Assembly: GCF_001306175.1 (NCBI RefSeq)
Contig: NZ_LGKN01000005.1
Span: forward strand, 372,001 to 436,000
Source of the DNA: Ardenticatena maritima
GTDB lineage: Bacteria; Chloroflexota; Anaerolineae; Ardenticatenales; Ardenticatenaceae
Direction: 5' to 3'
DNA length: 64,000 nucleotides
Below, piece by piece: positions 1 through 64,000 of the stretch (positions are counted from its first letter, which is position 1; each line of letters starts with the position of its first letter). A program made the position numbers and the translations under genes. The notes under the pieces were generated by a model, which saw only the letters and a program-made list of their open reading frames with translations, was not told the origin of the DNA and ran no database searches.

Positions 1-699
1 GAGACGCACGCCTTGCGTGCCGCCAAACGAGGCGTCGCGGAAGTCGAGGAAGGCCAGCCAGCGGCCATCAGGCGACCAGGCGAGCGGGGTAAGATGAATG
101 TCCGCGGCAAGGACGCGCTTTTCGCCCGTAGCGACGTCGTAGAGCACCAAACCGGCTTGCGGGGCAGTCGGTGGTGGTTGAATGCAGCAAGCGTTGATGC
201 GTTCGTAGACAAACGCGCGCCCATCCGGCGCCCAGAGAAGCGCCTCACCGTTGACGGCGTCCCACTGGTCGGTGATGCGCCGCACGTCCTGCCCATCGGT
301 GGAAATCAGATAGGCTTCGTTTTCATTTTCGATGCAGGTGAGCAAAAAGACCACGTAGTCGCCGCGCGGCGAGGGGAGAATAGTGCCACGGGAACAAGCC
401 GGCGCGACTTCTTCGGTGTTGACCACCAGACGGTCCCCCTGCCAGAGATTGGCGCGCTCATCCACCACAAAAGGCGGCGCGGGCGTCGGTGTGGGCAGGT
501 CGCGCGGGGGGGCAGGAGGGGTTGGGGTTGGCGTCGGCGTGTCCGGCACCGGCGAAGCCACGACTGACGGCGTGGCGGTTGGCGGTTCGATGACGGCTTC
601 TTGCACGAGCGGCTCAGCGCCACCGCACGCGGTCAGCCAGGCGGCCAGAAAGAACCATCCCAGCATGAAAGCGATTGGCGACAGGTATTTGACGTGCAT
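1..699 (-). CDS. PD40/TolB-like lipoprotein, C-terminus beyond window edge
   Basis: The first 233 codons of a reverse-strand gene run off the left edge. The start is the ATG at 699, preceded by an AAAGGAGT ribosome binding site. The N-terminus is a lipoprotein signal peptide: MHVKYLSP, a hydrophobic stretch, then the lipobox LTACGG. A Pro/Thr-rich linker (residues about 35-75) follows, then a beta-propeller-like region with PD40 signatures such as WAPDGRAFVYE and WSPDGRWLAFLD. In the family such repeats form extracytoplasmic propellers; the ligand is unknown. It has the same architecture as the gene at 4650-5924, so the two look like paralogues. The shape is clear but the function is not. Confidence 0.8.
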   Translation of the reverse strand, partial: MHVKYLSPIAFMLGWFFLAAWLTACGGAEPLVQEAVIEPPTATPSVVASPVPDTPTPTPTPPAPPRDLPTPTPAPPFVVDERANLWQGDRLVVNTEEVAPACSRGTILPSPRGDYVVFLLTCIENENEAYLISTDGQDVRRITDQWDAVNGEALLWAPDGRAFVYERINACCIQPPPTAPQAGLVLYDVATGEKRVLAADIHLTPLAWSPDGRWLAFLDFRDASFGGTQGVRL

Positions 700-774
700 A
701 CATGACTCCTTTGGGCGTGCGCCCGTTCGGTTCGACTTTTGGCGCATGTGTACTCTACACCATGCAAGGAACAG

Positions 775-796
775 CAACGTTATCATTTCAACGTTG
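775..796. promoter_or_regulatory. AACGTT inverted repeat upstream of the PD40 lipoprotein gene
   Basis: CAACGTT (775-781) and AACGTTG (790-796) form a 7-bp inverted repeat with an 8-bp spacer in the gap between the lipoprotein gene (start 699) and the end of mnmE (837). It has the shape of an operator for a dimeric regulator. AACGTT is itself palindromic, so the same bases also read as a direct repeat. No regulator was identified. Confidence 0.3.
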
Positions 797-836
797 AAAA
801 GATGTTTTTTTGTTCACACACGGGGAAGGTGGGGGA

Positions 837-2207
837 TTATTTGCCGATGCAAAAGCGGCTGAAAATGGTGTCCAGCAGGTCTTCGGTGGCGGTTTCACCT
901 GTAATTTCACCCAACGCGTTGACGGCGCTGTGCAGGTCAATGGTGATAAAATCGGCGGGCAAGCCGGCGGCATACGTGGATTGAGCGGCGCGCACATGGT
1001 CGAGCGCCCGTTGCAACGCGGCTTTGTGCCGCGGATTGGTCACGAGCGCGCCATGCAGTGGCATGACATGCCCCCCCGTCACCTGTTCAAAAATGGTTTC
1101 TTCCAGCCGGTCCAGCCCTTCGCCCTGTTGCGCCGACAATTCAACGCGCGGGGCGGCGGGTAAAAAGGGCACGTTGTCGGGAAAGAGACGGCGCGGCAAG
1201 TCGGTTTTGTTGAGCACAACAATCGCCGGACGCCCTTCGACTTCGGCGGCAATCGCGTGGTCTTCGTCGGTGAGGGGCTGGCTGGCGTCGAGCACGAGCA
1301 ACACCAGGTCGGCTTGGGCGATGGCGGCGCGGCTCCGTTCGACACCAATGGCTTCGACCACATCTTGCGTCTGGCGGATGCCCGCCGTATCCACCACCAC
1401 CACGGGAATGCCGCGCACGTTGAGCGTTTCTTCCAACACATCGCGCGTGGTGCCGGGAATATCGGTCACGATCGCGCGGTCGTGGCGCAACAAGCGGTTG
1501 AGCAGGCTGCTTTTGCCCACATTGGGACGCCCCACAATGGCGACGCGCACCCCTTCGCGCAGGAGCATGCCGCGGTCGGCGGTGGCAATCAAGCGTTCCA
1601 GGTGCGCCGCGACACGCTCAAGGTCGGGGGCGATGTCTTGCGGCGGCACATCGTCTTCGGGGAAGTCAATCAGCGCGGTCAGGTGTGCCAGCACATCCAG
1701 CAACATTTGCCGGGCGTGGCGAATATCGTCGGAAAGATGGCCGCCGAGTTGGCGCAAGGCGGCTTGCAAGCCGGCTTCTGTGCGAGCGCGCACCACGTCG
1801 AGCACGGCTTCGGCTTGCGCGAGGTCAATACGCCCATTGAGAAAGGCGCGCAAGGTCATTTCACCGGGTTCCGCCAGGCGCGCCCCCGCCGACAACACGA
1901 GCGAAAGCACGGCGCGCAGTGGCGCCATGCCGCCATGACCATGAATTTCGACCACATCTTGCCGCGTGTAGGTGTGGGGCGCGCGCATATAGACCGCCAT
2001 CACTTCGTCCACCACATCGCCAGTATGCGGGTCAACAATGTGCCCGTACATCAGGCGGTGAGATTCAAATGGGCGTGGGCGAGCAGGGCGAAATAAGCGC
2101 CGTAAAATCGCCAGCGCCTCTGGTCCGCTGATGCGCACAATGCCAATCCCCCCTTCGCCCACGGGAGTGGCAATCGCGGCAATGGTATCGTCTAATGCGT
2201 ATGCCAC
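837..2207 (-). CDS. mnmE: tRNA uridine-5-carboxymethylaminomethyl(34) synthesis GTPase MnmE
   Basis: A 456-residue product, matching the usual MnmE length of about 450. MnmE works with MnmG to place the carboxymethylaminomethyl group on U34 of certain tRNAs. The N-terminus reads DDTIAAIATPVGEGGIGIVR, typical of the tetrahydrofolate-binding domain. The central G domain has GRPNVGKSSLLN (P-loop), DIPGTTRD, DTAG and NKTD motifs. The C-terminus is CIGK, the family's invariant CxGK tail with its catalytic Cys. The frame is open further upstream, but a GTG at 2207 preceded by AAAGGAG fits the family start; upstream ATGs would add about 74 unrelated residues. It sits alone between lipoprotein genes. 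Confidence 0.95.
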   Translation of the reverse strand: MAYALDDTIAAIATPVGEGGIGIVRISGPEALAILRRLFRPARPRPFESHRLMYGHIVDPHTGDVVDEVMAVYMRAPHTYTRQDVVEIHGHGGMAPLRAVLSLVLSAGARLAEPGEMTLRAFLNGRIDLAQAEAVLDVVRARTEAGLQAALRQLGGHLSDDIRHARQMLLDVLAHLTALIDFPEDDVPPQDIAPDLERVAAHLERLIATADRGMLLREGVRVAIVGRPNVGKSSLLNRLLRHDRAIVTDIPGTTRDVLEETLNVRGIPVVVVDTAGIRQTQDVVEAIGVERSRAAIAQADLVLLVLDASQPLTDEDHAIAAEVEGRPAIVVLNKTDLPRRLFPDNVPFLPAAPRVELSAQQGEGLDRLEETIFEQVTGGHVMPLHGALVTNPRHKAALQRALDHVRAAQSTYAAGLPADFITIDLHSAVNALGEITGETATEDLLDTIFSRFCIGK

Positions 2208-2315
2208 CGGTCCGGTCTCCTTTCCTGCGATGTGATGCTGTGTCAATTGTACCTGCAACGTGTTGGAAACAAAGTCGGTGAGCAGAAACCCGCCGTTCAG
2301 AATGACAAATGACAC

Positions 2316-2344
2316 TTTACACACATACAGGGTAGTAGTATAAT
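2316..2344 (+). promoter_or_regulatory. Sigma70-type promoter for the DUF2892 gene
   Basis: TTTACA (2316-2321), a 17-bp spacer, then TATAAT (2339-2344). It drives the DUF2892 gene at 2396 and lies divergent to mnmE. Confidence 0.65.
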
Positions 2345-2395
2345 GCCGGTGTCGTGTGTTGATATCAAACAGCAATTCGCGTTGGAGGTGGCACG

Positions 2396-2596
2396 ATGCC
2401 GAAGAACATGGCTGGGTGGGACCGAGCAATTCGCATTATTCTGGCGCTCTTGTTTGCGTATCTCTATTTCAACGGGACGGTGACAGGCGCGCTTGGGCTG
2501 CTGTTGCTTGTGGTGGGTATCATCTTCCTGGTCACAAGCCTGGTGGGGTTCTGCCCTTTGTACAAAGTTTTCAAATTCAGCACACGCAAAGCGTAA
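2396..2596 (+). CDS. DUF2892 (YgaP-type transmembrane domain) protein
   Basis: A 66-residue membrane protein starting at an ATG behind a GGAGGTGG site. It has two predicted membrane helices (about residues 11-27 and 30-51) followed by a conserved GFCPLYKVF segment, the usual ending of the DUF2892 family. The family occurs alone or fused to rhodanese domains (YgaP) and is suspected to handle sulfur or thiol species in the membrane; its exact role is unknown. An intrinsic terminator follows at once, then a thioredoxin gene that carries a second copy of this domain at its own C-terminus, which suggests a shared function. Confidence 0.85.
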   Translation: MPKNMAGWDRAIRIILALLFAYLYFNGTVTGALGLLLLVVGIIFLVTSLVGFCPLYKVFKFSTRKA

Positions 2597-2613
2597 GGCA
2601 AGTCTCCTTGTAG

Positions 2614-2646
2614 AACCGACCTGGCGTCCGTGCTGGGTCGGTTTTT
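2614..2646 (+). terminator. Intrinsic terminator after the DUF2892 gene
   Basis: AACCGACC (2614-2621) pairs perfectly with GGTCGGTT (2636-2643) and is followed by a T run. Confidence 0.8.
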
Positions 2647-2675
2647 CATTTTTCAAATAAGGTAGGAAGCCAACA

Positions 2676-3188
2676 ATGAACATGCGAGAATTTGAACAGA
2701 CCATCAAAACCAGTGCGACGCCGGTTATCGTGGATGTGTGGGCGCCCTGGTGTCTGCCGTGCCGCGCCACCAAGCCCTTGCTGGAAGAACTGGCGCGCGA
2801 ATACGAAGGCGAAGTTGCCTTCCTCGCGGTCAACGCCGATGAATCGCCGGAGGTGGCGCGTGCGTTCAAGGTCATGGCGATTCCCACACTGCTGATTTTC
2901 GAGCAAGGCGAACTCACACAGCGGCTTGTGGGGGCGCAATCGCCGGGAACGTACAAGACGCTGTTTGCACGGCTAGCGGGCGAAACGAGCGCCGAGACGG
3001 CGGCAACACCCGCCATTGCCCCTGGGGAACGCCTGTTGCGCCTGGGCGCGGCGGCGCTCTTGTTCACGATTGCGCTGGCGCAAGGCGTCTGGTGGCTGGG
3101 GGCGATTGCCGCCGGGATGGCGTTTTGGGGCGTGTATGACCGCTGTCCACTCTGGCGCACAATCCAATCGCGCTTGTGGCGCGCATAG
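2676..3188 (+). CDS. Thioredoxin fused to a C-terminal DUF2892-like membrane domain
   Basis: A 170-residue protein. Residues 1-105 are a thioredoxin fold: VIVDVWAPWCLPC with redox cysteines at about 26 and 29 (CLPC instead of the usual CGPC), then FKVMAIPTLLIF with the cis-Pro. After a short Ala/Thr linker, residues about 118-165 contain two hydrophobic helices ending in YDRCPLWRTI, which parallels the GFCPLYKVF ending of the DUF2892 protein just upstream. I therefore read it as thioredoxin tethered by a DUF2892-like anchor. The N-terminus has no signal peptide. With a two-helix anchor the thioredoxin domain would probably face the cytoplasm. The start at 2676 has an upstream AAGGTAGGAAG; an alternative ATG lies at 2682. 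Confidence 0.85.
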   Translation: MNMREFEQTIKTSATPVIVDVWAPWCLPCRATKPLLEELAREYEGEVAFLAVNADESPEVARAFKVMAIPTLLIFEQGELTQRLVGAQSPGTYKTLFARLAGETSAETAATPAIAPGERLLRLGAAALLFTIALAQGVWWLGAIAAGMAFWGVYDRCPLWRTIQSRLWRA

Positions 3189-3274
3189 CAAACCTGTTGG
3201 CATTTGGCGCGCGGTGGCGTCGTGATACCATACAGCCCCAACCAACCGACGTCACACATCAGGAGGAAGAGGCC

Positions 3275-4120
3275 ATGCAGGTTTGCCACACCATCGAAGA
3301 ATTGCGCGCCGCGCGCGCACAACTGCCTGCACCGGTCGGGTTTGTGCCGACCATGGGCTATTTGCACGCCGGCCACCTGGAGCTGGTGCGCCGTTCTCTG
3401 CTCGAAAACGCTGCGACGGTGGTGAGCATTTTCGTCAACCCAATACAGTTTGACCGCAAAGACGACCTGGACGCCTATCCGCGCGATGTACCGCGTGATC
3501 TGCGCCTGCTTGAAGAGGCTGGCGTGGATCTGGTCTTTGTGCCTGATGTGGAAGTGATGTACCCCGAAGGGTTCGCCACGACCGTCCACATCAGCGGCAT
3601 TACCGAAGTGTTGGAAGGGGCGCACCGCCCCGGACACTTCGACGGCGTCGCCACCGTGGTGAGCAAACTGTTCAACATCGTGCAACCCGACCGCGCCTAT
3701 TTCGGGCAAAAAGACGCCCAGCAAGTGGTGGTCGTCAAGCGGTTGGTCGCCGACCTCAATTTTCCCATCGAGATTCGCACGGTGCCAACGGTGCGCGAAC
3801 ATGACGGGTTGGCGCTCAGTTCACGCAATGTGCGCCTGAGCCCCGAAGGGCGCGCCATTGCGCCGAAGCTGTACCAGGCGCTACACGCCGCCGAAGAAGC
3901 CTGGTTGCGGGGTGAGCGCCGCGCCGAGGTTCTGCGCGGGATTGTGGAAGAGCGCCTGGCGGAAGAGCCCGCCATCCGTGTGGAGTATGTGAGCCTGGCG
4001 CACCCCGAGCAGCTGCATGAGTTGAGCGGCGAGATTGAAGCCGGTTTGCTTTCACTCGCCGCCTGGATTGACAACGTGCGTCTGATTGACAATGTGCCAT
4101 TGCCGCCTGTGAAGGAGTGA
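3275..4120 (+). CDS. panC: Pantothenate synthetase
   Basis: A 281-residue protein, about the length of E. coli PanC (283). It joins pantoate and beta-alanine with ATP to make pantothenate, the coenzyme A precursor. Visible signatures are VPTMGYLHAGHLELVR (nucleotidyltransferase HIGH-type motif), FVNPIQFDRKDDLDAYPR, the pantoate-binding stretch HFDGVATVVSKLFN, YFGQKDAQQ, and SSRNVRL near the KMSKS-equivalent region. The frame is open upstream to 3176, but the ATG at 3275 follows GGAGGAAGAGGCC and gives the family N-terminus. The next gene starts 5 bp after the stop, so the lipoprotein gene is probably co-transcribed. No panB or panD lies in the window. Confidence 0.96.
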   Translation: MQVCHTIEELRAARAQLPAPVGFVPTMGYLHAGHLELVRRSLLENAATVVSIFVNPIQFDRKDDLDAYPRDVPRDLRLLEEAGVDLVFVPDVEVMYPEGFATTVHISGITEVLEGAHRPGHFDGVATVVSKLFNIVQPDRAYFGQKDAQQVVVVKRLVADLNFPIEIRTVPTVREHDGLALSSRNVRLSPEGRAIAPKLYQALHAAEEAWLRGERRAEVLRGIVEERLAEEPAIRVEYVSLAHPEQLHELSGEIEAGLLSLAAWIDNVRLIDNVPLPPVKE

Positions 4121-4124
4121 GACC

Positions 4125-4577
4125 ATGCGTCGCTTTCTGTTGCTTCTGTTGTTCGTCCTCATGGTGGGCGTCGCGGCGTGCCGCACCGAGAGCCTGCCCA
4201 GCGCCGACCAACTCACCGGGCAACGCGGCTGCACCGAAATCGGCTGTTCCAGCGGCTTGACGGTGCGTCTCGTCGGCAATGTGCCGGATGCATTCACCAT
4301 CGCCGCCCAACGCCCAGGGCAACCGCCGATTGTCGCCATCTGCCCCGAGGGGCGTATCACCGTCCCCGACCGCGAAGCCGGCGCGAGCGCCATCTGCCAG
4401 CCGGATGGGGTCTTTTTCGACAATTTCACGCCGGAAGAAGTGGAAATTGTGGTGCGTGTGGGGCAAAGCAACAACGTCAGCCGGCTGGTGAAGCCCACCT
4501 ACGAGAAGGTTCAGCCGAACGGGCCGGGATGCCCGCCCGTCTGCGAGCAAGCCGTGGTGGAAATCGAATTGCCCTGA
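4125..4577 (+). CDS. Small secreted lipoprotein of unknown function
   Basis: A 150-residue protein with a clear lipoprotein signal peptide: MRRFLLLLLFVLMVGVAAC, with the lipobox Cys at 19. The mature part has eight further Cys besides the lipobox residue, including pairs at RGCTEIGC, AICPE, AICQP and PGCPPVCEQ, suggesting a disulfide-stabilised or metal-binding extracytoplasmic domain. I do not recognise the family. It is tightly linked to panC (4-bp gap) and is followed by a strong terminator, so the two form a unit, although a link to pantothenate is not evident. Confidence 0.8.
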   Translation: MRRFLLLLLFVLMVGVAACRTESLPSADQLTGQRGCTEIGCSSGLTVRLVGNVPDAFTIAAQRPGQPPIVAICPEGRITVPDREAGASAICQPDGVFFDNFTPEEVEIVVRVGQSNNVSRLVKPTYEKVQPNGPGCPPVCEQAVVEIELP

Positions 4578-4599
4578 ACGGGGCAGACGTGCGCATGAA

Positions 4600-4629
4600 A
4601 AAGCGGGGCGTTTGCAAGCGCCCCGCTTT
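4600..4629. terminator. Bidirectional intrinsic terminator between convergent lipoprotein genes
   Basis: AAAGCGGGGCG (4600-4610) and CGCCCCGCTTT (4619-4629) form a perfect 11-bp stem with an 8-nt loop. The A/T flanks allow termination from panC-lipoprotein and from the reverse-strand PD40 gene. Confidence 0.85.
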
Positions 4630-4649
4630 CGCTTTTGCTGGCGGCTAGG

Positions 4650-5924
4650 CTACGGCGCCCAGGAGATGACGCGGTCGTCGTAGCCGGTGTAGGTCAAGCC
4701 GAGGTTGTCCAGGGCGTCGCCAAACATGGGGCGCTGGTTGCCGCCGTCGGCGTCCATCACGTAGATGCGCCAGACGCCGTCACGGTCGGAGAGGAAGGCG
4801 ATCCGCCGACAATCGGGCGACCAGGCGGGCGCGGCGTTGTTGGGCGGCGGGTCGAGCGCCAGCGGGCTGTGGGTGGTCAGGCGGCGCAGGTTGCTCCCGT
4901 CCAGCGCCACGGTGTAAATCTCCCAGTGGTCGTGTTGCCAGTAGGTGAACGCCACCATGCCGTTGGCGCAGACCTGCGGGTCGTGGGCGTAGTGGTCGCC
5001 CAGCACGGTTGTTTGCGCCCCGTCGGCAAGCGTCAGGCGGCGGAGCGCGCCCCCCGGTCTGTCAGGGTCGGGGTTGTCGCCGCGGTAGATGAGCGCTGCG
5101 CCGTCCGGCGTCCAGGATGGGGAGAACGAATGGGCGTCGCTGGGAAGCCCCTGGAACGTGCCATCCGCCAGGTTGACCATGCCCAACTGCCAGTAGGGGT
5201 CGGCGGGCAAGATGGTGCAGAAGGAGAAGCCGAAGAGCGAGAAGCATTGCTCTTCTTCATGCAAGCGCCCCCCATTCTGCCATGTGAAGGCGAGCCGCCC
5301 ACCGTCCGGGCTCCATGCCGGCTGGCGCACCAGGTCGTCCTCGAAGACGCGCACCGCATTGCTCCCATCAGCGTTGGCGATATAGACCCCCGGCGCGGGT
5401 TTGCGCCAATCCACATACGCAAAGCGCCGCCCATCGGGCGACCAGGCGGGGTCCATGCCGACGCCGACCATGCGCAGGTCGCTCCCATCGGCGCGGATGG
5501 TGTAGAGCGGACCACCCGGCGCGACCTGGAAGATGATCTTCCCCGTCAGGGCGTCGGGTGTGGGTGTGGGGGTGGGCGATGCCGCCGGTGCGTCGCTGCC
5601 CCCCGCGCCAGCCGATACGGACGCCGCGGGGGCGGTTGTCGGTGTCGGGGTAGTCGTGGGGGTTGCGCGCGCCGCTGTCGGCGACGGCGTCGGCGATGGG
5701 GGCTCCTGCGCCGCGCCAGAGGTGGGCGTAGGCGTGGGCGCAACAGGCTGGGTTTGCGCCTGCGCCACGAACGGCGTGCGCGTGGGCGGTTTGGTCTGCA
5801 AGGGGCGCGGCGTCGGCACGGGCGGCGGACCACCGCCACACGCCGCCAGGGCAAGCGCCACGCCAGCCAAAAGTCCCCACAGCGTGATGAGATGCGTGTT
5901 TGATTTGCGACCGTGCAGGAACAT
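4650..5924 (-). CDS. PD40/TolB-like beta-propeller lipoprotein
   Basis: A 424-residue lipoprotein. A signal peptide ends in the lipobox LAACGGG (Cys about 29). A long Pro/Thr/Ala-rich linker covers about residues 34-125. The rest is a beta-propeller with PD40 repeats: MDPAWSPDGRRFAYVD, RQPAWSPDGGRLAFTW, FSPSWTPDGAALIYRG and PAWSPDCRRIAFLSDRDG. Each repeat is paired with phrases such as IRADGSDLRMV or VMDADGGNQRPM, as in TolB C-terminal propellers. It probably acts at the cell surface as a binding or scaffolding protein. The start has a CAGGAGAG site. It lies upstream of nothing obvious and shares its layout with the gene at 1-699. Confidence 0.85.
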   Translation of the reverse strand: MFLHGRKSNTHLITLWGLLAGVALALAACGGGPPPVPTPRPLQTKPPTRTPFVAQAQTQPVAPTPTPTSGAAQEPPSPTPSPTAARATPTTTPTPTTAPAASVSAGAGGSDAPAASPTPTPTPDALTGKIIFQVAPGGPLYTIRADGSDLRMVGVGMDPAWSPDGRRFAYVDWRKPAPGVYIANADGSNAVRVFEDDLVRQPAWSPDGGRLAFTWQNGGRLHEEEQCFSLFGFSFCTILPADPYWQLGMVNLADGTFQGLPSDAHSFSPSWTPDGAALIYRGDNPDPDRPGGALRRLTLADGAQTTVLGDHYAHDPQVCANGMVAFTYWQHDHWEIYTVALDGSNLRRLTTHSPLALDPPPNNAAPAWSPDCRRIAFLSDRDGVWRIYVMDADGGNQRPMFGDALDNLGLTYTGYDDRVISWAP

Positions 5925-5956
5925 GATGGTCTCTCCTGGTTGTTTGCCGGGTCGGG

Positions 5957-7183
5957 TTATTCGTACCGCAAGGCTTCGATCGGGTTTAGGCGGCTGGCGC
6001 GATACGCCGGATAGATGCCGAAGAACAAGCCCACCGCCGCCGAGAAACCGGTTGCGAGCAAGACGGCGTCCAGCGTGACGATGGGCGTCAAATCTTCGCT
6101 CAGGGTGCTGATGATGATGGAGCCAATCCAGCCCAGCACAATCCCCAAAAAGCCGCCCAACATGCTCAACACAATCGCTTCGATGAGGAACTGGAAGAGA
6201 ATATCGCGCCGCTTGGCGCCCACCGCCTTGCGGATACCGATTTCGCGCGTGCGTTCGGTGACGCTGACGAGCATGATGTTCATGATGCCGATGCCGCCCA
6301 CCAGCAGGGAGATGCCCGCAATCGCGCCCAGGAAGAGCGTGAGCACGCCCGTAATTTCGCCGAAAATGGCGACCAAGTCCGCCTGGTTGATGACGGTGAA
6401 GTCGTCGTCTTCACGAAACTGGATGTTGTGCCGCTGGCGCAGCAATTCGGTGATTTCGTCGGCGACCTGGTCCATGACATCGGCGCTCGCCACCTGCACG
6501 TAAATGACCGAAACCAGCAGTTCGCCCCGCTGATTGCGCGGACTGGAGAGGTAGCGGTGCATGGTCGAAAGCGGAATCCAGATGTTGTCATCCTCACTGC
6601 CGAACGCACCGCCCCCCTTGCGCTCCATGACGCCAATCACGCGGAAGGGGATGCCGTTGATTTTGATGACTTGCCCGATGGGATACTCCCCCTCAGGAAA
6701 GAGCACGTCGTACACATTCGCGCCAATCACCGCCACACGCGACCCCGTGGCGGCTTCGCTGTCATCAAAGAAACGCCCAATTTCGACTGTGAAATTGCGC
6801 ACCTGGGGGAATTCAATCGTCACGCCGGAGATGGGGAAGCGGCGCGTGATGCGCCCACGCTCCACGTTCGCGCCGCGCGAGAGTTCAGCCGCCACGGCGA
6901 CCACATTGGAGACGTTGCGCGGGTCGGCGATGGCTTCGGCGTCTTTCACCGAGAGCGTCAAGCCGGTTGAACCGCCCCCCGGCGAGCCGGGAATGACAAA
7001 GAGCAGGTTGGTGCCCGTGCTCTGGATGGATTCGGTGACGAATTGCTGGACGCCCTGCCCCACGCTGAGCAAGGCAATCACCGCGCCCACGCCGATGATG
7101 ATGCCCAGCATGGTCAGCACGGAGCGAAGTTTGTTGGCTGAAAGCGCCCGCAGTGCGATGCGAATGCCTTCCTTGATGTTCAT
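5957..7183 (-). CDS. MacB-type ABC transporter permease (FtsX domain)
   Basis: A 408-residue permease. The first helix carries the family signature [25 protein letters not shown] large extracytoplasmic domain (about residues 45-270, MacB-PCD) follows, with [15 protein letters not shown] and RVAVIGANV typical of the MacB periplasmic core. Three C-terminal helices include [29 protein letters not shown], the canonical FtsX motif. MacB-like systems are mechanotransmission exporters that move antibiotics, peptides or lipids without threading them through the membrane. Its start overlaps the stop of the ATPase gene by 4 bp, and the adaptor gene precedes both: adaptor-ATPase-permease. Confidence 0.92.
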
Positions 7184-7968
7184 TCGGCTTGCTCCTTCCC
7201 GTCGTCAGGTTCGACGGCGCGCCCGTCGGGCGTGAAGGTGATGCCGTGTTCCTCACGTTCCACCAAGCCGTCGCGAATCCAGATGCGGCGCGGAATTTGC
7301 CCCCCGATTTCGGGGTCGTGCGTGACGAAAACGATGGTGATGCCGCGCTCGGCGTGCAGGCGGCGAAAGAGCGCCATGATTTCCGCGCCGGTTTTGGTGT
7401 CCAGGTTGCCGGTCGGTTCGTCCGCCAGGATGATGGACGGGTTGGTGACGAGGGCGCGGGCAATCGCCACGCGCTGTTGCTGACCGCCGCTCAGTTCGTT
7501 CGGCTTGTGGTAGAGGCGATCCCCCAAGCCGACGGCTTCGAGCGCCTGGATGGCGCGTTCGCGCCGGTTTTTCACGCCCCGCGCGTAGAGCAGGGGGAGT
7601 TCGACGTTTTCCACGGCGGTGGTGCGGGGCAACAGGTTGAATTGCTGAAAGACGAAGCCGATGCGCCGGTTGCGGATTTCCGCCAGTTGGTCATCGTTCA
7701 TTTCGCCCACGTCTTCCCCCGCCAGCAGGTAGCGCCCGCTGGTCGGCTGGTCCAAGCAGCCGATGATGTTCATCAGGGTGCTTTTGCCCGAACCGCTGGG
7801 TCCCATGATGGCGCCCCATTCGCCTTCGTAGATGTCCAGCGAGACGCCGCGCAAGGCGTGCACTTCCACGTCGCCCATGCGGTAAACCTTGGTGACGTTT
7901 TCCAGGTGGATGAGCGGCTGTGTGGTTGTGCCGGTCTGTTGGATGGCGGTTTCTGATTGCGCGTGCAT
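7180..7968 (-). CDS. ABC transporter ATP-binding protein (MacB/LolD type)
   Basis: A 262-residue ATPase with all nucleotide-binding motifs: Walker [11 protein letters not shown]-loop [14 protein letters not shown], signature [15 protein letters not shown], Walker [13 protein letters not shown] and the H-loop FVTHDPEI. The LLPRTT and TGNLDTKTG phrasing is typical of the MacB/LolD/FtsE branch. It powers the FtsX-type permease encoded next (4-bp overlap). The upstream adaptor gene ends 3 bp before it, so the three genes are one operon. The substrate cannot be read from the ATPase. Confidence 0.93.
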
Positions 7969-7971
7969 GGC

Positions 7972-9522
7972 TTAGTTGCCCTCCAATTGGCGGCGAAGTT
8001 GTTCGCGGCGGTCTATGCTGGGAATGATGATGATGTCGCCTTCTTCCAGCCCGGCGATGACTTCGCTATGGGTGTCGCCGCGCAAGCCGATGGCGATTTC
8101 CACAGGCACGGCTTGCCCGTTTTCCAGTTTCCAGACGGTGAGCCGCCCGGTGGTGCGGTCAATGGCAATGGCACGGTTGGGCACGATGAGCACGTCTTCC
8201 AGCACCTGGGTGACGATTTGGGCGTTGCCGCTCATGCCGGCACGCAAGGGACCGGGGGCGGTGCTCACATCGAGTTCGATGCGGACGGGGTAGGTGGCGA
8301 CGCCCTGGGCGTCGGTTCGCGCCACGGGGGCTACGTGGATGACGGTCCCGCGAATGGTGGCGTCCTGGTAGGCGTCCAACGTGACGGTGACGGGGTTGCC
8401 AACCTGGACTTGCCCCACGTCGAGTTCGTCCACGCCCACTTCCAGTTCAAAACGGGACAAGTCCGCCAGGACGATGGCGGGGGTCGCCGAGGAGACGAGT
8501 TCAAAGGGTTTGATGTTCACCGTGGCGACTGTGCCGTCAAAGGGGGCGACGAGTTGCGCGCCTTCCAGGTTGCGGCGGGCTTGTTCGAGCGCCAATTGCG
8601 CCTGTTCTACCTGCGCTTCCTGAATGCGCACGTCCACGCTGTCCACTTCGCCGCGCAGGCGTCGCAGGTTGGCGCGCGCCTGTTCCACCTGGGCTTCGGC
8701 GGCGGCAATTTCGGCTTCGCTGGGTGTTTCGAGCAGGCGTTGCAGGTTGGCGCGGGCGGTTTCGACCTGTGCGCGCGCCTGGGCAATCTGCTCGGGGGTG
8801 GGGCTGTTAGCGACTTCTTCGTAGGCGATGCGGGCGGCTTCGTATTCGATGGTGGCTTGTTCAAGTTGCAGGGATTGGGGCAACATGGCGATGTCGGGGC
8901 GCCATTTCACCTGGTCGTAGGCGGCTTGGGCTTGCCGCAGGGCGGCTTCGGCGTTTTTCAGCCGCTGTTGGGCGGACGCCAGTTGCACGGGGTCGGGTCC
9001 TGCAAGCAGGCGGTCGAGCGCGGCTTGGGCGGCTTCGAGGTTGGCGCGGGCGGCGGCGAGTTCCGCGGCTGAGGGACCGGCTTTGAGTTTGGCGAGGTTG
9101 GCTTCGGCGCTGCGCAGTTGGGCTTCGGCAGCCCTGATTTCTTCTTCGGATGAAGCGGGATTGCGCACGCGGTCGAGTTGCGCCTGGGCAATTTCAAGGT
9201 TGATTTCGGCTTGCCGCACCGCCAATTCCAGGTCGGTGGTGTCCAGGCGGGCGAGCAGGTCGCCCTCGCGCACGTCCTGCCCTTCTTCAACAAGGACTTC
9301 GGCGACGCGCCCGGGCGTGTCAAACACGAGGGTGATTTGCCGATTGGGGTTGACGGTGCCCGAGGCGTTGATGCTGGCGACCAGACGCCCACGGGTGACG
9401 GTGATTTGCTCTTCGCTGGCGACTGACGCGGTTTCGTCTTGCCCACCGAAGCGGGTGTAGCCAATCCACGGGACGGCGGCTAGCAGAACGACGACCACAA
9501 GGGCAATGATTCCCCGACGCAT
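7972..9522 (-). CDS. HlyD/MacA-type membrane-fusion adaptor
   Basis: A 516-residue adaptor. It has one N-terminal membrane anchor (IIALVVVVLLAAVPWIGY), then a lipoyl/barrel-sandwich half with GTVNPNRQITLVFDTPGRVAEVLVEEG. A very long Ala/Glu/Gln-rich coiled-coil hairpin (about residues 90-305) has many repeats of the AEAQLRSAEANL type. The second lipoyl half is LVAPFDGTVATVN, followed by beta-barrel domains. It bridges the MacB-like permease to the cell exterior. The coiled coil is long for a MacA protein. I chose the ATG at 9522 because AAGGAG sits 7 nt upstream; the ATG at 9558 lacks a site. First gene of the export operon. Confidence 0.9.
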   Translation of the reverse strand: MRRGIIALVVVVLLAAVPWIGYTRFGGQDETASVASEEQITVTRGRLVASINASGTVNPNRQITLVFDTPGRVAEVLVEEGQDVREGDLLARLDTTDLELAVRQAEINLEIAQAQLDRVRNPASSEEEIRAAEAQLRSAEANLAKLKAGPSAAELAAARANLEAAQAALDRLLAGPDPVQLASAQQRLKNAEAALRQAQAAYDQVKWRPDIAMLPQSLQLEQATIEYEAARIAYEEVANSPTPEQIAQARAQVETARANLQRLLETPSEAEIAAAEAQVEQARANLRRLRGEVDSVDVRIQEAQVEQAQLALEQARRNLEGAQLVAPFDGTVATVNIKPFELVSSATPAIVLADLSRFELEVGVDELDVGQVQVGNPVTVTLDAYQDATIRGTVIHVAPVARTDAQGVATYPVRIELDVSTAPGPLRAGMSGNAQIVTQVLEDVLIVPNRAIAIDRTTGRLTVWKLENGQAVPVEIAIGLRGDTHSEVIAGLEEGDIIIIPSIDRREQLRRQLEGN

Positions 9523-9654
9523 GGTCTGCTCCTTCGGTTGTTTTTTGGTGGTGTCCATTCTTTGCTGTACGAAGTATTGTTGAAATCGGTTTTATTGAAA
9601 ATCAAGCAGGGTATTTCCCCAAGGATAGTGCAAAAGCGTGACGGGCAAAGGGAA

Positions 9655-11091
9655 TCAGCGTAAACGGTACGCCCACCAGCGTGCGAGCCGCCGAATGAGT
9701 GGTCCCCAGCGCGGGTGCGCCAGCCAGCGCGCACGCCACGCCGCGCCCGCGAGTTGCGCCACGCCTGAGGAGTAGGTGGGGTAGGCGCGCATGGGTGCAG
9801 AGAGCGCCGTGAGGCGCGCGCCCCGTTCGAGGGCGGCGGTGAATTCGGTGAGCACTTCGCCGGCGCGTTCGGCGACGATGGTTGCGCCCAGCAGGGTGCC
9901 GTTGGCGCGATGAACGGCTTTGATGAAGCCGTCGGTGTCATGCTCCGTCACGGCGCGGTCCACGCGGTCGAGCGCCCAGGTGGTGGTGCGCACATCGTCA
10001 AATTGGGCGCGCGCCTGGGCTTCGGTCAGCCCCACACGGGCGACTTCGGGCTCGGTGTAGATGACGGCGGGCACGGCGGCGCGGCGGGCTTTGCTCTTCA
10101 GCGGCAAAAGCGCGTTGCGAAAGGCGGTGAAGCCCTGCGCGCCGGCAAGGTGTGAAAATTGGGGGTTGTCGGCGATGCAGTCGCCGGCGGCGAAGATGTG
10201 CGGCTGGCTGGTGCGCAGGGTCTCATCCACAAGCAGCCCTTTGGGCGAGACCGCCACGCCGGCGGCGTCCAGCCCCAAGCCGTCCAGCGCGGCAGTGCGC
10301 CCTGTTGCCACCAGAAGCATGTCGCCGCGCAGGGGGGTGGGGTCGTCTTCCACCCAGACGGCAATCTCAGCGCCGTCCCGCGCGACGCGCGCCACCAGGC
10401 CGGTGCGCATGGTAACGCCTTCGGCGGCGAGGCGGGGAAGAAGGACGGTGCGCACTTCGGGTTCTTCGGTGGGCAAGAAGGCGACGTCAATGAGCGTCAC
10501 ACGCGCCCCGAGGCGGGCGTAGGCTTGCCCCAGTTCGGCGCCAATCGGTCCCGCGCCGATGACGATGAGCCGCTGAGGCAAGCGGTCAACGTTGAAGATG
10601 GTCTCGTAGGTCTCAAACGGCACGCTCTCCAACCCTTCGATGGGGGGAATGAAAGGGCGCGCGCCGGTGCAGAGGATGAAACGCTTGCCACGCAGGCGGA
10701 GCGTCTCCCCGACACGGATGGTATGGGGGTCTTCAAACGTTGCGCCCCCAAGGTAGACGTCAATGCCTTCGGCTTGCAGGGTTTCGGGGGTTTCGTGGGC
10801 GTAAATGTGTTGAATGACGCTCTGCACGTAGGCGCGCACCGCCGGCATGTCAACGTGCACATGCGCTGTTTGCACGCCAAACGGGGCGGCGTTGCGCGCC
10901 GTCTGGGCGACTTTGGCGGCTTTGAGCAGGGCTTTGCTGGGGACACACCCCGCCCAGGTGCAATCGCCGCCGATGCGCTCTTTTTCGACCAGGGCAACAG
11001 GGACGCCCAGGTAGGCGGCACTGCGGGCGGCGGTCAAACCGGCAGAGCCCCCACCAATGACAATGAGCGGGTAGGTTTTGCTGGTGGACAT
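9655..11091 (-). CDS. FAD-dependent pyridine nucleotide-disulfide oxidoreductase, MerA-like
   Basis: A 478-residue class I flavoprotein disulfide reductase. FAD motif: VIGGGSAGLTAAR near the N-terminus. Redox pair: GGDCTWAGCVPSK, with cysteines at about 44 and 49. NAD(P) motif: VIGAGPIGAELGQAYARLG. Second FAD contact: PHIFAAGDCI. The C-terminal dimerisation domain ends in YPTYSSGVAQLAG where lipoamide dehydrogenase and glutathione reductase have HPTxxE, so the catalytic His is replaced by Tyr as in mercuric-reductase-like proteins. There is no N-terminal heavy-metal domain and no C-terminal Cys pair, so mercury reduction is not indicated; the substrate is unknown. The ATG at 11091 follows AAAGGAGAAC. 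It is transcribed away from the CRISPR leader. Confidence 0.88.
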   Translation of the reverse strand: MSTSKTYPLIVIGGGSAGLTAARSAAYLGVPVALVEKERIGGDCTWAGCVPSKALLKAAKVAQTARNAAPFGVQTAHVHVDMPAVRAYVQSVIQHIYAHETPETLQAEGIDVYLGGATFEDPHTIRVGETLRLRGKRFILCTGARPFIPPIEGLESVPFETYETIFNVDRLPQRLIVIGAGPIGAELGQAYARLGARVTLIDVAFLPTEEPEVRTVLLPRLAAEGVTMRTGLVARVARDGAEIAVWVEDDPTPLRGDMLLVATGRTAALDGLGLDAAGVAVSPKGLLVDETLRTSQPHIFAAGDCIADNPQFSHLAGAQGFTAFRNALLPLKSKARRAAVPAVIYTEPEVARVGLTEAQARAQFDDVRTTTWALDRVDRAVTEHDTDGFIKAVHRANGTLLGATIVAERAGEVLTEFTAALERGARLTALSAPMRAYPTYSSGVAQLAGAAWRARWLAHPRWGPLIRRLARWWAYRLR

Positions 11092-11154
11092 GATGTGTTC
11101 TCCTTTGACGCTTGGTTCTGAGGGAATTGTGGCTGAAATACGGGCAAAGTCCAT

Positions 11155-11334
11155 TTTTTCATGCCGTCGCAGGCTGGCGCTGATGTCGTCGAAGTGGAAT
11201 CGCGCATGCAGCCCAGGGGTTCGACGACAGTATGAGCGCCCAAACAGGCGTCATGGCACGAAGCAATTTGACAAATTCACTTTTCAGGCATAGTTTAGGT
11301 GCAACATTGGTGCTTGAAAGTTGCGCAAATCTTG
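11155..11334 (+). other. CRISPR leader region
   Basis: 180 bp between the reductase gene and the first repeat, with no credible gene. The last 75 bp are more AT-rich than the surroundings and hold a promoter at 11268-11296 directed into the array. This position, together with conserved repeats at this end and variant repeats at the far end, marks it as the leader where new spacers would enter. Confidence 0.7.
11268..11296 (+). promoter_or_regulatory. Promoter of the CRISPR precursor RNA
   Basis: A perfect -35 TTGACA (11268-11273), a 17-bp spacer and a -10-like TAGTTT (11291-11296). Transcription would begin about 30 nt before the first repeat (11335). Confidence 0.6.
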
Positions 11335-14300
11335 GTTTTTAGCCTACCTATGAGGGGTTGAAACTTGCCACTGAAACGGCGCTTCGCGATTTGTTCCACG
11401 TTTTTAGCCTACCTATGAGGGGTTGAAACCTTCGATCAGCTGTTGGTGGATGGGTGTGGCCTCTGGTTTTTAGCCTACCTATGAGGGGTTGAAACTGCAC
11501 ATGACGACGGGACGCTTGCAATTGCGGTCTCTGTTTTTAGCCTACCTATGAGGGGTTGAAACCTCGTATTCCTTCCCTGGGTTTGGTTTCTTCTTTTGTG
11601 TTTTTAGCCTACCTATGAGGGGTTGAAACTCATTCGTCAAACAAGCCCCATCGCTGCAATTTGCGACGTTTTTAGCCTACCTATGAGGGGTTGAAACTTC
11701 TTTAGTTAGCCCACGTCGCTATCGCCGAAGATGTGTTTTTAGCCTACCTATGAGGGGTTGAAACCTTTCCCCTGAGCAATTTGAAGCCGCAAAACATTCT
11801 AGTTTTTAGCCTACCTATGAGGGGTTGAAACTCAATACAGCGCTGAATTGAAGGTTGACGGTTATGGTACGTTTTTAGCCTACCTATGAGGGGTTGAAAC
11901 AAAGAGACGGCTACCTTCTCTTATTTGCTTCTCTACTCGTTTTTAGCCTACCTATGAGGGGTTGAAACAACGCACCAGCGCCGCGCGGCGGTCGCTCATG
12001 CCCTTGGTTTTTAGCCTACCTATGAGGGGTTGAAACTACCACGCCGCAAACGGCGGCACATACTCAACCAGAACGTTTTTAGCCTACCTATGAGGGGTTG
12101 AAACTTCAAAGCGACAAGGTTTGAAGATGTCGGCAAGTAGTTTTTAGCCTACCTATGAGGGGTTGAAACAAAAAGAAAGGAGAAAAAGGACAATGAAAAA
12201 GAGCGATAGTTTTTAGCCTACCTATGAGGGGTTGAAACTCAAATTAGCAATCGCTAGCCCAAGAAAACTGCCAATGTTTTTAGCCTACCTATGAGGGGTT
12301 GAAACTGCTGACGCCGCGGCGCGTGAGCACGTTCAAGCCAGCGTTTTTAGCCTACCTATGAGGGGTTGAAACCTGACGGGTTCGCCGACCATATATATTC
12401 AAACTATCCGTTTTTAGCCTACCTATGAGGGGTTGAAACTTCAGGCGTACATTGAGTATTGGCTAGAAATTATTGGTTTTTAGCCTACCTATGAGGGGTT
12501 GAAACCAATGTTTGCGGATGAAGCGGCAGAGTTTGAGATGGTCAGGTTTTTAGCCTACCTATGAGGGGTTGAAACTTTTTCGGGAAGGTGTCAACATCTC
12601 GCAAGCGAGTCACAGTTTTTAGCCTACCTATGAGGGGTTGAAACCCAAGAAGTCGTGGTGCCTGGCACCACGACCTACGAAGTTTTTAGCCTACCTATGA
12701 GGGGTTGAAACTCGCCATCACTCACCACCGCATCGCCGTCAATCACCGCGTTTTTAGCCTACCTATGAGGGGTTGAAACGGGTGCTCGGGGGTCGTGCCC
12801 GAGGCGCGTATATTCGTTTTTAGCCTACCTATGAGGGGTTGAAACTAGAAGACATTGATACGGACGTTTCCCAACGCACGCGTTTTTAGCCTACCTATGA
12901 GGGGTTGAAACACCCGCGCAAAGCCGACCCCGTGGGCGTGGACTTGCAGTTTTTAGCCTACCTATGAGGGGTTGAAACTCGAGGTGGAGACGCAAGACAT
13001 GATACATACGCGTTTGTTTTTAGCCTACCTATGAGGGGTTGAAACAATGAACAGAATGGCGCGCGGGTCAATGTAGCCGTCGTTTTTAGCCTACCTATGA
13101 GGGGTTGAAACGTCGGAATCAAATTCGTCGAGACCGTCTTCGAGCATGTTTTTAGCCTACCTATGAGGGGTTGAAACTCGCCCCCTGTAATGTCGTTCCA
13201 CGCGCGCACCCAGGTTTTTAGCCTACCTATGAGGGGTTGAAACCCCAAGAAGGAAAACGAAACCTAAGCATCACCATCGTTTTTAGCCTACCTATGAGGG
13301 GTTGAAACCAGGAAATCGAGGCTGAAAAGGCGGACGCCGGTTTTGTGGTTTTTAGCCTACCTATGAGGGGTTGAAACCGGTTTGGTTGGCGGGCGGGGCG
13401 AGCCCCATGCAAGTTTTTAGCCTACCTATGAGGGGTTGAAACGTTCACGTGGGCGGCGTGCGCGCCCACGATGATAACCGTTTTTAGCCTACCTATGAGG
13501 GGTTGAAACTGCGCGTGGGGTTCACGTGGGCGGCGTGCGCGCCCGTTTTTAGCCTACCTATGAGGGGTTGAAACCCAGAACCCAAGCCGCAAATCAACCC
13601 GGACACGTGTGGTTTTTAGCCTACCTATGAGGGGTTGAAACTAAAGCGGGCGATGTTTCATCTGTGCAGGCAATCGTAGGTTTTTAGCCTACCTATGAGG
13701 GGTTGAAACTAATGGACGGCGCACCTATGCGGCGTGTCCAGGTGGCGTTTTTAGCCTACCTATGAGGGGTTGAAACCGATACGCATCAGTTCAGGCAATT
13801 CCTTCAACAACGGTTTTTAGCCTACCTATGAGGGGTTGAAACAATACGGCGACATGCGGCTACTTGGCCGCATTGTCGTTTTTAGCCTACCTATGAGGGG
13901 TTGAAACCATATTCTATTTTCTCATAAATCTGGCCGCGGTACTCTTGTTTTTAGCCTACCTATGAGGGGTTGAAACCACGTGTGCCAGGTTTTGTTCTAC
14001 TCTTCAACAAAAGTTTTTAGCCTACCTATGAGGGGTTGAAACCGCGCACGCTACACGCAAACTACGCGCAATTACGCGTAGTTTTTAGCCTACCTATGAG
14101 GGGTTGAAACAAGGCGTGCGGTGTTCCACCTGCACGGTTGCGGTGTTGTTTTTAGCCTACCTATGAGGGGTTGAAACTCATATATCCGCAACCGACACCG
14201 AGACGAAGGAGCACCGTTTTTAGCCTACCTATGAGGGGTTGAAACCTACTCCAAAACATGGCTTGTTGCAGCAAGATAGCGGCGTTTTTAGCCTACCTAT

Positions 14301-14919
14301 GAGGGGTTGAAACTTTTTCGTGGACGCCTGTGAGAGCGGGAATAGTGTTCTGTTTTTAGCCTACCTATGAGGGGTTGAAACGAGGTGAGTGTGTGGCTCG
14401 CGCGCATAGTGCTACTGGTTTTTAGCCTACCTATGAGGGGTTGAAACTGCTACTCATCACCCAGCGCGGGTTTTCAATCGGCGTTTTTAGCCTACCTATG
14501 AGGGATTGAAACCGTATTCGAGCATGTCAACTTCTGATTGGTAAAAGGCGCGTTTTTAGCCTACCTATGAGGGATTGAAACTTCGCTACGCGCGTGAGTA
14601 TGCGCGCATGTTGCGTAGTTTTTAGCCTACCTATGAGGGATTGAAACGGGATCAACGTGGCGGTGGCGGACATAGCGCCGGGTGAAGTTTTTAGCCTACC
14701 TATGAGGGATTGAAACAACGCTCTCATCGTCGCCGTCGGACGCCGCACGCACCGTTTTTAGCCTACCTATGAGGGATTGAAACAAATCGAAATGCTACCC
14801 GCGCCTGGTCCAGGCGCGGGGTTTTTAGCCTACCTATGAGGGATTGAAACCCGGTCGGTGCAATTCGCGTTGCGGCCGTCTTTGAAGCCGTTTTTAGCCT
14901 ACCTATGAGGGATTGAAAC
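11335..14919 (+). CRISPR. CRISPR array, 54 repeats of 30 bp and 53 spacers of 35-40 bp
   Basis: The 30-bp repeat begins GTTTTTAGCC and ends GGGTTGAAAC. I count 54 copies starting at 11335, 11400, 11466 and so on to 14890, with a period of 65-70 bp. Repeats 1-47 are identical by eye; repeats 48-54 (from 14483) all carry one change, G to A at position 23, so the last eight bases read ATTGAAAC rather than GTTGAAAC. That eight-base end corresponds to the 5' handle of mature crRNAs in type I and III systems, which, with the leader promoter, sets transcription left to right. No cas gene lies within the window, so the type is unassigned; repeat and spacer length and the GAAAC ending fit type I-A/I-B or III. 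Apparent reading frames inside the array are artefacts of the repeats. Confidence 0.98.
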
Positions 14920-15032
14920 GCGTTGGGCTTTTTGCCCCCATGATGCCTTCTGAACCCCTGCGACGATTGCATGTTGCCCCGACACACAAACACCCTCCCC
15001 CGCTCACTCTTCACGACGTCAATCGCGGGAAG

Positions 15033-15043
15033 TGTGCTATAAT
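15033..15043 (+). promoter_or_regulatory. Extended -10 promoter upstream of recD2
   Basis: TGTGCTATAAT: a perfect TATAAT (15038-15043) with a TG extension and no strong -35. It lies in the 159-bp gap between the last CRISPR repeat and the helicase start at 15079, which otherwise shows nothing recognisable. Confidence 0.6.
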
Positions 15044-15078
15044 GCGCCCATGCCAACATCCACACATGGGCATGCGCC

Positions 15079-17286
15079 ATGAGCCAGCAGCCACCACTGC
15101 AAGAACTGGAAGGGACCGTCGAGCGGATAACCTACCAGAACGAGGAAAACGGCTACACCGTCGCCAAGATACAACCCAAGGGCAAGCGCTACGAAATCAC
15201 CGCCGTGGGGACGCTCAGCGGCGTGCAAGTGGGGGAATCCGTGCGCCTGCGCGGCTTCTGGACGACCCACCCCGAATATGGGCGGCAGTTTGAAGTGCGT
15301 TCCTACACCGTGCGCCTGCCCGCCACGATTGAAGGCATCCGCAAATACCTGGGAAGCGGACTCATCAAGGGGATTGGTCCCGTGATGGCGGAACGCATTG
15401 TGGCGCACTTCGGCAAGGAGACGTTGAACGTTATCGAACAGGCACCCGAACGCCTGCTGGAAGTGCCCGGTATCGGGCGCAAACGGGTGGCGCGCATCAA
15501 GCAAGCCTGGCAAGAACAACAGCGCATCAAAGAAATCATGCTCTTTTTGCAAGCGCACGGCGTCAGTACGGGGCTTGCAGTGAAAATCTACAAACAGTAT
15601 GAAGACGAGGCGATCGCCATCCTGCGCAGCGACCCCTACCGCCTGGCGCGCGACATCTACGGCATCGGCTTCAAAACCGCCGACGCCATCGCCCAGAAAC
15701 TGGGCTTGCCTCCCGACGCCCCCCAGCGCATCGAGGCGGGGCTGGTCTACACCCTTTCGCACTTCGCCGACGACGGCCACTGTTTCGCCACACGTGAAGA
15801 CCTCGTGGCGACCGCTTCAACCCTGCTGGAAGTGCCCCCCGACGTGTGCGAATGGCATCTGGACACCCTGCTGGGCAACGAAACCCTCATCGCCGACGGC
15901 GACGCCATCTACCTGCCCCCCTTCTACTACGCCGAAGTGGGCGTGGCGCGCAAACTGCACCTGCTCATGCAGAGCCGCCACGACCGCCTGGGGGATTTCG
16001 CCGCCGCCGACTGGACGCGCATTTTTGCATGGCTCGACCGTCAAAGCCCCTTCCCCCTCGCGCCCGAACAACAGCAAGCCGTGCGCATGGCGTTCACCCA
16101 GCGCGTCAGCATCCTCACCGGCGGCCCCGGCACCGGCAAAAGCACCGTCACGGGCGCCATCATCCGCCTGCTGCAAGCCAAGGGGCGCTCGGTTTTGCTA
16201 GCCGCCCCCACAGGGCGCGCCGCCAAACGGCTCAGCGAAGCCACCGGCTTGCCCGCGCAAACCATCCACCGCCTGCTTGAATTCAAGCCCTCGGCGGGCA
16301 ACCTCTTCCTGCGCGACCGCGAAAACCCGCTCGACGCCGACATGATCATCGTGGACGAAGCCTCGATGATTGACATCCTGCTCATGAACCACCTGCTGAA
16401 AGCCATCCCCGCGGGGGCGCACCTGCTCATCATCGGCGACATTGACCAACTGCCCTCTGTCGGGCCCGGCAACGTCCTGCGCGACCTCATCGAAAGCGAG
16501 CAAATTCCCGTCACGCGGCTCAAAACCATCTTTCGCCAGGAAGCCGACTCCTACATCATCGTCAACGCCCACCGCATCAACAACGGCGAAATGCCCATCT
16601 TCGCCCGCAACAGCCGCGATTTCTTCTTCTTCAACCAGCCTGAACCAGAACCCGCCGCCGACCTGGTGCTGGACATCGTCGCGCGGCGTATCCCGCAAAA
16701 ATTCGGCTACAACCCGCTCACCGACGTGCAAGTGCTCAGCCCCATGCACCGCGGCGCAGTCGGTGTGGGCGAACTCAATCGCCGCCTGCAAGAACGCCTC
16801 AACCCCGCCCGCGCCGGCGTTCCCGAATACCGGCATGGGCACCGCACCTTCCGCATCGGCGACCGCATCATGCAAATTCGCAACAACTACGAGAAACGGG
16901 TCTTCAACGGCGACATGGGGCGCATCACCCAGATTGACCTGGAAGAACAGCGCCTCATCGCCGACTTCGACGGCGACCCCATCGAATACGAATTCCACGA
17001 ACTCGACCAGATTGTGCACGCCTACGCCATCAGCGTGCACAAATCGCAAGGCTCCGAATTTCCCGTCATCGTCATGCCGGTGCTCACCCAGCATTACATG
17101 ATGCTCCAACGCAACCTGCTCTACACAGGTATCACCCGCGCGCGCGAAATGGTTGTGCTGGTGGGCAGCAAGCGCGCCATCGCCATCGCCGTGCGCAACA
17201 ACCGCGTCGCCCAGCGCAACACGCGCCTGGCGCACCGCCTGCGCGACACGCCCACCCTGGACACCCTGCTGGACGTGTACGCATGA
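15079..17286 (+). CDS. recD2: RecD2-family ATP-dependent 5'-3' DNA helicase
   Basis: A 735-residue superfamily 1B helicase. N-terminal part (1-about 120): OB-like segment LEGTVERITYQNEENGYTVAKI, typical of RecD2. A helix-hairpin-helix region follows (LLEVPGIGRKRVARIKQAW and RDIYGIGFKTADAIAQKLG). Helicase core: motif I LTGGPGTGKST, motif Ia LAAPTGRAAKRL, motif II MIIVDEASMID, motif III LLIIGDIDQLPSVGPGN, and a C-terminal YAISVHKSQGSEFPVIV (motif V region) with LLYTGITRAREMVVLVG (motif VI). RecD2 proteins occur without RecBC and act in DNA repair. It sits just downstream of the CRISPR array but has its own promoter, so the proximity need not be functional. Confidence 0.93.
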   Translation: MSQQPPLQELEGTVERITYQNEENGYTVAKIQPKGKRYEITAVGTLSGVQVGESVRLRGFWTTHPEYGRQFEVRSYTVRLPATIEGIRKYLGSGLIKGIGPVMAERIVAHFGKETLNVIEQAPERLLEVPGIGRKRVARIKQAWQEQQRIKEIMLFLQAHGVSTGLAVKIYKQYEDEAIAILRSDPYRLARDIYGIGFKTADAIAQKLGLPPDAPQRIEAGLVYTLSHFADDGHCFATREDLVATASTLLEVPPDVCEWHLDTLLGNETLIADGDAIYLPPFYYAEVGVARKLHLLMQSRHDRLGDFAAADWTRIFAWLDRQSPFPLAPEQQQAVRMAFTQRVSILTGGPGTGKSTVTGAIIRLLQAKGRSVLLAAPTGRAAKRLSEATGLPAQTIHRLLEFKPSAGNLFLRDRENPLDADMIIVDEASMIDILLMNHLLKAIPAGAHLLIIGDIDQLPSVGPGNVLRDLIESEQIPVTRLKTIFRQEADSYIIVNAHRINNGEMPIFARNSRDFFFFNQPEPEPAADLVLDIVARRIPQKFGYNPLTDVQVLSPMHRGAVGVGELNRRLQERLNPARAGVPEYRHGHRTFRIGDRIMQIRNNYEKRVFNGDMGRITQIDLEEQRLIADFDGDPIEYEFHELDQIVHAYAISVHKSQGSEFPVIVMPVLTQHYMMLQRNLLYTGITRAREMVVLVGSKRAIAIAVRNNRVAQRNTRLAHRLRDTPTLDTLLDVYA

Positions 17287-17315
17287 AAAAAGCCGCCCCC
17301 GAACGAGGAGCGGCT
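17286..17315 (-). terminator. Terminator for the REC-histidine kinase gene
   Basis: On the reverse strand AGCCGC (17315-17310) pairs with GCGGCT (17296-17291), followed by a T run. The signal overlaps the end of recD2. Confidence 0.6.
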
Positions 17316-17336
17316 CAACTTCTGCCCTGCTACGCC

Positions 17337-18518
17337 TTAGTGCGGTGGGAGCAACACCGTGAACGTAGTTCCTTGCCCGACCACACTGTCCACATCAATC
17401 TTGCCACCGTGCAGGCGCACAAACTCGCGCGTCAAGGTCAACCCCAGACCGGTGCCTTCCCACTCGCGGCTTGCCGAACTGTCCAGCTGGCGGAAGCGCT
17501 CGAAAATCGTATCGAAGTGCTCTTTGGGAATACCGATGCCGGTATCTTCCACCTCAAACTGATACCAGCCGTTGGGCAACCGACGCCCGCGCACTTCCAC
17601 GTAGCCCCCTTCGGGGGTGAACTTGATGCCATTGCTCACCAGGTTGTAGATGATTTGCTTGAAGCGCAAGCGGTCGGCGACAATGCGATCCAAGTCGGGG
17701 TGCAGGTTGACGCGTAGCTCAACACCCTTGTTCTTCGCCATATCTTCCAGCAGGACGCAGACCTCGTTGATGGCTTCACGCACATCAAACGGTTCCAGCC
17801 GCAAATCCATGCGCCCCGATTCGATTTTGCTCAGGTCGAGGATATCTTCCACCAGGTCGAGCAGGTGGCGCGCACTGCGCAGAATGTTGCCGACGTAGCG
17901 TTTCTGGTGCTCGTTCAACTCGCCGAACAACTCATCATGCAGCAACTCAGCGTGCCCGATGATGATATTGAGCGGCGTGCGCAGCTCATGGCTCACCGTG
18001 CTCACAAACTCGCTCTTCAAGCGGTCCAGCTCGCGCAACTCGGCGTTGGCTTTTTCGAGTTCGAGCACCTTGGCTTCGAGTTTGTCCACCAGGCGGCGCG
18101 TATGTTCTTCCAGATAAATCGCGCGCTCGTCAGCGGAGACCTCCTCGCGCTTCCCAGCCAGGAACGCCTCGACCTGCTCAATCAGCTGGTCAATGTCAAT
18201 CGGCTTGGGCAGGTACCCGTCGCAACCGGCGGCAAGCGACCGTTCGCGGTCCCCCTGCATGACGTTCGCCGTCAACGCCACAATGGGCACATGCTTGAGC
18301 GTTTCAATGCTCTTGATTTTGGTGGCGGCTTCGTAACCGTCCATGCCGGGCAGGTTGATATCCATCAGAATCAAGTCGGGGCGCACTTCCTGCGCCTTGC
18401 GAATGCCGCTCAACCCATCATCGGCTTCAATCACCTCATAGCCCTGCGCTTCGAGCACGCGCCGCACCAGCATTTTGTTTGCCGGGTTGTCTTCTACATA
18501 CAAGATTTTGCGTGCCAT
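17337..18518 (-). CDS. Cytoplasmic REC-histidine kinase hybrid
   Basis: A 393-residue soluble protein without membrane helices. Residues 1-120 are a receiver domain (ILYVEDNPANKMLVRR, phospho-acceptor Asp in LILMDINLPGMDG, Lys in YLPKPID). A coiled-coil linker (about 130-170) leads to a HisKA domain with FVSTVSHELRTPLN. The ATPase part has all boxes intact: NLVSNGIKFTPEGG (N), DTGIGIPKEHFDTIF (G1), GTGLGLTLTREFV (G2), GQGTTFTVLLPP. A receiver placed before the kinase suggests that phosphorylation of this protein by another kinase, or of itself, tunes its activity. The neighbour at 18554-18949 is a stand-alone receiver transcribed in the same direction. Input signal unknown. Confidence 0.92.
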   Translation of the reverse strand: MARKILYVEDNPANKMLVRRVLEAQGYEVIEADDGLSGIRKAQEVRPDLILMDINLPGMDGYEAATKIKSIETLKHVPIVALTANVMQGDRERSLAAGCDGYLPKPIDIDQLIEQVEAFLAGKREEVSADERAIYLEEHTRRLVDKLEAKVLELEKANAELRELDRLKSEFVSTVSHELRTPLNIIIGHAELLHDELFGELNEHQKRYVGNILRSARHLLDLVEDILDLSKIESGRMDLRLEPFDVREAINEVCVLLEDMAKNKGVELRVNLHPDLDRIVADRLRFKQIIYNLVSNGIKFTPEGGYVEVRGRRLPNGWYQFEVEDTGIGIPKEHFDTIFERFRQLDSSASREWEGTGLGLTLTREFVRLHGGKIDVDSVVGQGTTFTVLLPPH

Positions 18519-18553
18519 CTCTCCTCACCCTTTAGCTGTTTCGCTGCTCCCTC

Positions 18554-18949
18554 TCACGACGATGTTTTGGCTTCTTCCAGGAATTTGCGCACCGTTTTGG
18601 GCAATTCGCGCGTGTTGATTGGCTTCGTCAAGAACCCATCACACCCTGCGTCCATCGCCCGCTCGGCGTCCGAGACCATGGCGCAGGCTGTCAGCGCCAC
18701 AATGGGGATATGTTTGGTTTTGGGGTTGGCTTTGATGCGGCGGGTCAGCTCAAAACCATCCATACGCGGCAATTGCAAGTCCATCAAAATCAAATCGGGG
18801 GGTTCTTTTTCGACCATCTCCAACCCTTTGACGCCGTCGGGCGCCCATTCAACCCGAAAGCCGTGGAACGAGAGCAAATCGCACACCAGCGTGGCGTTGG
18901 GTCGGTGGTCTTCAATCACAAGGATGTAGGGTTGTTTGTCTTCGCTCAT
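18554..18949 (-). CDS. Stand-alone receiver domain response regulator
   Basis: About 131 residues: a single receiver domain with no output domain. ILVIEDHRPNATLV gives the acidic pair, LILMDLQLPRMDGFELTRRI the phospho-acceptor Asp, IVALTACAM the Thr, and CDGFLTKPI the Lys. Single-domain receivers act by protein contact or as phosphate shuttles. It lies 35 bp upstream of the REC-kinase gene on the same strand, so the two are likely co-transcribed and exchange phosphoryl groups. I chose the ATG at 18949 because it gives the domain's normal N-terminus; the ATG at 18982, with an AAGGGA site, would add 11 charged residues. Confidence 0.88.
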   Translation of the reverse strand: MSEDKQPYILVIEDHRPNATLVCDLLSFHGFRVEWAPDGVKGLEMVEKEPPDLILMDLQLPRMDGFELTRRIKANPKTKHIPIVALTACAMVSDAERAMDAGCDGFLTKPINTRELPKTVRKFLEEAKTSS

Positions 18950-19082
18950 ACGCCCTGCCCCTTTCTCTTTACGTTCGCGCATTCATCCCTTTGGGGTCAA
19001 AAAGACCTTTGCCGAAAAGTATAAAACAATCTCCATTTTTTGCGAATAGGAGAAAAGCCCCATACCCGCACCGGTCTTTTTT

Positions 19083-20729
19083 TCACGCAGGCACAATCAC
19101 CGGATAAACCAATGGTTTGCGCGCCGTCAGCTGGCGAATGTGCTGGCGCACGACCTGCCGAATGACGGTTTCGATATCGTCATCGGCTTCATCAAATGTG
19201 AGGTCGCGCAGGGCGTTTTGCAAGAGTTCGCGCAGGCGTTCATGTTCTTCACGGCGCAACAACCCATGCGAGACGATGGACGGTTCGCCAACAACGGCGT
19301 TGCGCGTTTCATCAACCGACACCACCACCACGACAAACCCACCCCGTGCCAGGCGCAAGCGGTCGCGCAAGAGGGTGACATGCACTTCGTCCACGCGGCG
19401 ACCGTCGGCAAAGAGCAAATCGCCACCGACGGCGGGAGCGGTTGCCCACCCTTCCGCCCACACATGCACAGGTGTGCCGCTTTCCACCAGGATGATGCGG
19501 TCGTCGTGGATGCCCATCTCACGGGCGAGGTCGGCGTGCAGGGCAAGGTGGCGGTATTCGCCCTGAATGGGCATGAAGAAGCGCGGGCGCACGGTATCGA
19601 GCATGATGCGCATTTCATCGCGGGCGGCGTGTCCGCTGACATGCACCGACCAGAGCGGGGGATGCAGAACACGCGCGCCCAAGCGGAACAGGTGGTTGAT
19701 GGTGCGGTTGACGAGTTCTTCGTTGCCGGGGATGGTGTGGGCGCTGAGCACAACGGTATCGCCGGGACGGATGGTCAGGTGGGGGTATTCGCCCCGCGCC
19801 ATGCGCACCAGGGCGGACATGGGTTCGCCCTGGGTGCCCGTGCAGAGGATGCAGACTTCATGGTCGGGGGCACTTTCAAATTCATCGGCGGGGAGCAGTT
19901 CGTCGGCTTCGATGGGCAAATAGCCCATTTCGATCGCCAGGCGAATGTTGTTTTCCATGCTACGCCCCGCCACGCCCACACGACGCCCATAGCGCCGCGC
20001 GGTTTCAATCACCTGGGCGGCGCGCATGAGGTTGCTGGCAAATGTGCTCACCAGAATGCGCCCCGATGCTTGCGCAAAAATGCGATCCAATGTTTCGCTC
20101 ACCAGCCGCTCGCTGGGGGTGCGCCCCGGTTTGTCGGCGTTGGTGCTGTCAGCCATGAGCAACAAGACGCCCTCGTGCCCCAATTGGGCGAAGCGTTGCA
20201 GGTCGGTTGGTGCGCCGCTGTAGGGCGTCATGTCAAGTTTGTATTCGCCGGTATGGAGCAGTAAGCCGGCGGGGGTGCGAATAGCCAGCGCCACCGTGTC
20301 GGGGATGGAGTGCGCCACGTGAATAAATTCGATGTCAAAGGGGCCCACCTGGCGACGCATGCCGCTTTCGATGACGTCGAGCTGGACGCGACTGCTGACG
20401 CGGTGCTCACGGGCGCGCATGGCAATCAGGCCGGCGGTAAGCGGCGTGGCAAAGATAGGGACGGGGATATCAAGCCCGCGCAGCAGGTAGGGCAACGCGC
20501 CCATGTGGTCTTCGTGTCCGTGGGTGATGACAATCCCGCGCAGGCGTTCCTGGTTCGCCCAGACGTAGCGCATGTCCGGCAAGACGACATCAATGCCGAA
20601 CATATCGTTTTGCGGAAACATGAGGCCGCAATCCACCAGGAGCATTTGCTCCTCGTATTCGATTGCCATCATGTTGCGGCCAACTTCGCCTACGCCACCT
20701 AAGGGAACAATGCGAACTGCGTTGCTCAA
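19083..20729 (-). CDS. rnj: Ribonuclease J
   Basis: A 548-residue metallo-beta-lactamase/beta-CASP nuclease. RNase J combines endo- and 5'-3' exonuclease activity and governs mRNA decay and rRNA maturation in bacteria lacking RNase E. Motifs: VPLGGVGEVGRNM at the start, the metal site ITHGHEDHMGALPYLL, HSIPDTVALAIRTPAG, LLMADSTNADKPG, ILVSTFASNLMRAAQV and SGHAARDEM in the beta-CASP part, and a C-terminal domain of about 110 residues. Translation starts at a TTG (20729) placed 6 nt after AGGAGG; the TTGA overlaps the stop of the upstream glycosylase gene, implying coupled translation. Confidence 0.95.
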   Translation of the reverse strand: MSNAVRIVPLGGVGEVGRNMMAIEYEEQMLLVDCGLMFPQNDMFGIDVVLPDMRYVWANQERLRGIVITHGHEDHMGALPYLLRGLDIPVPIFATPLTAGLIAMRAREHRVSSRVQLDVIESGMRRQVGPFDIEFIHVAHSIPDTVALAIRTPAGLLLHTGEYKLDMTPYSGAPTDLQRFAQLGHEGVLLLMADSTNADKPGRTPSERLVSETLDRIFAQASGRILVSTFASNLMRAAQVIETARRYGRRVGVAGRSMENNIRLAIEMGYLPIEADELLPADEFESAPDHEVCILCTGTQGEPMSALVRMARGEYPHLTIRPGDTVVLSAHTIPGNEELVNRTINHLFRLGARVLHPPLWSVHVSGHAARDEMRIMLDTVRPRFFMPIQGEYRHLALHADLAREMGIHDDRIILVESGTPVHVWAEGWATAPAVGGDLLFADGRRVDEVHVTLLRDRLRLARGGFVVVVVSVDETRNAVVGEPSIVSHGLLRREEHERLRELLQNALRDLTFDEADDDIETVIRQVVRQHIRQLTARKPLVYPVIVPA

Positions 20730-21421
20730 TCACTTCCTCCTGATGATGCACCGCCACCGAAGAGGTCCAGCTGGGTGGGTTCTTCGGATGGGGCGGCTGG
20801 TGTGAGAATGGTGATGCCTGCTGCTTCGGCGCTCATCTGCCCACTGCGTACCATGCGCGCCCGGTCAATCAAGGTGGGCAAGCGGTCAAAGTCTTCTTCG
20901 AGCATGGGACGCCAGTGGGGTTTATGCAGGGCGGCGGCGGGGTGAAACATGGGCACGATGAGCCGATGCTTGTACATGAACCCCTGCCCATGCACCTGTG
21001 TGATGCGGGCGTTCGGTATCCAGCGTTCCATGGCGAAACGCCCCAGCGTGATGATGACTTCGGGGTCGATGAGGCGCAACTGCTGGACGAGATAGGGCTT
21101 GCAGGCGTTGATTTCGTCGGGATGTGGGTCGCGGTTGTTGGGGGGACGACATTTGACGACGTTGGTTATGTAAACATCCTCACGCAACAGCCCAATACGC
21201 AAGAGGAGTTCATTCAGCAGTTGCCCCGCGGCGCCGACAAACGGCCGCCCCTGACGGTCTTCATTCGCGCCAGGTCCTTCCCCGATGAGCATAATCGTCG
21301 CCGTTACAGGTCCTTCGCCCGGCACGGCATGCGTGCGCGTCTCGCAGAGACGGCAACGCGTGCAGGTGCGCACTTCGGCTTCGAGTGCCTGTAAAGCGGC
21401 GGCGCGTTCTTCGGGCGTCAT
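20726..21421 (-). CDS. Family 4 uracil-DNA glycosylase
   Basis: A 231-residue enzyme that removes uracil from DNA to start base excision repair. Family 4 marks: cysteines of the iron-sulfur cluster in RTCTRCRLCETR near the N-terminus and further Cys at VKCRPPNNRDP and INACKPYL; active-site GEGPGANEDRQGRPFVGAAGQLL; and the C-terminal MFHPAAAL motif. This family is common in thermophiles, where cytosine deamination is rapid. The gene overlaps rnj and carries a clear promoter upstream (21460-21488), so it heads a two-gene repair/RNA decay operon. Confidence 0.93.
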   Translation of the reverse strand: MTPEERAAALQALEAEVRTCTRCRLCETRTHAVPGEGPVTATIMLIGEGPGANEDRQGRPFVGAAGQLLNELLLRIGLLREDVYITNVVKCRPPNNRDPHPDEINACKPYLVQQLRLIDPEVIITLGRFAMERWIPNARITQVHGQGFMYKHRLIVPMFHPAAALHKPHWRPMLEEDFDRLPTLIDRARMVRSGQMSAEAAGITILTPAAPSEEPTQLDLFGGGASSGGSD

Positions 21422-21459
21422 GATACTCCGTGCTCGTGTTCCACTCTCAGGTCGGGACG

Positions 21460-21488
21460 ATTGTACTTGCGGTGAGGGGGAGCGTCAA
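21460..21488 (-). promoter_or_regulatory. Promoter of the uracil-DNA glycosylase-rnj operon
   Basis: Reverse strand: TTGACG (21488-21483), 17-bp spacer, TACAAT (21465-21460), about 38 bp before the start codon at 21421. Confidence 0.7.
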
Positions 21489-21551
21489 TCGTTCACAGGT
21501 TGGCAAGCCCACACATCGCCAGGCTGGATGTGAGTTGCGGCATATCGCCGC

Positions 21552-22832
21552 CTATTCATCCGTGTTGGCCTGCTCCATTTTGCGCTGCAAGCGCGCCAGC
21601 CGGTGCAACAATGCTTCGCGTTCCGCTCTGTTGAGCCGCAAACAGCCTTCGCGGGCGTCGTGGAAAGCGCGTTGCACAACCGCCAAGGCCGCGGGAAGAT
21701 TGCGGGCGTGGTGTTCGAGATATTTAGCCAGTTCCTCATAGGGGAACAGGTCGCCCTGCGCCAGCATGGCACGCCAGAGCGCGGCGGCTTCTTCCCAGCG
21801 TTGTCGCCGCTTGAAGAGCAACGAAAGCCGTTTGAGCGCCTCTCGACGCAGCGCGTGCGGCAACTGGCTTTGCAACGCCCGCCGATAGACGGCTTCGGCT
21901 TCGTCCCAATGTCCGCCTTCTTCCAGCAGGCGCGCCACGCCAAACAGGTCGGCGCCCGCCAAGCCCAATGCGGGGCTGGCGTCGGCAACGATGGTCGCCA
22001 TGTGGACGCTCAACGCCGCCAACGCCACAATGTCATGGCGGTTGTGGTAGAAGACGCCACGCAGCGGGGCGGCGTTGCCGGTGCGCAGGTAGTCGTTGTA
22101 GTAGCGGGGCACCAGCCAGCCGGGCACATCCTCGGCGGCGCGGCGCACACCCAGCACCTGGCGTTCGAGCGTGCCCAAATCGCAGTGGGTGAGCCGCCAG
22201 CGCCAAATGCGGCGGGCGGGATGCAAGAGGTCGAGATGGGGGCGCGTCCGCAGGTCGAGCGGGCGGCGCGCCAGGACAAAGCGGGTTTCGAGCAGGGGGA
22301 TGTCGAACGATTTGCCGTTGAAGGTGACGAAGGTGTCAAACCGTTCCAACAGCGGTTGAAGCGCCGCCAGCATGGCGGGTTCTTCACCCGGATGACGCAG
22401 GAAGAATTGCCGCACGACGAACGCGTCATCGTCGAGAAAGCCCACGCCCACCAGGAAGGCAAAGGTGCCCGTACCGCCGGCCAGCCCGTTGGTTTCGGTG
22501 TCCAGGAAGAGCGCCTGTCGAAAATCGAACGTGCGCCAGGCGGGGGCGCGCAACAGGCGGGCGATGCGCTCACCGTGGGGGCGCTGCAACTCGGCGAGCG
22601 GCGCTACGCCGTAGCGTGTGCTCAGAGGCAAGCGCGTTTCGCGCACCAGGCAAACGCCCGCTTCGGTGGTGTGCGGCTGAAGACCGAGCACCTCTTCCAC
22701 GGGAGCGGGCGGCGTCTCCGATGGAGAGGGCGCGGCAGGGGCGGGCGGCGCATGCCGTCCGCGCAAGGTGTTGAGGCGAGCGCGCAAGGCGTTCACGTCC
22801 ATTTTGGGAAGGGGGCGGCGGTCTTCATCCAT
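21552..22832 (-). CDS. RNase H-like exonuclease domain protein with C-terminal helical repeats
   Basis: About 426 residues. After a Pro/Ala-rich N-terminus, residues about 125-300 form an RNase H-like 3'-5' exonuclease domain of the YprB type: FRQALFLDTETNGLAGGTGTFAFLVGVGF (DxE metal motif), FVTFNGKSFDIPLLETRF, HLDLLHPARRIW, and YHNRHDIVALAAL (distal HDxxAL). The C-terminal 130 residues are TPR-like helices (GHWDEAEAVYRRAL, QRWEEAAALWRAML), perhaps for partner binding. The DNA/RNA substrate is unknown. The start at 22832 is the second of several in-frame ATGs and has only a weak site; 22871 and 22802 are alternatives. Confidence 0.8.
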   Translation of the reverse strand: MDEDRRPLPKMDVNALRARLNTLRGRHAPPAPAAPSPSETPPAPVEEVLGLQPHTTEAGVCLVRETRLPLSTRYGVAPLAELQRPHGERIARLLRAPAWRTFDFRQALFLDTETNGLAGGTGTFAFLVGVGFLDDDAFVVRQFFLRHPGEEPAMLAALQPLLERFDTFVTFNGKSFDIPLLETRFVLARRPLDLRTRPHLDLLHPARRIWRWRLTHCDLGTLERQVLGVRRAAEDVPGWLVPRYYNDYLRTGNAAPLRGVFYHNRHDIVALAALSVHMATIVADASPALGLAGADLFGVARLLEEGGHWDEAEAVYRRALQSQLPHALRREALKRLSLLFKRRQRWEEAAALWRAMLAQGDLFPYEELAKYLEHHARNLPAALAVVQRAFHDAREGCLRLNRAEREALLHRLARLQRKMEQANTDE

Positions 22833-22897
22833 CGGGCACGCCTGTTTCCTGGTGTTTGGTCGGGCAGGCAAAGTGTAGGCGAGGGCGCGGGCAAGGC

Positions 22898-22925
22898 AAA
22901 CGCCCCACCGTGTGGTGGGGCGTTT
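22898..22925 (-). terminator. Terminator after the large ArnT-like gene
   Basis: AAACGCCCCACC (22898-22909) and GGTGGGGCGTTT (22914-22925) form a 12-bp perfect stem with a GTGT loop, just 3' of the reverse-strand stop codon at 22928. Confidence 0.75.
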
Positions 22926-22927
22926 GT

Positions 22928-25849
22928 TCAGCGAATTTCCAGCGTGGTGAGCGAGAGGTAATGCTCTTGCGGGTTGGCTTGCGGGTGGTTGATGGGCACA
23001 CGAGCAAACGTTTCGGGATTGTAGAGCCCCACACGCAAGTCATACGCACCCGCGGGGGCGTCGGCGGCGATGGGGACGTCATAGGTCATCACCACGTATT
23101 CGCCGGGCGCCCAGCCGATGGTGGGCAATGTGCCGTCGCCCGGTTCCAGGTCGCGCTGACCGCGAATATTGCCTTGCGGTCCTACCAGGTGGGTGAAGAC
23201 CTTGTAGCGCTGTGAGGGGCGGCGTTCGGCTTTCCAGACGAGTGTGAGCGTGAGCGAACCGCCCGGCTGCAAGTCGGCGTTTTCAATCGTGTAGCCCACA
23301 AGCGTGATTTCGCCGTCAAAGTCGGCATCCATGCGCACGTCAACGGGCGGTTCTTCAAACAGGCGTGGGCGGTCCACGATGGTGATAGTGCCCAAATTGA
23401 CGGCGTTACGCCCACGGAGCAAGCCGCCCAACTCGATGGGCACGCTCCCCTGCATGACACGCAACGCCAACGGGGCGTCGCCAGGGGGCGCGTCGGGGCG
23501 CACCATGACGTGGTGAATGTCGCGAATGAGCGCATCGGCGGGCCACCGGTCGAGCGGCAAACGGCGCGCCAAGCCGCCGTCATCGTCAAAAAAGCGCCCG
23601 TCGGCAAGCGAAGGCGTCAGCGACGCGGGCAAGGGGGCGTGCACACGCCACAGCAATTCCACCTCGAAAATTTCGCCCGGTTGGAACGAGCGGCTGGGCA
23701 TGGTCACGCCGAGCAGTTCCAACGGCCCCACTTCGACGTTGAGCATGCGGGTCATCGTCGGCAAGGGGGCGTTGGCGGGCGTCGGCAAAACCACAATCCC
23801 CGCCATGCGGATTTGTTCGTTGTTGACGGCGATGAAACTTTGCACGCCGAGCGAGCGCCCATCTTCGGCACGATAGAATTTGAGGCGCACTTCGTATCCA
23901 TCAGGCGGAAGCCCCACGGGGACAGACATCCGCACAGGCACCGGAACCAGTTTGCCGACCGGCAAGTCATTGAGCAGCAATTGGGGGCCCAAGGGCGCAA
24001 AATCGCGCACACTGTCAGGCCATTGCCGCCCTGTGGCGTCGAAAATGCCCATGGAGAGGCGCAACGTGCCTGCAAAATCATCAAGGCGGCGCACGTAGAG
24101 CGTCATGGCGAGATGGTCACCACCGCGGGCGATATCCGGCGGGGGGTCGTAGCCCGCCAGTTCGATGATGGGGCGGTTCGTATCGGGTTCGGTGAAGACG
24201 GCGTTTTGTTGCACGCGCGGCGTGCGGTTCCAGGCGGCATCGAGAAGCCAGCCTTGCAGGCGGGCGTTGGTTTCGCCAGTAAGCACTTCGTCATAAAAAA
24301 GCGTGGCGTGTTCTTCCAGCCAGGCGCGAATCACACCCTGTGGATCGGTTACCGTATCGTAGGCGCGGAGCATCCACAAGCGTGCATGGTGCTGCGCAAG
24401 ATGTTCCAGGTGAGTAATAGTCTCTTCTGGCGAGGTGAGATAAAAATCACTTTCAGAGTTGCCCCATCCCAACGAGGGCGCCCCTTCCAGACTGCCCGTT
24501 TGCAACACAATCAAACCGTTCGCATCGGTCAGCGGCTCGCGATACGCCGTCAAACGTCCTTGCCAGGCAATTGGCCCTTTGAAGTAGTAGTTCACAACGG
24601 GGTACACATAACCGGCATTGACCAGGAGCACATCGCCAGGCGTCCAGAGTTCCTGAAGATGACGCATCGCACTGCGGTAGTCATCCGCGGCATACGCTGG
24701 ATTGTACCAGAAGTTGTTGAGCGAAACGCCTGCCAGCGCCCCCCACACCACAAAAGCACCGCCGAGAAAGAGAACAGCAACGCCTTGCGCGACGCGCCGA
24801 CGATGGCTCAGACGACGCGCGATGTGCCACACCGGCGTCACCATACCGGCGGCAAGCACGAGATAGAAAGGCGGCGAATAGATGAACATGTAGCGCACGT
24901 GATACAAGGGGAGCACGGTCAGCGAGATAAGCGCAATAAGCAGAAAAGGCCCCCACGTCCACGCGGCAAGGAACAGTGCACGCATCCAGGAACGGCGTGC
25001 AATGGCGGCAAGCCCAATCAGATAGAGCAGGACCACAATGGCAAGCCACGCCATCACCTCTTCCAACTGCACAGATTGCCCAAACGCAAGCGCGGTTACT
25101 GTTTCCAGAAGCATGGTAGTAAAAGGTACGGCACCCCGCCAGGGCGGCACCGGCGGTTCAATGGCTTGCCGCACAGCAATAGGAAGCCAGGGCAACCAAA
25201 GCAGAAGCGTTGCGGCGGCGGCTTCCAGCCAGGGGCGCAACGCCAAACGCTGTTTCCAGAGTATCACCAGCAAAGCGATGCCAATCGCCGCCAACCAAAA
25301 GGCAAAGTAGTAGAGTGTGTAAAGCCCCAGCGCCGAAAAGAGCACGAAGAAACGCCATTGCCGCCCGCGCGCAACCGGTTCGCCGGCTTGCTGGCGCATG
25401 AGCATGCCCCAGGCGGCATAGCCGGCGAGGAGCGCCCACAGCGCCCCCAGCGTGTACATGCGCACCTCTTGCGAATACCAGATGTGGTACGGGGCGATAC
25501 TCAGCAAGGCAACCGCTATCAGCGGCATATCCCGCCGACGCAAGACACGCACACCCAGCATGTACGTGGCGGGCAACAAGAGGACACCCGCCGCCCAAGA
25601 GGGCCAGGCGACGGCAAACTCGCTCGTGCCGGCAAAGCGCACCCACACGTTGAGCAAGAGGTAGTAGAGCGGCGGATGGATATCCCGCGCGGTGTGCACC
25701 AACATGGCGCCAATGGGTTTTGTCGCCAGCAGAACGCTGACGGTTTCATCGTACCAAAGGCTTTCGGCACCCAGGCGGTGCAAGCGTAAAGCCGCCCCCA
25801 GCAAAATGAAAAGCAGGAGCAAAATCCATTCGTTGGTTCGTCTCTTCAC
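22928..25849 (-). CDS. ArnT/PMT-like (GT39-type) multi-pass membrane glycosyltransferase with large soluble C-terminus
   Basis: About 973 residues. The N-terminal half (to about 430) has ten or more membrane helices and GT-C features: ESLWYDETVSVLL (acidic first loop) and TARDIHPPLYYLLLNVW, the HPP signature of dolichol/undecaprenyl-phosphate mannosyl/arabinosyl transferases. The rest is a soluble extracytoplasmic region with several beta-sandwich-like segments, for example LSMGIFDATGRQWPD and LVGYTIENADLQPGGSLTLTLVWKAE, a repeat type common in Chloroflexota membrane proteins. It probably glycosylates surface proteins or lipids. A GTG at 25849 behind AAGGAGG is the only sensible start; the frame extends upstream without one. 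Confidence 0.8.
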   Translation of the reverse strand: MKRRTNEWILLLLFILLGAALRLHRLGAESLWYDETVSVLLATKPIGAMLVHTARDIHPPLYYLLLNVWVRFAGTSEFAVAWPSWAAGVLLLPATYMLGVRVLRRRDMPLIAVALLSIAPYHIWYSQEVRMYTLGALWALLAGYAAWGMLMRQQAGEPVARGRQWRFFVLFSALGLYTLYYFAFWLAAIGIALLVILWKQRLALRPWLEAAAATLLLWLPWLPIAVRQAIEPPVPPWRGAVPFTTMLLETVTALAFGQSVQLEEVMAWLAIVVLLYLIGLAAIARRSWMRALFLAAWTWGPFLLIALISLTVLPLYHVRYMFIYSPPFYLVLAAGMVTPVWHIARRLSHRRRVAQGVAVLFLGGAFVVWGALAGVSLNNFWYNPAYAADDYRSAMRHLQELWTPGDVLLVNAGYVYPVVNYYFKGPIAWQGRLTAYREPLTDANGLIVLQTGSLEGAPSLGWGNSESDFYLTSPEETITHLEHLAQHHARLWMLRAYDTVTDPQGVIRAWLEEHATLFYDEVLTGETNARLQGWLLDAAWNRTPRVQQNAVFTEPDTNRPIIELAGYDPPPDIARGGDHLAMTLYVRRLDDFAGTLRLSMGIFDATGRQWPDSVRDFAPLGPQLLLNDLPVGKLVPVPVRMSVPVGLPPDGYEVRLKFYRAEDGRSLGVQSFIAVNNEQIRMAGIVVLPTPANAPLPTMTRMLNVEVGPLELLGVTMPSRSFQPGEIFEVELLWRVHAPLPASLTPSLADGRFFDDDGGLARRLPLDRWPADALIRDIHHVMVRPDAPPGDAPLALRVMQGSVPIELGGLLRGRNAVNLGTITIVDRPRLFEEPPVDVRMDADFDGEITLVGYTIENADLQPGGSLTLTLVWKAERRPSQRYKVFTHLVGPQGNIRGQRDLEPGDGTLPTIGWAPGEYVVMTYDVPIAADAPAGAYDLRVGLYNPETFARVPINHPQANPQEHYLSLTTLEIR

Positions 25850-25886
25850 GGCGATGTTTGCCTCCTTGCATGGCGTTGCGCCGCGT

Positions 25887-25914
25887 ATGATAGCACACCT
25901 TGGACAGTTGTCAT
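25887..25914 (-). promoter_or_regulatory. Promoter of the large ArnT-like gene
   Basis: Reverse strand: ATGACA (25914-25909), 16-bp spacer, TATCAT (25892-25887), with a TGTGC extension giving TGTGCTATCAT. Confidence 0.6.
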
Positions 25915-25937
25915 GAGCCCGCTGCCGCCCCAAACGA

Positions 25938-25969
25938 AAAGGCAACGCACCAGCAAGTGCGTTGCCTTT
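25938..25969 (-). terminator. Terminator after the class III aminotransferase gene
   Basis: AAAGGCAACGCAC (25938-25950) and GTGCGTTGCCTTT (25957-25969): a 13-bp perfect stem with a 6-nt loop and a T run on the reverse strand. Confidence 0.8.
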
Positions 25970-25996
25970 GTGCAACCTTGCTTGTATCGAAGACGG

Positions 25997-27301
25997 CTAC
26001 CATGTCATCTCATGGACGATGGCAAACGTGCGGTCGAGTTTTTCGAGCGCTTCATCCACATGCTCTTTGGTAGCGGTAAGCGGCGGCGCAATGCGCAGGA
26101 CGTTCCCGTACATGCCGCCTTTGCCGATGAGCAAACCGCTGGAACGCGCCACTTCCAACACGTAGTTGGTAGCGTCGGCGGCGGGTTCTTTGGTTTCGCG
26201 GTCGTTGACCAGTTCAACGCCCTGCATGAGCCCCTTGCCGCGCACATCGCCAATCATGGGGTATTTTTCCTGCAAGCGTTTCAAACCTGCGTGCAAGTAG
26301 TCGCCCACTTCCGCGACATGCGCGGGGTTGGCTTCCTCTTCCAAGACTTCAATCGTTGCGAGTGAGGCCGCACAGGAGACGGGGTTGCCGCCAAAGGTGC
26401 TGATGGTAAGCCCTTTGCCTTTCATCTCATCCGCGATTTCAGCGGTGGTGATGGTATTTGCCAGCGGGAAACCGTTGGCAATCCCTTTCGCCATCGTCAT
26501 CACATCCGGCACTACGCCCCAATGCTCAATGCCGAACCAGTATGTCCCCGTGCGCCCAAAGCCGGTTTGCACCTCGTCGGCGATGAACAATCCGCCATAG
26601 GTGTAGGCAATTTCCGCCACAATGCCGAAGTATTCGGGCGGCGGTGTGATGAAGCCCCCCACACCGAGAATGGGCTCGGCAATGACGGCGGCAATTTTGC
26701 CCGAGGTTTGCGTCTTGATGACATCTTCCACATCCTCAGCGCACGCCACGCCGCATTCGGGGTACGTCATTTTGAGCGGGCAACGGTAGCAGTAGGGCGC
26801 CATGGCATGTTTCACCCCGTGGGCGTGTGTGCCGCCAATGCGCCATGCCGCTTGCCCCGTCAGGCTCATGGCAAGCGCCGAACGCCCATGGTAGGCGTGG
26901 CGCAAGGCAATCACTTCTTGATGACCGGTGACCACGCGCGCCAGCAAGATGGCGTTTTCGTTGGCTTCGGTGCCGCTATTCGTGAAGTAGGATTTTTGCA
27001 AGTTTCCGGGTGTGATGTCGGCGATTTTTTCCGCCAGGCGCACATGTTTTTCGTTGGGGTAGAGCGTGGACGAGTGGATGAGTTTTTCCATCTGCTCGCG
27101 CGCAGCGTCGAGCACTTTGGGGTGTTTGTGCCCCACGCTGGTTGTCAAAATACCAGCGAAAAAGTCCAGATATTGGTTGCCTTCAACATCCCAGACGTAC
27201 ATTCCCTCGCCATGGTCAAGCGGGAGCGGGTCGGTGTAGTAAAGCAGATGGTTCGGCCAGAGGTATTTCCCCTGCAATTCGAGGATTTCGTAGGCGTCCA
27301 T
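25997..27301 (-). CDS. PLP-dependent class III aminotransferase
   Basis: A 434-residue enzyme of the ornithine/GABA/alanine-glyoxylate aminotransferase 2 class. Motifs: YFTNSGTEANENAILLAR (cofactor phosphate site), HAYHGRSALAMSLTG, DEVQTGFGRTGTYWFG (Asp for the pyridine nitrogen), TMAKGIANGFPLA (Schiff-base Lys) and STFGGNPVSCAAS. In the region around residues 165-185 it has a cluster of four cysteines (PYCYRCPLKMTYPECGVAC) as in AGXT2-like sequences. The amino donor cannot be fixed by eye. The ATG at 27301 follows AAGGAGG. It is divergent from an amino-acid-binding lipoprotein gene, which suggests a common role in amino-acid use. Confidence 0.9.
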   Translation of the reverse strand: MDAYEILELQGKYLWPNHLLYYTDPLPLDHGEGMYVWDVEGNQYLDFFAGILTTSVGHKHPKVLDAAREQMEKLIHSSTLYPNEKHVRLAEKIADITPGNLQKSYFTNSGTEANENAILLARVVTGHQEVIALRHAYHGRSALAMSLTGQAAWRIGGTHAHGVKHAMAPYCYRCPLKMTYPECGVACAEDVEDVIKTQTSGKIAAVIAEPILGVGGFITPPPEYFGIVAEIAYTYGGLFIADEVQTGFGRTGTYWFGIEHWGVVPDVMTMAKGIANGFPLANTITTAEIADEMKGKGLTISTFGGNPVSCAASLATIEVLEEEANPAHVAEVGDYLHAGLKRLQEKYPMIGDVRGKGLMQGVELVNDRETKEPAADATNYVLEVARSSGLLIGKGGMYGNVLRIAPPLTATKEHVDEALEKLDRTFAIVHEMTW

Positions 27302-27392
27302 ACAAGCCTCCTTGATTCGTTCAGACAGGCTGACGGTGCCGAGTATAGGCGGGGTGAGGGGGAGAAGCAAAAGCGCCATTCTCGGAACGTAT

Positions 27393-27422
27393 TTGCCAAA
27401 CCCTCCTCCGGTTTTCTATAAT
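27393..27422 (+). promoter_or_regulatory. Promoter of the amino-acid-binding lipoprotein gene
   Basis: TTGCCA (27393-27398), 18-bp spacer, perfect TATAAT (27417-27422), 90 bp before the start codon. Confidence 0.7.
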
Positions 27423-27511
27423 GCCCCTACCCACGCCAAGCCCTTCGTGTTTTCACATGCACACATTGGCTACGGCGGAGGAAACTTTTGTTCAAGCAAG
27501 GAGGAGAAGGT

Positions 27512-28330
27512 ATGAAACGTCTGTTTGCGCTCTTGGTCGTGCTGGTGTTGGCGCTGGCCGCATGCGGCGGCGGCAATGAAGAAGCCGCCCAAACCGGAGG
27601 CGGTACCGATTTGGGTGGTCGCGAGATTCTCATCGGTTCGGATACCGCCTACCCGCCGTTCGAGTTCGTGGATGAAAACAACCAAATTGTGGGCTTCGAC
27701 GTGGACATGATGAACGCCGTCTGTGAGATTGCCAACTGCAAGCCGAAGTTTGTCTCGGCGCAATGGGACGGTATTTTTGCCGCGCTTGCCGCCGGTGAGT
27801 TTGATGCCGTGGTCTCGGCGGTGACGATTACGGAAGAACGCGACAAGCTGATTGACTTCAGCCGCCCATATCTCAACGCCGGTCAGATTATCACCGTGCG
27901 TGTGGACAACAACGACATCACCAAGCCCGAAGACCTGAAAGGGCATGTGGTGGGCGTGCAGTTGGGGACCACGGGCGACATCGAAGCCTCGAAGTACGTG
28001 GAAGAAGAAAATATCCGCCGCTACGAAACGATTGACCTGGCGATGCTGGCGCTCGCCAACGGCGACATTGAGGCTGTGGTAGCCGATGCGCCGACCTCGG
28101 CGGATATCGTCAACAAGCAGTTTGCCGGGCAGTTGAAGCTGGTGGGTGAACCGTTCACTGAAGAATACTACGGCATCGCCATCAACCCGGAAGAGACAGC
28201 CGAACTCAAACCGGCGTTCGACGCCGCGCTGAAGCAGCTCATCGAAAGCGGCAAACTGGCCGAAATTGCTGAAAAGTGGGGCATTCCCGCCTCGGCGGTG
28301 CAGAACCTGCCCGAAAGCGGCTTGAAGTAA
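27512..28330 (+). CDS. Amino-acid ABC transporter substrate-binding lipoprotein (SBP family 3)
   Basis: A 272-residue lipoprotein with signal peptide MKRLFALLVVLVLALAAC (lipobox Cys about 18). The mature part is a family 3 solute-binding protein: ILIGSDTAYPPFEFVDENNQIVGFDVDMMNAV (typical entry to lobe 1, with the YPPFE ligand loop), VSAVTITEERDKLIDFSRPY, VGVQLGTTGDIEASKYV, and VADAPTSADIVNK. Such proteins bind polar or basic amino acids and deliver them to an ABC importer, but no permease or ATPase gene is adjacent; a strong terminator follows the gene. The ATG at 27512 has AAGGAGGAG upstream; the earlier in-frame start at 27488 would break the signal peptide. Confidence 0.93.
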   Translation: MKRLFALLVVLVLALAACGGGNEEAAQTGGGTDLGGREILIGSDTAYPPFEFVDENNQIVGFDVDMMNAVCEIANCKPKFVSAQWDGIFAALAAGEFDAVVSAVTITEERDKLIDFSRPYLNAGQIITVRVDNNDITKPEDLKGHVVGVQLGTTGDIEASKYVEEENIRRYETIDLAMLALANGDIEAVVADAPTSADIVNKQFAGQLKLVGEPFTEEYYGIAINPEETAELKPAFDAALKQLIESGKLAEIAEKWGIPASAVQNLPESGLK

Positions 28331-28346
28331 GTTGACGCACCCTCAA

Positions 28347-28378
28347 AAAACCGCCCGACCATGTGGTCGGGCGGTTTT
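28347..28378. terminator. Bidirectional terminator between convergent binding-protein and kamA genes
   Basis: AAAACCGCCCGACC (28347-28360) and GGTCGGGCGGTTTT (28365-28378) form a 14-bp perfect stem with an ATGT loop; A and T flanks serve both strands. Confidence 0.88.
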
Positions 28379-28397
28379 GCTATGGCACGCCACCGCG

Positions 28398-29768
28398 CTA
28401 GTTGAGCACAATATCGTCCACTGCAACGGAGTGCGGCGTTGCGCTCATGGCGTCTTCTTCAAGGTCGTATTCGTAGAAGAACTTCTCACCAAAAGCGGGC
28501 TTCAACTGGTCAAGCCAGGTCGCGTGCGGATCAAACTTGGCAAAGAAGGGGCGTCCCACCCATTCAGGCTTGCGCCCTTGCAAGAATTCCAGCACGAACA
28601 CGCGCTCGCCCGCCACACGCGCTGTCCCGACAACGCGCACTTTCCCCGGCCACGCCGACATCGAAGGGCCACGCACGGTACGCGCCACGCCGGAAACCTG
28701 GCGGTAGGCGTCGGCAAAAATGCGCTGTGCGCGCGCCAGCGGCACTTCAAAGTATCCCTTCGGGCCAGTATCACGTTCCACAAACATGTAGTATGGGATC
28801 ATGCCCAGGCGCACGGATTCGCGCCACATGGTCGCCCAGACATCGGGGTCGTCGTTGACGTGGCGAATGAGCGGCGCTTGCGTGCGAATTTCCGCCCCGG
28901 TGTTGCGAATACGGGCAATGGCTTCCTGCACAATGGGGGTCGAAAGTTCGCGCGGATGCGAGAAGTGCGCCATGAACGCCACATGGCGACCGCTGGCGAT
29001 AATCTCTTCAAAAAGCCGCAAAATGTCGTCAGCGTCGGCATCGCTCACATAGCGATACGGCCAGTACGCCAGCGATTTAGTGCCAATGCGAATGGTGCGC
29101 ACATGTTCCAGTTCAGGGCTGAGCAAGGGTTCAATGTAGCGGCGCAAGAGGCTCGCTTTCATTACCATGGGGTCGCCCCCCGTGAAGAGTACGTCCGTCA
29201 CGTCGGGGTGGCGTTTGAGGTATTCAACAAGCAGTTCCACCTGCCGCGATTGGAATTTGAGTTCTTCGATCCCCACAAATTGCGCCCAGCGGAAGCAATA
29301 GGTGCAAAACGCATGGCAGGTTTGCCCCTGCGCCGGGAAGAAGAGGACGGTTTCGCGATATTTATGTTGAATGCCCCACAGCCGCTGCCCATCCATTTCC
29401 GGCACGTTGTGCGTCATTTGCCCTGCGGGGTGCGGGTTCATGCGGAACCGAATTTCGTTGACCAACGTTTGCAGCGCTTGGCGAGAAACCCCATCGCGCA
29501 AGGCGTCACGCACACGTGCGTAGTCCTGTGGGTCAAGCATGCCGCGCTGGGGGAAGGTCAACTGGAAAATGGGGTCGTTGGGAATGTCGCTCCAATCAAT
29601 CAACTGCTCAACAACATACGGGTTCGTGCGGAAGGGGAGCACATGCGCCACAACTTCAATCGCTTCGCGCATTTCGGGGGTAAGCGTATGCCACACGGGA
29701 TGCTTCTTGATAGTGGCGAGCGTCAACGGTTTGTACTGCGTCATTTCATTCGACAAAACCTGCTTCAT
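28398..29768 (-). CDS. KamA-family radical SAM aminomutase (lysine 2,3-aminomutase-like)
   Basis: A 456-residue radical SAM enzyme. The iron-sulfur cluster motif is CHAFCTYCFRW (Cys 151, 155, 158; CxxxCxxC). Further family features are LFTGGDPMVM, IRIGTKSLAYWPYR, and VAFMAHFSHPRE with a conserved His. The N-terminal region WSDIPNDPIFQLTFPQ is typical of lysine/glutamate aminomutases. In lysine 2,3-aminomutase the PLP Lys lies in a GGGGK loop; here the comparable region reads MSAWPGKVRVVG, so K is kept but the Gly-rich loop is not, and the substrate may differ. The start follows AAAGGAGG. A structured RNA lies 50 bp upstream on the same strand. Confidence 0.88.
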   Translation of the reverse strand: MKQVLSNEMTQYKPLTLATIKKHPVWHTLTPEMREAIEVVAHVLPFRTNPYVVEQLIDWSDIPNDPIFQLTFPQRGMLDPQDYARVRDALRDGVSRQALQTLVNEIRFRMNPHPAGQMTHNVPEMDGQRLWGIQHKYRETVLFFPAQGQTCHAFCTYCFRWAQFVGIEELKFQSRQVELLVEYLKRHPDVTDVLFTGGDPMVMKASLLRRYIEPLLSPELEHVRTIRIGTKSLAYWPYRYVSDADADDILRLFEEIIASGRHVAFMAHFSHPRELSTPIVQEAIARIRNTGAEIRTQAPLIRHVNDDPDVWATMWRESVRLGMIPYYMFVERDTGPKGYFEVPLARAQRIFADAYRQVSGVARTVRGPSMSAWPGKVRVVGTARVAGERVFVLEFLQGRKPEWVGRPFFAKFDPHATWLDQLKPAFGEKFFYEYDLEEDAMSATPHSVAVDDIVLN

Positions 29769-29814
29769 TGCAACCTCCTTTCACACAAATAACACCATTT
29801 CTCTCTCCCAAACC

Positions 29815-30051
29815 TTCAGGCACAAACAGGCTAAGGCGGCTCACGCAACGCGTTGCCGCCGCCAGGTGATGCGCCGTTGCTCTTTCATTCAACCATCAAA
29901 TAGGGTGCGGTGGTCTCTTCCAAAAAGAGGCACAGCAGTAGAGAAAACGGCTCGCAGAGTAGGCGGAACAGAGAAAACTGCATGAGAGACCACACGAAAC
30001 GGGCACAACAGGAGTGGCAGTTCTGCAACAGCGCTTCACCTGTTTGTGCAC
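29815..30051 (-). ncRNA. Candidate rod-shaped structured RNA, 6S RNA-like
   Basis: In a 368-bp gap without a gene, the reverse strand can fold into one long nested hairpin. P1: GCACAAACAGG (30049-30039) with CCTGTTTGTGC (29830-29820), 11 bp. P2: GCGCTGTTGC (30034-30025) with GCAACGGCGC (29880-29871), 10 bp including one G-U pair. P3: GTGGTCTCT (29993-29985) with AGAGACCAC (29918-29910), 9 bp. P4: GCAGT (29981-29977) with ACTGC (29939-29935). Between P2 and P3 lies a nearly symmetric internal loop of 31 and 29 nt; the 3' side between P1 and P2 bears a local GC-rich hairpin (GGCGGC/GCCGCC). The P2 mismatch is a wobble only on this strand, and a consensus promoter ends exactly at P1. A closing stem, large central bubble and apical stem is the plan of 6S RNA (ssrS). 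No terminator was seen at the 3' end, so processing or read-through into kamA is possible. An unknown RNA class is the main alternative. Confidence 0.5.
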
Positions 30052-30057
30052 AGTTTC

Positions 30058-30085
30058 ACTATATAGATGAAGCGACGTGTGTCAA
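30058..30085 (-). promoter_or_regulatory. Promoter of the structured RNA
   Basis: Reverse strand: perfect TTGACA (30085-30080), 16-bp spacer, TATAGT (30063-30058). The predicted first nucleotide is about 30051, the base of the P1 stem. Confidence 0.7.
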
Positions 30086-30136
30086 ATAGCCCAAAATGGC
30101 TATACAGGCGTGGCAGACGTCAAAGCGGTCTCTTTG

Positions 30137-30682
30137 TCAGCCCGCTTCTTCTTCACTCTCGAACCACTCCGGCCGCCGCCAGCGCGCCAACGCCCGTAAT
30201 ACCAGGTGCTCGTAGGTTTCCTGCCGCCCCACCAGCCCATTTGTCAGCAAGCCAATCGCGCCCATTTTCTGCTTGGTGTTGTGTTCATCGCTCAGGCGGT
30301 CCATCAGCGTGCCAAGTTCGTGCCCGGCGCGCAATCCTTCAACAACAGCCGGCGGCAACAAAATCAAGCCGCCGCCCGCCCAGCCAACACGCCCATCCCG
30401 ATCGACAATCGCGCACCACGCGCCGGTATACCACTCACCATCGTACTCAAACACACCACCTTCCAGCCCGACACCAAACTCGGCGTTGGGATACGCCGCC
30501 AGTGCCGCTTGCGCCCGATTGCGCGCCCCCCGGCGCGTTTCCGCATGCCCGATTGGCTGAGGAGAGACACCGCTCGGCGCATCCACGGCGCGCACCTCCC
30601 ACGCATCGCCCAGTTTGGCAAACGCCGCCTGAACAGCCGCCACCTTCACCGGATTCCGACTTCCCACCACAACAATCGGCAT
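30137..30682 (-). CDS. DUF84 inosine/xanthosine triphosphatase
   Basis: A 181-residue protein of the YjjX/DUF84 family, which hydrolyses non-canonical purine triphosphates such as ITP and XTP and so cleans the nucleotide pool. Signatures: VVVGSRNPVKVAAVQAAF at the N-terminus, QPIGHAETRRGARNRAQAAL, FGVGLEGGVFEYDGEWY (substrate loop), GGGLILLPPAVVEGL, ELGTLMD and the ending GAIGLLTNGLVGRQETYEHLVLRAL. The ATG at 30682 follows AGGAGGAA. Longer upstream extensions of the frame cross the promoter of the divergent gene and are not real. Confidence 0.9.
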   Translation of the reverse strand: MPIVVVGSRNPVKVAAVQAAFAKLGDAWEVRAVDAPSGVSPQPIGHAETRRGARNRAQAALAAYPNAEFGVGLEGGVFEYDGEWYTGAWCAIVDRDGRVGWAGGGLILLPPAVVEGLRAGHELGTLMDRLSDEHNTKQKMGAIGLLTNGLVGRQETYEHLVLRALARWRRPEWFESEEEAG

Positions 30683-30699
30683 GGCTTCCTCCTGATTGG

Positions 30700-30729
30700 T
30701 TGTTCGCTTGTGCATGTTGCGCCTACAAT
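30700..30729 (+). promoter_or_regulatory. Promoter of the pterin dehydratase-like gene
   Basis: TTGTTC (30700-30705), 18-bp spacer, TACAAT (30724-30729), 46 bp before the ATG at 30775. Confidence 0.5.
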
Positions 30730-30774
30730 AGGAGAGCCGTTGGCAAGCGCAAATCAACAGACAGGAGGTGCCAG

Positions 30775-31122
30775 ATGAGCGATGTTCTGCTTGACCATGA
30801 CCAGGTGCGTGCGTTGCTGGATGAAGCCGGTTTGACAGCGTGGAAAGTGGTGGAGAATGCGCTGGAACGTACATTCGCCACAGAGGGGTGGCCCACCTCG
30901 CTCTTGCTCACGAATGCGATTGGCTACATTTGCGAGGCGGCATGGCATCACGCCGATATTCACGTCTCGTACAACCGTGTAGTCGTCCACCTGACAACGC
31001 ACTCCGCCGGCGGTATCACGATGAAAGATGTGGAATTAGCGCGCAAAATCGAAGAAATCACCATGTGGCGACCAGCCGAAGGTGCTGCGCTGAGCGGTAT
31101 TCAGCGCCCCTTTGTCTCGTAA
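30775..31122 (+). CDS. 4a-hydroxytetrahydrobiopterin dehydratase (PCD/DCoH family)
   Basis: A 115-residue protein of the normal length for pterin-4a-carbinolamine dehydratase, which dehydrates the carbinolamine formed during aromatic amino-acid hydroxylation. Family marks: LTAWKVVENALERTFATEGW, the active-site stretch EAAWHHADIHVSYNRVVVHL with the His-His pair (the usual HHPE is HHAD here), and TTHSAGGITMKDVELARKIEEI. No aromatic amino-acid hydroxylase gene is nearby; bacterial members often have unrelated or unknown roles. The ATG at 30775 follows AGGAGGTG. The reading frame runs open far upstream through the opposite gene, which is an artefact. Confidence 0.9.
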   Translation: MSDVLLDHDQVRALLDEAGLTAWKVVENALERTFATEGWPTSLLLTNAIGYICEAAWHHADIHVSYNRVVVHLTTHSAGGITMKDVELARKIEEITMWRPAEGAALSGIQRPFVS

Positions 31123-31137
31123 AGCGGCAAAGGGCAC

Positions 31138-31165
31138 TTGTCAGGGCAAGTCGCTGTGCTACAAT
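31138..31165 (+). promoter_or_regulatory. Promoter of the hyfDEF-like membrane operon
   Basis: TTGTCA (31138-31143), 16-bp spacer, TACAAT (31160-31165) with a TGTGC extension. Confidence 0.65.
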
Positions 31166-31197
31166 CCGCCCGCTCAGAGAAAGGAGCGGGCCTTTTT

Positions 31198-32823
31198 ATG
31201 GCATTGACGAATCCAGTTGTACTCAGCGCGCTGCTTTTGTTCGGCGCGGTTGCCATACCACGCATACCTCGCCTTGACTGGCCACTGCGCCAGATGTTGG
31301 TGCTGTGGCTGGCTGTGTTGGGGTTGCTGGCTACCCTGGCGTTTGCCGCCGTGCCTTCCTTCATGCAGATTATTTCAGCGTGGCAAAATTTTGCTGGTCC
31401 CGCGCATGTGCTGAGCCTGGAAAAAACCGCGGACGGGGTACGGCTGGGTGTGCTGGCGTTTCTCGCCGTGGTTGGCATTCTGACCGCCGGGCTGGATGAG
31501 ACGCACGAAACGCCTTTTTCCGAGCATATCACGGTTGTCCCAGCCATCGCCGTCACCCTGTTGCTTTTCGGGCTTTCGGGCAATCTCCTCACACTCCTGT
31601 TTGCCTGGACCTTGCTCGACCTTTTGGCGCTCATGGCGCTTGGTTTTCCCGGACGCTCCAATTGGACGCTTATGGCGGGCATTCTGCAAGGCGTTGGCTT
31701 GTTCCTGTTGCTGATTGCCACATTGCGCACATGGACATCTTCAACCACCCTGGCGTTTTTCGCCGTCACGACGGATGCGCTCACGCTTCACATTCTGTTG
31801 GCGGCGATGGCGGTACGCATGAGCCTCTACCCGCTTCACCTGTTCGCATGGCCCCAAATGCACGTTCCGCCCCACACCCGCGCGCTCCTTCCCCTGCTGA
31901 CGCTGGGCGCGGGGGGATTCTGGTGGTTGGTTTTTGGGGCATCACTCGAAACGCTCTCCTACGCATGGCTCGTTTACTTTCTGCTGGGGATTGGGCTGGT
32001 TGCTTCGGGGCTGCTCTTTTGGCGGGCGCGGCGTCCCGCTCTGCGCACCGCTACGCTCACGGTCTGGTTGGGGCATCTGCTGGCGCTGGCAGTATTCTTC
32101 AACATTCCCACGCTCGCCCACGCTATTCTCTGGAATGGCACGCTGGCGGCGGCTGTGATTGCCTTTCATGGTGGTTCACGCCCCTGGCGGCAGCCGTCAA
32201 CCTTGGCGCTGGGCATGGCGATTCTGGCGCTGAGTGGGCTTCCCGGCGGCGCACTGGGGGAAGTTGGGCGTTTGCTGGCAACGCTCACCACGCAGGGGCA
32301 TGATTGGCTGGCAGGGGCGGTTGTGGTTGGCATGAGCATGCTTTTTGCCGGCATGCTCGCTCTGCTGCGCCGCATGTATGCTCATGCCGAAGAAGCCGCA
32401 GACGCCGCTTCGGCAAACGAAACCGAGGAAGAAGAGGCTCCTTCAGCCCACACCCCCGACCGCACCTGGCTGGGGTTGATGGTGTTGGGGCTGGCGGCAT
32501 GGCCGGTTGTGGGTGGCGTGCTTGGCCTCGCGCCACCCGCAAGCGCGACGAGTGCCTTCCCTTGGGGCATGCACATCGCAACCTTGGGGCTTGCATGGCT
32601 CGCGGCGTTCTTCTTCATACGCCTGGAAACGAGCGTGCTCGGTTTGAGCGCTTGGCTCAACGCGCTTGCCGCCACGCTCAGCGCCCGCTGGCTCTGGCAA
32701 GGGGTTGGCGCGCTGGGGCTTTTGCTCATGCGTGCAACACGCGGCTTGCTCCGCGTTCTGGAAGGCGAAAACTATGGCTGGTTATTGCTTTTCCTGGTGA
32801 TTATCCTGATTCTGCTCTCATAG
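31198..32823 (+). CDS. Complex I/hydrogenase-4 antiporter-type membrane subunit (NuoL/M, HyfD-like)
   Basis: A 541-residue protein with about 14 membrane helices, related to NuoL/NuoM/MrpA/D. The core signature survives as AVRMSLYPLHLFAWPQMHVPPHTRALLPLL, equivalent to the canonical stretch with KxPLxPFHxWLPxAH. By eye, charged residues of the ion path are changed: the TM5 Glu is Asp 141 (WTLLDLLAL), the TM7 Lys is Arg 207, and the TM8 Lys (LLKLG) reads LLTLG. A charged cytoplasmic loop (about 400-420) is rich in Glu and Ala. It heads a tight operon with a HyfE-like and a second antiporter-type protein (10-bp gap, then 4-bp overlap). The ATG at 31198 follows AAAGGAG. Confidence 0.85.
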   Translation: MALTNPVVLSALLLFGAVAIPRIPRLDWPLRQMLVLWLAVLGLLATLAFAAVPSFMQIISAWQNFAGPAHVLSLEKTADGVRLGVLAFLAVVGILTAGLDETHETPFSEHITVVPAIAVTLLLFGLSGNLLTLLFAWTLLDLLALMALGFPGRSNWTLMAGILQGVGLFLLLIATLRTWTSSTTLAFFAVTTDALTLHILLAAMAVRMSLYPLHLFAWPQMHVPPHTRALLPLLTLGAGGFWWLVFGASLETLSYAWLVYFLLGIGLVASGLLFWRARRPALRTATLTVWLGHLLALAVFFNIPTLAHAILWNGTLAAAVIAFHGGSRPWRQPSTLALGMAILALSGLPGGALGEVGRLLATLTTQGHDWLAGAVVVGMSMLFAGMLALLRRMYAHAEEAADAASANETEEEEAPSAHTPDRTWLGLMVLGLAAWPVVGGVLGLAPPASATSAFPWGMHIATLGLAWLAAFFFIRLETSVLGLSAWLNALAATLSARWLWQGVGALGLLLMRATRGLLRVLEGENYGWLLLFLVIILILLS

Positions 32824-32833
32824 GTTCGCGCTC

Positions 32834-33553
32834 ATGCTCGATTGGGTTGGCTGGCTTTCATCAACGCAACTTGTGCTCATCGCCGCCATCGCCGCATCGG
32901 TGGTGGCTGTGGCGGTGGATTGGCGTCTTCTCCTTTTCATGCTTGGCACGGCGTATGCAGCCGCAAGCCTGCTGCTGAGTTCCGTCCTGCCCGCTCCACT
33001 GACGATTGTCCTGTTGGTGGGGGGGTTCTTCGTGGTGCTCCTGCTCTACTGGACGGGGCGGCATATTCAAGAAGCCATTGAAATCGCCACGGCGCCCGGT
33101 GGATGGAGCGACATTGAGCATGAAGTGTTGCCCATGAGCATGTCGTTTCGCCTGCTGGCGCTGGTTGTGTGGGTGATTGGCTTGCTGGCAATGGAACAGC
33201 GCCTGCGACTGCCGCCCGTGGACGAAGCGCTTATGACGGCGGCGCTCTGGATGATTGCCATGAGTTTGCTCGCCATCATCCTCACACGCGACCCCTTCAA
33301 AACCACGGTGGCGGTACTGATATTCGAGCAAGGCTTTGAGTTGGTCTTTCTGGCTATCGAACCGGGGTTAGTCCTCATCGGTCTACTAGGTGTGACCAAC
33401 CTGCTCACGGCGCTCGTCGGGGCATATCTCACAATCGCCCGCAATCTGCGTTTTGTGGAAGCCTTCCCCGACCCCCGTAGTCCTGAGGCGCTTGCACGGG
33501 CGTTAGCGGCTTTTCGGCGGCAGCGCATGTTCGCAGAGGAGGAAGCCGAATGA
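32834..33553 (+). CDS. HyfE-like membrane subunit
   Basis: A 239-residue protein with seven or so membrane helices. The second half, TTVAVLIFEQGFELVFLAIEPGLVLIGLLGVTNLLTALVGAYL, resembles the NuoK-like part of hydrogenase-4 component E and keeps several buried Glu residues. The length fits HyfE (about 216). Its place between two antiporter-like genes repeats the hyfD-hyfE-hyfF order of hydrogenase-4, where these subunits form the membrane arm. No hydrophilic NuoCD/I/B or NuoH-like gene is present in the window. Confidence 0.75.
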   Translation: MLDWVGWLSSTQLVLIAAIAASVVAVAVDWRLLLFMLGTAYAAASLLLSSVLPAPLTIVLLVGGFFVVLLLYWTGRHIQEAIEIATAPGGWSDIEHEVLPMSMSFRLLALVVWVIGLLAMEQRLRLPPVDEALMTAALWMIAMSLLAIILTRDPFKTTVAVLIFEQGFELVFLAIEPGLVLIGLLGVTNLLTALVGAYLTIARNLRFVEAFPDPRSPEALARALAAFRRQRMFAEEEAE

Positions 33554-34905
33554 TTGCGACGTTGTTGGTGCTGGGGTTGCCGCTTTTTGCCGCACCGCTC
33601 GCGTACCTCCTCCGCCGTCAAGAAGTGCTGGCGGCTGGCATTGTGATTGTCACACTCGCCGTCCACACCTTCTTGTTGTGGAACTATCCGCCGGCTACGT
33701 TTGACGTGCTGGGGCGCACGTTGGCGCTGGGGCGCACAGGGCGCGTGTTTCTCATCAGCGCCAACGTTTGGGTGATTGGCGCGACACTCTACACACTGCG
33801 CATCTCCCAAGGCTGGAGCATCTACCCCTTCTGGCTGGTTGTGCAGGCGCTGTTCACGGGCGTCTTCCTGTTTCAGGATTTCGTGTTGCGCATGCTGGTT
33901 TTCAAAAGCGCCTGGTTGCTGGCGATTTTGCTCATTCAAAGCGGCACCATGGAACGCACTCGTGCGGCGACCCGCATGCTCATCGTGATTATGCTGGCGA
34001 CGCCGGTTCTTCTTGCGGGGGGGCTTCTGGTCGGGCGCATCAGCACCGACGCGGCGGACTTGTCGCTTGCACCGGCTGCGGGCACACTTTTGGCGCTGGG
34101 CACCGCGCTGATTCTGGCAATTTTCCCCTTTCACGCCTGGGTGCCGCAAGCCACGGAAGACGGTCCCCCGCTCGTCACAGCATGGGTGGTCGGGTTGTTT
34201 GGCACGGTCTTCCTCATGACATTGGTAGAACTGCTCGCCCAAAACCCATGGGTGCTGACCTTCGGAGGCATGAGCACGTTATTGCGGGGGGCGGGATTTA
34301 TCCTTGCCATCAGCGGCGGGCTGTTTGCGTTCAGTGAAACGCATCTGGGGCGTCTGTGGGCGTACAGCATTCTCGCCGACCAGGGCTACATTTTGTTGGC
34401 GCTGAGCCTGGGGGGCGCAAGCGGCTTGCGCATCGTGCTCTTCCTGCTTGGGGCACGCCTGCTGGCGCTCTTGCTGAGCGGAATGGCAATTGCCACCATT
34501 CGCTACCGCCTTACCTCCCTCGAATTTGACGCCCTGCCAGGTACGGCGCAACGCCTGCCGCTGACGTACCTGGCGCTCCTGGGTGGGGGGCTTTCGTTCT
34601 TTGGATTACCGCTCTCCGCCGGCTTTGCGGGGCACTGGATGACGTTGCGCGCCATTTTCCCGGACGCTTCCATCTGGTTTTGGGGCACCCTTGCCGCCAC
34701 CTTGTTGGGCGTGCTGGGGTATGTGCGCGCGCTCCATGTGGCGGTGCGCCTTGACCATGATGGCGCTGCCATCACAGACCCCGAACCGCTTCCTGTTGCC
34801 ATTCTCATGTTGGGCGTTGTGGCGCTCTCATCGCTGATTGCCCTCGCGCCACAAACTCTCTTGCCCCTCATCCAATTTGTGCTGGAAGCCTTGCGGAGCG
34901 CCTAG
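33550..34905 (+). CDS. Complex I/hydrogenase-4 antiporter-type membrane subunit (NuoN, HyfF-like)
   Basis: A 451-residue protein with about 13 helices. The signature region reads LILAIFPFHAWVPQATEDGPPLVTAWVVGLFG; the position of the TM7 Lys (seven residues before the His) is Ile 188, and the next helix has no Lys. The helix that should bear the conserved TM5 Glu has FVLRMLVFKSAWLL instead. It overlaps the HyfE-like gene by 4 bp (ATGA), indicating translational coupling. It probably forms a membrane complex with the two upstream products, but its ability to pump ions by the canonical route is doubtful. Confidence 0.82.
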   Translation: MIATLLVLGLPLFAAPLAYLLRRQEVLAAGIVIVTLAVHTFLLWNYPPATFDVLGRTLALGRTGRVFLISANVWVIGATLYTLRISQGWSIYPFWLVVQALFTGVFLFQDFVLRMLVFKSAWLLAILLIQSGTMERTRAATRMLIVIMLATPVLLAGGLLVGRISTDAADLSLAPAAGTLLALGTALILAIFPFHAWVPQATEDGPPLVTAWVVGLFGTVFLMTLVELLAQNPWVLTFGGMSTLLRGAGFILAISGGLFAFSETHLGRLWAYSILADQGYILLALSLGGASGLRIVLFLLGARLLALLLSGMAIATIRYRLTSLEFDALPGTAQRLPLTYLALLGGGLSFFGLPLSAGFAGHWMTLRAIFPDASIWFWGTLAATLLGVLGYVRALHVAVRLDHDGAAITDPEPLPVAILMLGVVALSSLIALAPQTLLPLIQFVLEALRSA

Positions 34906-34998
34906 TCGGCCGCGCTCATGCCGCAATGCTGTGAGCCGTTTCAGCCTTGTTTTATACAAAAAATTGCACATTTTTAGTACATCTTTGTTACAATTTGC

Positions 34999-35028
34999 TT
35001 GACGCCGCCTTTTGCCTTGTGCTATCAT
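34999..35028 (+). promoter_or_regulatory. Promoter of the LysM lipoprotein gene
   Basis: TTGACG (34999-35004), 18-bp spacer, TATCAT (35023-35028), extended to TGTGCTATCATTGCAC (35018-35033). The same 16-mer, with one change, lies at 38542. Confidence 0.65.
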
Positions 35029-35080
35029 TGCACTTGTCTGACAGAATGAGGAATGGCTGTTGACGCCAGGAGGAGATTGC

Positions 35081-35824
35081 ATGAAGTCATTTCGGATATT
35101 TCTGCTTATCGCACTGCTGAGCCTGTTCACCCTCACGGCATGTGAACGCCAGCGCGAAGAGGTTGTCGGTGATCTCGTTCCTGCTGAAACAACGCAGGAA
35201 GAAGGCGCAACCGAAGAGACAACAGAGGGCGCAACCGCAGAAACGCCACCAACGCAAGAAGGCGAAGTGGCCGCCTCCGTTGAAGAACCCACCCAATCCA
35301 CCGAAGAAACCGTGATTGAAGTGGGCGAAGCAAGCCCGACCCCAGAAGCCGAAGAAGCGGCAGAGCCCACACCTGAACCGGAAGCGACCGAAGTCGCCGT
35401 CACTGAACCGACGCCGACACCTGAAGCCGCCGCTGCGGAAGAACAGCCCGCGGAAACGACCCAGCCGGAAGAAGAAGCGGCCACCGGGCCACGTGTGCAT
35501 ATTGTGCAAGAAGGCGAATGGCTCTACGCCATCGCTCGTACCTACGGCGTCTCGCCGGACGCTATCATCGCCGCCAACAACCTGCAACCACCCTACACCG
35601 TCTATCCGGGGCAAGAACTGATCATCCCTGAAGCGACCAGCGATGAAACACAAACCGGCGATACCACCAGCGAGCAGCGCATCCACGTTGTGCAAGAAGG
35701 CGAATGGCTCTACGCCATCGCTCGCACCTACGGCGTCTCACCGGACGCTATCATCGCCGCCAACAACCTGCAACCACCCTACACCGTCTATCCGGGGCAG
35801 AAACTGATCATCCCAACCCCCTGA
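35081..35824 (+). CDS. Lipoprotein with acidic Pro/Thr linker and two LysM domains
   Basis: A 247-residue lipoprotein: signal peptide MKSFRIFLLIALLSLFTLTAC (lipobox Cys 21), a Glu/Thr/Pro/Ala-rich stalk (about 25-135), then two LysM domains of about 45 residues starting HIVQEGEWLYAIARTYGVSP and HVVQEGEWLYAIARTYGVSP. LysM domains bind N-acetylglucosamine-containing glycans, so the protein probably ties the membrane to the cell wall. The two modules are nearly identical even in DNA, implying recent duplication. The ATG at 35081 follows AGGAGGAG. A promoter and terminator make it a single-gene unit. Confidence 0.9.
   Translation: MKSFRIFLLIALLSLFTLTACERQREEVVGDLVPAETTQEEGATEETTEGATAETPPTQEGEVAASVEEPTQSTEETVIEVGEASPTPEAEEAAEPTPEPEATEVAVTEPTPTPEAAAAEEQPAETTQPEEEAATGPRVHIVQEGEWLYAIARTYGVSPDAIIAANNLQPPYTVYPGQELIIPEATSDETQTGDTTSEQRIHVVQEGEWLYAIARTYGVSPDAIIAANNLQPPYTVYPGQKLIIPTP
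35502..35816 (+). repeat. Tandem near-identical LysM-coding repeat
   Basis: Segments 35502-35630 and 35688-35816 are 129 bp each, offset by 186 bp (62 codons), and differ at only about four bases by eye. They encode the two LysM domains. Confidence 0.85.
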
Positions 35825-35842
35825 TGAAGCCAGCAAAACGCC

Positions 35843-35875
35843 AAGCACTCTCCCATGTGGAGAGTGCTTTTTTTG
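35843..35875 (+). terminator. Terminator after the LysM lipoprotein gene
   Basis: AAGCACTCTCC (35843-35853) and GGAGAGTGCTT (35859-35869), loop CATGT, then a long T run. Confidence 0.88.
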
Positions 35876-35904
35876 TTTCGTGCGGTTTTTCATTGCCGCA
35901 GGCT

Positions 35905-35915
35905 TGTGCTAGCAT
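35905..35915 (+). promoter_or_regulatory. Extended -10 element upstream of the zinc-finger-like gene
   Basis: TGTGCTAGCAT, matching the TGTGCTANNAT pattern of other promoters in the window; no clear -35. Confidence 0.4.
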
Positions 35916-35947
35916 GCGCCCATCTCAAAGAGGAAGGAGGGGCGCAT

Positions 35948-36289
35948 ATGGAAACGTGTTTCATTTGTGAAGAGAAACAAGTTGAACAGCCCAATCCAGC
36001 CAATGCTGAATGCAGTGAATGCGGGCGCTATGCCTGCTACGACCATATGATTCGCGTTCAACGTGGTGAATTCCTGTGCCTGGTATGCTACGAAAACAAC
36101 GAGGAATTTTACCGCGAACATCGGCGGCTCATTCAGCGCCCACGCTACAATGTGCCGCGTAATCCCGAAGAAGACCCCAACAAAAACCGCAGTTATGCCC
36201 GCCCACTTGAAGAAAACAATCAATCTCATCAGCAAGAGAAAGGGGCACGTGGGCTTCTGGCACGCTTGCGGGCGCGCTTGGGTATGTAG
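35948..36289 (+). CDS. Small cysteine-rich, probable zinc-binding protein
   Basis: A 113-residue protein. The first half carries METCFICEEK, AECSECGRYACYDH and EFLCLVCYEN, i.e. CxxC, CxxCxxxxCxxH and CxxC groups that could hold two zinc ions, like a B-box or treble-clef domain. The second half is charged, ends in RGLLARLRARLGM (amphipathic) and lacks membrane helices. I do not recognise a named family. The ATG at 35948 follows GGAGGGGCG. It stands between terminators as a single-gene unit. Confidence 0.75.
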   Translation: METCFICEEKQVEQPNPANAECSECGRYACYDHMIRVQRGEFLCLVCYENNEEFYREHRRLIQRPRYNVPRNPEEDPNKNRSYARPLEENNQSHQQEKGARGLLARLRARLGM

Positions 36290-36315
36290 GACTTCATCGG
36301 CGGTCTGGTTTCAAC

Positions 36316-36348
36316 AACAGGCGTGTCACTCTGTGCACGCCTGTTTCG
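36316..36348 (+). terminator. Probable terminator after the zinc-binding protein gene
   Basis: AACAGGCGTG (36316-36325) and CACGCCTGTT (36336-36345) form a 10-bp stem followed by a short T run. Confidence 0.55.
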
Positions 36349-36395
36349 CTTGCTTGCATGGCTCACATTGTCAACTAACCCGGCGAGGCTGACAC

Positions 36396-37328
36396 ATGCA
36401 AACGCTCTCTCCGCAGCGCCATCCTCCCTTTCCGCCCATTCTGGCATTGCTGGTAGGCGTTGTCGCCGTCTCAACCGGCGCCATTTTCATTCGCCTGGCA
36501 GATGAAGCCCCCGCCCTGGTGATTGCCGCCTACCGTGTCGGGCTTGCGGTTCTCATCTTGTTGCCCATCGCCTGGTGGCGCGCACGCGACGAACTCCGCC
36601 GCCTGGCATGGCAAGACATTCGCCTGGCATTGCTGGCGGGCGTGTTTCTGGCCATCCACTTCATCACGTGGGTCTCTTCGCTCGACTACACGACGGTTGC
36701 CAGCAGCGTCGTGCTTGTCAACACCAACCCACTCTGGGTGGCGCTACTCACGCCTTTTATCAGCCACGACCGCCTTTCGCGGCGCGCCATTTTCGGCATC
36801 GTTGTGAGCGTCATTGGGGGCGTCATCGTCGGCATGGGCGACTTTGCGGTTGGCGGCAAAGCGCTGTGGGGCGATATCCTCGCCATCTTGGGGAGCATCA
36901 GCGCCGCGCTCTACATCCTGATGGGGCGACGTTTGCGCCAACATCTCTCGCTTCTCGTCTACGTAACGCTCTGCTATGGTATGGCCGCTGTGCTTTTGTG
37001 GGCGCTGGTGCTCATACTGGGCTATCCCATCACCGGTTATCAGCCGGCTACGTATGGGTGGTTTCTGGCTATGGCGCTTGTGCCACAATTGATTGGGCAC
37101 AGCGCCTACAACTGGGCGCTTGAATGGTTCAGCGCCGGTGTGATAGCCGTCAGCCTCTTGGGCGAACCCATCGGGAGCACCCTGCTGGCTTACTTCATTC
37201 TGGGCGAAGCGGTTACCATCCCGAAAATTATCGGCGGCGCTTTTATCCTGGGCGGCATTTACATCGTCACCCGTGCCGAGCCGGAGGAATTGGTTGAAGA
37301 CATCGCCCACGCACAAGGAGTTGACTAA
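36396..37328 (+). CDS. EamA/DMT-family metabolite transporter
   Basis: A 310-residue inner-membrane protein with ten predicted helices in two EamA repeats. Typical marks are AVSTGAIFIRLADEAPALVIAAYRVGLAVLIL in the first repeat and the pattern LVPQLIGHSAYNWALEWFSAGVIAVSLLGEPIGSTLLAYFILGE in the second, where the final Glu-containing stretch is conserved. The family exports or imports drugs, amino acids or nucleotide metabolites; the substrate is not predictable. The next gene begins 3 bp after its stop, so they are co-transcribed. Confidence 0.9.
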   Translation: MQTLSPQRHPPFPPILALLVGVVAVSTGAIFIRLADEAPALVIAAYRVGLAVLILLPIAWWRARDELRRLAWQDIRLALLAGVFLAIHFITWVSSLDYTTVASSVVLVNTNPLWVALLTPFISHDRLSRRAIFGIVVSVIGGVIVGMGDFAVGGKALWGDILAILGSISAALYILMGRRLRQHLSLLVYVTLCYGMAAVLLWALVLILGYPITGYQPATYGWFLAMALVPQLIGHSAYNWALEWFSAGVIAVSLLGEPIGSTLLAYFILGEAVTIPKIIGGAFILGGIYIVTRAEPEELVEDIAHAQGVD

Positions 37329-37331
37329 ACC

Positions 37332-38012
37332 ATGCACAGCCCGCACACACCAACCGACATATGGCTGATTCGCCACGGGGAAACAGAAGCAAACGCCAGT
37401 GGTCGCTTGCAAGGGCAAACCGATACGCCCCTTTCCGCACGCGGGCGCGACCAGGCGGCACAACTGGCGGCACGGTTGGCGCGTCTTGCGCGCCATGCGC
37501 CATTTGCCGCGCTGTACACCAGCGACTTGCAACGTGCCGCACAGACCGCTGCGATAATCGGGCAGGCGTTAGGGCTTGAACCCCACCCGGACAGCCGCCT
37601 GCGCGAAGGGGATTTAGGCGCATGGACGGGGAAAACCTTTGAGGAAGTCCGCCGAGCGTTTCCCGAAGAATGCGCCTACATACAACGCACCAATGACCCT
37701 CACCATCCGCGGGGTGGTGGAGAATCCTACGTGCAAATGCAAACGCGCATTGTGGCGGCAATAAACGAGTACGCCGCCCGCCACCCGGGCGAGCGTATCC
37801 TTGTGGTCTCGCATGGCGGCGTGCTGCGCACGTACCTGGCGCACGTTCTCCACCTTCCACTTGAACACGCCTGGCGTTTGCATCTAGGCAACACGGGCAT
37901 CTCGCGCGTGGTCTTCAAAACACGCCCCAGTACCGCCGGCATGACGCCCGGCATGCTCATGTGTCTCAACGACATGGCGCATCTGGAACCCGAAGAAAAA
38001 GAGCACGTTTGA
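37332..38012 (+). CDS. Histidine phosphatase family protein (phosphoglycerate mutase-like)
   Basis: A 226-residue phosphatase of the branch including cobC and GpmB. The catalytic motif is IWLIRHGETEANASGRLQG (RHGE). Further marks are TPLSARGRDQA, TSDLQRAAQTAAIIG, LREGDLGAWTGKTFEE and the second His in LVVSHGGVLRTYLAHVL. The substrate is not fixed; no cobalamin genes are near. Third in position of a run EamA transporter-phosphatase-cupin with very short gaps. Confidence 0.9.
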   Translation: MHSPHTPTDIWLIRHGETEANASGRLQGQTDTPLSARGRDQAAQLAARLARLARHAPFAALYTSDLQRAAQTAAIIGQALGLEPHPDSRLREGDLGAWTGKTFEEVRRAFPEECAYIQRTNDPHHPRGGGESYVQMQTRIVAAINEYAARHPGERILVVSHGGVLRTYLAHVLHLPLEHAWRLHLGNTGISRVVFKTRPSTAGMTPGMLMCLNDMAHLEPEEKEHV

Positions 38013-38026
38013 GGCAAAAATCTCTT

Positions 38027-38413
38027 ATGGAAATTATCAACGTTTTTGATACACGTATCCCTTGGGGAACATCAGCGCACCATATCGCAACGCGCTTCAA
38101 AGATTTAGGTGTCGAAGGCGCCACCAACGGCGTCAAAATGCTCTTCGTTGAAATTGCACCGGGGGGGCGCATCATGCTGCACGCCCACGGAGCAGAAGTC
38201 TTTTTTGTGCTGGAAGGGCAAGGACGCTTCACCATCGAGCACGAAGAAGCCGACATCCTCCCCGGCGACCGCATTATCGTACCGCGTGGTCACATTCAAG
38301 GCGTCACCAATACCGGCGACGCGCCCCTGCGCCTGCTGGCTGTCCAGCCTCCGAGCGGCTGGCGCTTTCTCTTCTGGCATGTGCGCGCGCTTCTGCGCCG
38401 CCTATGGCGTTGA
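38027..38413 (+). CDS. Cupin-domain protein
   Basis: A 128-residue single-domain cupin. Motif 1 is IMLHAHGAEVFFVLEGQGRF (HxH, then E in the usual spacing) and motif 2 is ILPGDRIIVPRGHIQGVTNTG, so metal ligands His, His, Glu/Gln and His look present. Such proteins can be enzymes or ligand sensors. The C-terminal WRFLFWHVRALLRRLWR tail is basic and amphipathic. It starts 14 bp after the phosphatase stop with a GAGG site 11 nt upstream, so it closes the three-gene unit. Confidence 0.82.
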   Translation: MEIINVFDTRIPWGTSAHHIATRFKDLGVEGATNGVKMLFVEIAPGGRIMLHAHGAEVFFVLEGQGRFTIEHEEADILPGDRIIVPRGHIQGVTNTGDAPLRLLAVQPPSGWRFLFWHVRALLRRLWR

Positions 38414-38522
38414 CGCCGCCTCATCTCACCCGAGCATACACCTTCCAATGCCACAGTTCCGTTGAACACCTCACCCATCAAACGCCCTCTTCTTTCCGCC
38501 ACATGTGGAAAACATGGGTTTG

Positions 38523-38552
38523 TTGGAAAATCACTCCATCCTGTGTTATCAT
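38523..38552 (+). promoter_or_regulatory. Promoter of the PAS sensor gene
   Basis: TTGGAA (38523-38528), 18-bp spacer, TATCAT (38547-38552), within TGTGTTATCATTGCAC (38542-38557), nearly the same 16-mer as at 35018. It is 87 bp before the start codon. Confidence 0.6.
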
Positions 38553-38638
38553 TGCACATCCAACGTACTTCTCAGATATGCTCTTCCGGCACATAAGCGG
38601 CAAATGGGAAAAAGAGTATTGGTTCAAGGATCAAGACC

Positions 38639-40816
38639 ATGCGCGCGGGACGTCAGCAGGCTTCGGGCCTTCCGACATTGCAACAGCTGTTGTTCATTGC
38701 CATAGGTATCACTCTTTTGGTTTTTTTGGTGCTCGTTGGGGCAACACTCTTCTTTCCCACGCTGCCGCGAGGCTTTCTTCTCGTCCTCGACACCCTTCTC
38801 TTCTGCATAGCCTTGGTACTCTTGTTCACGTTGTACCGTTTGGTCATTGTCCCAATGCATGCGCTCGTCAAATACGTGCAAACACTCGAAAGCCGTCAAC
38901 CGGCGGCATTCGATACGCCCGCCGTGCGTGAAATGACCCTGCTCGCCGACGCCATTCAGCGCACATATCAACGCATGGCAGACCATCTTCACAAAGTTGA
39001 AGCCTACCAAGACATGATTTGGAACATGCCGCTGGGGGTCCTGCGGCTCGATACCGAAGGGCGTATTCTCTCGGCGAACGCCGCCGCCGCCACAATTGCC
39101 GGCGTCTCCTCAGCCATTGCCCTTGTTGGGCGCTCCATACACGAATTTTGGCGCGACGATGACGCCGCCGAACAATGGCGAACATCCATCGCCAATGCCA
39201 CACATCCCATCACGCTGACACCAATTGCCTGGCGTCGTGCCGATGGCACACCACGCTGGGCGCGCCTGGACATCTCGCCTGTTTTCGACGCCGAAGGAAC
39301 GCTTGTGGAACTGCTCTGTGCGCTCACCGACATCACCGAGCCGATTGAAGCCCGCGAACACCTGCGCATCGCCGAGCAACGCTACCGCTTTCTGGTGGAG
39401 TCGGCATCAGAGGGGATTTGCACCATTGACCAAGAGGGACGTATTCGGTATGCCAACGCCGCTTTTGCCGCGCTGGTTGGCATGCCTCGCGAGCAGCTTG
39501 AAGGGCTTTCCTGGAAACAACTCTGCTTTGAGGAAGATATTCCCCGCGCGTATCAACTCTGGCAACATCAATCTTCCACCGCCGAATTCCGCATACGCCG
39601 CGCCGATGGGACGGAACGCTGGGCGTACATCTCCGTCGGCGAATTGCCGGCGCCCCAACCCCATGCCGAACGCTGGATTGTGTTAGCCACCGATATTCAA
39701 GCCCAGAAAGAAGCCCGCGACGCGCTAGCACAGAGCGAAGCCTATTTCCGGGCGCTCGTCCAACATTCGCGTGATTCAATTCTGGTGCTTGACGAGCACT
39801 TACGCGTACGGTTCATGAGCGACGCCGGTTTACGCTTTTCGGGATACGCTCCGGACGAGGTCTTGGGGCAACCGCTCGAATACTTGCTGGTACCCGAAGA
39901 CCGCCCATACGCACGTGAACGCCTGCAAGAGGCCTTGCAAAACCCCGACCGCGCTGTTTCGGCAATTGCGCGATACCGACGCAAAAACGGCACCGTGCGC
40001 ACCCTTGCATGCATCGCTACCAATCTGCTGCACAACCCCATCGTGCGCGGTATCGTCATCAATGCGCATGACATTCACGACTACGTGCTCTTGCAGCAAG
40101 AACTCGAACGCGCTCTGCAAAACGCTTCCAGCGATCAATGGTTTGAAAGCCATCTCCTCGCAATGGCGAGCGAATTTACCAAACCACTGCATCGTATTGC
40201 CAACAACCTCAATCACGTGCTGACGGATAGCGAACTGGGAACATCGCACACCCAGGCGATAGAAGACGCCTTGGAGACCACACGCACACTCCACACGCTC
40301 GTAGATGAGATGGTGCGCTCGGCAATCATCGTTGCCCAAGATACCGCTTTCACCGAAGTGGACCTGAACGAACTCGTCCAGGCGATCTTGAAGGCACTTG
40401 CGCCGCTCATTCAAACCTATCAAACCACCGTCATTCTGGACGAATTGCCGCGCGTTCAGGGGCACCCCGCCCAGCTTTCTCTGCTTTTCCAGGCGCTCCT
40501 TGAATACAGCATCCAACATACCAACACGTCAACGCCGTTGCTGCGCCTTTCAGCCGAACGCGACGACGAAATGTGGAAAATTGCCATCTACAGCAGCGGA
40601 ACAAGCATTGCCCCCGAAAATATGGCGCGTTTATTCACGTCGTTACTCACCCAGGAAACAGACCTGACGCCAGGCACGCGTTTGCGTTTTGTGAGTTGCC
40701 GCCATATTGTTGAGCGCCACGCGGGACGTATCTGGGCGCACACAGAACCCGATAGAGGCACAACTTTTTACTTTACGTTGCCAACCGCCTCCCCATCAAA
40801 CACCAATGACGCATAA
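38639..40816 (+). CDS. Membrane PAS sensor with a degenerate histidine-kinase core (pseudokinase)
   Basis: A 725-residue protein. Two N-terminal helices (about 15-35 and 45-67), a HAMP-like or coiled segment, then three PAS domains (starts near 120, 245 and 365), each ending in typical phrases such as LVELLCALTDITEP. The C-terminal third has the layout of HisKA plus ATPase domains but key residues are missing: the H-box reads MASEFTKPLHRI with Ser 511 where His is expected; the N-box reads ALLEYSIQHT without its Asn residues; G1 reads SSGTSIAPE (Asp lost); G2 reads PGTRLRF instead of GTGLGL. Flanking framework such as ERHAGRIWAHTEPDRGTTFYFTLP is kept. It probably signals by conformation. The HD-GYP gene starts 13 bp after its stop. 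Confidence 0.88.
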   Translation: MRAGRQQASGLPTLQQLLFIAIGITLLVFLVLVGATLFFPTLPRGFLLVLDTLLFCIALVLLFTLYRLVIVPMHALVKYVQTLESRQPAAFDTPAVREMTLLADAIQRTYQRMADHLHKVEAYQDMIWNMPLGVLRLDTEGRILSANAAAATIAGVSSAIALVGRSIHEFWRDDDAAEQWRTSIANATHPITLTPIAWRRADGTPRWARLDISPVFDAEGTLVELLCALTDITEPIEAREHLRIAEQRYRFLVESASEGICTIDQEGRIRYANAAFAALVGMPREQLEGLSWKQLCFEEDIPRAYQLWQHQSSTAEFRIRRADGTERWAYISVGELPAPQPHAERWIVLATDIQAQKEARDALAQSEAYFRALVQHSRDSILVLDEHLRVRFMSDAGLRFSGYAPDEVLGQPLEYLLVPEDRPYARERLQEALQNPDRAVSAIARYRRKNGTVRTLACIATNLLHNPIVRGIVINAHDIHDYVLLQQELERALQNASSDQWFESHLLAMASEFTKPLHRIANNLNHVLTDSELGTSHTQAIEDALETTRTLHTLVDEMVRSAIIVAQDTAFTEVDLNELVQAILKALAPLIQTYQTTVILDELPRVQGHPAQLSLLFQALLEYSIQHTNTSTPLLRLSAERDDEMWKIAIYSSGTSIAPENMARLFTSLLTQETDLTPGTRLRFVSCRHIVERHAGRIWAHTEPDRGTTFYFTLPTASPSNTNDA

Positions 40817-40829
40817 GGAGCGGCACGTC

Positions 40830-43217
40830 ATGCGAGATACCTCGCGCCACGTCAACCCCACACATTTGCGCGCCTTGCTGGTTGAAGACAACCCAAACGA
40901 CGCGCGCACCATCATGGCGGCGTTGCATACCGTTTCCGCCTTTACGTGGGATATCGTTTCTGTCGAAACCCTCTCTGAAGCATGTGAGATCGTCTTGCAA
41001 CAAGCATTCGACATTGTTTTTTTGGACCTCAACTTACCTGACTCCACCGGTGTACACACGGTCAAGAAATTTATTGCCGCCGCGCCAACTGTTCCCATCA
41101 TTGTGCTGACAGCAGTCCACTCGCGCCATATCACCTCGATGGTTTTACAACTCGGCGCAGAAGAATATCTGCTGAAAGATGAACTCAACCATACCAATCT
41201 TGAACGTGTCATACGCTATGCCATAGACCGCAAACGCGCTGAACAAACACTGCGCGAAAGCGAAGAACGGTATCGTACCCTGGTTGAACAATCACCAGAC
41301 GCCATCATCATTCACGCCGACGGGCAAATTGTGTTCGCCAATCAGCGCGCGGCCGAATTTGTCGGTGCCGCCTCCCCCCGCGACTTAGTGGGGCGCAATC
41401 CACTTGATTTTATTCACCCTGATGAACACCCCATCTCCATTGCGCGTATCCGCCACATGCTCACCACCGGCGAACCGGTGCCCCCCCAACAACACCGCAT
41501 TGTGCGGGTTGATGGCAGCGTGCTCCACACCGAAATCGTCTCGTCGCCGCTCATGTGGCAAGGACGCCCAGCCATTCAAGTATTGGTGCGCAATATCAGC
41601 GACCGCATACGCCAGGAAAAACGCTGGCAAGCCATAGCCACCCTTGCCGACGCCTTGCGAGACATCACCCGACTCGAAGAGGTGTACACCCTTGCGGCTG
41701 AGGTGATCAAAGACCAACTCAACGCAGCTGCGGTCGCCCTTCTGGAACAACGCTCACCAGACACATTTTTGATTGCCTGCACAACCGGCGCATGGGAAGC
41801 CCTGCAAGGGCACTCTGTTCAAATTGACCCTGACTTTGCCCAAACCGCCTTGCAACAAAAAAGCGCCGCTGCGCTCTCTCTCAATGAGATTCAAGATGTA
41901 CTGACACACCAAAAGTTTCCATTTTATGAAGATTTGCAGACCATGGATGCACTGGCCTATGTTCCCTTGCGCAGCCATCATGACACCTTTGGGCTTGTTA
42001 TTATCGGCACAAACAAAATGCCCGATGAGCAAGACCTTGCGTTGCTCACGCTCCTCGCCGATTTTACAGCCAGTGCGTGCCGGCGTGTCCAACTCTACGA
42101 AGAAACCCGACGCCAACTTCACCGCATGACCGCCCTGCGTGATATCGCCGTGGCGATGACTGGCAGCCTTGAATTGCATCTCACCGCCGATATTCTGCTC
42201 TCGCACACCACCACTTTGCTCGAAGCAGACGCCGCTGCGTTGCTGGTACTGGATGAAGAAAGCATGACGCTTTCGCATCTCGCCAACTACGGCTTCTTGT
42301 TCCGTGACATCGAACAAGCATATGTGCGCGTAGGCCAAGGCTTAGCGGGAACGGTCGCCCGTACACGCAAGGTTGTCTGGTCAAATGCGCCCCTCTATGA
42401 CGAACGGGCAACATCCGTCCATCGAGACCTGATGGAAAAAGAGGGGTTCGTTCTCTATCACGGTGCGCCGCTTCTGGCGCGTGGGGTGCTGAAAGGCGTT
42501 CTAGAAGTGTACCATCGCCATCCTGTTTCTATTGACAAAGAATGGCTCGAAATGCTGCACCTCATCACCAACCAGGCCGCCGTCGCGATTGACGTTCTCT
42601 CATTGGTAGATGCCAGCCGCCGCGCACATTTGCAATTGCGCATTGCCTACGACGAAACCATCGAAGGATGGGCGCGCGCGCTTGAACTGCGCGACCATGA
42701 AACCGAAGGGCACAGTCGCCGTGTAACCGCCGCAACACTCGCGCTTGCTCGCCGCGTTGGCGTCCCCGATAAGGATTTACTTCACATTCGGCGTGGGGCT
42801 TTGCTGCACGATATTGGTAAAATCGGCATTCCAGACGCCATCCTCAACAAGCCGGGACCACTCACCCCCGAAGAGTGGGAAGTGATGCGCTTGCATCCGG
42901 TCTATGCCTATGAACTCCTTTCGCCCATCGAATACCTGCGCCCCGCCATTGATATCCCCTACTGCCACCACGAAAAATGGGACGGCAGCGGGTATCCCCG
43001 CGGGCTGGCAGAGCACCAAATTCCCCTCGCAGCGCGCTTGTTTGCCATCGTAGACGTGTGGGACGCCCTCTCCCACGACCGCCCATACCGCCGCGCGTGG
43101 CCACAGGAAAAAGTCATCGCCTATCTTCGCGAGCAGGCTGGGAAACATTTCGACCCAGACATTCTGCCTCTCTTTTTGCTTATGCTGGAAAGCGGCGAAC
43201 TGGCACATCTCGGGTAA
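40830..43217 (+). CDS. REC-PAS-GAF-GAF-HD-GYP response protein (probable c-di-GMP phosphodiesterase)
   Basis: A 795-residue cytoplasmic protein. Receiver domain (1-130) with ALLVEDNPNDARTIM and the phospho-acceptor Asp in IVFLDLNLPDSTG; PAS (about 145-265); two GAF domains (about 275-420 and 430-590); C-terminal HD-GYP (about 605-795). The HD-GYP shows HDIGKIGIPDAILNKPGPLTPEE, CHHEKWDGSGYPRGL and VDVWDALSHDRPYRR, i.e. all metal ligands and the GYP loop, so c-di-GMP hydrolysis is likely. The ATG at 40830 follows AAGGAG; an in-frame ATG at 40806 overlaps the previous stop. It is paired with the upstream PAS pseudokinase. Confidence 0.92.
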   Translation: MRDTSRHVNPTHLRALLVEDNPNDARTIMAALHTVSAFTWDIVSVETLSEACEIVLQQAFDIVFLDLNLPDSTGVHTVKKFIAAAPTVPIIVLTAVHSRHITSMVLQLGAEEYLLKDELNHTNLERVIRYAIDRKRAEQTLRESEERYRTLVEQSPDAIIIHADGQIVFANQRAAEFVGAASPRDLVGRNPLDFIHPDEHPISIARIRHMLTTGEPVPPQQHRIVRVDGSVLHTEIVSSPLMWQGRPAIQVLVRNISDRIRQEKRWQAIATLADALRDITRLEEVYTLAAEVIKDQLNAAAVALLEQRSPDTFLIACTTGAWEALQGHSVQIDPDFAQTALQQKSAAALSLNEIQDVLTHQKFPFYEDLQTMDALAYVPLRSHHDTFGLVIIGTNKMPDEQDLALLTLLADFTASACRRVQLYEETRRQLHRMTALRDIAVAMTGSLELHLTADILLSHTTTLLEADAAALLVLDEESMTLSHLANYGFLFRDIEQAYVRVGQGLAGTVARTRKVVWSNAPLYDERATSVHRDLMEKEGFVLYHGAPLLARGVLKGVLEVYHRHPVSIDKEWLEMLHLITNQAAVAIDVLSLVDASRRAHLQLRIAYDETIEGWARALELRDHETEGHSRRVTAATLALARRVGVPDKDLLHIRRGALLHDIGKIGIPDAILNKPGPLTPEEWEVMRLHPVYAYELLSPIEYLRPAIDIPYCHHEKWDGSGYPRGLAEHQIPLAARLFAIVDVWDALSHDRPYRRAWPQEKVIAYLREQAGKHFDPDILPLFLLMLESGELAHLG

Positions 43218-43250
43218 ATCCATCGCCACGACACGCGCGCCAGGTGCTGC

Positions 43251-43742
43251 TCATACCACCGGGCGCGGTCGCCGTAGCACCAGCGCCGGCCACGTAATGC
43301 CAAACGCAATCGCCGCTAACACCAGCGCTGTTTTGATGGCGTCATATGCCGCTTGCCAAAGCAAAACCTGCCCCGCACCCGCATCCGGCGTATTCGAGAA
43401 GTCAATCAAATTGAGCATGGTGCCAAAAGCAAACGCCCCCGGCACCATCGGAATCGCCGCCGAAACGGTAAACACCAGCGCCGGCGTGTGCGTGCGCCGC
43501 GCCAGCCATTCCCCCAACAAACCAATCGCCATTGCCCCCAACAGCGTCCCGGCTTCAATACTAAGCCCCATTTGCATGCAGAATGTGCGCACCATGTGCC
43601 CGACCGCACCGCCGAGCATACACCCCCACAACAAGCGCGGCGGCACGCTAAACAAAACGGCAAACCCCAACGCCGCAATTGCCGACCACCAAGCATCACG
43701 CAACAAAAGCCAACCCCATTCCATCCATGTGTTTGCGTTCAT
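43251..43742 (-). CDS. ThrE-type exporter, small membrane half
   Basis: A 163-residue membrane protein with about five helices, matching the C-terminal part of threonine/serine exporter ThrE (the DUF3815/ThrE_2 domain). Marks: AIAALGFAVLFSVPPRLLWGCMLGGAVGHMVR and ALVFTVSAAIPMVPGAFAFGTM, the latter with the family's PxVPGxxxF-type motif. Its ATG overlaps the stop of the gene for the other half by 4 bp. In many bacteria both halves are one polypeptide; here they are separate, translationally coupled genes. A longer open frame upstream is not coding. Confidence 0.85.
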   Translation of the reverse strand: MNANTWMEWGWLLLRDAWWSAIAALGFAVLFSVPPRLLWGCMLGGAVGHMVRTFCMQMGLSIEAGTLLGAMAIGLLGEWLARRTHTPALVFTVSAAIPMVPGAFAFGTMLNLIDFSNTPDAGAGQVLLWQAAYDAIKTALVLAAIAFGITWPALVLRRPRPVV

Positions 43743-44542
43743 CGCGGCACCCCCAAAAGACTCATTGCCAACCACAAGCCCAGTGCAATCGCCATCGAAA
43801 TTAACCCGCCTTGCACACCACGCGCCCAACCAATCACCAAATGCCCCGTAATCAAATCCTCGGCGGCATTGATGAGCGGCACCCCCGGCACAAGCAACAA
43901 GACCGACGCCGTGAGCGCCGTTTGCGGCTTCGCCGTCAACGGCAGGCGCACCAGCAGCAGCACCACCACGCCGGCGGTAAAAGCCGTCGCCAACGTCACC
44001 AACAACGGGTTGAATGCCCGTTGCGCCATGGTGAGACGCACCCACATGGCAGCCGCAGCCGCCACAAACGTGACCCCAAACGCGCCCCAATCACCACCCA
44101 TCAAACGGTTGAACGCAGCACACGCCAACGCCACCAACCCGATGACAAGCCAGCGCGGGGCATGCGGAGGGTGCGCCGCCAACGCTTCCAGCGCCGCCCG
44201 CACTTCATACAAATCGTACTCGCCGCTTTCAGCACGGCGGCTTATTTCATTGACCTGCGTCAAAACATGCATGTTGACGCCATGCCGCACCACGCGCCGC
44301 ATTTTCGTGCGAAATTCCCCATGGCTGATGGTGCTCACCAACAGCCCATTGGGTGAAACCAGAATATCCATCCATTCCGCGCCCAAAGCCGTCCCCAAGC
44401 GGTGGACCGTCTCTTCGACGCGCTGCGCATCAGCGCCATATTGCAACAACAATTGCCCCGCCAGCAGACACACATCCGCAATTTTGCGCAACGTCTCGCG
44501 GGAAAGAGGGGGTTTTGTGGATACGGCGTCGTTCATAGCCAT
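43739..44542 (-). CDS. ThrE-type exporter, large half
   Basis: A 267-residue protein of the ThrE (DUF1212) domain. A soluble N-terminal part, LLLQYGADAQRVEETVHRLGTALGAEWMDILVSPNGL, resembles the family's hydrolase-like region, and is followed by five helices ending in VPGVPLINAAEDLITGHLVIGWARG. ThrE exports threonine and serine in Corynebacterium. The ATG at 44542 follows AGGAGG; another at 44536 is possible. The promoter upstream carries a TGCAA inverted repeat. Together with the 43251-43742 product it should form one exporter. Confidence 0.87.
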   Translation of the reverse strand: MAMNDAVSTKPPLSRETLRKIADVCLLAGQLLLQYGADAQRVEETVHRLGTALGAEWMDILVSPNGLLVSTISHGEFRTKMRRVVRHGVNMHVLTQVNEISRRAESGEYDLYEVRAALEALAAHPPHAPRWLVIGLVALACAAFNRLMGGDWGAFGVTFVAAAAAMWVRLTMAQRAFNPLLVTLATAFTAGVVVLLLVRLPLTAKPQTALTASVLLLVPGVPLINAAEDLITGHLVIGWARGVQGGLISMAIALGLWLAMSLLGVPR

Positions 44543-44610
44543 CTGCTCGCCTCCTGTGTGGCCGTTGATAGACACCATCGTCAGGGGCAAACGCCGTTGG
44601 TTGCAATCGC

Positions 44611-44638
44611 AGTGTACGCCTATTTGTGAAAAATGCAA
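44611..44638 (-). promoter_or_regulatory. Promoter of the split thrE operon
   Basis: Reverse strand: TTGCAT (44638-44633), 16-bp spacer, TACACT (44616-44611). Confidence 0.6.
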
Positions 44639-44649
44639 CAATCATTGCA
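44634..44649. promoter_or_regulatory. Operator-like inverted repeat over the thrE -35 element
   Basis: TGCAA (44634-44638) and TTGCA (44645-44649) form an inverted repeat with a 6-bp spacer that overlaps the -35 hexamer, a position suited to repression. Confidence 0.35.
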
Positions 44650-44671
44650 AAAAAGTCTCAAAAAGAGAACA

Positions 44672-45088
44672 TTACACGTCAAACACGATCGTGGCTTCCC
44701 ACGTGCCATCTTCGCGTTGGGCGATACGCAAATCGTGATACGTGACGGCTTTGATATCTTCAAACGGCTCAAAATCAACGGTTCCCCAACATAGCCGCGC
44801 CGTCAGCGTCGTATCGCTCAGCGATTCAATCTCAACACGCGCCAGATATTCGCCGCTCGTTTCATGTTGCACAAGTAATTCGGTCAACCAATCCACCAGC
44901 AAACTCTCTGGGTCAATTGAAGAGAGCGTGCGCCGTTCTTCACGCAGGCAAGGCACACGGTGGCGCTCGCCGCCCGCAATCAAATCAAACATTCCCAATG
45001 CCGCGCATTCATACACGCCTTCGCGCGTCTCCGCCTGCACACGGATGGCAAGGTCGGCTGTGTGGCTCAATTCTTCATACGTGCACAT
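44672..45088 (-). CDS. Archease
   Basis: A 138-residue protein of the archease family: YEELSHTADLAIRVQAETREGVYECAALGMFDLI at the N-terminus, SLLVDWLTELLVQHE in the middle and the ending AVTYHDLRIAQREDGTWEATIVFDV, with the conserved Asp and His residues of the calcium-binding site. Archease activates the RNA ligase RtcB, allowing multiple turnovers in RNA repair or tRNA splicing. No rtcB lies in the window. The ATG at 45088 follows AAGGAG; earlier in-frame starts have no site. Confidence 0.92.
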   Translation of the reverse strand: MCTYEELSHTADLAIRVQAETREGVYECAALGMFDLIAGGERHRVPCLREERRTLSSIDPESLLVDWLTELLVQHETSGEYLARVEIESLSDTTLTARLCWGTVDFEPFEDIKAVTYHDLRIAQREDGTWEATIVFDV

Positions 45089-45115
45089 AGCGCTGACTCC
45101 TTCACTTTTTGCGCA

Positions 45116-45144
45116 ATCGTAGCCAATTTGGGCAACTCGTCGAA
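45116..45144 (-). promoter_or_regulatory. Promoter of the archease gene
   Basis: Reverse strand: TTCGAC (45144-45139), 17-bp spacer, TACGAT (45121-45116), 28 bp before the ATG. Confidence 0.5.
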
Positions 45145-45148
45145 TAGT

Positions 45149-45177
45149 TTGCCGCTCAGGGGGGCGAGTGTTAGAAT
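45149..45177 (+). promoter_or_regulatory. Promoter of the glycosyltransferase operon
   Basis: TTGCCG (45149-45154), 17-bp spacer, TAGAAT (45172-45177). It is divergent from the archease promoter. Confidence 0.55.
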
Positions 45178-45206
45178 ACACACCGCTTGAAAGACGAGGA
45201 AGATTT

Positions 45207-46136
45207 ATGATTGATGTGGGCATTATCATCGTCAACTACAATACCAAAAAATTGCTGCTTGATTGCCTTCGTTCCGTTTTGGCAAACGAAGGCGTTTCGT
45301 ACCATATTTGCGTTGTTGACAATTGCTCGACCGATGGGAGCGCGGAAGCCGTACGGGAAGCCTTTCCCGAAGTGGAAGTGATTGTCACGCCGCGTAACGG
45401 CGGCTACTCTTATGCCAACAACATTGGGTTGCGGCGCTTTGGCTTCCATGATGAACCCGGCACCCCTCCCGCGCCCGATGCGCCGCGCTATGTCTTGCTT
45501 CTCAATCCGGATACGGTGCTCCCACCAAACGCGCTGGCGGATATGGTCGCCTTCATGGATGCGCACCCCGAAGCCGGCGCGGCTGGTCCCAAAATTTTGC
45601 GCCCCGACGGCTCGCTGGACCGTGCATGTCGCCGTTCGTTCCCAACGCCCGAAGTGAGTTTCTGGCGCATGACGGGGCTCAGTTTTCTCTTTCCGAAGAG
45701 CAAGCGGTTCGGTCGGTATAACCTGACGTATATCTCGCCCGATGAAACGATTGAGGTGGATTCGGTTGTCGGGGCGTTCATGATGGTGCGCCGCGAAGCG
45801 GTGCGCGACGTCGGCTTGCTCGACGAACAATTTTTCATGTATGGTGAAGATTTGGATTGGGCGTATCGCATCAAACAAGCGGGCTGGCGTATCTGGTACA
45901 ATGCCAATGTGACGATTCTGCATTATAAAGGTGCAGCGAGCCGACAGCGCAGCGTGCGCTCTATCCTGGCATTTTACGATGCCATGCACCGCTTCCATCG
46001 AAAACATTACTGGCATCAAACCATCACACCGCTCAATTGGCTCATCGAAGCCGGCATTTGGGTCTTTTGTGGCATTGAACTGGTACGCAACGCATTTCGT
46101 CCGCGAGAGCGAAAAGGAGTGGCTTCGGCAGTATGA
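45207..46136 (+). CDS. Family 2 glycosyltransferase (rhamnosyltransferase-like)
   Basis: A 309-residue GT-A enzyme: VGIIIVNYNTKKLLLDCLRSVL at the start, VVDNCSTDGSAEAVRE (nucleotide-sugar site), VLLLNPDTVLPPNALADMV (DxD-like NPD), DSVVGAFMMVRREAVRDVGLLDEQFFMYGEDLDWAYRIKQAGW (acceptor/catalytic ED). The C-terminal 50 residues contain an amphipathic or membrane-associated segment. Such enzymes add sugars to exopolysaccharide repeat units. Its stop overlaps the ATG of the priming sugar transferase gene, so they make one polysaccharide operon. Confidence 0.92.
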   Translation: MIDVGIIIVNYNTKKLLLDCLRSVLANEGVSYHICVVDNCSTDGSAEAVREAFPEVEVIVTPRNGGYSYANNIGLRRFGFHDEPGTPPAPDAPRYVLLLNPDTVLPPNALADMVAFMDAHPEAGAAGPKILRPDGSLDRACRRSFPTPEVSFWRMTGLSFLFPKSKRFGRYNLTYISPDETIEVDSVVGAFMMVRREAVRDVGLLDEQFFMYGEDLDWAYRIKQAGWRIWYNANVTILHYKGAASRQRSVRSILAFYDAMHRFHRKHYWHQTITPLNWLIEAGIWVFCGIELVRNAFRPRERKGVASAV

Positions 46137-47683
46137 AGGCAAGTTATCCGCAAATCAAAAACCAACCCGAACCATCTACCGTTTCGCCCGCGGTCACCGA
46201 AGATGTCCAGGGGCTTCGCCCTGCTTTGCAGGTTGTGACCGCCGAAGAACCTTCAATCGCGCAACAGGCCGCCGAACGCCAACGACGGCGTCGCCGCGCG
46301 TTTCTCTTCCCTCTCCTGCAAATTGCGACTGATGCGATCATGGCGGCTGTCGCCTTCTACCTGGCGTACCGCCTGCGCCTGACCATTGAGTTTCCGCCAC
46401 CGGTCTCAATTCCGCCCTTCCAGGCGTACACCGGTATGCTTGCCATTCACGTGGTGGCGCTCGTTCTGGCGTATTCGATGGCACGCCTGTATCGCCGCAA
46501 ACGTGTGCTCTCGTTTGTGGATGAACTGGGGCGCGTCATTTCAGCCACCTCGATTGGCATGGTGCTGGCTATCGCCGCTACATCATTCGCCTACAAAAAC
46601 GCTATTGACTACCCTCGCTTGATGGTGGTCTATGCGTGGGGGCTGAGCATTCTGCTGGTGATGGTTGGGCGTGTGCTCAATGGGCGCTTGCAAAAAGCCT
46701 TGCAAGCCCGCGATTTTACCTACGAAAACGTCCTTGTCGTGGGCGCCGGCGATACCGCGAACATGGTGTTGAAAGCCATCAACCGCGCGCCGGGGCAAGG
46801 GTATCGCGCTGTGGGGTTTGTCACCCTCAACGGCTATCCCGTCCTGGATTCACTCCCCGCGCCGCTACTCGGCACGGACAAGGACATTCCCCGCCTCATT
46901 GACCGCTATGGTGTGGATGAAGTCATCATCGCCTTGCCCGAAGCCAGTCATCGGGAAATTCTGCGCATCATTGGATTGTGTGAGCGCGAAAAAGTCACCA
47001 TCAAGGTCTTCCCCGACCTCTTCCAACTGATTGCCGGCGATATGGAAATCAGCGACCTGAACGGTCTGCCATTGTTGACGGTGCGCGATATCGCCCTGCG
47101 CGGCTGGAAACTGGCGGCCAAGCGCCTGATTGACATTGTGGTGAGTGCAACAGCGTTGGTGTTGCTTTCGCCCTTTATGCTCCTCATCGCCATTCTCATC
47201 AAACTGGATTCCCCTGGTCCGGTCTTTTACACGCAAGAGCGCATGGGGCTGGACGCCAAACCCTTCCAGATGCTCAAATTCCGCTCCATGCGACAAGACG
47301 CGGAAAAGTTTGGCCCTGGCTGGACCACTGAAAACGACCCGCGCCGCACGCGCCTGGGGAGCATCTTGCGCCGCCTGAGCATTGACGAACTGCCGCAACT
47401 GATCAACGTCCTGCTGGGGGAAATGAGCCTGGTGGGACCACGCCCTGAACGCCCAATCTACGTGGAGCAATTCCGCCGCTACATCCCGCGGTACATGGAC
47501 CGCCACCGCGAAAAAGCCGGCTTGACAGGGTGGGCGCAAGTCAACGGGTTGCGGGGTGATACGAGTATCGCCGAACGCACGAAGTATGATTTGTGGTACA
47601 TCGAGAACTGGTCACTCACGCTCGACTTCAAGATTATGCTGATGACACTGGTACGCATTTTTACCGACCGCAACGCGTATTAG
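46133..47683 (+). CDS. Polyprenyl-phosphate sugar-phosphate transferase (exopolysaccharide priming enzyme)
   Basis: A 516-residue protein of the WbaP/CpsE (PNPT-unrelated) type. Four N-terminal helices (about 55-175), a CoA-binding-like Rossmann domain (ENVLVVGAGDTANMVLKAI), a further helix near 330, and the catalytic bacterial sugar transferase domain: KRLIDIVVSATALVLLSPFMLLIAILIKLDSPGPVFYTQERMG, FKMLKFRSMR-like FQMLKFRSMRQDAEK, LRRLSIDELPQLINVLLGEMSLVGPRPERP and GLTGWAQVNGLRGDT. It transfers a sugar phosphate to undecaprenyl phosphate to start polymer synthesis. Confidence 0.94.
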   Translation: MKASYPQIKNQPEPSTVSPAVTEDVQGLRPALQVVTAEEPSIAQQAAERQRRRRRAFLFPLLQIATDAIMAAVAFYLAYRLRLTIEFPPPVSIPPFQAYTGMLAIHVVALVLAYSMARLYRRKRVLSFVDELGRVISATSIGMVLAIAATSFAYKNAIDYPRLMVVYAWGLSILLVMVGRVLNGRLQKALQARDFTYENVLVVGAGDTANMVLKAINRAPGQGYRAVGFVTLNGYPVLDSLPAPLLGTDKDIPRLIDRYGVDEVIIALPEASHREILRIIGLCEREKVTIKVFPDLFQLIAGDMEISDLNGLPLLTVRDIALRGWKLAAKRLIDIVVSATALVLLSPFMLLIAILIKLDSPGPVFYTQERMGLDAKPFQMLKFRSMRQDAEKFGPGWTTENDPRRTRLGSILRRLSIDELPQLINVLLGEMSLVGPRPERPIYVEQFRRYIPRYMDRHREKAGLTGWAQVNGLRGDTSIAERTKYDLWYIENWSLTLDFKIMLMTLVRIFTDRNAY

Positions 47684-47701
47684 TGTGAAGATTCGCCAAA
47701 G

Positions 47702-47729
47702 AAAAAGCCCCCGCGCATGGGGGCTTTTT
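47702..47729 (+). terminator. Terminator of the glycosyltransferase operon
   Basis: AAAAAGCCCCC (47702-47712) and GGGGGCTTTTT (47719-47729), loop GCGCAT. Confidence 0.88.
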
Positions 47730-47742
47730 GCATGCATACCAA

Positions 47743-47770
47743 AACGGCCTCTGCATTGGCAGAGGCCGTT
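47743..47770 (-). terminator. Terminator of the roadblock gene
   Basis: AACGGCCTCTGC (47743-47754) and GCAGAGGCCGTT (47759-47770): a 12-bp perfect stem with T residues on the reverse strand, back to back with the previous terminator. Confidence 0.82.
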
Positions 47771-47789
47771 GCTTTCCGAAACGTCGGTT

Positions 47790-48161
47790 TCAGATGATTT
47801 TCGCCAGGCTTTCAGCAGCACGCCGCATATCGAGGAAGACCAAGCCCAACTTCGCCTCTTGCCGTGCAAGAACCGTCAACACCGCTTCTTCACCGACCGA
47901 GGTCAGAATGACATACCCCTTGTCCCCGCGAATATACACCTGATCCAGAGCACCACGCCCCAATTCAGAGGCAATACGCTCACCCAACGAAAGCATTGCC
48001 GCGGACATCGCGGAAACACGGTCTTCTTCCACACCCGTTGGCAAGTCCGATGCAATCGTCAAGCCGTCGGCGCTCACAATAGCGGATGCTTCAATATCGG
48101 GGGAATTGCGACGCAAGGAGCGCAACTCTTCCAACATCTGTTCATTTCGCGATCGAACCAT
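47790..48161 (-). CDS. Roadblock/LC7-domain protein
   Basis: A 123-residue single-domain protein. The segment EASAIVSADGLTIASDLPTGVEEDRVSAMSAAMLSLGERIASELGRG is the classic bacterial roadblock/LC7 core, followed by YVILTSVGEEAVLTVLARQEAKLGLVFLDMRRAAESLAKII. Bacterial members act as regulators or effectors of small Ras-like (MglA-type) GTPases in polarity, motility or gene control. No small GTPase gene is adjacent. The start follows GAGGAGGAAAC. A perfect 15-bp palindrome lies 20 bp upstream. Confidence 0.9.
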   Translation of the reverse strand: MVRSRNEQMLEELRSLRRNSPDIEASAIVSADGLTIASDLPTGVEEDRVSAMSAAMLSLGERIASELGRGALDQVYIRGDKGYVILTSVGEEAVLTVLARQEAKLGLVFLDMRRAAESLAKII

Positions 48162-48180
48162 GACGTAGTTTCCTCCTCAA

Positions 48181-48195
48181 GTCAACATTGTTGAC
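48181..48195. promoter_or_regulatory. Perfect 15-bp palindrome upstream of the roadblock gene
   Basis: GTCAACATTGTTGAC, with 7-bp arms around a central T, 20 bp upstream of the start codon. It is shaped like an operator. Confidence 0.4.
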
Positions 48196-48279
48196 AAATC
48201 ATTGATGTGTGCCCAGTGAATACTGTATTGCTATCACCAAACGTACCATAAGTCAAGGTTTTGGTCAATGGTGCTTTTG

Positions 48280-49749
48280 TCACATTGGCAATGTTTTTGA
48301 GGAAATTTTGTGTTTTGAGTCAGAATGCGCCTTTTGCGTTGTCACAAATGTTCGGATTGTTTCCCACACACGCCGCAACTCTTCCAACGTGTCATCATCT
48401 ACAGGTTCATGCCCGTACCGTGTTTGAATGTATGTCTGCGTCAGTTTCAAGATAGGTTCACTCAACGACGGCCAAATCATACGGAGTTGCTCCCAATATT
48501 CAAGCGGCGTTTGATCGGGGTGGCGTGGATGTCCCACACGTTCGCCAAGAATGAGCAAATTGCGGTACAAATCACGAACGGACTCGGTACGATACTCCGC
48601 CCTGCGTGGCCATCGGAAAAAACGCCGCCCGCGAGCCATCAACTTATCAAGAAGTGAGTCCTCTTCCTGTTCCTCCTGCACCACAGTGGTAAAATCGGCA
48701 TACACATCAGCGTCGGTCTGTTCCTCACGTTGCGTCATCTCAAAGCCCAGCCAGAACAGAAACGCCATTATCGCCATCGGTGCGACAACCCGCAAAACGT
48801 TCCACACAGTTCTCAGCCAAGCCCAATTTCCGAATACAGGTTGCGCTTCTTCCGCCATAGGCGTTGGGGGTAGCGGTAGTGGCTGCATCAAAGGGCGCGC
48901 ATCCGATAGCGCCTCCTGAAATATCCGCAATAAAGGTGAGAGAAGCCAAAGGGTGAAGGCTGCTATGTAATACACCAGATACAAAAAGAGGTCAACAACT
49001 TTATTCCCCACAACAAAAAACAATGGGACATTCTCACGAAGCCATGCTATCCCATTGTCAGAGAACAACCATGTGATAAAAGAAGCCGCTATAAACATCA
49101 CAACAACACCGACGAACAACGTGAGAAACCACTGCGGGGTAAACGGTAAGGCCTCTCCTTTGGTCATCGCACTCACATCTTCAGCACGCGCCAAAGCAAT
49201 GGCAACAAGCCCGCTCACAAAATACATCACGGGAACCCACCACCCAACGGACGGGCTGTACGTATCAACGAGGAGCGCAGCAAACAAAAACAGAACGCCC
49301 AAACGAAAACGATACGAAGTAAATTGAAATTCATAATTGTGAATCAGACGAAACCACACCAGCAAAAAGGCGATTCCCCCACTGGTCAAGGGACTTACGC
49401 TCCCCAAAAAAAGAGCCACCGGCGACGCCAATAACTCATACATCTCATGGAGCCCTAACCAGCCATACGTGGGGAACAAAGTCAATTGCAGAAGGAGAAG
49501 CGCCAACCCAACAGCTGTACCTCCCAATACAAGCCACTGCCGGCGGTTGGTCCACGTTTCTTGTGCGATGACAAAACGCGAAAAGGTAAAAAGCACGAGC
49601 GCGTAGAACCACAGCGCTCCGAAACCTATGTGCGCATCGCCGGGAGCGTGAAGAGCTTCCACCCAGGCGTACACCCACGTCGCTTCAAAAGTGGCAATGC
49701 AAAGATGCAAAAGCTCCCAGCGAATGCGTAAAGCCAGTGCGCTACGCAT
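48280..49749 (-). CDS. Multi-pass membrane protein with C-terminal DUF4129
   Basis: A 489-residue protein. About nine to ten membrane helices occupy residues 1-320, then comes a cytoplasmic part. The last 110 residues, ESVRDLYRNLLILGERVGHPRHPDQTPLEYWEQL and TQTYIQTRYGHEPVDDDTLEELRRVWETI, match DUF4129, which often ends transglutaminase-like membrane proteins and is coupled to MoxR ATPases; neither partner is present here. Function unknown. Codon use around 48.2-49.4 kb looks somewhat more AT-rich than in the neighbours. Confidence 0.78.
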   Translation of the reverse strand: MRSALALRIRWELLHLCIATFEATWVYAWVEALHAPGDAHIGFGALWFYALVLFTFSRFVIAQETWTNRRQWLVLGGTAVGLALLLLQLTLFPTYGWLGLHEMYELLASPVALFLGSVSPLTSGGIAFLLVWFRLIHNYEFQFTSYRFRLGVLFLFAALLVDTYSPSVGWWVPVMYFVSGLVAIALARAEDVSAMTKGEALPFTPQWFLTLFVGVVVMFIAASFITWLFSDNGIAWLRENVPLFFVVGNKVVDLFLYLVYYIAAFTLWLLSPLLRIFQEALSDARPLMQPLPLPPTPMAEEAQPVFGNWAWLRTVWNVLRVVAPMAIMAFLFWLGFEMTQREEQTDADVYADFTTVVQEEQEEDSLLDKLMARGRRFFRWPRRAEYRTESVRDLYRNLLILGERVGHPRHPDQTPLEYWEQLRMIWPSLSEPILKLTQTYIQTRYGHEPVDDDTLEELRRVWETIRTFVTTQKAHSDSKHKISSKTLPM

Positions 49750-49758
49750 GGGGCCTGT

Positions 49759-50514
49759 TTACCATCCAAATTCAAGCCGCATAATCAAGCGTTCGGGCAA
49801 CCCCGCAGCCTGCATGCGCGATTGGGTTTCACCAATGTTGTAGGGCAAACGATAGTAGGTCAGCGCGCCGGTTTCATCATCATAAATCACAAAACTCGAC
49901 CGCGCGTCACCATCGCGGGGCTGCCCCACTGAACCGGGGTTGATAATGAGGCGCACACCTTGCTTGGCGGCGCTGGCAATCGGCAATGGTTGTTGCAAAG
50001 CAGGCAACAATGCTTGGACGTAATCGTCGTCCGGGTCTTTGCGGAAGATAACCGGCTGGTGCGTATGTCCAACGAGGCAAAATGGAGTGTCGAAATGCTC
50101 AAAGTTTTCAGCCGCCGTGGCGGGATAAATAATGTACTCCCACACCGGGTGGCGTGGGCTTCCATGCGCCAGGGTAAAAACATCCGCCACATCGTCAATG
50201 CGCGGCGGCAACGATTGGAGATATTCAACCGACTCGGGTGTCAACTGCGCGCGCGTCCATTCAACCGCATAACGGGCGTCAGGGTTGAAATCGCTGATAT
50301 CTATGCGACCGAGCGCCGCCCAATCATGATTCCCTGCCAGACTATACACGGCATGTTCGCGGACGAGTTCCACGCACTCGTTCGGGTTTGGTCCATACCC
50401 GACAATATCGCCCAGGCACCACACATCGTCATAGCCATATTGTTTTGCCTGTTCAAGCACTGTTTCCAGTGCCACAAGGTTGGCATGGATATCAGAGATG
50501 ATAAGGTGTCGCAT
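49759..50514 (-). CDS. Calcineurin-like metallophosphoesterase (YfcE/MJ0936 type)
   Basis: A 251-residue phosphoesterase with the full metal motif set: LIISDIHANLVALETVL (DxH), VWCLGDIVGYGPNPNEC (GDxVG), YSLAGNHDWAAL (GNHD), FTLAHGSPRHPV (H) and FCLVGHTHQP (GHTH). The insertion with DISDFNPDARYAVEW is common in this subgroup, which hydrolyses small phosphodiesters or phosphomonoesters; the natural substrate is unknown. The ATG at 50514 gives the family N-terminus; the frame is open upstream without a ribosome site. Confidence 0.9.
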   Translation of the reverse strand: MRHLIISDIHANLVALETVLEQAKQYGYDDVWCLGDIVGYGPNPNECVELVREHAVYSLAGNHDWAALGRIDISDFNPDARYAVEWTRAQLTPESVEYLQSLPPRIDDVADVFTLAHGSPRHPVWEYIIYPATAAENFEHFDTPFCLVGHTHQPVIFRKDPDDDYVQALLPALQQPLPIASAAKQGVRLIINPGSVGQPRDGDARSSFVIYDDETGALTYYRLPYNIGETQSRMQAAGLPERLIMRLEFGW

Positions 50515-50561
50515 AGAATGCTCTGCCGTCAGCCTTAAACTTGGTTTCTTCAGACGCGTCG

Positions 50562-50590
50562 ATAATAGCATAAATGAACAACCTTGCGAA
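50562..50590 (-). promoter_or_regulatory. Promoter of the phosphoesterase gene
   Basis: Reverse strand: TTCGCA (50590-50585), 17-bp spacer, TATTAT (50567-50562) with a TATGC extension. Confidence 0.4.
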
Positions 50591-50621
50591 AACAACGCCG
50601 ACATCAACAGAAAACGCTCTT

Positions 50622-50649
50622 TTGCTCTTTGAAGTCCAACCGTTATAAT
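50622..50649 (+). promoter_or_regulatory. Promoter of the tandem LysM operon
   Basis: TTGCTC (50622-50627), 16-bp spacer, perfect TATAAT (50644-50649), about 40 bp before the first start codon. Confidence 0.6.
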
Positions 50650-50689
50650 CCGCTTCGCTGCTTGAACGAGTGGGGGGATAGAAACATCA

Positions 50690-51415
50690 ATGGTGAATGA
50701 ATGGCTAGGCATCCTTGTCGGTTTGTTAGTGCTTGGGCTACTGGGTATCGCCTGGCAGCGCTACCGGCAAGGCAATCGGTGGAAACACAAAGCCAGTCTC
50801 TACGTTGATCTCATTGCAGTCGCTATAACGGCTTTCCTTGTGACTTCTGTCGTTTTGAGCCAGCAAGGGGCAACCGTCGAGGCCACCCCAACGCCGGTCG
50901 TGGAGCCCCGCAAAGCCGTCGTCATTCTCACACCAACGCCAACCCTGACACCGACGGCTGCACCGTCGCCTACCCAAACACCGCCCCAGCCAACGGAAAC
51001 ACCTGCGCCACCGCCAACCCCAACCCCTGTTGTGTACGTGGTTCAACAGGGCGATACGCTCGCAGCAATTGCAGAACGGTTTGGCGTTACAGTGGAAGCG
51101 TTGCGCGCCGCCAACAATTTGAACAGCGACGCCCTTCAGGTTGACCAGCAACTCATCATTCCACTCACCCCAACACCTGAAACCCAACCCGACGAAACAG
51201 CGGTTGCGGCGACAGCAACGCCCGAAGCCACACCCACACCTGTTCCGCCTACGGCAACACCAACGCCGGCTGTGCGAACGTACATCGTTCAGCAAGGCGA
51301 TACACTCTACCTCATCGCCCAACGCTTCGGCGTCACGATTGACGAGATTGTGCGGCTCAACCCCAACATCAACCCTGACAGCCTGCAAGTCGGACAAGAA
51401 CTCATCATTCCCTAA
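50690..51415 (+). CDS. Membrane-anchored protein with two LysM domains (first of three)
   Basis: A 241-residue protein. Two N-terminal membrane helices (about 5-22 and 38-58), then a Pro/Thr-rich linker and two LysM domains separated by a second PT linker: [43 protein letters not shown] and a C-terminal domain starting [20 protein letters not shown]. The LysM parts should lie outside and bind peptidoglycan or other GlcNAc polymers. It begins a three-gene run of similar proteins with gaps of 9 bp and a 4-bp overlap. Confidence 0.88.
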   Translation: MVNEWLGILVGLLVLGLLGIAWQRYRQGNRWKHKASLYVDLIAVAITAFLVTSVVLSQQGATVEATPTPVVEPRKAVVILTPTPTLTPTAAPSPTQTPPQPTETPAPPPTPTPVVYVVQQGDTLAAIAERFGVTVEALRAANNLNSDALQVDQQLIIPLTPTPETQPDETAVAATATPEATPTPVPPTATPTPAVRTYIVQQGDTLYLIAQRFGVTIDEIVRLNPNINPDSLQVGQELIIP

Positions 51416-51424
51416 AGGTGGGCT

Positions 51425-52165
51425 ATGGCGCCTCTCATCGTCTTCGCATTTGTCATCTGGTTGGGGTTTGTCTGGTTGGTGGTCAACAGCCGCCGCATGG
51501 TCCACCGCCCCACCTGGCTCATCATGCTGGATACAGCCGCCATGGTCGCGTCGTTTGCGGTCTTGTTCGCCTTGTTGGCACTTGCCCCGGTGCCGTCTCC
51601 CACACGCTCTGAACCCATTGCACAAGCCCCAACAGCCACGCCCGTTCCATCAGCAACGCCAACACCGACACCCCGCCCAACACGCACCGCCACGCGCGCG
51701 CCCGTCCCAACCGCCACAGCCACACCCCACGCAACCAGCGCGCCGACTACCACACCGACGCCCACCATGACGCCAACCGAAACACCCAGCGCAACCCCCA
51801 CCGCTCTGCCACCGACGGCGACGCCCACACCCACACCGACGCCAACCGTCGCGGCCACACCAACGCCCTTTGTGTATGTCGTCCAGCAAGGCGACACCCT
51901 TTTGGGCATTGCACAACGCTTTGGCGTCACCGTGGAAGACTTGCGTCTGGCGAACCGCCTCACCAGCGACATCTTGCGCATCGGGCAAGAACTCATCATC
52001 CCGCGCGAAGGTGATGTCATCGTCCGCACCTATGTTGTGCAACCCGGCGACACCCTCTATCTCATCGCGCAGCGCTTCGGCGTGAGCACCGAAGAGATCA
52101 TCCAACTCAACCCCAACATCAACCCGGACAGTTTGCAAGTCGGGCAGGAACTCATCATCCCGTGA
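51425..52165 (+). CDS. Membrane-anchored protein with two LysM domains (second of three)
   Basis: A 246-residue protein with the same plan as its upstream neighbour: two N-terminal helices ([19 protein letters not shown] and [20 protein letters not shown]), a long PT-rich linker (about 60-150), then LysM domains starting [20 protein letters not shown] and [20 protein letters not shown]. Its last LysM is almost identical in protein sequence to the last LysM of the previous gene ([18 protein letters not shown] in both), so the genes arose by duplication. The start follows AAAGGTGG. Confidence 0.88.
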
Positions 52166-53214
52166 AGCGCATGGACTGGCGGGAACTGGCAACCAACGTT
52201 CTACGTCGCATCCATCACCTGCGCCAAGAACCGTTTGCGCGCTGGCTCGACGGTCTGCTGCTCGTCCTGGGGGTCTGGCTTGTGCTGTGGGTTGCAACAC
52301 CCCGTCTGACCCACCCAACACCGCTTGCGCCGCAAAATGCGCCAACGCGCCTGCTTCCCACCCCCGCCCTCGCGCCGCTCGCTCGCATCCCATCGCCAAC
52401 ACCCCGCCCCACATTGCCGCCGCCCCCCACAGCCACGCCCACGCCGACGCCAACCGCCACCCCTACACCGCCCCCCACCACACTGCACACCGTGCAACAG
52501 GGCGAAACCTTGTTGCTGATTGCCCGCCGGTATGAGACAACCGTAGACGCCATCCGGCAAGCGAATGCGCTGGAAACCGATTTCCTGCAAATTGGGCAAG
52601 AACTCATCATCCCACTTGACCCCAACGCCATACCCAACCCGCCTACGCCCACCCCCACACCAACCGCCACGCCCACACTTGCACCCGGCGAGCAACAGTA
52701 CACCGTCCAAGCCGGCGATACGCTGTTTGCCATCGCGCAACGCTTTGGCGTCTCCGCCGAACGCATCCAAACACGCAATCGGTTGGACGACGCGACCGCC
52801 CTGCGTGTTGGGCAACGGCTCATCATTCCCGCGCCTGAGCGCACAGCGCCCCCAACACCCACCCACGCCCCACTCCAAGCCACACTCCCCGCCCCCACGC
52901 CAACGCCCACGCCGCTCCCCGCGCCGCGCCTGCTCGCGCCCGCCAACACCGCCATCCTGACAACCGAAACGCCGCCCCGTCTCATATGGCGCGCACCACC
53001 GCTTCCTGAGGACGCCTGGTTTGAAGTCATGCTCTGGCGCGACGGCGAACCACCAGCCGCGCGCGGCTGGACGCGCGCCACCGAATGGGTGCTGACCGAG
53101 GACGACCACGGCGCAACCTGGAATTGGCGTGTGCGCATTGTGCAGGGCGTATGGGGCGTCATGCGCCAGCCGCTCAGCCACCCCAGCGAAACGTGGCGCT
53201 TCACCTGGCGCTGA
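52162..53214 (+). CDS. Membrane-anchored LysM protein with extra C-terminal domain (third of three)
   Basis: A 350-residue protein starting with GTG (overlapping the previous stop) or ATG at 52171. One N-terminal helix ([18 protein letters not shown]), PT linker, LysM starting [20 protein letters not shown], linker, LysM starting [20 protein letters not shown]. Unlike the other two it continues with about 90 residues, [20 protein letters not shown] and [21 protein letters not shown], which look like a fibronectin-type or carbohydrate-binding beta-sandwich. It probably attaches this domain to the cell wall. Confidence 0.87.
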
Positions 53215-53259
53215 GACGCGCCACAACGTGGACATACTCGCTTCTCTCGCCAATCTGGC

Positions 53260-53265
53260 TATACT
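53260..53265 (+). promoter_or_regulatory. Possible -10 element for gyrA
   Basis: TATACT, 53 bp before the gyrA start codon, without a convincing -35 hexamer. Confidence 0.3.
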
Positions 53266-53317
53266 AAAAGAGTTGTGAAAAGACGCACAGAAGACCCTCG
53301 CTGGAAGGACGCATCCT

Positions 53318-55783
53318 ATGACTGAGACAAGTTTTGCAGGACGCATTGAGCAAATTGATATCGAACACGAAATGCGCGGCGCTTACCTCGACTATGCCAT
53401 GAGCGTGATTGTCAGCCGCGCCCTGCCCGACGTGCGCGACGGGCTGAAACCCGTCCATCGGCGCATCCTCTACGCCATGTACGATATGGGCTTGCGCCCC
53501 AACCAACCCTACAAAAAGAGCGCCCGTATCGTCGGGGAAGTGTTGGGGAAATACCACCCCCACGGCGACAGCGCCGTGTACGACGCCATGGCGCGCCTCG
53601 CGCAAGATTTTTCCATGCGCTACCCACTGGTGGATGGGCAAGGCAACTTCGGTTCGATTGACGGGGATTCTCCCGCCGCTATGCGTTATACCGAAGCGCG
53701 GCTCGCGCCCATCGCCATGGAAATGCTCGCCGACATTGACAAAAACACGGTTGACTTTGTGGACAACTTCGACGGCTCTTTGCAAGAACCCGTCGTGTTG
53801 CCCGCCCGCATTCCCAACCTGTTGCTGAACGGCGCCAGTGGTATCGCCGTTGGCATGGCGACCAACATTCCTCCGCACAACCTGAACGAAGTCGCCGACG
53901 CGCTCATCTACATGCTCGACAATTGGGAACGCTTTGACGACATCAGCGTTGATGAACTGACGGACTTCATCAAAGGGCCTGATTTTCCCACCGCCGCCCG
54001 CATTTTAGGCACAGAAGGCATCAAAGCCGCCTATGCCACTGGTCGCGGCACAATCACGGTGCGCGCTCGCGCCGAAATCGAAGACCTGCGTGGCGGCCGT
54101 CAGCAGATTGTCGTGACCGAAATTCCCTACCAGGTGAACAAATCCTCGCTCATTGAGCGCATGGCGGAACTTGTGCGCCAGGGGCGGCTTGACCAGATTA
54201 GCGACATCCGCGACGAAACCGACCGCGACGGTATTCGCATCGTTATCGAACTGAAACGGGGCGCGTTTGCCAACAAAGTGCGCAACCAGTTGTTCAAGTA
54301 CACCCAACTGCAAGTCTCCTACGGCATCAACATGCTGGCACTCGTCGGCGGCGTGCCGCGCGTTCTCCCCTTGAAGCACATGCTCAAACATTACCTCGAC
54401 CACCGTATCGAGGTCATTCGCCGCCGCACCATCTTTGAACTGGACAAAGCCAAAGCGCGCGCCCACATTGTCGAAGGGCTGCTCAAAGCGCTGGACGTGC
54501 TTGACGCCGTGATTGAGACCATTCGGGCGTCGGCTTCCGCTGATGAGGCGTTGACCGCGCTGGTTGAAACGTTCGGGTTCAGCGAGGAACAAGCCCGCGC
54601 TATTCTGGATATGCAGTTGCGCCGTCTGGCGGCGTTGGAACGCCAGAAATTGGAAGACGAGTACCGCGAATTGCAAGCCCGCATCGCGTACCTGACCGAT
54701 TTGCTGGAACACGAAGAAAAAATTCGCGGCTTGATTCGTGAAGACCTGGAAGATATCAAAGCCAAATATGGCGATGAACGCCGCACCGAGATTATCCCAG
54801 GCGCGGACGGCTCGTTTGATGAGGAAGACCTCATCCCCAACGTGCCTATCCTCGTCACGATTACCGACCGCGGTTATATCAAGCGGATTGACGCCAAAAC
54901 ATTCCGCACTCAGCGGCGCGGCGGGCGTGGTGTGAAAGGCATGGGCACGCGCGGCGAGGATGAAGTCAAGGAAATGTTCGCCGCCCGCACGCATGACGAC
55001 GTGCTCTTCTTCACAAACAAAGGGAAGGTGTACCAGGTGCGCGCCTACCAAATTCCCGATAGCGGGCGCACAGGCAAAGGCACGCCCCTGGTCAACCTCA
55101 TCAACCTCGCGCCAGATGAAACGGTGACAGCCGCTATTCCTGTGCGCGATTGGGACGCCGCCGACTATTTGGTCATGCTCACACGCTTTGGGCGTATCAA
55201 GCGGGTGGATTTGTCGGCGTTCCAATCCGTGCGTTCAAGCGGCTTGATTGCCATAGGACTGGACGACAACGATGAATTGCGTTGGGTGAAGATGACCCAC
55301 GGCAACGAAGAACTCATCATCGTCACCAAGCAAGGGCAAGCCATCCGCTTCTCCGAAGAAGATGTGCGCCCCATGGGACGCTCAGCGGCTGGCGTCATGG
55401 CAATTCGCCTGGAAGAAGGCGACGAAGTTGCCGCAATGGACGTTGTGCAACCCAACGCTGATTTGCTGATTGTGACGGCGCGCGGCTACGGAAAGCGCGT
55501 CCCGCTGAGCGAATTCCCCACGCAAAGCCGCTACGGCAAAGGCGTGCGTGCGATTGCCCGCGCCATGAAGACGACCGGCCCGATCGTGGACGCCCGTGTG
55601 GTGACGGAAGAAAGCGACATTACCATCATCTCGGCGGAAGGCATCCTCATTCGCACCAAAGCCAAGCAGATTTCGCAAATGGGGCGGCAAGCGCGGGGGG
55701 TGCGCGTCATGAAACTCGACGACGGCGACCTGGTCGCTAGCCTGGCGTTGCTGGACACAGCACGGCTTGAAGAAGAAAAATAA
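53318..55783 (+). CDS. gyrA: DNA gyrase subunit A
   Basis: An 821-residue type IIA topoisomerase subunit; it breaks and rejoins DNA and, with GyrB, introduces negative supercoils. N-terminal winged-helix region with [37 protein letters not shown]; catalytic Tyr 124 in [10 protein letters not shown]; the quinolone region reads [12 protein letters not shown] with Ser 85 and Asp 89, the wild-type (sensitive) pattern. The C-terminal DNA-wrapping propeller contains QRRGGRG at the GyrA-box position (canonical QRRGGKG), which marks it as gyrase rather than topoisomerase IV. gyrB is not adjacent. A terminator follows. Confidence 0.97.
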
Positions 55784-55798
55784 TTTCGCTGACAGAAC

Positions 55799-55829
55799 AA
55801 AGCGGCGCACGTTCAATGTGCGCCGCTTT
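55799..55829. terminator. Bidirectional terminator after gyrA
   Basis: AAAGCGGCGCAC (55799-55810) and GTGCGCCGCTTT (55818-55829): a perfect 12-bp stem with a 7-nt loop between convergent genes. Confidence 0.88.
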
Positions 55830-55849
55830 CTTGTTGAATGTGTTGCCGA

Positions 55850-56800
55850 CTATTCAACCGCCGGCGGGCTCAGCGGCGGAGACGCAGGCTTGCGCATCCG
55901 CACCAATCGCCAGAGCGCACGCAAACCACGCCAGCCCACAAATCCCACAGCGCCCACCAACAACACTATCGGACCACCCACCACGAGCAGCCAAATGGCG
56001 GCATCTACAACGCCACGCCCCAGGTGCGTCAGCGTGCGCCAGGCTTCCCGCACAGTTTGCATGGGCGACCAGCCGTTTTCTTCAACAATAGGCGTCGGCA
56101 AAGCGGGCTGCAAGGTCACTTGCAAGGTCGAAAAGGCGGTGCGCTTTTCCAGCGCCTGGCGTTGCCCCTTCAAGCGCTCCAACTCCGCTTCGACACGGCT
56201 CAACTCGGCATTGACACGCAACGCCTCTTCTACCGTCTGCGCCTCATCCAGAAACGCACGAATGCGAGCAGCAGTGGCTTCGAGATTTTGAATGCGGGCT
56301 TCCAGGTCAACGTATTGGTCGGTCACATCTTCGCTGCTAATGGCTTCATCGAGCACTTTGCCCAAACGGCGCGCTTGCGCCACAGCCTGCTCAAACTGGT
56401 CAACGGGCACAGCAAGCGTCAACTGAGCGTAGGCATACTCGCCTTCATACCAGGTGCGTGAAGCCACCATATACCCGCCATAGTGTGTGGCCAGCAGGGT
56501 GATTTGGTCGAGGGTATCGAAAACGTCATCGACTTCCAGCGTCATCGAGCCGGTCTTGATGATTTTTCGATCAAAGAGAAGCGGGTTCGCGCTTTCGGCA
56601 CCCCCTTCTTGCCCATCCACAAAGGCTTTTTCGCTGGCAACCGCCATCTCAGCGGGGGCTCCTGCTCCCACGGGAGCACTCATTGCCATGTCAGCGGTTT
56701 CCGGCGCCATGCGCGCTTCTTCAAAAGAAGCCGTACGGGCGCCGCATGCCGTCAACAGGACGAAGACAAAGCCGAGCACAACAGTTGATAGACGTTTCAT
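55850..56800 (-). CDS. DUF4349 lipoprotein
   Basis: A 316-residue lipoprotein: signal peptide MKRLSTVVLGFVFVLLTAC (Cys 19), a Met/Ala-rich stretch, then DUF4349: KIIKTGSMTLEVDDVFDTLDQITLLATHYGGYMVASRTWY, LTLAVPVDQFEQAVAQARRLGKVLDEAISSEDVTDQYVDLEARIQNLEATAARI, followed by a coiled coil (about 170-210), STLQVTLQP and one C-terminal membrane helix (AIWLLVVGGPIVLLVGAVGFVGW) with a basic tail. The protein would thus be held at both ends. In this family the structured part is outside; the role is unknown. Confidence 0.87.
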   Translation of the reverse strand: MKRLSTVVLGFVFVLLTACGARTASFEEARMAPETADMAMSAPVGAGAPAEMAVASEKAFVDGQEGGAESANPLLFDRKIIKTGSMTLEVDDVFDTLDQITLLATHYGGYMVASRTWYEGEYAYAQLTLAVPVDQFEQAVAQARRLGKVLDEAISSEDVTDQYVDLEARIQNLEATAARIRAFLDEAQTVEEALRVNAELSRVEAELERLKGQRQALEKRTAFSTLQVTLQPALPTPIVEENGWSPMQTVREAWRTLTHLGRGVVDAAIWLLVVGGPIVLLVGAVGFVGWRGLRALWRLVRMRKPASPPLSPPAVE

Positions 56801-56887
56801 GGCACTCCTCCTTGCATATCCTTGGGCTGGTGTGCCTATGAAACGTCACAATGCTGCTCCTTGTTCCACACTTTCCATCTTGAAAGC

Positions 56888-56924
56888 AACACGCGGCGCA
56901 TGTTCGCCATGCACCGCGTGTTTT
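56888..56924 (-). terminator. Possible terminator after the Yip1-like gene
   Basis: AACACGCGG (56888-56896) and CCGCGTGTT (56914-56922) form a 9-bp stem with a 17-nt loop just 3' of the stop codon at 56943. T residues flank both sides, so the direction is not certain. Confidence 0.45.
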
Positions 56925-56942
56925 GTGCGCACGCCCGAAAGG

Positions 56943-57707
56943 TCAGAAGCCCTGCAACCGCGATGAAATGACCGTTGGGGCGACCTGCAAGGCGGCAAAC
57001 AAAAACCAGACAGGAAGCACCATCCCCGCGGCTTTGCGGCGTGAAAATCCGCTGACAGCCGCCGTGCCATTGATGAGCAACCACCACGACCAGAGTTGCC
57101 ACACGGTCAGTTTGGTGAGGAAGGTATGCAACGGGTTGAACAGGTCGGCAATCGGTTCGCCACTGGCAACCAGGAACGAAAGCCCTTCATAAATGGGCAT
57201 CGTTCCCGACCAGGCGACATAGGCGGCTTGCACAAGCAAGCCCACCCCCAACGGAAGCCACGACCACGCCGCCACGTTGAAGAAAGGCGCAAACGTGAGG
57301 TCTTCGCCGCCGAGCAATAACGCCAGCCCATACAGCACACCGCCCCAGATGAGCCAACCCACCAGCGTCCCCAGCGTGCTGAGACTCAATTGAAGCGCAA
57401 ACCCCATGGGCGAAGCAGGGTCGAACAGACCGCCGCGCGCCTGGCGTTGTTGTTCCAAAAGTTGCTCGCGCTCAGCGGGGCTCAATTGGCTGGCGAAGCG
57501 CGAATGTGTGAGCACATACTCGGTCACACGTTGTTGCAAGTCCGCTTGCGCCTCGCGCGTGAGCACCGAATGCACCCCCAAAATGAGCACCATCAACAGA
57601 GCAGGCACCACCCACGCACGGCGCGCATGAGGCGCAATGTTCCGAAACGTTTCCAACGGACGATCAACCAATCCGACCAAATAGCCCAAGACGGCTTGAG
57701 CGTTCAT
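56943..57707 (-). CDS. Yip1-like membrane protein
   Basis: A 254-residue protein with about five C-terminal membrane helices. N-terminal VLGYLVGLVDRPLETFRNIAPHARRAWVVPALLMVLILGV and the later VGWLIWGGVLYGLALLLGGEDLTFAPFFNVAAWSWLPLGVGLLVQ and WQLWSWWLLINGTAAVSGFSRRKAAG follow the pattern of the Yip1 domain family, which in bacteria has no settled function. The ATG at 57707 follows GGGAGG; upstream in-frame codons lack a site. It is followed by its own terminator candidate. Confidence 0.75.
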   Translation of the reverse strand: MNAQAVLGYLVGLVDRPLETFRNIAPHARRAWVVPALLMVLILGVHSVLTREAQADLQQRVTEYVLTHSRFASQLSPAEREQLLEQQRQARGGLFDPASPMGFALQLSLSTLGTLVGWLIWGGVLYGLALLLGGEDLTFAPFFNVAAWSWLPLGVGLLVQAAYVAWSGTMPIYEGLSFLVASGEPIADLFNPLHTFLTKLTVWQLWSWWLLINGTAAVSGFSRRKAAGMVLPVWFLFAALQVAPTVISSRLQGF

Positions 57708-57788
57708 AGAAGCCTCCCGGTGTTCAGTTGCGGACGCTTTTTTTTCTACGCAAAGAAGCGCCTTGTGGTTGGCACGCCACACGCATGC

Positions 57789-59822
57789 TCATTCGATGAA
57801 GATGTCGCCCAGCCAAACGCCGGCGTCCACGGCGTTGCCGGCTTCGTCCACCACCGCCACATTGACAACATCGGGGTATGTGTACATGCCCGCCCACAAA
57901 ACATAGCGCCCCGGCGTCAAGTCAGGGGGCAGGGTCAACACAAATCGGCTGAGCACGAGGTCGCCCACACGCCAGGCGTAGGCGGGAAAACCGGTGCCGT
58001 CGTGCTGGGCATGGCGTGCGCCGCCTTCATCCAGCAGGTGCACAAAAAAGTGATACTCGACGCCCGTCGGTTGCGCCTGGTGTACCCGCCACGCCAGCCA
58101 AACTTCCAGTGTGTTGCCAGGTCGGGCTTCTCCGCGCAGCGTGTAGCCTTCAAACGTCACACCGTTTGCCAGCCTCAATGGGCGCGGAAAGCGCGTAAGG
58201 TGCCGCCACACCGTCGTGCGCACGTCCGATGAAAACGCCCACACCTCATACGCCCACCCACCGGGCATCACCAGCGCCGTGTGCGCACGCGGGGAATGCC
58301 ACGCAGCCAGACCATCCAGCAAAGGCGCAACTGATTCAGCATCGGGGGGAATCTCCCCCACGAGATACACAGTGGTAGGCATTTCAGGCAGAGGAAGCGC
58401 CCAGGCGCCGTTGGCAAAGCGATGAGGGGTGTTGAACAATAATGCTTCAAAAAGCGTGGGCGCTTCATCAATGAAGGGCGTCAATCCGTCAGTCAGCACC
58501 ACTACCTCGCCGTCGGCGGCTAACGCGCGGGCGGTATGCGCCGCCTGGCGCGTGTATTTGAGCGGGGCGCCATAGCCGCCGCCTTTGGGGTACGCCTCCA
58601 TCACGAACCACAAGCGCCCCAGCGCTGCGATATTCCAAGCCCCCCAAACCAGCAACCCCGCGACCAACACCAGCCGCTTGGCGGAAACCGTTTTTGTCGC
58701 CAATGAGAGACGCCAATCCGGCAATCGCCGCCCCCCATCAACCAGCAGGAACGCTATCAGCAGGAATTGGACGGGGAAAAGCAGAATGAAATAATGCGGA
58801 TAGATTGGGCGTGTGGGGCGGCTTTGCAAAAGAACAGGCGTCCAGAACCAGAGCAGCAACACCAGCAAAGTGCGGCGGCGCGTTTCATCACCACGCACCG
58901 CCTCTACAAGCGCATACACCAGCGCCAGCGCCAAACAGACCGCAGCAACCCGATCAAGCCACCAGAGGTTGGGCAATCCCGCCAGGTACGCCTCGCGGTT
59001 TCCCCCCACAACGGTCAACCCCGCCTTGCTCCCGGTCAGCAAGAACGCATAGCGCAGTGCGGCAGTGGAGAAATGCGCTTCTCCGCCCGTATATTCAAGA
59101 AACCCGCGCACCTTCTCCCACCCGTGGCGTGCGTCATGGATGAAATAGGGCGCCAGCAGAAGCCCAAAGAGCACCACCCCAAGCGCCAAAGGTCGCCATG
59201 CAAGGCGTCGGCGTCCCATGAACAACGCCAGCACGAGCACAGGGACAAACGCCAACCCACCCAAATGCAGGCTGATGAGCGCCGCCGCTCCCAAAAACGC
59301 CCCGCTGAGCGCCCACGCCCGCCCCTGCACAACAAACGCCAGCAACGCCATGAAAAAGAGCACGGTGACGAGCGGGTTGTTCTGCGTCCAGATTTTGCGT
59401 GTGTAGTAAACCGACCACGAGTTGACAGCAAACAGATAAGCGGCAATCAGCCCGACGTCGCGCCCCAGGTAGGTGCGCCCCAGCAAGTAGCACATCCAAA
59501 CCGCCACGCCGCCCAAAAAGCCCAGAAAGAGCACCAGCGCAACGGGGTCAGGCCAGAGACGGAGCGGCAGCGCCGCCAGGTACAAGTGCAAAGGGGGGTG
59601 AAACGTGCCCACGGAAGAAATAGCCCCCACTGCGGGGCGGTCGCCTTCGTAGGCAATGGCAAGCGCCCGCCGCACCACATTCGCCTCGTCATACTTGAAT
59701 TCCACCAGAGTGGGGAACGCCATGCGCAGGAGAAGCGCCAGCGCCACAATCGCCAGCGGAAGCCCCCACGCCGCCAAACGGGACGCCCGCAACAGCCGAT
59801 GAACCTGCACGCTCATGCGCAT
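57789..59822 (-). CDS. ArnT/PMT-like (GT39-type) membrane glycosyltransferase
   Basis: A 677-residue protein with ten or more helices and a soluble C-terminal domain of about 180 residues. GT-C features: LVEFKYDEANVVRRALAIAYEG (acidic first loop) and VGTFHPPLHLYLAALPL (HPP). The C-terminus, FPRPLRLANGVTFEGYTLRGEARPGNTLEVWLAWRVH, is a beta-sandwich like the one in the 22928-25849 protein, so the two are paralogues. Its ATG overlaps the murJ stop (TAATG), and it is the last gene of the hldE1-hldE2-murJ run, which suggests work on a lipid-linked sugar flipped outward. Confidence 0.83.
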   Translation of the reverse strand: MRMSVQVHRLLRASRLAAWGLPLAIVALALLLRMAFPTLVEFKYDEANVVRRALAIAYEGDRPAVGAISSVGTFHPPLHLYLAALPLRLWPDPVALVLFLGFLGGVAVWMCYLLGRTYLGRDVGLIAAYLFAVNSWSVYYTRKIWTQNNPLVTVLFFMALLAFVVQGRAWALSGAFLGAAALISLHLGGLAFVPVLVLALFMGRRRLAWRPLALGVVLFGLLLAPYFIHDARHGWEKVRGFLEYTGGEAHFSTAALRYAFLLTGSKAGLTVVGGNREAYLAGLPNLWWLDRVAAVCLALALVYALVEAVRGDETRRRTLLVLLLWFWTPVLLQSRPTRPIYPHYFILLFPVQFLLIAFLLVDGGRRLPDWRLSLATKTVSAKRLVLVAGLLVWGAWNIAALGRLWFVMEAYPKGGGYGAPLKYTRQAAHTARALAADGEVVVLTDGLTPFIDEAPTLFEALLFNTPHRFANGAWALPLPEMPTTVYLVGEIPPDAESVAPLLDGLAAWHSPRAHTALVMPGGWAYEVWAFSSDVRTTVWRHLTRFPRPLRLANGVTFEGYTLRGEARPGNTLEVWLAWRVHQAQPTGVEYHFFVHLLDEGGARHAQHDGTGFPAYAWRVGDLVLSRFVLTLPPDLTPGRYVLWAGMYTYPDVVNVAVVDEAGNAVDAGVWLGDIFIE

Positions 59823-61432
59823 TACCGCCCGCGCACTTTTTTCCAGACGAGGCGCGCCGCCGCACGGGCTTCATCCAGCCGCAACAGCCAAACCATCAGG
59901 GCATAGAGACCGACGCCCACCAGCGCCGGCACAACCACCGCCAACACCCGCCCCACCAGCGTGGCGGGGAGCATGGGCGTCAGCCCAGCCAGCGCCCCAG
60001 CAACGCCAACCGCCATGATGAGCGCGGCAAGCCCCGCCTTGAGTGTCGTCGTCAGCAAACCGCTTTCGTGGAACGTGCCCACATGGCGGCGCGTGAGCCA
60101 CAACATGATGAAGGCGTGCCCCATCCACTGAATCGAATTGGCGGCGACCAGCGCCATCATGCCGAAGGTGTTGACGAACGAGAGCGCCACGAGCGTGTAA
60201 ATCCCCACCGCAATCGCCCCGACAATGGCGGGCAACGTGGTGTTTTGGCGGGCGTAAAAGCCAAACACCAGCGGCTGGTCTATGGCGGCGAAGGGCAACC
60301 CCAGCAAGTAGAGGCGCAACGCCCGCGCCGTCCATGCGGTATCGTAGGCGGTAAATTCGCCCCGCTGGAACAATAACGCCACAATCGGGTGCGCCAGCAC
60401 GAACAAGCCCAATGTGGCGGGCAAAATCAACACCAGCACCAGCCGCAAGCCGGTGAAGAGCGTCTGCCGATACGCTTCAAACTGCCGCCGCGATGCCAGT
60501 TCAGAGAGATTGGGCAAGACGGCGAGCGAGACGGCGGCGGCAATCAGCCCCAGCGGGAACTGGATGAGCGTGGTGGCGTACCGCATCCACGAAATGCTTT
60601 GTTCACCCGTCCCCGATGCGAGGTTGCGATCAATGAAAATGCCAATCTGGCTGATGACCAGCCCCAAGGCAATGGGCAGATAGAGTTTGCCAATGCGCCG
60701 CAAAACGGGATGCCGCCAATCAAACGCCAGGCGAATGCGCTGGTCGCGCAAGTCGGGCAGCAGGAGAAGCACTTGCCCCGCCGACCCCAGCAACATGCCG
60801 AGCGCCAGGGCATAGATGCGGTGCGGTTCGTCGAAAAAGCGCGTTAGCCAGACCGCCCCGACAATCATGCCGATGTTGTACACCGCCGCCCCAAACGCGG
60901 CGAAGGTGAAGCGTTTGAGCGCGTAGAGCAACCCTGTGAGCACGCCCGCGACACTCAGCAGAAGCACCGCAGGCGTCACCAGGCGGATGAGTTGCGTGGT
61001 GAGCGCTTGCAATTCGGGCGAAAAGCCGCCGACAAGCAAGACGGTGAGCGCCGGCGCCGTCAATTCAACCAGCAAAACCGCCAGCGAAACCAGCACCACG
61101 ATGGTGCCCAACACGATGCTCACAATGCGCCAAATCGCTTCGCGGTCCTCGGCGTGTTCGCTGAACACAGGCACAAGCGCGGAACTGAGCAAGCCGCCGA
61201 TGAGCATGTCATGAATCATCATGGGGATTTGGGCGGCGGCGGTAAAGGCGCTGAACGCCCCACTGGCGCCAAAAGCATTGGCAAAGGCGGTTTCGCGCAC
61301 CAAGCCCAGCACGCGGCTGGCGATATTCCCCAAACTGATGATGCTTGCGGCGCGCGCAATACCCCGCCGTGAGGGGACAATCACCGGTTGCGGTTCGGTA
61401 GCAGGTGTGGCATGCGGTGTTTCAGCACTCAT
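59822..61432 (-). CDS. murJ: MurJ/MviN-family lipid II flippase
   Basis: A 536-residue protein with 14 helices of the MOP superfamily. Characteristic phrases: ARAASIISLGNIASRVLGLVRETAFANAFGASGAFSAFTAAAQIPMMIHDMLIGGLLSSALVPVFSE at the N-terminus (the family's R and D residues of the cavity included) and LPNLSELASRRQFEAYRQTLFTGLRLVLVLILPATLGLFVLAHPIVALLFQRGEFT. MurJ flips lipid II for peptidoglycan synthesis, and relatives flip other polyprenyl-linked sugars. The stop and start codons overlap those of both neighbours, so the genes are translationally coupled. Confidence 0.93.
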   Translation of the reverse strand: MSAETPHATPATEPQPVIVPSRRGIARAASIISLGNIASRVLGLVRETAFANAFGASGAFSAFTAAAQIPMMIHDMLIGGLLSSALVPVFSEHAEDREAIWRIVSIVLGTIVVLVSLAVLLVELTAPALTVLLVGGFSPELQALTTQLIRLVTPAVLLLSVAGVLTGLLYALKRFTFAAFGAAVYNIGMIVGAVWLTRFFDEPHRIYALALGMLLGSAGQVLLLLPDLRDQRIRLAFDWRHPVLRRIGKLYLPIALGLVISQIGIFIDRNLASGTGEQSISWMRYATTLIQFPLGLIAAAVSLAVLPNLSELASRRQFEAYRQTLFTGLRLVLVLILPATLGLFVLAHPIVALLFQRGEFTAYDTAWTARALRLYLLGLPFAAIDQPLVFGFYARQNTTLPAIVGAIAVGIYTLVALSFVNTFGMMALVAANSIQWMGHAFIMLWLTRRHVGTFHESGLLTTTLKAGLAALIMAVGVAGALAGLTPMLPATLVGRVLAVVVPALVGVGLYALMVWLLRLDEARAAARLVWKKVRGR

Positions 61433-61908
61433 GGCGCGTATCGTTCAACAACGGTGGCAATGAGTTGACTGGTTGAACGTGCCGGCACAGGCGGCACCAA
61501 CACCACGTCGGCGCCAAGCAAGCGTGCCAGGCGATATTCGGGAAGGGTTGCAGGGGTGTAATCGCCCCCTTTGACGTACACATCAGGGCGAAGTGCCACA
61601 AGAAGGTGTGCCGCGGTGATGTCGTTGAATCCGATCACGGCATCCACAACGTCAAGCGCGCTGAGGAGTTCGGCGCGCTCTTCCCAAGGCACGAGCGGGC
61701 GCTGTGGTCCTTTGAGCAGACGCACAGCCGCATCGCTATTGAGCCCCACCCAGAGCAGATCGCCTTGGGCAGCGGCGGTTCGCAAAGAGCGCAAATGCCC
61801 GACGTGCAACAGGTCGAAGCACCCGTTTGTGAGCACCAGGCGTTTGCCTTCAGCGCGCAAGCGTTCACGTTCGCGCTGTGCATCATCCAATGTGAGAATA
61901 CGTCCCAT
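61429..61908 (-). CDS. D-glycero-beta-D-manno-heptose 1-phosphate adenylyltransferase (HldE C-terminal half)
   Basis: A 159-residue nucleotidyltransferase: VLTNGCFDLLHVGHLRSLRTAAAQGD (HxGH), WVGLNSDAAVRLLKG, VKGGDYTPATLPE and PPVPARSTSQLI. This is the RfaE2 domain that makes ADP-heptose from heptose-1-phosphate. In E. coli it is fused to the kinase as HldE; here the kinase is the separate gene 13 bp upstream. Its stop overlaps the murJ start (ATGA). The Ser/Thr-rich STS motif near the end is the family's second ATP site. Confidence 0.92.
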   Translation of the reverse strand: MGRILTLDDAQRERERLRAEGKRLVLTNGCFDLLHVGHLRSLRTAAAQGDLLWVGLNSDAAVRLLKGPQRPLVPWEERAELLSALDVVDAVIGFNDITAAHLLVALRPDVYVKGGDYTPATLPEYRLARLLGADVVLVPPVPARSTSQLIATVVERYAP

Positions 61909-61921
61909 AGGTCCGCCTCGT

Positions 61922-62914
61922 TCATACCGGCGGCGTGGGATGCGCCTGCCAGAGAGATTCGAGTTCGTCGCGCGTGGGCGCGTAGTTGCCCAACACTTGC
62001 ACCACCAGCCCAGCCGCCAGGTTGGCAAGGTGGCACGCGTCGGCGGGGGCAAGCCCCGCCAGCCGCGCCAGCGTGAGCAGAGCCAGCACGGTATCGCCCG
62101 CTCCCGTCACATCGTACACGGTGGCGCGCCGCGCAGGGGGCACATGCCCCGCGGCGTCGGGTGTCGCCCACACCATGCCTTCATCCCCCAGCGTCACCAC
62201 AAGCCAATGGGCATCACACTGCCGGCGCAAGGCGCGCACGGCGTCCAGCCGCTCGGCGGGCGCATCGGGCAAGTGCGCCCCCAGTTCGCTTTCGGCTTCG
62301 GCGCGGTTGCATTTCACCACATCGAACCCTCGAAAGCGCTGCAAGCCGCCTTGCGAATCCACACAGAGCAAAACGCCGTGTTGGGCACGCGCGGCATGGC
62401 AAGCGGCGATAACGCCGTCGGTGATGACGCCGTTGCGATAGTTGCTCACCGCAATGGCGTTCACGCGCCCGGCAACATGATGAAGCCGCTCGACCAACAG
62501 CGTTTCGACAGGATGATCCAGCGGGCGACGATCCAGATGGTCAATACGCGCCAAATGCTGCCCATGCACAAAACTTCCCTCGGCCACAATGCGCGTTTTC
62601 GTCGTGGTGGGACGCGAGGGGTCGCGCACTACCGCCTCGGTGTGCACGCCCGCCCGGTGCAGCAAATCCAGCAGGTCGCGCCCCTGCTGGTCATCGCCGA
62701 CCACGCCCGCCACCCAAGCCTCCGCCCCCAAACGCGCCAGGTTGACGGCGGGGTTGGCGGCGCCACCCGCCACAAGCGTGCGGCGAGTGCGTTCCAGCAC
62801 AGGCACCGGCGCCTCGCGCGAGAGGCGCACCGCCCGCCCGGAAAGGTATTCATCAAGAATCAGGTCGCCCAACACAAGCACAGTGTGCTGGACCAAGTTC
62901 TCCAGATGCTTCAT
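61922..62914 (-). CDS. D-glycero-beta-D-manno-heptose-7-phosphate kinase (HldE N-terminal half)
   Basis: A 330-residue PfkB-family kinase: VLVLGDLILDEYLSGRAVRLSREAPVPVLE (RfaE1 signature), AGGAANPAVNLARLGAEAWVAGVVGDDQQG, CNRAEAESELG and the catalytic DVTGAGDTVLALLTLARLAG. It phosphorylates heptose-7-phosphate at C1. The usual GGAANVA reads GGAANPA. It is first in the hldE1-hldE2-murJ-ArnT-like set. No isomerase (gmhA) or phosphatase (gmhB) lies in the window. Confidence 0.9.
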   Translation of the reverse strand: MKHLENLVQHTVLVLGDLILDEYLSGRAVRLSREAPVPVLERTRRTLVAGGAANPAVNLARLGAEAWVAGVVGDDQQGRDLLDLLHRAGVHTEAVVRDPSRPTTTKTRIVAEGSFVHGQHLARIDHLDRRPLDHPVETLLVERLHHVAGRVNAIAVSNYRNGVITDGVIAACHAARAQHGVLLCVDSQGGLQRFRGFDVVKCNRAEAESELGAHLPDAPAERLDAVRALRRQCDAHWLVVTLGDEGMVWATPDAAGHVPPARRATVYDVTGAGDTVLALLTLARLAGLAPADACHLANLAAGLVVQVLGNYAPTRDELESLWQAHPTPPV

Positions 62915-62932
62915 GGTTGCTTCAACATGGTA

Positions 62933-62962
62933 TTGCGTTCATCACGCGCAGCAGTATACTGC
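62933..62962 (+). promoter_or_regulatory. birA promoter with palindromic -10 (possibly bidirectional)
   Basis: TTGCGT (62933-62938), 16-bp spacer, TATACT (62955-62960). The -10 lies in the perfect palindrome GCAGTATACTGC (62951-62962), so TATACT reads on both strands and could also serve the divergent hldE1 gene. Confidence 0.6.
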
Positions 62963-63001
62963 AAATGTGTGGAAACAAAAGCAGATTGTGGAAAAACCGC
63001 C

Positions 63002-63778
63002 ATGATTCGACGCACTGATATCGAAGCACGCCTGGCTACACGCCGCTTTGGGCGACCGCTCTACTGGTACGACCGCATTGACTCGACCAATCGCGAGTTG
63101 CTGGAATGGGCGGTGCGCGGTGCGGAAGAAGGCACACTGCTCGTCGCCGACGAACAAACCGCAGGACGGGGGCGGCGCGGGCGTCAATGGATCGCACCGC
63201 CGGGCACGGGGTTGTTGATGAGCCTGCTGGTACGTCCACGTCAGGCGGTGGGGCTTCTCCCATTGATGACAGGCGCTGTACTGGCTGAAACGATAGAAGC
63301 CGTGAGCGGTGCGCGCGCCACGGTCAAATGGCCGAACGATGTCCTCATAGGCGAGCGCAAAGTCGCGGGTGTGCTGGTGGAAACGGTGATACAACGCGGG
63401 CAACAAGCGGCTGTGATTGGCATGGGCATCAACGTCAACATGCAAGCGCACGATTTTGAGCGTGTGGGAATGCCCGCCACCAGTCTGCGCCTGGAAACGG
63501 GGCAAATTTGGGAGCGGGAAGACCTTCTGGCGGCGCTGTTGCCGCGCCTGGAAACAGCCTACGACGCCTTGCAAGCGGGCGCATGGTCGTTAGACGCCTG
63601 GCGAGCGCGCGCCCCGATGCTTGGCAAGCCCATCACCGTCTTTGAAGAGGAAGACGCCTGGTATGGTGTGGCGCTGGATGTGGCCGAAGATGGGGCGCTG
63701 CTGGTACAAACCGAAGAAGGTGTGCGCGCCATCTATGCGGCGGATGTGCGTGTGCGTTTTCCTTCGTCAGAAACTTGA
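63002..63778 (+). CDS. birA: Biotin--[acetyl-CoA-carboxylase] ligase
   Basis: A 258-residue biotin protein ligase: YWYDRIDSTNRELLEWAVRGAEEGTLLVADEQTAGRGRRGRQW (biotin/ATP loop GRGRRGR), KWPNDVLIGERKVAGVLVE (KWPNDV, then the GxKxxGxLxE-type motif) and AVIGMGINVNM, then a small C-terminal SH3-like domain. It attaches biotin to the carrier protein of acetyl-CoA carboxylase. It lacks the N-terminal helix-turn-helix of E. coli BirA, so it is not a DNA-binding repressor. The ATG at 63002 opens the family N-terminus; upstream frame is non-coding. Confidence 0.94.
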   Translation: MIRRTDIEARLATRRFGRPLYWYDRIDSTNRELLEWAVRGAEEGTLLVADEQTAGRGRRGRQWIAPPGTGLLMSLLVRPRQAVGLLPLMTGAVLAETIEAVSGARATVKWPNDVLIGERKVAGVLVETVIQRGQQAAVIGMGINVNMQAHDFERVGMPATSLRLETGQIWEREDLLAALLPRLETAYDALQAGAWSLDAWRARAPMLGKPITVFEEEDAWYGVALDVAEDGALLVQTEEGVRAIYAADVRVRFPSSET

Positions 63779-63840
63779 CGCCACCGCAAAGCCGTCGTAA
63801 GGTTGACACAGGAGCGAACTGCAAAGCGTGAGGGACAGCC

Positions 63841-63966
63841 ATGGATTTCAGCCTGTTTACACCCAAACATTGGCTCTTCATCATCAGCGTGTTGATTTTC
63901 CTGAACGTGGTTGTGTATGGGTGCTTCCTGCTCTTTTGGGCAGGAAAACTCTGTTTTGGGTGCTAA
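63841..63966 (+). CDS. Small single-helix membrane protein, 41 residues
   Basis: A short frame, MDFSLFTPKHWLFIISVLIF onward, with one strong membrane helix (about 11-33), two aromatic ends and Cys residues at 28, 38 and 41. A GAGGGAC site lies about 7 nt before the ATG. It sits 62 bp after birA on the same strand. Size and composition fit a small membrane protein, but no family is recognised. Confidence 0.5.
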   Translation: MDFSLFTPKHWLFIISVLIFLNVVVYGCFLLFWAGKLCFGC

Positions 63967-64000
63967 CCCTTCCCCGGTTTGAGACGGCAACGCCCACCCC

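Follow-up and report, generated by a model that had tools for sequence, protein, structure and literature searches.

The DNA upstream of a kamA-like gene in Ardenticatena maritima raises the question of whether the rod-shaped RNA predicted there is a 6S RNA, another RNA transcribed on its own, or part of the mRNA of the gene that follows. A sequence-only reading had named the 6S RNA gene (ssrS) or an undescribed structured RNA; 6S RNA is a global regulator. All positions below refer to the window, the whole stretch of 64,000 nucleotides that was analyzed, which belongs to a genome of 3.56 Mb.

Promoter, RNA and gene on the minus strand

The locus is laid out in the direction of transcription as follows:
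30058-30085, minus strand: promoter TTGACA-N16-TATAGT, 11 of 12 consensus matches (one found, 0.1 expected)
29815-30051, minus strand: structured leader RNA of about 237 nt (z = -3.88), with a homologue before the same gene in a second species
29774-29781, minus strand: ribosome-binding site (RBS) AAAGGAGG, assigned by sequence; conserved run TGTGAAAGGAGG
28398-29768, minus strand: KamA-like radical-SAM aminomutase gene (KamA-family profiles, PDB match), putatively controlled by the leader

The promoter that the sequence-only reading had proposed to drive the RNA held up. Promoter, RNA and gene follow in the same order in Ardenticatena sp. (G001; record WFOS01000028), where the promoter reads TTGACA-N17-TATAGT and 18 bases of the -10 region are identical to the window. 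Transcription probably starts near 30051 on the minus strand. The 46 bases between the RNA end (29815) and the start codon (29768) contain the RBS, and conservation with G001 extends into it. A scan of the window gave no terminator-like site in the stretch that separates the RNA from the kamA-like gene. The RNA therefore appears to belong to the kamA-like mRNA, as its 5' leader, and not to be a free RNA. The strand was assigned from the promoter, the downstream RBS and the orientation of the gene because folding energy alone is insufficient; the opposite (plus) strand gives a good fold too (z = -3.18).

An exact copy of the promoter palindrome TTCAnCTATATAGTGAA was not found elsewhere in the genome, which holds one further site with two mismatches. 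With its exact site unique, the palindrome was rejected as an operator common to other genes. Synteny with G001 is lost just upstream of the promoter (window 30098-30137); the DUF84-like neighbor gene lies on a different G001 contig (C75), and the G001 contig carrying the leader (C28) stops 246 bases upstream of the match. Elsewhere, the window holds one or more CRISPR arrays (11335-14919), whose CRISPR-DR2 repeats fall into two classes by score, 43.3 bits and 50.4 bits.

The encoded protein matches KamA-family profiles, including those of lysine and glutamate 2,3-aminomutase, all under their curated cut-offs, and its sole match among solved structures in the PDB is L-lysine 2,3-aminomutase (2A5H). 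Among its relatives in other phyla, many bear the names of marine, soda-lake or halophilic groups (Halomonas, Idiomarina, Pseudoalteromonas, Balneolales). The enzyme may have a beta-amino-acid osmolyte role, which these names would fit.

Structure, conservation and the 6S RNA question

The RNA (30051-29815) has a predicted minimum free energy of -90.6 kcal/mol, whereas its shuffles average -73.3 kcal/mol (z = -3.88), and none of 200 shuffles folded as well. For the G001 RNA alone, the advantage over shuffles is only moderate (z = -1.46). The stems described in the sequence-only reading are present on the minus strand at the coordinates given there, P1 with 11 bp, P2 with 10 bp and P3 with 9 bp, and the one imperfection of P2 is indeed a U-G wobble on that strand. 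Overlooked in that reading, P2 is extended by 7 bp (CAGGUGA/UCACCUG, 30042-30036 with 29869-29863) that compete with the inner part of P1. The elements of the RNA are:
30039-30049, minus strand: shared 5' arm GCACAAACAGG, which can pair with the near arm or form P1; invariant in both species
30025-30042, minus strand: P2 5' arm, CAGGUGA plus GCGCUGUUGC; G001 keeps 16 of 17 pairs
30003-30012, minus strand: near arm CCUGUUGUGC, which pairs with the 5' arm in the alternative hairpin A; all 10 bases and all 10 pairs kept
29985-29993, minus strand: P3 5' arm GUGGUCUCU; a predicted anti-RBS segment when the full-length leader of the window is folded; 8 of 9 pairs kept
29940-29959, minus strand: apical block CUCUGCGAGCCGUUUUCUCU in the P3 apical loop, with 20 identical bases running the longest in the leader by the blastn alignment (MAFFT sets the first bases differently)
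29910-29918, minus strand: P3 3' arm AGAGACCAC; invariant
29863-29880, minus strand: P2 3' arm, GCAACGGCGC plus UCACCUG; 17 of 18 bases identical
29835-29860, minus strand: 3' hairpin P5, GGCGGC...GCCGCC, with a compensatory change (C-G to U-A) and a G-C to G-U change
29820-29830, minus strand: P1 3' arm CCUGUUUGUGC, as found in the window

G001 is the sole relative of the same genus in the collection, and the conservation described here is between two sequences. The leader is 74% identical to that of G001 over 253 aligned bases (75% by the blastn alignment), only slightly above nearby intergenic DNA (69-72%), and third codon positions of the kamA-like gene are 58% identical. Pairing is kept in 10 of 10 inner and 6 of 7 outer pairs of P2, in 8 of 9 pairs of P3 and throughout hairpin A (10/10), and in 7 of 11 pairs of P1. 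Within the arms of P2, P3 and hairpin A, 67 of 69 bases agree between the two species, against 60% identity elsewhere. In a circular-shift test, only the true one of 237 placements reached 67/69, a result that is partly post hoc because the near arm was picked after viewing the alignment. The near arm is invariant within an otherwise variable loop, even though the P2 fold does not use it. Compensatory change, proposed as a check on the DNA upstream of kamA, was seen once, in P5, with only two sequences to compare. Indels of 1, 2, 5 and 8 bases, not multiples of three, argue against a protein-coding explanation of the conservation, and this explanation was rejected.

A covariance search of the class (396 sampled genomes) recovered only the two Ardenticatena copies, and one across the phylum (400 sampled genomes) recovered these two and a chance-level match (E = 0.62). 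No homologues of the leader were found in plasmid and viral collections, and a model search with filters off at 16 loci of orthologous genes gave chance-level scores only. We conclude that the structured 5' leader is real and conserved at genus level.

The identification as 6S RNA failed. No family reached its gathering threshold in a full Rfam scan of the region (29700-30250, up to E = 10), and the 6S model itself gave no match there within that limit; the sole match at E ≤ 10 was to an animal microRNA model on the other strand (E = 8.3), which we attribute to chance. Another contig of the genome carries a 6S gene (51.8 bits, above the cut-off), a probable second one is also present in the genome (33.5 bits, below the cut-off but aligned end to end), and G001 has the same pair of matches. 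The 6S reading was rejected on these grounds. The two matches lie at G000:C4:337188-337363 and G000:C5:648395-648571, and two are also found in each of G001, G002, G004 and G005, which suggests a second, paralogous 6S RNA in the Ardenticatenaceae.

A free-standing 6S-like small RNA, that is, a rod whose bubble binds RNA polymerase, would be consistent with the rod shape in the window, the strong promoter of its own and a length near 235 nt. It is nevertheless highly improbable, given the 6S genes elsewhere, the lack of a 6S match here and of a terminator-like site after the RNA, and the lack of conservation of bubble size and P1. The 31/29-nt internal loop exists in the window, but its sizes differ in G001 and its symmetry is lost; a conserved alternative arm lies on one side of the bubble, and the other side has indels. 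The 31-nt side, whose size had been given correctly, contains CCUGUUGUGC (30012-30003), an alternative partner of the 5' arm that the sequence-only reading had overlooked. Likewise, P1 closes the rod in the window, but 4 of its 11 pairs are broken in G001, so that a 6S-type closing stem around a large central bubble was not found in both species. The 6S-like look stems from bubble symmetry and P1, precisely the parts that are not conserved, and the lesson is that calling a 6S RNA takes more than a rod and a promoter. The other option of the sequence-only reading, an undescribed structured RNA with its own promoter, is supported by the z-score, the lack of a credible Rfam match and the G001 homologue.

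A possible switch and its alternatives

As expected of a leader in general, the RNA stands after a promoter and before the same gene in two species, so that synteny is conserved. We propose, with a probability of about 0.5, that it acts in cis at the front of the kamA-like mRNA as a riboswitch-like 5' leader. The promoter motif, conservation, synteny and both sets of complementary arms are read from the DNA, and the two states and the masking of the RBS are computed. In the RNA alone, P2 is favored in both species (predicted probability 0.95-1.0). With the RBS included, hairpin A is predicted to be favored in both (0.99 at 37 °C) and the RBS to be paired; the preference for hairpin A persists at 55 and 60 °C, although in the window it drops to 0.70 at 60 °C. 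Two predicted states that depend on the RBS are the pattern expected of a translational switch. In the predicted full-length fold of the window, the GAGG within the RBS is paired with the P3 5' arm GUGGUCUCU. The masking segments are not the same in the window and G001, and 34% of shuffled leaders mask the RBS as well in the window, against 1.3% in G001.

In the proposed mechanism, RNA polymerase would start at about 30051 and produce a leader of about 283 nt, whose 5' segment has two conserved partners in competition. Pairing with the distant arm would give the P2/P3 state, in which the apical core is displayed and the RBS is more available. Pairing with the near arm would give the hairpin A state, in which the freed P3 and loop sequences would mask the RBS. 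A signal bound at the conserved core could then select the state and thereby set the amount of enzyme. For this model, we infer both a ligand and the direction of switching.

The same conservation data would also fit a cis-acting leader bound by a protein, through autoregulation or a global RNA-binding protein, instead of a small molecule, and the conserved apical block with its pyrimidine-rich tract could be the protein site. We regard this as rather unlikely, with no candidate protein at hand, although sequence alone cannot separate it from a riboswitch. Less weight still is given to an ordinary long 5' UTR, in which promoter or operator DNA and recent divergence, not RNA function, would account for the conservation. 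The 69-72% identity of the adjoining intergenic DNA and the sample of two species speak for such a UTR, but conservation coincides with complementary arms, third codon positions of the kamA-like gene are only 58% identical, and the folding z is -3.9, which together make it an unlikely explanation. Similarly improbable, in our view, is a static H-type pseudoknot without switching, in which P3 is inserted and the inner 10 bp of P2 are present at the same time as a near hairpin of 6 bp (GCACAA/UUGUGC). The two helices draw on separate parts of the 5' arm (30049-30044 and 30034-30025) and could coexist in a geometry that is itself conjectural, but the outer helix parts compete for CAGG (30042-30039); the folding programs used treat nested structures only.

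Leaders of related genes and known systems

If the proposed riboswitch-like leader does sense a small molecule, it might represent a new, narrowly distributed riboswitch class that responds to an osmotic or ionic signal, or to the substrate or product of the enzyme, and that controls, in thermophilic Chloroflexota from the sea, an enzyme for a beta-amino-acid osmolyte, a suggestion that we make tentatively. Osmotic or salt status is our leading guess for the signal, by analogy, because a c-di-AMP riboswitch precedes the gene of a Dehalococcoidia relative: it lies 96 nt before the start codon of the orthologous KamA-like gene of locus L106 (L106:2225-2372). A second one, in Dehalococcoidia locus L076 (L076:1563-1711), is separated from the gene by about 790 nt that include an ORF of 174 aa. 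No other riboswitch turned up when 40 loci with related genes were scanned twice more against Rfam. Na+ and c-di-AMP riboswitches in leaders are known to control aminomutase genes; a Na+-I riboswitch precedes ablA (lysine 2,3-aminomutase), and in Dehalobacter it stands in tandem with a c-di-AMP riboswitch, with a terminator stem after each aptamer (PMC9337991). Not all genes compared here are orthologues of the published ones, and the parallel is thus a lead and not a proof.

An AGAGTGC...GCACTCT hairpin followed by a T-run lies between promoter-like sequence and the KamA-like gene in four Anaerolineae/Chloroflexota orthologues (L028:1773-1796, L030 about 2368-2394, L032:817-839 and L033:2364-2384). 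The terminator scan recognizes it in three of the four loci and misses L030. These sequences suggest that attenuation may operate there. The leaders of L028 and L029 also carry a GTTCCAC...TGGAAC-type inverted repeat just after the promoter, a possible operator.

Among known systems, 6S RNA (RF00013) resembles the Ardenticatena RNA in its long rod with an internal loop and its strong promoter, but the leader matches no 6S model, its bubble is not conserved, and it is apparently joined to an mRNA. The Na+-I riboswitch (DUF1646 motif) is known to control lysine 2,3-aminomutase genes; the Ardenticatena leader shows no terminator like those of the published tandem aptamers, and no match to this riboswitch was found in the region up to E = 10, assuming that the motif is among the 4227 Rfam families. 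The c-di-AMP riboswitch (ydaO/yuaA leader, RF00379) is, like our RNA, a structured leader directly before an orthologous KamA-like gene (L106), but the Ardenticatena leader does not match its aptamer consensus, and RF00379 has no match at E ≤ 1 in the region or anywhere in the genome. If it is a riboswitch, the leader would be an orphan class at a gene position served in other bacteria by c-di-AMP or Na+ riboswitches, and would illustrate how distinct RNA sensors can take on a single task in osmotic adaptation.
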